The notes under the pieces: generated by a model
Seen by the model: the letters and a program-made list of their open reading frames with translations, nothing else
What the model was told of the DNA's origin: nothing
Databases searched by the model: none
Shown here: one piece after another, positions 1 through 15,604 of the stretch
Layout: the number at the start of each line of letters is the position of its first letter
Position numbering within the stretch: the stretch's first letter is position 1
Position numbers and translations under genes: made by a program
NCBI GenBank assembly: GCA_026387965.1
Contig: JAPLKR010000117.1
Span: forward strand, 1-15,604
Length of the DNA: 15,604 nt
Reading direction: 5' to 3'
Source: Fusobacteriota bacterium
Lineage (GTDB): Bacteria; Fusobacteriota; Fusobacteriia; JAPLKR01

Positions 1-273
1 ATTTTAGAAGAGTTATTAACGAATTTCTTTAGTTATGCAGATACGAATGAAGTGTTTATGATTTTGAAAAAACACAAAGCGGAGGAATATGAATTGTCGA
101 TATATCATCGAGGGCAATATTTTTCATTAAATGACGAAATGCAAGCGCCGGACTGTGTAGATGTTGAAGATCTGCCAATTGGTGGATTAGGATTATTTCT
201 AGTAAAATCAATGTGTAAATCTATAAAAACAGCACATAAATTTGAGTTATGTGTTACAAAAATTATAATTTAA
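1..273 (+). CDS. GHKL-type ATP-binding protein (RsbW/SpoIIAB-like), 3' part
   Basis: The reading frame is open from the first base, so the gene starts outside the window; the ATG at 52 is internal. The visible 90 residues resemble the C-terminal two thirds of the HATPase_c domain of anti-sigma-factor serine kinases. An N-box-like segment (EELLTN, codons 3-8 of the fragment) supplies the expected E-x-x-x-N, and the G2-type loop GGLGLFLVK is intact near position 180-207. In the family, this fold binds ATP-Mg and phosphorylates an anti-anti-sigma (STAS) partner. The G1 box is odd: where family members have Asp-x-Gly, this one reads His-Arg-Gly (IYHRGQYF), so the Asp that normally contacts adenine appears to be missing. 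The C-terminal strand also lacks the usual Gly-Thr-Thr. It may be a diverged or regulatory-only member. No partner gene is visible. Confidence 0.65.
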   Translation: MLEELLTNFFSYADTNEVFMILKKHKAEEYELSIYHRGQYFSLNDEMQAPDCVDVEDLPIGGLGLFLVKSMCKSIKTAHKFELCVTKIII

Positions 274-346
274 TCATGGTGAGTTATTATCCTCCTTTGC
301 TTGCGGAGAAATATAACTAAGTATTTTTTAAGTGTTATTGACCTTG

Positions 347-376
347 AATACCTCGCGCTTTATTGTGAGGTATTTT
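347..376 (+). terminator. Probable intrinsic terminator after the GHKL gene
   Basis: An 8-bp perfect stem (AATACCTC at 347-354 with GAGGTATT at 367-374) can be extended by a C-G pair inside. It encloses a short AT-rich loop and runs into TTTT. The T-tract is short, so it is a moderate terminator. It lies between the GHKL gene and the fabD promoter. Confidence 0.55.
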
Positions 377-403
377 AATTAGGGTGAGAATTAACTAAAA
401 ATT

Positions 404-425
404 AATATGGAAGGCATCCCATATT
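404..425. promoter_or_regulatory. Inverted repeat upstream of the fabD promoter
   Basis: AATATGG at 404-410 and CCATATT at 419-425 form a 7-bp inverted repeat with an 8-base spacer, about 35 bp upstream of the fabD -35 element. There is no T-tract, so it is not a terminator. It could be an operator or upstream element controlling fatty acid synthesis genes, but it does not match a binding site I can name. Confidence 0.25.
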
Positions 426-459
426 AAGCAGAGTAGGTAATGTTTTAGGTGATGCCAAA

Positions 460-489
460 TTGCTAAAAATATTTTTAATATGATATAGT
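460..489 (+). promoter_or_regulatory. Probable fabD promoter
   Basis: TTGCTA at 460-465, an 18-bp spacer, and TATAGT at 484-489, with TGA just before it giving an extended -10 (TGn). It lies 31 bp upstream of the fabD start codon. Confidence 0.6.
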
Positions 490-519
490 ATAAGCATTAT
501 GAATAAATAGGAGGGAAAG

Positions 520-1422
520 TTGAGTAAAATTGCATTCGTATTTCCTGGGCAAGGAACACAATTTATTGGAATGGGAAAAGATTTATATGAACTTGAAGAG
601 TTTAAAGGTATCATGGATGATGTGTTTTCAATTTTACCTGTAGATTTAAAAACAGCTATGCATGAAGGCCCGATTGAGACATTAACAGATACGCAGTATA
701 CACAGCCAGCAATCGTTTTAGTTTCTACACTTCTTTGTAAAAAAATGTTAGAAAAAATAACGCCTGATTACTTTGCGGGTCACAGTGTTGGTGAGTACAG
801 TGCGCTTGCTAATAATGTTCTTTCCATTAAGGATACAACATTTCTTGCGTATAAAAGAGGAAAACACATGTCAGAGGTTGGAGCTGAAGTGAATGGTACC
901 ATGGCGGCAGTTTTAGGGCTTGACAGTGATAGAATTATCGAAGTGCTTAAGAGTATAGAGGGTAAAGTTGCCGCCGTAAATTTTAATGAACCTAAACAAA
1001 CTGTTATATCAGGAAGTAAAATCGCGATTGAAGCAGCGGCAGAGCCATTAAAAGCAGCTGGCGCAAAACGTGTTATTGGACTTTCTGTTTCTGGTCCATT
1101 TCACTCAATTTTAATGAAACCGGCCGCCGATAAGTTGAAAGTTGAATTTGATTTAATAAAATTTGGTGCGGTAAAATATCCCGTAATTGCGAACACAACC
1201 GCTGAGGTGATTGATGATAACACTAGTCTTGTTTCTGAACTTTATGCACAAGCATTCGGCCCTGTAAAATGGGTGGAAACCATTCAAAAACTGAAAAGCT
1301 TAGGGGTAACTAAAATTTATGAAGTAGGGCCAGGAAAAGTTTTAGCAGGACTCATCAAAAAAATAGATGCAGAAATTGAAGTTATAAATATCCAAACGCT
1401 AGTAGATATTGACACTTTGTAG
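520..1422 (+). CDS. fabD: Malonyl-CoA:ACP transacylase
   Basis: FabD moves the malonyl group from CoA to the phosphopantetheine arm of acyl carrier protein, supplying the extender unit for type II fatty acid synthesis in the cytosol. The 300-aa product has the usual family length. Visible motifs are the N-terminal GQGTQ (residues 10-14), the nucleophile elbow GHSVG with Ser89, Arg113 (in KRG) which should bind the malonyl carboxylate, and the catalytic His195 in GPFHS. The start is TTG at 520, four bases after AGGAGGG (509-515); no upstream ATG fits. Its natural partners acpP and fabF follow, but they are separated from it here by a 3.9-kb flavin-riboswitch cassette. It has its own promoter, and no convincing terminator follows it before the next promoter. 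Confidence 0.96.
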   Translation: MSKIAFVFPGQGTQFIGMGKDLYELEEFKGIMDDVFSILPVDLKTAMHEGPIETLTDTQYTQPAIVLVSTLLCKKMLEKITPDYFAGHSVGEYSALANNVLSIKDTTFLAYKRGKHMSEVGAEVNGTMAAVLGLDSDRIIEVLKSIEGKVAAVNFNEPKQTVISGSKIAIEAAAEPLKAAGAKRVIGLSVSGPFHSILMKPAADKLKVEFDLIKFGAVKYPVIANTTAEVIDDNTSLVSELYAQAFGPVKWVETIQKLKSLGVTKIYEVGPGKVLAGLIKKIDAEIEVINIQTLVDIDTL

Positions 1423-1462
1423 AAGTTTCAACCGTCAGTACGTTCCCATTTACTTTTTATAG

Positions 1463-1491
1463 TTCTATTTTTTATGAGTTTATGATATACT
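1463..1491 (+). promoter_or_regulatory. Promoter of the flavin-riboswitch operon
   Basis: TATACT at 1486-1491 is preceded by TGA, giving a good extended -10. The -35 position (TTCTAT, 1463-1468, 17-bp spacer) is poor, which is common for extended -10 promoters. Transcription would start around 1498, just upstream of the riboswitch aptamer. Confidence 0.55.
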
Positions 1492-1506
1492 TATTAAAGA
1501 GTAAAA

Positions 1507-1610
1507 AATTTCGGGGCAGGGTGCGATTCCCGACCAGCGGTGATAGTCCGTAGCATCTAGGTGCGTGGACCGGTGAAATTCCGGTACTGACAGTAAAGTC
1601 TGGCGAAATT
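1507..1610 (+). promoter_or_regulatory. FMN riboswitch (RFN element)
   Basis: The conserved RFN blocks occur in order. The closing stem P1 is AATTTCG (1507-1513) with CGAAATT (1604-1610). Next come GGGGCAGGGTG and ATTCCCGACC (1513-1534), GCGGTGATAGTCC, a variable hairpin (GTCC at 1547-1550 with GGAC at 1567-1570), GACCGGTGAAATTCCGGT, and the 3' block GACAGTAAAGTCTGG. In characterised members, FMN binding stabilises P1 and favours premature termination or translational block. Here a terminator hairpin follows immediately, so control is probably transcriptional: high FMN turns the downstream transporter operon off. This assignment rests on a close match to the known consensus and is the main evidence for the operon's substrate. 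Confidence 0.96.
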
Positions 1611-1616
1611 AAAAAA

Positions 1617-1654
1617 AAACTACGCCCTAGGTTTTTTTAGGCGCGTAGTTTTTT
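1617..1654 (+). terminator. Riboswitch-controlled intrinsic terminator
   Basis: ACTACGC (1619-1625) pairs with GCGTAGT (1643-1649), with an inner CCT/AGG extension, followed by a run of six T (1649-1654). A run of A precedes the 5' arm. It sits 9 bases after the aptamer's P1 stem and 47 bases before the first structural gene, the expected place for a riboswitch expression platform. Confidence 0.85.
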
Positions 1655-1700
1655 AATTTAACACGATTTTTTTTACTTCCAAAATTTTAGGAGGTAACAA

Positions 1701-2507
1701 ATGAAAAAACTCGCATTATTTTTTATCGTCATAGTATGTACTATGACGCTTTTAGCTACACCACTCAGAGTGGTGGCGATTTCGCCCACATCCGTGGGAA
1801 CGATCCAATATTTGGGGGAGAGTTCAAGCATTGTAGGTACTTCACAGTATATGACTGTACCTGGTGCCAAAGTTTTAGGTAATATAACTAATCCGAGCGT
1901 AACTGAAATAGCTATGTTAAATCCAAGTTACGTTATTGTGGATAGCTATACATCCCAGCAAATCGTTGCACAACTTAAAAATCTCAAAATTCCTGTATTA
2001 ATGATTAATCAAAGCTACACTCTTAATGGCGCGTATGACTCTATGAGAGAGATTGCTAAAATTTATGGAAAAGAGAGTCAGATCAATCAACTTATTAATA
2101 AAATGAATAGTTTGATGCAGAAAAACAGCAAAAAAAAACCTATTTCACTTTATTTTATGCTCTCATATGGCAGAGATGGGGATTTCAGCATCAACAACAA
2201 AACGTTTACAAGTCAAATTATGGAAAATCTTGGAATGAAAAACATTATGGATAATTCACCTACAAATCAAGTATCACGAATGGATATACTGGTGAAAGAT
2301 CCAACGGCCATTATTGTTTCGAGTGGTAATATGGGGACTAACTCTGTTACTTTAAGTCAACTCAAATCCACATCGCCATATAATCAACTTAACGCAGTGA
2401 AAAACAACAAAGTCTATTTTATTGATTCGGATACAGCAGATGAACCAGGGCCAAATATGTTGCAGTTAATAGAATTTCTAATTGGGGTGAAAAATGCGAA
2501 TATGTAG
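1701..2507 (+). CDS. Periplasmic binding protein of a BtuF/TroA-type ABC importer, probably flavin-specific
   Basis: The 268-aa protein begins with a signal peptide (MKK, then a hydrophobic core to about residue 19, likely cleaved near Ala19). There is no lipobox Cys, so it should be a free periplasmic protein. The mature part starts with RVVAISPTSVGTIQYLG, the typical opening of cluster A (helical-backbone) binding proteins such as BtuF and FepB. The long linker helix lies around residues 110-140. Glu69 (SVTEIAML) and Asp195 (SRMDIL) fall where BtuF has the two acidic residues that dock on permease arginines. The RBS AGGAGG (1689-1694) lies 6 bases before ATG. It is first in an operon under an FMN riboswitch, so riboflavin or a related flavin is the inferred ligand; a corrinoid, haem or siderophore ligand would fit the family but not the regulation. 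Confidence 0.85.
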   Translation: MKKLALFFIVIVCTMTLLATPLRVVAISPTSVGTIQYLGESSSIVGTSQYMTVPGAKVLGNITNPSVTEIAMLNPSYVIVDSYTSQQIVAQLKNLKIPVLMINQSYTLNGAYDSMREIAKIYGKESQINQLINKMNSLMQKNSKKKPISLYFMLSYGRDGDFSINNKTFTSQIMENLGMKNIMDNSPTNQVSRMDILVKDPTAIIVSSGNMGTNSVTLSQLKSTSPYNQLNAVKNNKVYFIDSDTADEPGPNMLQLIEFLIGVKNANM

Positions 2508-3528
2508 ATGTCTTCTAGTGCCTATATTTATAGGAAGTGCACTTTTATCTTTTGCCAGCGAGCCACATAATTATGGATTTTTGCTTTTCAACACAAATAA
2601 TACTTTTTTTAGCAGTGCAGCCCTAACCTATGAATATGAGCCAAGTTATAATAATGGTTCTCTCGTATCGTATGGGCCTAATGGACCATACCTCTTAACT
2701 AATGGGTTTCAAACGGCAAGTTATGACCAATACTTGAATGCTACAGTGAGTTTCCCCATGAAAAGCTATTCCCTTCAAATAAATGGAAATTATGGAGAAT
2801 CTGGCGCGTTAAAAGGTAACACCTACAACGAACAAAGTCAGGGACTGTCGACTACGACGGGAATTGGAATTCAAAGGAACCTACCAAATTTTCAAGAGGG
2901 TTTGAACATTAATTATCTTAATAACTCCTCAGGAGCTAACGCAAGATTCACACCAGGAGGAACAGTTGGAGTTGATATCGCTCCGTCTTTCCAATATGAA
3001 ACTGGAGCATTTGCGTATGCAGTAGTTGGAGATATGCAGCAAACCTATTCACGAGGAGGCCTGCCGGGACTTGCATTACAACTTGAACCGCAAATGACAT
3101 GGATGCTTAACGATAATTTAACCTATGCCTCACTTTTTGAATGGCGTATTGTGAATAATAATTATATTAATAATGGGATTGTCTCCACTTCAGGGAATCT
3201 AGTAATGGGGGATACACTGGAGTATCAACCCTTGGTATTAATGTATAGAGTACCTCAAATTCAAAATTTAATGCTCACTTTTGAAGTAAAACTTGATTGG
3301 TACAACTTTAGAGCTTGCCAAACTTTTTATGGAATTAACTACAACTCATGGGTGACGTTTGAACCGGATATCCAATATTACTGGCCAATAGCACCCAATA
3401 CGGCAATAAATTTTGATGTAAAAGATGAAATTTCTCAACTCTTACAAGCATCAAATTATGGGAGAAGTCCCAATCAACAAAATTTTGTGATTGGTATGAC
3501 ATTATCAACCTATTTTTTTGGAGGATAA
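2494..3528 (+). CDS. Predicted outer-membrane beta-barrel protein in the flavin-riboswitch operon
   Basis: I do not recognise a named family. The 344-aa product starts with a signal peptide (MRICRC, hydrophobic core, likely cleavage after SFA near residue 22). The mature part has no long hydrophobic helix. It is rich in Asn, Gly, Tyr, Gln and Ser with many alternating polar/hydrophobic stretches, and it ends in a probable terminal beta-strand (VIGMTLSTYFF, then GG), all typical of outer-membrane barrels. It is too short for a TonB-dependent receptor (usually over 600 aa), and I see no plug domain or TonB box. The start overlaps the binding-protein gene by 14 bases and has its own RBS (GGGGTG, 2484-2489), so the two are translated together. 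The inferred role is a channel or receptor bringing the ABC importer's substrate across the outer membrane. Confidence 0.65.
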   Translation: MRICRCLLVPIFIGSALLSFASEPHNYGFLLFNTNNTFFSSAALTYEYEPSYNNGSLVSYGPNGPYLLTNGFQTASYDQYLNATVSFPMKSYSLQINGNYGESGALKGNTYNEQSQGLSTTTGIGIQRNLPNFQEGLNINYLNNSSGANARFTPGGTVGVDIAPSFQYETGAFAYAVVGDMQQTYSRGGLPGLALQLEPQMTWMLNDNLTYASLFEWRIVNNNYINNGIVSTSGNLVMGDTLEYQPLVLMYRVPQIQNLMLTFEVKLDWYNFRACQTFYGINYNSWVTFEPDIQYYWPIAPNTAINFDVKDEISQLLQASNYGRSPNQQNFVIGMTLSTYFFGG

Positions 3529-3544
3529 AATTTAAAGGAAAATT

Positions 3545-4528
3545 ATGAAAAAATTATTTTTATCTTCGATTATTGCTCTTTTTATTGTAGTGGGGATTTT
3601 ATATCTTTATATAGGGCCTATTCACTTTTATTTAGCGAATTTCTTACATAGTGATTCCCCCTTAATGGGTCTATTATTTCAAATGAAAGTTGAAAGACTT
3701 CTAACGGCATACTGCGTAGGGGCTATTTTAGCCTTATGCGGTGTTGTAATGCAAAATTTATTTAGAAACCCCATTGCGGATCCCTATATATTGGGAGTTT
3801 CTTCTGGAGCGGGGATGGGTGTTGGAGTTGCGATGTTTTTAGCGTCTTTTTTTCCAATACTTTCTAATTTTACTGTGACTATGGCATGTGCTTTTATTTT
3901 TGCAATTTTAAGTAGTTTTATTGCACTGTTCTTTTCTCGCGTTAACGGACAAGTTATCTTAACGCGTCTTTTACTCATAGGGATGGCTCTTACTTTTTTT
4001 GAAGGGGCTTTTATTCAAATAATTTTTAGCGTAAATGTACTGAGGAATTTTAATGTGTTTTTATGGTTAATGGGAAGCTTAGACAATGCAAACATGAACT
4101 CAGTTGTTGTTCTTGGGGTTACTTTATGTATATTGATTATCGTATTTACCTCTATGCATCGATCATTTGATTTAATACTTCTTGGGCCAGAAATAGCTCA
4201 CAGCAGTGGTGTGAGAGTTGAACGTGTAAAATGGATAAGTTTATGTTTGGTTTCTTTAGCTGTCGCCCTCGTTGTGAGTTATTGTGGAATTATCGGATTT
4301 GTAGGGATGATTATTCCACATGCCATCAGAATTGTGGTGGGGCCAAAAAATTTAAAGTTAATGATTTTTAGCATGATACTTGGAGCAGTCTTTGTCGCTA
4401 TATGTGACATTATAGCCACAACGCTGATATCTCCTTCAGAACTTCCACTTGGAGCAGTTATTGGTATTATAGGAGCACCTTATTTTATTTTACTTTTAGT
4501 TCATATGAATCGAGGTAAACGAATATGA
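3545..4528 (+). CDS. FecCD/BtuC-family ABC importer permease
   Basis: The 327-aa, strongly hydrophobic protein matches type II importer permeases, which form a homodimeric inner-membrane channel with about ten helices per subunit. Family hallmarks are in order: ERLLTAYCVGAILALCG (residues 50-66), then QNLFRNPIADP and LGVSSGAGMGVG, the coupling-helix region GFVGMIIPHAIR, and the C-terminal ELPLGAVIGIIGAP. Lys48 and Arg51 align with the BtuC arginines that dock the binding protein. It begins 16 bases after the predicted outer-membrane gene (RBS AAAGGA) and overlaps the ATPase gene by 4 bases. The family mostly carries cobalamin, haem or ferric siderophores; the operon's FMN riboswitch suggests a flavin instead. 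Confidence 0.93.
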   Translation: MKKLFLSSIIALFIVVGILYLYIGPIHFYLANFLHSDSPLMGLLFQMKVERLLTAYCVGAILALCGVVMQNLFRNPIADPYILGVSSGAGMGVGVAMFLASFFPILSNFTVTMACAFIFAILSSFIALFFSRVNGQVILTRLLLIGMALTFFEGAFIQIIFSVNVLRNFNVFLWLMGSLDNANMNSVVVLGVTLCILIIVFTSMHRSFDLILLGPEIAHSSGVRVERVKWISLCLVSLAVALVVSYCGIIGFVGMIIPHAIRIVVGPKNLKLMIFSMILGAVFVAICDIIATTLISPSELPLGAVIGIIGAPYFILLLVHMNRGKRI

Positions 4529-5292
4529 GTGTGAAAATAAAAAATTTAACCATAACGTATACAGGAAATAAAATAGTTGAAATTGAATCGTTAGAGTTAG
4601 AAAGTGGGATGTTTCATACGATAATTGGGATGAATGGAAGTGGCAAGACAACTTTGATAAAAGCGATAAGTAGTATGGTGGCTAGGAGCTGCATTGAAGG
4701 TAGTATCAAAGAAAATGGAATAGAAATTACTCATTTATCAGGAAAAAAATTAGCAGAGAGAATAGCGTATGTTCCACAAAAAATATCTATAGAATATGAC
4801 TTTTCGGTAGAAGAATTGGTGAAAATGGGGGGCTTTCGTTATAAAAGAGCAAAGGAGAGTTTATATAAAAATATTATTACGAAATTTGGACTTTTAGAGT
4901 TTGAAAAGAGAAGCATACTAACCTTAAGTGGTGGGGAGTTTCAAAGAGCTCAAATCGCGCGGGCACTCTATCAAGATGCTCCTGTAATTGTTCTCGATGA
5001 GCCGACAGCTGCGCTAGATATTGCTCATAGTGTAGAACTTTATGAATACCTAAAAAAATTGGTAAAAGAGGATAAAAAAACAGTGATACTGATTTCACAT
5101 GATCTTTCATATGTGGCAAATTATTGCGACAGTTTTATTTTGATGTACGATGGAAAAATTGTTGAAAAAGGTAAAGCTGAGCTTGTCATGAGTGAGGTGA
5201 ATTTGATGAAATTTTTTAAATTTGGAGGAAAATTAGAAAAAATTGGTGGACAATATAGTTTGGTAGAAATTAAAAAAGAAAAAAAAGAGTGA
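4525..5292 (+). CDS. ABC importer ATPase, BtuD/FecE type
   Basis: The 255-aa cytosolic ATPase drives the preceding permease. All nucleotide-binding elements are intact: Walker A GMNGSGKT (residues 35-42), Q-loop Gln85 (VPQK), signature LSGGE (134-138), Walker B with VIVLDEP (154-160, catalytic Glu159), D-loop ALD, and H-loop His192 in SHD. The start ATG overlaps the permease stop (ATGA), indicating translational coupling, as expected for two subunits of one complex. The tail (after about residue 240) is Lys/Glu-rich. It closes the riboswitch operon; a weak AT-rich terminator follows. Confidence 0.93.
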   Translation: MSVKIKNLTITYTGNKIVEIESLELESGMFHTIIGMNGSGKTTLIKAISSMVARSCIEGSIKENGIEITHLSGKKLAERIAYVPQKISIEYDFSVEELVKMGGFRYKRAKESLYKNIITKFGLLEFEKRSILTLSGGEFQRAQIARALYQDAPVIVLDEPTAALDIAHSVELYEYLKKLVKEDKKTVILISHDLSYVANYCDSFILMYDGKIVEKGKAELVMSEVNLMKFFKFGGKLEKIGGQYSLVEIKKEKKE

Positions 5293-5297
5293 AATTA

Positions 5298-5328
5298 AAA
5301 AAAATAGTTGCGTCAATTGTATTTTTTT
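5298..5328 (+). terminator. Possible AT-rich terminator of the transporter operon
   Basis: Seven to nine A/T pairs (AAAAAAATA at 5298-5306 with TATTTTTTT at 5320-5328) flank a small TTG/CAA stem. The hairpin is weak but ends in seven T. It overlaps the proposed acpP promoter, so termination may be leaky. Confidence 0.35.
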
Positions 5329-5336
5329 GATATTAT
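5308..5336 (+). promoter_or_regulatory. Probable acpP promoter
   Basis: TTGCGT at 5308-5313, a 17-bp spacer, and TATTAT at 5331-5336 (TATAGT at 5334-5339 is an overlapping alternative). It lies about 55 bp upstream of acpP and allows this gene to be expressed independently of the flavin cassette. Confidence 0.5.
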
Positions 5337-5392
5337 AGTGTTATGCAAAAAAAATAAAAATAAGAAGCGAAAATATCTAGGGGGTAATTTAA

Positions 5393-5626
5393 ATGGCAAA
5401 TTTTGACAAAGTTAAAGAAGTAATTGTTGAGCAATTAGGGGTCGACGAGGCTTCAGTAGTACCAGAGGCATCTTTTATTGATGACTTAGGAGCTGATTCA
5501 TTAGACACGGTAGAATTAATCATGGCTTTTGAAGAAGAGTTTGGAGTAGAAATTCCAGACGAGGATGCAGAAAAAATGAAAACTGTTCAAGATGTTCTTA
5601 ACTACATCGAAACAAAAGCAAAGTAA
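5393..5626 (+). CDS. acpP: Acyl carrier protein
   Basis: The 77-aa acidic protein carries growing acyl chains on a 4'-phosphopantetheine arm during fatty acid synthesis. The attachment site is Ser36 in [10 protein letters not shown], and the helix II/III region [15 protein letters not shown] follows as in standard AcpP. Length and charge are typical. A G-rich RBS (GGGGGT, about 5380-5385) precedes the ATG. The gene lies directly before fabF, the usual pairing. Confidence 0.98.
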
Positions 5627-5636
5627 AATAATTGTT

Positions 5637-5668
5637 GCACAAGATAAGGTCGACGCCTTATCTTGTGT
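5637..5668. other. Strong hairpin between acpP and fabF
   Basis: CACAAGATAAGG (5638-5649) pairs perfectly with CCTTATCTTGTG (5656-5667) around a 6-base loop. No T-tract follows directly (GTGCATATTAAAG), so it may be an mRNA stabiliser, processing site or attenuator that keeps acpP more abundant than fabF. Two copies of AAAGTGC followed by T-rich sequence lie just downstream (5676-5702). Confidence 0.55.
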
Positions 5669-5737
5669 GCATATTAAAGTGCATTTTTGAAAGTGCTTTT
5701 TAATATTCAAAAAAACTTTATTTAAGGAGAGTGAATC

Positions 5738-6982
5738 TTGAAAAGGGTAGTAGTAACAGGGATAGGACTTCTAACATCTTTAGGTGAGGATAAGGATACA
5801 ACTTGGAAAGCAATTATAGAAGGTAAAACAGGAGTAGGATATATAGAAAATTTTGACGCTAGTGGTTTTGGGGTCAAAATCGGTGCGCAAGTTAAAGGGT
5901 TTAAGCCCGAGGATTATATAGAGAAAAAGGAAATGAAAAAGCTGGGACGCTTTAGCCAATACGCAATTGCAGCTTCTAAAATGGCTCTTGCAGATGCAAA
6001 TTTTGAAATTACAGAAAAGAATGAGTGTGATGTCGGCGTTATGGTAAGTTCCGGTATTGGAGGACTTGAAGTTTTCGAACAACAATATGACATTTTATTA
6101 GCAAAAGGACCAAAAAGAGTATCTCCTTTTACAGTACCGGCAATGATTGCTAATATGAGTTCTGGAAATGTAGGGATTTATACAGGTGCAAAAGGTCCAA
6201 ATAAGACCATTGTTACAGCATGTGCTTGTGGAACGCACTCTATTGGTGATAGTTTTGAAATGATTAAGAGTGGTAAGATAACAATGATGATTGCTGGAGG
6301 AAGTGAAGCGGCAATTACAAGACTTGGGCTTGCAGGATTTGCAGCGCTTAAAGCGTTGACGTTTTCTTTTAATGACAATCCAGAAAAATCATCACGTCCA
6401 TTTACGGCGAATCGTGACGGGTTTGTTATGGGCGAGGGTGCAGGAGTTTTAATTTTAGAAGAATTAGAACACGCAAAAGCACGTGGAGTTAAAATTTATG
6501 CAGAGATTATTGGTTACGGAGAAACGGGAGATGCTTATCATCTAACAGCACCAGCGACAGGAGATAAAGGTGGCGCGGCGAGAGCTATGAAAATGGCTTT
6601 AGATCAAGCAAACCTAGAACCATCAAAAATTGATTATATTAATGCCCATGGAACTTCAACACCCCTTAATGATGTTATTGAGACTCAAGCAATTAAATAT
6701 GTGTTTGGAGACCATGCTTATAAGGTAGCGGTAAGTTCGACTAAAGGGGCAACAGGGCACTGTCTTGGCGCTGCTGGAGGGATTGAGGGAGCGCTATTAG
6801 CTCTTTCATTAGATGAAGGGATATTACCCCCAACAATTAATTATGATACACCAGATCCTGAGTGTGATTTAGATTATGTTCCTAATGTTGCACGCAAACA
6901 AGAGATTGAATATGCTATGTCTAATTCTTTTGGGTTCGGTGGACAAAATGCTGTAATCATTATGAAAAAATATAGAGGGTAG
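5738..6982 (+). CDS. fabF: Beta-ketoacyl-ACP synthase II
   Basis: FabF condenses malonyl-ACP with acyl-ACP in chain elongation. The 414-aa product has the full thiolase-fold set: nucleophile Cys162 in TACACGTHSIG, His304 in NAHGTSTPLND, Lys336 and His341 in KGATGHCLGAAGG, and the C-terminal NSFGFGGQNA loop. The spacing matches E. coli FabF (Cys163, His303, Lys335, His340). The start is TTG at 5738, preceded by AAGGAGAG (5724-5731). No separate promoter is evident after acpP, so it is probably co-transcribed with it. It ends 2 bases before rnc. Confidence 0.97.
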   Translation: MKRVVVTGIGLLTSLGEDKDTTWKAIIEGKTGVGYIENFDASGFGVKIGAQVKGFKPEDYIEKKEMKKLGRFSQYAIAASKMALADANFEITEKNECDVGVMVSSGIGGLEVFEQQYDILLAKGPKRVSPFTVPAMIANMSSGNVGIYTGAKGPNKTIVTACACGTHSIGDSFEMIKSGKITMMIAGGSEAAITRLGLAGFAALKALTFSFNDNPEKSSRPFTANRDGFVMGEGAGVLILEELEHAKARGVKIYAEIIGYGETGDAYHLTAPATGDKGGAARAMKMALDQANLEPSKIDYINAHGTSTPLNDVIETQAIKYVFGDHAYKVAVSSTKGATGHCLGAAGGIEGALLALSLDEGILPPTINYDTPDPECDLDYVPNVARKQEIEYAMSNSFGFGGQNAVIIMKKYRG

Positions 6983-6984
6983 CT

Positions 6985-7683
6985 GTGTTTGCCCAGTTAG
7001 AAAAGATAATTTCTTATCATTTTATCGACAAGAACCTTTTGAAACATGCATTTATTCATAAATCATATGGAAATGAAAACCGTGGATATAGTAATGTAAA
7101 TAATGAGAGGTTAGAATTTTTTGGAGATGCTATACTAGATTTTATTTTAACTGAACATATTTTTGACTATTTTAAAGAAAAAAATGAGGGGGAGCTTGCT
7201 AAAATCAAAGCGATGTTAGTGAGTGAGCCCGTTCTTTTTACCATAGCAAAAAAGTTAAATCTAGGAGAATATCTCTACTTAAGCCACGGTGAAGAAGTGA
7301 CTGGAGGTCGAGAGAGAGAGTCTATACTTGCAGATAGCGTAGAAGCTCTACTAGGTGCAATTTATATAGATTCAAAAAATATTGACGAGGCGCGCCGCTT
7401 TATTTTACCGTATATGATTGACCAGATTAAAACACTGTATTTTGAGGAGCGGTTAACGGATTTTAAGACGGTTTTACAAGAAAAATCACAAGAATTATTT
7501 AAAAAGACTCCATGTTACGTGGTTCTAAAAGAAGAAGGTCCGGCCCATAATAGAGAATTTGAAATCGGTGTAGAAGTTCAAGGTGAAATTTTTGGTAGAG
7601 GATTTGGTAAAAGTAAAAAAAATGCTGCACAACAAGCAGCAAAAAATGCTTTAGAGAGACTAAGTGATGAAAAAAAAAGTTAA
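6985..7683 (+). CDS. rnc: Ribonuclease III
   Basis: RNase III cleaves double-stranded RNA in rRNA and mRNA maturation. The 232-aa protein has the N-terminal catalytic domain with the signature NERLEFFGDAILD (residues 40-52, including Glu44 and Asp48) and the second metal-site block with Asp117 and Glu120 (DSVEALLGAIYID). A C-terminal double-stranded-RNA-binding domain runs from about 158 to 226, ending in GFGKSKKNAAQQAAKNAL. The start is GTG at 6985, with RBS-like AGAGGGT inside the end of fabF. It overlaps the next gene by 17 bases, so fabF, rnc and the radical-SAM gene form one transcription unit. Confidence 0.97.
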   Translation: MFAQLEKIISYHFIDKNLLKHAFIHKSYGNENRGYSNVNNERLEFFGDAILDFILTEHIFDYFKEKNEGELAKIKAMLVSEPVLFTIAKKLNLGEYLYLSHGEEVTGGRERESILADSVEALLGAIYIDSKNIDEARRFILPYMIDQIKTLYFEERLTDFKTVLQEKSQELFKKTPCYVVLKEEGPAHNREFEIGVEVQGEIFGRGFGKSKKNAAQQAAKNALERLSDEKKS

Positions 7684-8689
7684 TATTCCTATTTTTATAA
7701 CGGATACGGGGTGTAAAAATCGATGTAGTTTTTGTAATCAAAAACATATTACGGGAAAGCAATTTATATTTGATTTAGAGGCTATTTCAAGTTCAATTGA
7801 AATAGCCCTTTCTACTTTGTGTGATAACCAAAGTGCAGAAATAGCTTTTTTTGGAGGAAGTTTTACCGGTTTGCCTATTGAAGAAATGCAAAAGCTTCTA
7901 GATATCTCTCAAAAGTATGTAAACATGGACAAGCGTGTCACAGGAATACGATTTTCTACGAGACCTGATTATTTTTCTGCTGAAATTTTTGAAGTGTTAT
8001 CCCTCTATAAGATTACCACGATTGAACTTGGTGTGCAAAGTTTTGATGATAAAGTGCTTGCAAAAAATTGCCGAGGTTATGAGAACGGTATTGTTGAAAA
8101 AATTAGTAGAGAGATACAGCAAAGAGGTATAGCACTTGGGCTGCAATTAATGGCAGGACTCTATGGGGCTAATTTAGAAAGTGATTTTAAATCTATTGAT
8201 TCATTATGCAAGATAAAACCTAATTTTATGCGTTACTATCCCACACTTGTTATCAAGGATACAGAGCTTGAAAATTTATATAAATTGGGCGACTATATAC
8301 CCTATACATTAAAGCAAGCGGTTGTTGCGGGGATGTACGCCATGAAAATGTGTGCAGAAAACGATATTGAGATTATTAGAATGGGACTGCAATCGAGTGT
8401 TGAATTGAGAAACGATGATATTGTGCTAGCAGGGCCGTTTCACAATGCCTATAAAGAGTGCGTATATTCGGAAATTTATTATACTTTTTTTAAAAAAATG
8501 AGTGAAAAATCCAAAGTAATCGTACCAATGAAAATAGTAAGTCGCGTTAAAGGTCATAAAAAAATGAATAGTTTGAGATTACCTTCTTTTGAATTTGAAG
8601 TGGTTGAAAGATTAGTGGAAGATATCGAGATAAATGGCGTGAGGTATACTTTTCAAGACATCTTGCAAAGTATTGAAATAACGCGCTAA
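7667..8689 (+). CDS. Radical-SAM protein, Elp3-like family without acetyltransferase domain
   Basis: The 340-aa enzyme has the N-terminal [4Fe-4S] motif C-x3-C-x2-C (GCKNRCSFCNQ, near residues 15-25), a GG-containing SAM-binding segment (FFGGSFTGLP), and RPDYFSAEIFEVL with IELGVQSFDD, all typical of the COG1243-like group. A GNAT domain is missing compared with true Elp3. A relative of this type also sits next to rnc in clostridia. The substrate is unknown; tRNA modification is an inference from Elp3. I chose the ATG at 7667 rather than the GTG at 7664, since AGAGAG (7653-7658) is better placed and the protein then begins MKKKVNIPIF. A strong terminator starts at its stop codon. Confidence 0.85.
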   Translation: MKKKVNIPIFITDTGCKNRCSFCNQKHITGKQFIFDLEAISSSIEIALSTLCDNQSAEIAFFGGSFTGLPIEEMQKLLDISQKYVNMDKRVTGIRFSTRPDYFSAEIFEVLSLYKITTIELGVQSFDDKVLAKNCRGYENGIVEKISREIQQRGIALGLQLMAGLYGANLESDFKSIDSLCKIKPNFMRYYPTLVIKDTELENLYKLGDYIPYTLKQAVVAGMYAMKMCAENDIEIIRMGLQSSVELRNDDIVLAGPFHNAYKECVYSEIYYTFFKKMSEKSKVIVPMKIVSRVKGHKKMNSLRLPSFEFEVVERLVEDIEINGVRYTFQDILQSIEITR

Positions 8690-8713
8690 AATGGCTTATG
8701 AAGCCATTTTTTT
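8688..8713 (+). terminator. Strong intrinsic terminator after the radical-SAM gene
   Basis: AAAATGGCTT (8688-8697) pairs perfectly with AAGCCATTTT (8701-8710) around a 3-base loop ATG, and seven T run through 8707-8713. It overlaps the stop codon of the upstream gene and ends the fabF-rnc unit, partially at least. Confidence 0.85.
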
Positions 8714-8724
8714 ATGGAGGGAAA

Positions 8725-9645
8725 TTGGAAATTTTATTTTGGAGAAGTATTAGTAATAGCTTAATTGCTGTTAGGCTATACAAACGTAAATTATTTGATA
8801 TTGCTTACGAGAAGAACTTTGGAGTAGGGGCAGTCTGTGTGGGGCGTGTTGTAAAACAGAGTCGGGCCTCTCATTTTTTGGTAGATTTTGGAACTTTTCA
8901 GGGTTTTTTAGAAGTCAAAGAGCATAAAATTGATGAAGTGGTTGAAAAAGTAAAAAACAAATCACTACACTCATTTGAGCTTACTAAAGAGCCAGAAGGT
9001 AAAAAGCTTACAAAAGTGAAATTGTGTGAGACTCAAGAGGTTTTGCATGAAGCTACTTTAGGAAGCATGCTAAAAAACAGTTCTTTTTTTTCTGAAAAAG
9101 TGTGTGAGTGGATTTCAAAAGGGGTTTCAAAAATTTTTTTTGAAGATGCCACTACGTTAAAGTTGCTTAAGGAGAAAATTCATAATTTTGAAGCACATTG
9201 TGATTATGAAATCAACTCTTTTAATAAAAAATTAAGAGAGCGTTTTGAAATAGATAAGGCAATAGAAAACCTCTATCGGAAAAATATTTATTCAGAATCA
9301 GGGTCCTATATAAATATTGAAAAATGTGTCGCTCTTACAGTTATAGATGTCAACAGTGGTAACCATACCAAAAGTAGTTTTGAAGTAAATAGTTCGATTT
9401 TGGAAGAGCTTGTGCGTGCCATTGTACTTCGTGATATATCAGGTGTGATTATTGTAGATTTTATCAATATGAAACACAAAAATGAAGAGTTAGAGTTTCA
9501 TGAGTGTGTAAAAAAAGCTTTCGATCAAGATGGAAGGCAGATAAATTTGCTAGGATTTACAAGGGGCAGACTGTATGAAGTGGTAAGACAAAAAAAGGAA
9601 AATAGTATTGAAAGTAGTGAAAAAATGAAAAGATTACTCATTTAG
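8725..9645 (+). CDS. rng: Ribonuclease E/G family protein, short form
   Basis: This family cleaves single-stranded AU-rich RNA and matures rRNA. The N-terminal part has an S1-like domain (GVGAVCVGRVV...FLVDFGTFQGFLEVKE). The catalytic DNase-I-like core has both Mg-binding aspartates, Asp208 in TVIDVNSGNHTK and Asp245 in IIVDFINM, then LLGFTRGRLYEVVRQ. At 306 aa it is far shorter than E. coli RNase G (489 aa); the zinc-link Cys-x2-Cys and the C-terminal dimerisation domain are missing, and the 5'-sensor region looks reduced. The start is TTG at 8725, after GGAGGG (8716-8721). The in-frame ATG at 8698 is rejected because it lies in the loop of the upstream terminator and has no RBS. Confidence 0.8.
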   Translation: MEILFWRSISNSLIAVRLYKRKLFDIAYEKNFGVGAVCVGRVVKQSRASHFLVDFGTFQGFLEVKEHKIDEVVEKVKNKSLHSFELTKEPEGKKLTKVKLCETQEVLHEATLGSMLKNSSFFSEKVCEWISKGVSKIFFEDATTLKLLKEKIHNFEAHCDYEINSFNKKLRERFEIDKAIENLYRKNIYSESGSYINIEKCVALTVIDVNSGNHTKSSFEVNSSILEELVRAIVLRDISGVIIVDFINMKHKNEELEFHECVKKAFDQDGRQINLLGFTRGRLYEVVRQKKENSIESSEKMKRLLI

Positions 9646-9656
9646 AGAAATTTTTA

Positions 9657-9685
9657 TTGCAATTTATGGCAAAACATATTAAACT
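9657..9685 (+). promoter_or_regulatory. Possible coaD promoter
   Basis: TTGCAA at 9657-9662, a 17-bp spacer, and TAAACT at 9680-9685, in the 66-bp gap before coaD. The match is only moderate, and read-through from the RNase gene is equally possible. Confidence 0.3.
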
Positions 9686-9711
9686 TTAAGAAAACAGCAA
9701 GGAGTTGAGTG

Positions 9712-10212
9712 ATGAATAAAGTAGCAGTGTATGCTGGAAGTTTTGATCCAGTCTCCAATGGACATATTAATATTATAGAGCGTTCAACAAAGCTTTTCGA
9801 TAAAGTAATTATAGGGGTTTTGGAAAATTTTAGTAAAAGTTATTGGTTCTCTAAAGAAGAAAGAATAGATATGATACTAGGATCGCTCTCTCCTGAAGTA
9901 TTATCCAAAGTTGTAATCATTGCATTTGACGGCCTTCTTGTTGATTTTCTTCATATTCACAAGTCTGCTGTTTTAATTAGGGGTCTTCGCGCCGTTTCGG
10001 ATTATGAATATGAAATGCAGATGCATTTAACCAATCAAACTCTCGCGCACAATGAAATAGAGACAGTCTTTTTACCATCTGTTCGTGAGAATTTATATTT
10101 AAGTTCTTCGCTCATTAAAGAAATAGCCAAATTTTCAGGAGATATTTCGAGTTTTGTTCCTAAATATGTAGAAGATAAAATAACGGCATGGGTGGCTGAG
10201 CGTGAGAAGTAA
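9712..10212 (+). CDS. coaD: Pantetheine-phosphate adenylyltransferase
   Basis: CoaD (PPAT) adenylates 4'-phosphopantetheine to dephospho-CoA, the penultimate step of coenzyme A synthesis. The 166-aa protein has the nucleotidyltransferase motif GSFDPVSNGH (residues 9-18; His18 of the T/HxGH motif, here SNGH), LIRGLRAVSDYEYEMQM in the middle, and the C-terminal SSSLIKEIA motif (Ser131-133) of the ATP site. The start is ATG at 9712, seven bases after AAGGAG (9699-9704); the GTG at 9709 is closer but less likely. It overlaps radA by 11 bases. CoA also supplies the phosphopantetheine for the ACP encoded nearby. Confidence 0.97.
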   Translation: MNKVAVYAGSFDPVSNGHINIIERSTKLFDKVIIGVLENFSKSYWFSKEERIDMILGSLSPEVLSKVVIIAFDGLLVDFLHIHKSAVLIRGLRAVSDYEYEMQMHLTNQTLAHNEIETVFLPSVRENLYLSSSLIKEIAKFSGDISSFVPKYVEDKITAWVAEREK

Positions 10213-11572
10213 ATCTGTTTTTAAATGTAGTGAGTGTGGGTATAGTAATGGGAAATGGTTTGGAAAATGTCCTGAGTGTGATAGTTGGGAAATAGAAGAA
10301 GCTGAGATATCTGGAAAAAATGAAAATGCTTTGAATTCAAAAAAATCCATCTTGAATGAGCAGAGATTTCAACCTTTGACTGAAATCATTTTAGAAGCGG
10401 AGTTCAAATATCAAAGCGCATATCCAGAATTTGATAGAGTGCTCGGAAGTGGTCTGGTTAAAGGGAGTGTCTCTCTCATATCAGGCAGTCCTGGAATTGG
10501 AAAATCGACACTACTCCTACAAATACTGAGTTCTTATGCTGAACTCGGCTCTGTGCTATATGTATCAGGAGAAGAGTCTATTTATCAAATTAGACAAAGA
10601 AGCATTCGACTTAATATTCATAATGTTAACCTTCACGTGTTGGCGGAAACGGAGATAGAACTTATCGAGAATGCTATTTTCATTTTAAAACCTAAAGTTG
10701 TAATCATTGATTCCATTCAAACCATTTTGACAGATAGTATCGGCAGTGTTTCTGGAAGTACTAGCCAAATAAAAGAGGCTTGTACACGCTTCATACGCAT
10801 TGCGAAAACACAAGGCATTCCATTTTTGATTGTAGGGCATGTGACGAAGGATGGAAAAATTGCAGGACCTAAACTTCTAGAACATATGGTAGATACAGTG
10901 TTAAATTTTGAAGGCGAATCTGAAAATGATTATCGTATGATTAGGACTACTAAAAACCGTTATGGTGCAACAAATGAACTCGCTATTTTTGAAATGTCTG
11001 AGTCAGGAATGAATGAAGTGAAGAATATCTCTGAATATTTTCTAGGTGAACGTGAAAAGGAAAACCAAGGGAGTGTGGCTACAACTACACTGAATGGAAA
11101 CAGAGTATTTCTTCTTGAACTTCAAACATTGGTAAGTAAAAGTGTTTTTGGACTGCCTAGACGTGTAGCACAAGGAGTTGATTTTAATAAATTTCAACTG
11201 ATAGTGGCTATTTTAGAAAAAACCATGAAGCTACAACTGATGGACAAAGATATTTTTATCAATATTCCTGGAGGGCTTTTAGTTAAGGAGCCAGCTATTG
11301 ATTTAGCTATGGCGGTATCCATTTATTCAAGCTTAACTGGAAATAGCATTATGGGAAGTTCAGCATTTGTTGGAGAAATTGGACTTCGTGGCGAGATTCG
11401 AAAAGTCTCATACTGTTTAAAAAGAGCGATAGAGCTTGAAAAATGTGGATTTAGTAAAATATTTGTTCCTAAAGGAAATGAAAAAGAGCTCCTTATGCAA
11501 AAATTATCCCTCGAGGTAGTCGCAGTGAACCGCCTTGAGGAAGTGTTCAAAAATATTAAATTTGGGAGGTAA
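10202..11572 (+). CDS. radA: DNA repair protein RadA (Sms)
   Basis: RadA is a RecA-related helicase that drives branch migration in recombinational repair. The 456-aa protein has the N-terminal four-Cys zinc finger (C9, C12, C23, C26), Walker A GSPGIGKS (residues 95-102), the VSGEES segment, the RadA-specific KNRYG motif (251-255; a Phe-to-Tyr variant of KNRFG), and a C-terminal Lon-like domain with FVGEIGLRGEIRKV. The start is GTG at 10202, within the end of coaD; only a weak RBS (GGGTGG) precedes it, so translation is probably coupled. It lies 3 bases before disA, a frequent partner, since RadA and DisA cooperate in DNA damage checkpoint control in Bacillus. Confidence 0.97.
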   Translation: MRSKSVFKCSECGYSNGKWFGKCPECDSWEIEEAEISGKNENALNSKKSILNEQRFQPLTEIILEAEFKYQSAYPEFDRVLGSGLVKGSVSLISGSPGIGKSTLLLQILSSYAELGSVLYVSGEESIYQIRQRSIRLNIHNVNLHVLAETEIELIENAIFILKPKVVIIDSIQTILTDSIGSVSGSTSQIKEACTRFIRIAKTQGIPFLIVGHVTKDGKIAGPKLLEHMVDTVLNFEGESENDYRMIRTTKNRYGATNELAIFEMSESGMNEVKNISEYFLGEREKENQGSVATTTLNGNRVFLLELQTLVSKSVFGLPRRVAQGVDFNKFQLIVAILEKTMKLQLMDKDIFINIPGGLLVKEPAIDLAMAVSIYSSLTGNSIMGSSAFVGEIGLRGEIRKVSYCLKRAIELEKCGFSKIFVPKGNEKELLMQKLSLEVVAVNRLEEVFKNIKFGR

Positions 11573-11575
11573 GGC

Positions 11576-12676
11576 GTGGAAAAATCACCAAAACTGCTAG
11601 AACTTTTAGAAAAAATAGCTCCAGGAACAGACTTAAGAGATGGACTTGATAGCATTCTTTCAGCAAAATTTGGCGCTTTAATTGTGGTATCTGATAACTC
11701 TGAGATTACAAAGCTTTTTGATGGGGGCTTTTATATTAATTGTGAATTTACCCCACAAAGACTTTTTGAACTTTCAAAGATGGATGGTGCAATTATTATT
11801 GATGAAAAAGTTGAGAAAATTCTGTATGCAAATGTGCAACTGCATCCTTCTTCTTCGATCCCAACTGCTGAAAGTGGAACGAGGCATAGAATAGCGGAAA
11901 GATTTGCTGTGCAAACGCAAAGTTTTGTGATCTCTATTTCAGAGAGACGTACGGTTATTACCATATATAAAGGGGATATTCGTTATCGTCTGATGGATGT
12001 TAATAACTTAATCATTGCATCTAATCAAGCAGTTAGAATGGTGGAAAGATACCGTTTAGTTATTGAAAAAATGCTCGACAATTTAACTATTTTAGAGTTT
12101 GATAGCCTTGTGACTCTTACTGAGGTGGATGAGTGTTTGCAAAAATTTTCTTTTTTATTTAAAGTAGCCAAAGAGTGTAAAAATTATATTATCGAATTGG
12201 GTCAAGACGGAAGGCTTCTGCAAATGCAGTTAGATGAAATCATGCAAGATTTAGATAAAGAGCTAGAATTTTTAATTTTAGACTACTATAATCCGAAGAA
12301 AAAGCTTTCAATAGGCAAAATTCTACTTGAGCTTGAACAAATGGATATGTCTGAAGCTTTAGAAATTAAATTTTTATCAGGCTTTTTAGGCTATGAGCGT
12401 AGCAATTCAAATCTTGATAAAGAGATTGAGCCAAAAGGATTTAGAATACTCAATAAAATCACAAAACTTTCGCAAAAAGACATTGATAATATTATATACC
12501 ATTTTGAGAGTTTTACAGCTATCTTGAACTCTGACTTGACAGATTTATCAGAAATTCGAGGAATTAGCAAAATTAAAGCTCAAACGCTTAAAAATGGTCT
12601 TCAGAGACTTAGAAATACACTGATTCTCGAAAGAGAGATTAAACCAGTGGAAGAAGAGGAGATATACGAGCTATAA
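11576..12676 (+). CDS. disA: Diadenylate cyclase DisA
   Basis: DisA makes c-di-AMP from two ATP and scans DNA for branched lesions. The 366-aa product, close to the 360 aa of B. subtilis DisA, has the N-terminal DAC domain with Asp70-Gly71-Ala72 (MDGAIIID) and GTRHRIAERF (Arg103-His104-Arg105), both needed for cyclase activity. A helical linker follows, and the C-terminal helix-hairpin-helix DNA-binding domain includes SEIRGISKIKAQTLKNG. The start is GTG at 11576, with GGGAGG (11564-11569) in the radA end. The cyclase appears complete. No terminator is visible before the tRNA promoter. Confidence 0.97.
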   Translation: MEKSPKLLELLEKIAPGTDLRDGLDSILSAKFGALIVVSDNSEITKLFDGGFYINCEFTPQRLFELSKMDGAIIIDEKVEKILYANVQLHPSSSIPTAESGTRHRIAERFAVQTQSFVISISERRTVITIYKGDIRYRLMDVNNLIIASNQAVRMVERYRLVIEKMLDNLTILEFDSLVTLTEVDECLQKFSFLFKVAKECKNYIIELGQDGRLLQMQLDEIMQDLDKELEFLILDYYNPKKKLSIGKILLELEQMDMSEALEIKFLSGFLGYERSNSNLDKEIEPKGFRILNKITKLSQKDIDNIIYHFESFTAILNSDLTDLSEIRGISKIKAQTLKNGLQRLRNTLILEREIKPVEEEEIYEL

Positions 12677-12684
12677 AAATAGAG

Positions 12685-12713
12685 TTGACAAGAAATCTAA
12701 AAAATGGTAAAAT
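12685..12713 (+). promoter_or_regulatory. tRNA operon promoter
   Basis: Perfect TTGACA at 12685-12690, a 17-bp spacer ending in TGG (extended -10), and TAAAAT at 12708-12713. It is 18 bp upstream of tRNA-Asp. This is the best promoter in the window, as expected for stable RNA. Confidence 0.9.
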
Positions 12714-12731
12714 CATTATTGTGATTGCAAT

Positions 12732-12808
12732 GGGGTTGTAGTTCAGTTGGTTAGAATGCCTGCCTGTCACGCAGGAGGTCGCGAGTTCGAGTCTCGTCAA
12801 TCCCGCCA
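12732..12808 (+). tRNA. tRNA-Asp (GTC)
   Basis: The 77-base cloverleaf has acceptor arm GGGGTTG with CAATCCC (one G-T pair), discriminator G and encoded CCA. The anticodon stem CCTGC/GCAGG holds the loop CTGTCAC, giving anticodon GTC. The T arm GCGAG/CTCGT contains TTCGAGT. Confidence 0.97.
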
Positions 12809-12813
12809 TTTTT

Positions 12814-12889
12814 GCCCAGATAGCTCAGTCGGTAGAGCAGGAGACTGAAAATCTCCGTGTCCGTGGTTCGATTCCGCGTCTGGGCACCA
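12814..12889 (+). tRNA. tRNA-Phe (GAA)
   Basis: The 76-base cloverleaf has acceptor arm GCCCAGA with TCTGGGC, discriminator A and encoded CCA. The anticodon stem GGAGA/TCTCC holds loop CTGAAAA (anticodon GAA). It lies 5 bases after tRNA-Asp. Confidence 0.97.
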
Positions 12890-12893
12890 TAGT

Positions 12894-12970
12894 GCCTCTT
12901 TAGCTCAGTTGGCTAGAGCAACTGACTTGTAATCAGTAGGTCGTTGGTTCAACTCCGACAAGAGGCACCA
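12894..12970 (+). tRNA. tRNA-Thr (TGT)
   Basis: The 77-base cloverleaf has acceptor arm GCCTCTT with AAGAGGC, discriminator A and encoded CCA. The anticodon stem ACTGA/TCAGT holds loop CTTGTAA (anticodon TGT). The T arm GTTGG/CCGAC contains one T-G pair. Last of the three-gene tRNA cluster. Confidence 0.97.
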
Positions 12971-12985
12971 TTTTTCAAAATGAGT

Positions 12986-13009
12986 AGAGATTTCGCATCT
13001 CTTTTTTTT
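12986..13009 (+). terminator. Intrinsic terminator of the tRNA operon
   Basis: AGAGAT (12986-12991) pairs with ATCTCT (12997-13002) around TTCGC, followed by eight T ending at 13009. It is 16 bases after tRNA-Thr and 15 bases before the ArsR-type gene start. Confidence 0.85.
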
Positions 13010-13024
13010 ATATTAGGAGAAATT

Positions 13025-13306
13025 ATGACTATTGAAAGAGCAGAACTCATCTTTAAAATGTTATCTAATGAAATTAGAATAAAAATTTTAAAGATATTGG
13101 TAAGCCAAGGCACAACAGGGATTTGTGTAAGTGGGATGGAAGATATCATAAAATGTAAACAGTCGAGTGTAAGTCAACATCTTGCCCACCTTAGAAATAG
13201 TGGTATCATTACTGCCGAAAAGAAAGGCACAAAAGTTTGTTATAAGTTGGTAGATGAAGATGTACTAAAAATTATTTCAAGCATTGAAATAGAAAATATT
13301 GTGTAA
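13025..13306 (+). CDS. ArsR/SmtB-family winged-helix repressor
   Basis: The 93-aa protein has the standard small ArsR layout: helix 1 (ERAELIFKMLSNEIRIKILKIL), a recognition helix around QSSVSQHLAHLRNSGII (46-62), and a wing (EKKGTKVCYKL). Such proteins usually repress metal, metalloid or sulfur-stress genes and release DNA on ligand binding. Three cysteines (34, 44, 72) could form a thiol-based or metal-sensing site, but they do not match the ArsR ELCVCDL motif exactly (here GICVSG). The ATG at 13025 follows AGGAGA (13014-13019); an in-frame GTG at 12944 lies inside tRNA-Thr and is rejected. No efflux or reductase gene is adjacent, so its target is unknown. It may depend on read-through of the tRNA terminator. 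Confidence 0.85.
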   Translation: MTIERAELIFKMLSNEIRIKILKILVSQGTTGICVSGMEDIIKCKQSSVSQHLAHLRNSGIITAEKKGTKVCYKLVDEDVLKIISSIEIENIV

Positions 13307-13312
13307 GAATGG

Positions 13313-13333
13313 GGAGAGTGATAGCTCTTTTTT
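13313..13333 (+). terminator. Weak terminator-like hairpin after the ArsR-type gene
   Basis: AGAG (13315-13318) with CTCT (13325-13328), extended by G-T pairs, then six T to 13333. The stem is short. Confidence 0.4.
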
Positions 13334-13340
13334 ATATCGG

Positions 13341-13408
13341 TAAATATATTTACATTAAGTTCACGGCATATACATCTTAATCGATTATAATAGTAGTTGA
13401 TTAGGATA
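13341..13408. promoter_or_regulatory. Promoter/operator region of the ribbon-helix-helix gene
   Basis: A consensus TATAAT (13386-13391) has only a poor -35 (TTCACG at 13360-13365, 20-bp spacer). Around it are a 12-bp palindrome TAAATATATTTA (13341-13352), a 10-bp palindrome TAATCGATTA (13378-13387) and a near-repeat TCGATTA / TTGATTA spaced about 17 bp. Such sites could bind the ArsR-type protein upstream or the ribbon-helix-helix protein downstream as an autoregulator. Confidence 0.35.
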
Positions 13409-13460
13409 TGTTACGAAAACTTACATATAAAAAAAACAGTGTATAAATAAGGAGCTTATT

Positions 13461-13613
13461 ATGACAGCAAGAAGAAGAGAGATGTTTACAACAACTTTAT
13501 CGGTAGAAATGAAAGACGCACTTAAGAGCTATTCAGATGAATCCATGATTCCAATGAGTAAACTAGTAGAGAAGGCTTTATCAGAATATTTAACAAAAAA
13601 TAACGTTAATTAG
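13461..13613 (+). CDS. Small ribbon-helix-helix (CopG/Arc-like) protein
   Basis: The 50-aa product has a basic N-terminus (MTARRREM), then FTTTLSVEMKDALKSYSDE and IPMSKLVEKALSEYL, the strand-helix-helix pattern of CopG/Arc repressors and of some antitoxins and plasmid-control proteins. These bind DNA as dimers through the N-terminal strand. AAGGAG (13449-13454) lies 6 bases before the ATG. A short ORF begins 1 base after its stop. The function is probably DNA binding; whether it is an antitoxin, an autoregulator or a remnant of a mobile element cannot be read here. Confidence 0.7.
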   Translation: MTARRREMFTTTLSVEMKDALKSYSDESMIPMSKLVEKALSEYLTKNNVN

Positions 13614-13614
13614 T

Positions 13615-13728
13615 ATGGACTTTCAATTTTATGCTTATAACAGAAGTAAAAAACAAGAAATTGTGGTCAATAGAAGCGTAACTAAAGAGGGTAAAATTCA
13701 AGTTAGAAGAGTTTATAGACAAAGTTGA
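13615..13728 (+). CDS. Possible 37-aa basic protein coupled to the ribbon-helix-helix gene
   Basis: ATG lies one base after the preceding stop codon, which would allow translational coupling; there is no separate RBS. The product (MDFQFYAYNRSKKQE..., ending VRRVYRQS) is basic and has no motif I recognise. It ends just before the 38-bp palindrome, so the palindrome would terminate a two-gene unit. It is short enough to be a chance frame. Confidence 0.35.
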   Translation: MDFQFYAYNRSKKQEIVVNRSVTKEGKIQVRRVYRQS

Positions 13729-13736
13729 TGGATTTG

Positions 13737-13778
13737 AGAAGAGGTGCTCACAGTATACTGTGAGCACCTCTTCTTTTA
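13737..13778. terminator. 38-bp perfect palindrome acting as terminator
   Basis: Bases 13737-13774 form a perfect palindrome: AGAAGAGGTGCTCACAGTA and its exact complement, with the centre at 13755/13756 and no unpaired loop beyond the turn. The 3' side runs into TTTATTT, and the 5' side of the opposite strand is A/T-poor. It should terminate the ribbon-helix-helix unit; possible bidirectional use with the minus-strand MFS gene is weaker. Confidence 0.75.
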
Positions 13779-14036
13779 TTTGTAAGCTATTTAGAATGAA
13801 ATGAAAAAGTACTGACAAAATATATCATGTATTATTAACAAAACTACTATTTTATAGCGGGTTGGCAAAAAAAAGATTAAACTATGATTAACTAGAGCGA
13901 ATGAGTGGGTAAAGGAGAAGTAAGGCCAAAAGTTTTGTTAAACTACAAACTTCACTCCCTTTTTTGTTGTTCAATAATGTTACTATTCCTAATGGGAGGG
14001 GAATTAAATCTGATTAAAACTCAATAAATATCTTTT
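13779..14036. other. Intergenic stretch without a recognisable gene
   Basis: About 260 AT-rich bases. TTGGCA (13862-13867) and TATGAT (13883-13888) are promoter-like, but the spacer is only 15 bp and no ORF follows the RBS-like AAAGGAGAAG near 13911-13920. I see no clear terminator for the convergent MFS gene, other than possibly the palindrome further left. Confidence 0.4.
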
Positions 14037-15218
14037 CTACTGTTTTTTAAATAATATCTTTCTTTTAATTCCAATAGCTAAAAATATTACCATTGACAAT
14101 ACTAATGAAATAATTGTTAGTATTTCAACCGTTCGAAAAGAGTAACGATAAAACATATAATTCGAATACATTTCGCCCACGAATCCTCCAAGACCTGATA
14201 GAAAAAGGAAAAAACTCATTATTCTTGGTGATGGAGTCTTTACTAACTTTGATCCAAATGACATACTTGAAGAGTAGATACATGAACACCCGAACCCAGC
14301 CATTGCTAAATCTATATAAATTGTTGATAACGGTTTAGAGTATAGAAGCCCGGAGAAAAAAATAATAGCAATTATTGCAGAGATAACGATATAAAAATTA
14401 ATTGGAATTTTTTTAGATAATATACTTGATATGAGACATCCAATACAGTAAAAAAGCCAAAATATTGTAATAGAATTTACAGAATCAATCATATTGAAAC
14501 CTCGTTGATTTTGCAAAAATTGTGGGATGACGTAGGTTAATCCAGAGTACGAAATTAAATATAAAAAAATTGCTACTCCTACGAACACTACAGAAAGATT
14601 CCATCTAGAATATTTTGTTTGTTTTTCAATTTTTATTTCTTTTAATATTGGAAAAGAAACTCCTCTCAATAATATGATTAGAAAAATCCAAGCAATCAAA
14701 ATGACTAAATAACACAAAATATAATTGTTATTAAAATTCATCATTTTAGAAGCCACGTATGGACTGATAAAAGTGCCTAAACTAAAGCAAAAATCATTAA
14801 TATTCATCTCACGTGTTAAATCTGTATTTTTTAGAGAATTTACAAGAATATAGGTGGGTAAAGTTATTAATATACCGCAGCTTAACCCAAATAAAAATAG
14901 TATTAAAGTAACAAAAATATAATTGTGACAAAAATAGCCAGATATTAAAAAAATAATAAAAAAAAGAAATATTACTAAAATTTCGCTCTTTATAGAAATG
15001 AATTTTACTAGATATCCATTCAAAAATTGTGTAATGATAACTCCGAGTATAAAAGATGTTAATATATAACCCGATAGTTCTAAGCTTATATGGAGATTGA
15101 TTGAAACAGTTGGAATAATTACGAATGGTAAAATATAAGCCATTCCATAAATAAGAGAAATCAGATATGCACACCAAATTAATCGCTTGTGACTGGATTT
15201 AATAGTTACTAAATTCAT
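14037..15218 (-). CDS. tsgA: TsgA-like MFS transporter
   Basis: The 393-aa membrane protein, the same length as E. coli TsgA, has about twelve hydrophobic segments and a central loop (residues 190-207, KEIKIEKQTKYSRW). From memory of the E. coli sequence, it matches TsgA rather than generic MFS porters at FLNGYLVKFISIKSEIL (65-81), RWNLSVVFVGVAIFLYL (205-221) and especially AGFGCSCIYSSSMSFGSK followed by KTPSPRIMSF (307-336). TsgA's substrate is not established. The gene is very AT-rich with many Ile/Phe/Asn codons, unlike the housekeeping block. It is on the opposite strand in an accessory region and has only a weak RBS (AGAGA), suggesting acquisition. The gene symbol is a family-level call. 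Confidence 0.7.
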   Translation of the reverse strand: MNLVTIKSSHKRLIWCAYLISLIYGMAYILPFVIIPTVSINLHISLELSGYILTSFILGVIITQFLNGYLVKFISIKSEILVIFLFFIIFLISGYFCHNYIFVTLILFLFGLSCGILITLPTYILVNSLKNTDLTREMNINDFCFSLGTFISPYVASKMMNFNNNYILCYLVILIAWIFLIILLRGVSFPILKEIKIEKQTKYSRWNLSVVFVGVAIFLYLISYSGLTYVIPQFLQNQRGFNMIDSVNSITIFWLFYCIGCLISSILSKKIPINFYIVISAIIAIIFFSGLLYSKPLSTIYIDLAMAGFGCSCIYSSSMSFGSKLVKTPSPRIMSFFLFLSGLGGFVGEMYSNYMFYRYSFRTVEILTIISLVLSMVIFLAIGIKRKILFKKQ

Positions 15219-15511
15219 AGTTCTAAATCTCTTTTCTTCCTTAATTTCAAAATTCTTTAGTAGTCATTGTGTTGATAATCGAAATCGATAATAATTCATA
15301 ATATGAGTTCCTAGACTCTGTTTCTTTTCTTGTTCAGATACATCTTTACTAGATGTCTTAAAGTCACTATTGTATTTAGGCCATTGAATTCTTACAGTTA
15401 AAGGTTCGGATTAGAGTATGCAATTTATTAGTGTTCACGTTACATTAAAATATCTATTGTATTACTCGAGTTGTGCGTTTTCACTACACAACGACACACA
15501 ACTAAAAAAGA
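15219..15511. other. Intergenic region between the MFS gene and the IS end
   Basis: No gene was found. It should hold the minus-strand MFS promoter, but no good -35/-10 pair stands out (TATTAT-like boxes near 15280-15300 lack a -35). An inverted repeat ACATCT (15340-15345) / AGATGT (15351-15356) could be an operator. GTTGTG (15470-15475) is complementary to CACAAC copies at 15487-15492 and 15497-15502. Confidence 0.35.
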
Positions 15512-15515
15512 AAAA

Positions 15516-15580
15516 GTAGACAACTCCCTAAAATAGTGTAAAATAAGTTACCACACACACTTACACTAGGAGATGTCTAC
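15516..15580. repeat. Long imperfect inverted repeat over the transposase ribosome-binding site
   Basis: GTAGACAACTCC (15516-15527) is complementary to GGAGATGTCTAC (15569-15580) at 11 of 12 positions. Inside it, TAGTGTAA (15534-15541) pairs perfectly with TTACACTA (15561-15568). Together they make a nearly 20-bp stem with one 6-base bulge. The AGGAG Shine-Dalgarno sequence (15568-15572) lies in the 3' arm, so a transcript entering from outside would hide it. Confidence 0.75.
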
Positions 15581-15581
15581 C

Positions 15582-15604
15582 ATGAATATTGTAACTGAAA
15601 CATC
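15582..15604 (+). CDS. Start of a probable transposase gene (truncated by window edge)
   Basis: ATG at 15582 lies 9 bases after AGGAG (15568-15572) and reads MNIVTET before the window ends. An in-frame ATG at 15573 touches the RBS directly and is less likely. The product cannot be identified from seven codons; transposase is inferred from the IS-like upstream end and hidden RBS. Confidence 0.4.

What the first reader, a model, noticed from the sequence alone, without database searches (positions are those of the whole stretch)
1463..5292. Candidate new flavin uptake system: FMN riboswitch controlling a BtuFCD-type importer with its own outer-membrane protein
Seen: a textbook RFN aptamer plus terminator, directly followed by a binding protein, a predicted beta-barrel protein, a FecCD/BtuC permease and its ATPase, packed with overlaps of 14 and 4 bases. 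Known: FMN riboswitches govern riboflavin synthesis or uptake genes, and described flavin transporters (RibU/ECF, RibM/PnuX, RibXY, RibN, ImpX, RfuABCD) are not of the BtuCDF type. Inference: this operon is a type II ABC importer for riboflavin, FMN or a flavin precursor spanning both membranes of a diderm cell. I am not aware of a characterised member.
Basis: partly seen in the sequence, partly recalled or inferred. Interest (0 to 1): 0.87.

Follow-up and report, generated by a model that had tools for sequence, protein, structure and literature searches.

The report
Vitamin importer under altered FMN riboswitch
A bacterium that apparently can make neither vitamin B2 nor vitamin B12 carries a B12-type import pump, with its own probable outer-membrane channel, under an RNA switch of the vitamin-B2 family whose ligand-reading part has been changed, so what the switch senses and what the pump carries are open, testable questions.

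Summary
The operon is real: RF00050 hit, terminator, binding protein, barrel-like protein, FecCD permease, ATPase. The aptamer is not textbook. It deviates at 11 of 65 near-invariant columns. The base that hydrogen-bonds FMN's ring (A99 in F. nucleatum numbering) is lost with about five neighbouring bases, and A63 is G. The same genome's other FMN riboswitch deviates at none and controls an ImpX-type flavin transporter. The window's terminator and a competing antiterminator are intact, so it still looks like a ligand-OFF attenuator. The genome (95.5% complete) lacks RibH, GTP cyclohydrolase II and EcfT, so it should need flavin import. It also has MetH and a methylaspartate (glutamate) mutase operon, with no corrinoid synthesis methylases, no cobalamin riboswitch and no other strong FecCD permease. 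The nearest permeases and binding protein belong to btu operons under cobalamin riboswitches, though on long branches. 'Flavin importer' is therefore plausible but not established; corrinoid import is a close rival. No ortholog was found in 98 same-class genomes or in two GTDB contig scans, so the association is known from one genome. Best reading: a BtuFCD-derived importer under a remodelled FMN-class riboswitch, cargo probably a flavin or flavin-derived compound (about 0.45) or a corrinoid (about 0.36).

The parts
1503..1614 (+). FMN-class (RFN) aptamer with altered ligand core: J6-1 about 5 nt shorter (GGAUGrrAGA becomes GGC-GA), A63 to G, J3-4 changed; compensatory pair 32/83 G-C to A-U
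   Evidence: cmscan RF00050 76.2 bits; alignment with same-class RFNs
1554..1569 (+). aptamer strand that can pair with the terminator's 5' arm (antiterminator)
   Evidence: duplex -19.4 kcal/mol with 1619-1633; shuffled aptamers -12.8 +/- 2.3, 11 of 1000 as low
1615..1653 (+). intrinsic terminator hairpin with T-run; its 5' arm 1619-1633 is shared with the antiterminator
   Evidence: -17.7 kcal/mol for 1617-1660; 0 of 500 shuffles as low
1689..1695 (+). ribosome-binding site AGGAGGT of the binding-protein gene
   Evidence: read from the sequence
1701..2507 (+). substrate-binding protein, 268 aa, BtuF/FecB type (Peripla_BP_2), N-terminal signal-like helix, no lipobox seen
   Evidence: Pfam PF01497 E 2e-24; AF2 pLDDT 87; VIA-align Z 23-25 to heme and B12 binding proteins
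2494..3528 (+). orphan 344-aa secreted protein, probable outer-membrane beta-barrel
   Evidence: no family or homolog; beta alternation 0.219 against 0.099 shuffled
3545..4528 (+). FecCD/BtuC-type permease, 327 aa, the only strong FecCD match in the genome
   Evidence: PF01032 E 3e-78; genome search; tree
4525..5292 (+). BtuD/HmuV-type ATPase, 255 aa
   Evidence: ABC_tran E 7e-28; best NCBIfam HmuV-like 187.8 bits and corrinoid ATPase 179.5 bits, both below cut-off

Best explanation
The locus is a BtuFCD-derived type II ABC importer with its own probable outer-membrane barrel, switched off at transcription by a ligand-sensing leader that evolved from an FMN riboswitch but whose ligand pocket has been remodelled. 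When ligand is scarce, aptamer strand 1554-1569 pairs with the terminator's 5' arm and the operon is read; when ligand binds, the aptamer holds that strand, the terminator forms and import stops. Because an OFF switch on an importer normally senses the cargo or its product, the cargo is most likely a flavin or flavin-derived compound in a cell that seems unable to make riboflavin, probably not recognised in the canonical FMN mode. Shown by computation: leader anatomy, altered core, operon, missing riboflavin genes. Inferred: OM location of the barrel, direction of control, cargo and ligand.
For: RF00050 match above the gathering score. Mutually exclusive antiterminator and terminator. No RibH (80 of 98 class genomes have it) and no GTP cyclohydrolase II, but RibF present; no EcfT/CbiQ, hence no ECF-RibU. 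RFNs in the class otherwise sit on rib genes, ImpX-type EamA genes or an FGGY kinase. Bases that hold the ribityl-phosphate (G10, G11, G33, G62, G84) and A85/G98 are kept, while A99 is lost (A48, A85-G98, A99, G10, G11, G62 contacts from PMC7824784; G33 and G84 from memory). Permease and binding protein lie on long branches (1.83 and 1.65 changes per site), as a change of substrate would leave.
Against: A99 is A in all 30 comparison RFNs and in the genome's own second RFN; its loss predicts poor FMN binding. Flavin import is already provided by an ImpX-type gene under a canonical RFN. The permease falls among BtuC of cobalamin-riboswitch operons (support 93/94, not conclusive), and the genome needs B12. 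No ortholog was found elsewhere.
Confidence: 0.45

Rival explanations
1. It is the cell's corrinoid (B12) importer, a diverged BtuFCD in which a small barrel takes the place of BtuB. The FMN-class leader was captured (for example from the impX leader) and its pocket has since changed so that it senses something other than FMN, or nothing.
For: Only strong FecCD permease in the genome. MetH and a complete methylaspartate mutase S/L/E + ammonia-lyase operon need B12. No precorrin-type methylases: the one TP_methylase hit is RsmI-like. No cobalamin riboswitch, no ECF. Nearest permeases (36%) and nearest class binding protein (27%) are in btu operons under cobalamin riboswitches; permease tree 93/94. 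ShuT's heme tyrosine (Y67) aligns with Asn, whereas BtuF Y50 and F168 align with Tyr and Phe (roles of these residues from memory).
Against: FMN riboswitches described so far control flavin-related genes (PMC4418817, PMC3766115). BtuF, BtuC and BtuD NCBIfam cut-offs are not met. Many B12 users lack recognised importers (general knowledge), so the need is not proof. A B12-sized ligand is hard to fit in an RFN pocket.
Confidence: 0.36
2. The aptamer is a decayed FMN riboswitch that no longer senses any ligand; the operon is read at a constant level and its cargo cannot be inferred from the leader.
For: 11 of 65 near-invariant columns changed, including the FMN-reading base.
Against: Changes are confined to the ligand junctions, P1 and one compensated pair; all loops, the antiterminator and the terminator are kept, which decay would not spare.
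Confidence: 0.12
3. It is a heme or siderophore importer under an unusual leader.
For: The fold of the binding protein is equally close to heme binding proteins (Z about 24) and BtuF (Z about 23.5); the ATPase scores best with HmuV; HmuU is the best PDB match of the permease.
Against: The heme-ligating tyrosine of ShuT aligns with Asn; no iron-linked gene in the operon; no reason for an FMN-class leader.
Confidence: 0.07

Closest known systems
FMN riboswitch (RFN element, RF00050)
   Same: six-helix architecture, conserved loop motifs, side-chain contacts, transcription-attenuation OFF platform
   Different: A99 lost and J6-1 about 5 nt shorter, A63 to G, J3-4 changed
Variant FMN riboswitches of Clostridioides difficile and others (Atilho et al. 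2019, as reported in PMC11477304)
   Same: RFN scaffold with pocket changes upstream of a transporter gene
   Different: those control an efflux pump as an ON switch and, from memory of the abstract, change the ribityl/phosphate contacts; here those contacts are kept, the ring-edge contact is lost, and the platform looks OFF
BtuBFCD cobalamin importers under cobalamin riboswitches
   Same: binding protein, FecCD permease, ATPase and an outer-membrane protein in one operon; nearest sequence relatives
   Different: about 36% (permease) and 27% (binding protein) identity; no TonB-dependent receptor but a 344-aa orphan barrel; FMN-class leader instead of a cobalamin riboswitch
RibXY / RfuABCD flavin ABC systems
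   Same: ABC-type flavin uptake, FMN riboswitch in front in some genomes
   Different: RibXY is ThiXYZ-like (PMC3766115) and RfuABCD is another ABC type; neither uses FecCD/BtuF-type proteins
ImpX (EamA type) riboflavin transporter
   Same: under an FMN riboswitch, present in this genome (C24)
   Different: single secondary transporter; unrelated to the window operon

Membership tests
FMN riboswitch (RF00050) | covariance-model score over the curated gathering score | tested here: met
   76.2 against 66.2 bits
FMN riboswitch (RF00050) | conserved FMN-contacting core (A48, A85-G98, A99; G10/G11/G62) | tested here: not met
   A99 replaced or deleted, J6-1 shortened, A63 to G; the other contacts are kept, A48 ambiguous
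FMN riboswitch (RF00050) | binds FMN | not testable with these tools
   needs in-line probing or ITC
FMN riboswitch (RF00050) | controls flavin synthesis or uptake genes | tested here: inconclusive
   downstream importer of unknown cargo; no second case among 60 class genomes
BtuFCD cobalamin importer | Peripla_BP_2 + FecCD + ABC ATPase operon | tested here: met
BtuFCD cobalamin importer | NCBIfam equivalog cut-offs for BtuF, BtuC, BtuD | tested here: not met
   57.5 of 234, 180.5 of 334 and 120.1 of 281 bits
BtuFCD cobalamin importer | cobalamin riboswitch or BtuB next to it | tested here: not met
   no RF00174 in the genome, no receptor in the operon
BtuFCD cobalamin importer | permease groups with BtuC of cobalamin-riboswitch operons | tested here: inconclusive
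   support 93/94 with a long branch of 1.83
BtuFCD cobalamin importer | binding protein binds corrinoid | not testable with these tools
   needs purified protein
Described flavin importers (RibU/ECF, RibXY, RfuABCD, ImpX, RibN, RibM, RibZ, RfnT) | homology of the window proteins to these families | tested here: not met
   Pfam/NCBIfam give only FecCD/Peripla_BP_2/ABC families; the nature of the described importers is from PMC4418817 and PMC3766115
Heme importer (ShuT/HmuUV type) | axial heme tyrosine of the binding protein | tested here: not met
   ShuT Y67 aligns with Asn in the window protein (residue role from memory)

The most novel reading that the evidence does not exclude
The leader is a new FMN-riboswitch-derived class that has given up reading the pyrimidine edge of the flavin ring (A99 gone) while keeping the contacts to the sugar-phosphate side chain. 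It now senses a ligand that has dimethylbenzene and ribose-phosphate parts but no pyrimidine edge, such as alpha-ribazole phosphate, the lower-ligand nucleotide of B12, and so controls a B12-type importer.
Probability: 0.06. Interest if true: 0.92.

Novelty: new variant of a known kind. Interest (0 to 1): 0.62.

Why it matters
If the cargo is a flavin, this would be the first BtuCDF-type flavin importer that I could find, with a private outer-membrane route, in a diderm that cannot make riboflavin. If the cargo is a corrinoid, a B12 importer is controlled by an FMN-riboswitch descendant. Either way the aptamer is a natural test of how an FMN riboswitch changes its ligand: the ring-edge contact is lost and the side-chain contacts are kept, which appears to be the converse of the known C. 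difficile variants. Genome annotation by RF00050 alone would call this an FMN-controlled flavin gene without warning.

Tried and rejected
Single-sequence AlphaFold of the barrel failed (pLDDT 28.6), so no fold search was made with it. A search for the barrel in 98 class genomes found only itself. The first GTDB contig scan with a binding-protein alignment found no relative; the second, with the permease, found 17 loci at 29-36% identity, none with an FMN riboswitch. Fold comparison could not separate heme, B12 and siderophore binding proteins. The Atilho 2019 paper is not held. Paper searches found no BtuCDF/FecCD-type flavin importer and no FMN-riboswitch-controlled btu operon. An assembly error as the cause of the altered core is thought unlikely: several independent core changes plus a compensated pair, but it was not excluded by reads.

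Full report
OBSERVATION. The operon is as described. Rfam finds RF00050 at 1503-1614 with 76.2 bits (gathering score 66.2). A terminator hairpin follows (1615-1653). Then come a Peripla_BP_2 binding protein (1701-2507), a 344-aa protein without any family match (2494-3528), a FecCD permease (3545-4528) and an ABC ATPase (4525-5292), with overlaps of 14 and 4 bases. The operon lies between an acyltransferase gene (fabD-like) and an acyl-carrier-protein-like ORF followed by a ketoacyl synthase (fabF-like), so it interrupts a fatty-acid synthesis cluster.

THE LEADER. An expression platform is clearly present. Aptamer strand 1554-1569 can pair with 1619-1633, the 5' arm of the terminator (-19.4 kcal/mol; 11 of 1000 shuffles as low), so that aptamer and antiterminator exclude each other. 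This is the layout of a ligand-OFF attenuator; the direction is inferred from anatomy. The aptamer, however, is not textbook. Against 30 other RFNs of the same class it departs at 11 of 65 near-invariant columns, while the other RFN of the same genome departs at none. With F. nucleatum numbering (3F2Q sequence recalled from memory; base identities agree with the contacts given in PMC7824784), A99, which hydrogen-bonds the ring and is A in all 30 others, is C or deleted. J6-1 is about 5 nt shorter, A63 is G, and the J3-4 bases 47-48 are changed or shifted. The pair 32/83 changes from G-C to A-U, a compensated change. G10, G11, G33, U61, G62, G84, A85 and G98 are kept. So the ring-edge contact is gone and the side-chain contacts remain.

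THE GENOME. The window lies in a 1.79-Mb, 141-contig genome, 95.5% complete, alone in its family among the held genomes; the class is probably Fusobacteriia (inference from the company it keeps, not shown). It has two RFNs. The other one (C24, 91.5 bits) precedes an EamA transporter that is 40% identical over its length to an RFN-controlled EamA protein of the class, that is, ImpX-type; ImpX of F. nucleatum is a proven riboflavin transporter (PMC4418817). The genome lacks RibH and GTP cyclohydrolase II, has RibF, and has no EcfT/CbiQ. It should therefore need flavin import, for which ImpX may suffice. It also has a full-length MetH and a methylaspartate mutase S/L/E + methylaspartate ammonia-lyase operon over curated cut-offs, so it needs B12. 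Only one TP_methylase, RsmI-like, is present, there is no cobalamin riboswitch, and the window's permease is its only strong FecCD match; the second, weak hit is the permease of a Znu-like ABC-3 system.

RELATIVES. In 98 class genomes the best binding-protein matches are 27-30% identical. The best one (G027) is a BtuF-like protein in an operon of TonB-dependent receptor, binding protein, permease and ATPase under a cobalamin riboswitch. A permease scan of GTDB contigs gave 17 distant loci, the nearest (Mucispirillum, Auribacter, 36%) in btu operons under cobalamin riboswitches. In a tree the window permease sits in a group of ten with six such permeases (support 93/94), on a branch of 1.83 changes per site; the binding-protein tree is unresolved. 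The barrel has no relative. A census of the RFNs in 60 class genomes, by the first open frames of 36 loci and by the adjacency of RibH for the rest, shows rib operons, EamA genes and an FGGY kinase downstream, never a binding-protein operon. The association is thus known from one genome, although closely related genomes are lacking.

WHAT IT IS AND HOW IT WORKS. Well supported: a BtuFCD-derived type II importer plus a probable outer-membrane barrel under an FMN-class attenuator with a remodelled pocket. Cargo and ligand are inferred. An OFF switch on an importer usually senses the cargo or its product. The RFN ancestry and the riboflavin auxotrophy point to a flavin or flavin-derived compound (0.45). 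The protein ancestry and the B12 need point to a corrinoid (0.36). Decay of the switch (0.12) is less likely because loops and platform are intact, and heme or siderophore (0.07) is disfavoured by the missing heme tyrosine. The folds of heme, B12 and siderophore binding proteins cannot be told apart here.

COMPARISON WITH THE KNOWN. Flavin transporters described so far (RibU, RibM, RibN, RfuABCD, RibXY, ImpX, RibZ, RfnT) are not FecCD-type (PMC4418817, PMC3766115). No paper found describes a BtuCDF-type flavin importer or an FMN-riboswitch-controlled btu operon; the library holds only open-licence papers. Variant FMN riboswitches with altered ligands are known from Clostridium and Atopobium; in C. 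difficile the variant is an ON switch for an efflux protein (PMC11477304). This one differs in which contacts are lost and in its OFF platform. It is filed as a new variant of a known kind: by score an RF00050 member, but not by its binding core; by homology BtuFCD-like, but below every BtuF/C/D equivalog cut-off.

Noticed in passing
L112:348-1883 (G006:C18), L022 (G013), L023 (G019): An FMN riboswitch directly upstream of an FGGY-family kinase (about 512 aa in L112) in three same-class genomes; PMC4418817 lists one similar FMN-riboswitch-linked carbohydrate kinase in Clostridium ljungdahlii. Function unexplained.
   Followed up: partly
G000:C24 (L001:1501-2607): A canonical FMN riboswitch with an ImpX-type EamA gene in a genome lacking RibH and GTP cyclohydrolase II; PMC4418817 reported impX only in bacteria that have the riboflavin pathway. 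G057 (93% complete, no RibH) has the same arrangement (L019).
   Followed up: partly
window 1727-1748: A perfect hairpin (CGTCATAGTATGTACTATGACG) followed by CTTTTAG inside the first codons of the binding-protein gene, terminator-like in the consensus scan; the scan finds about as many in shuffled sequence.
   Followed up: no
G000:C65 (L117:2785-7664): Complete methylaspartate pathway operon (GlmS, GlmL, GlmE, methylaspartate ammonia-lyase), suggesting glutamate fermentation dependent on adenosylcobalamin.
   Followed up: partly
window 12732-12970 and 12944-13306: tRNA-Asp, tRNA-Phe, tRNA-Thr cluster; the ArsR-family ORF listed from 12944 begins inside tRNA-Thr, so its true start must lie downstream.
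   Followed up: no
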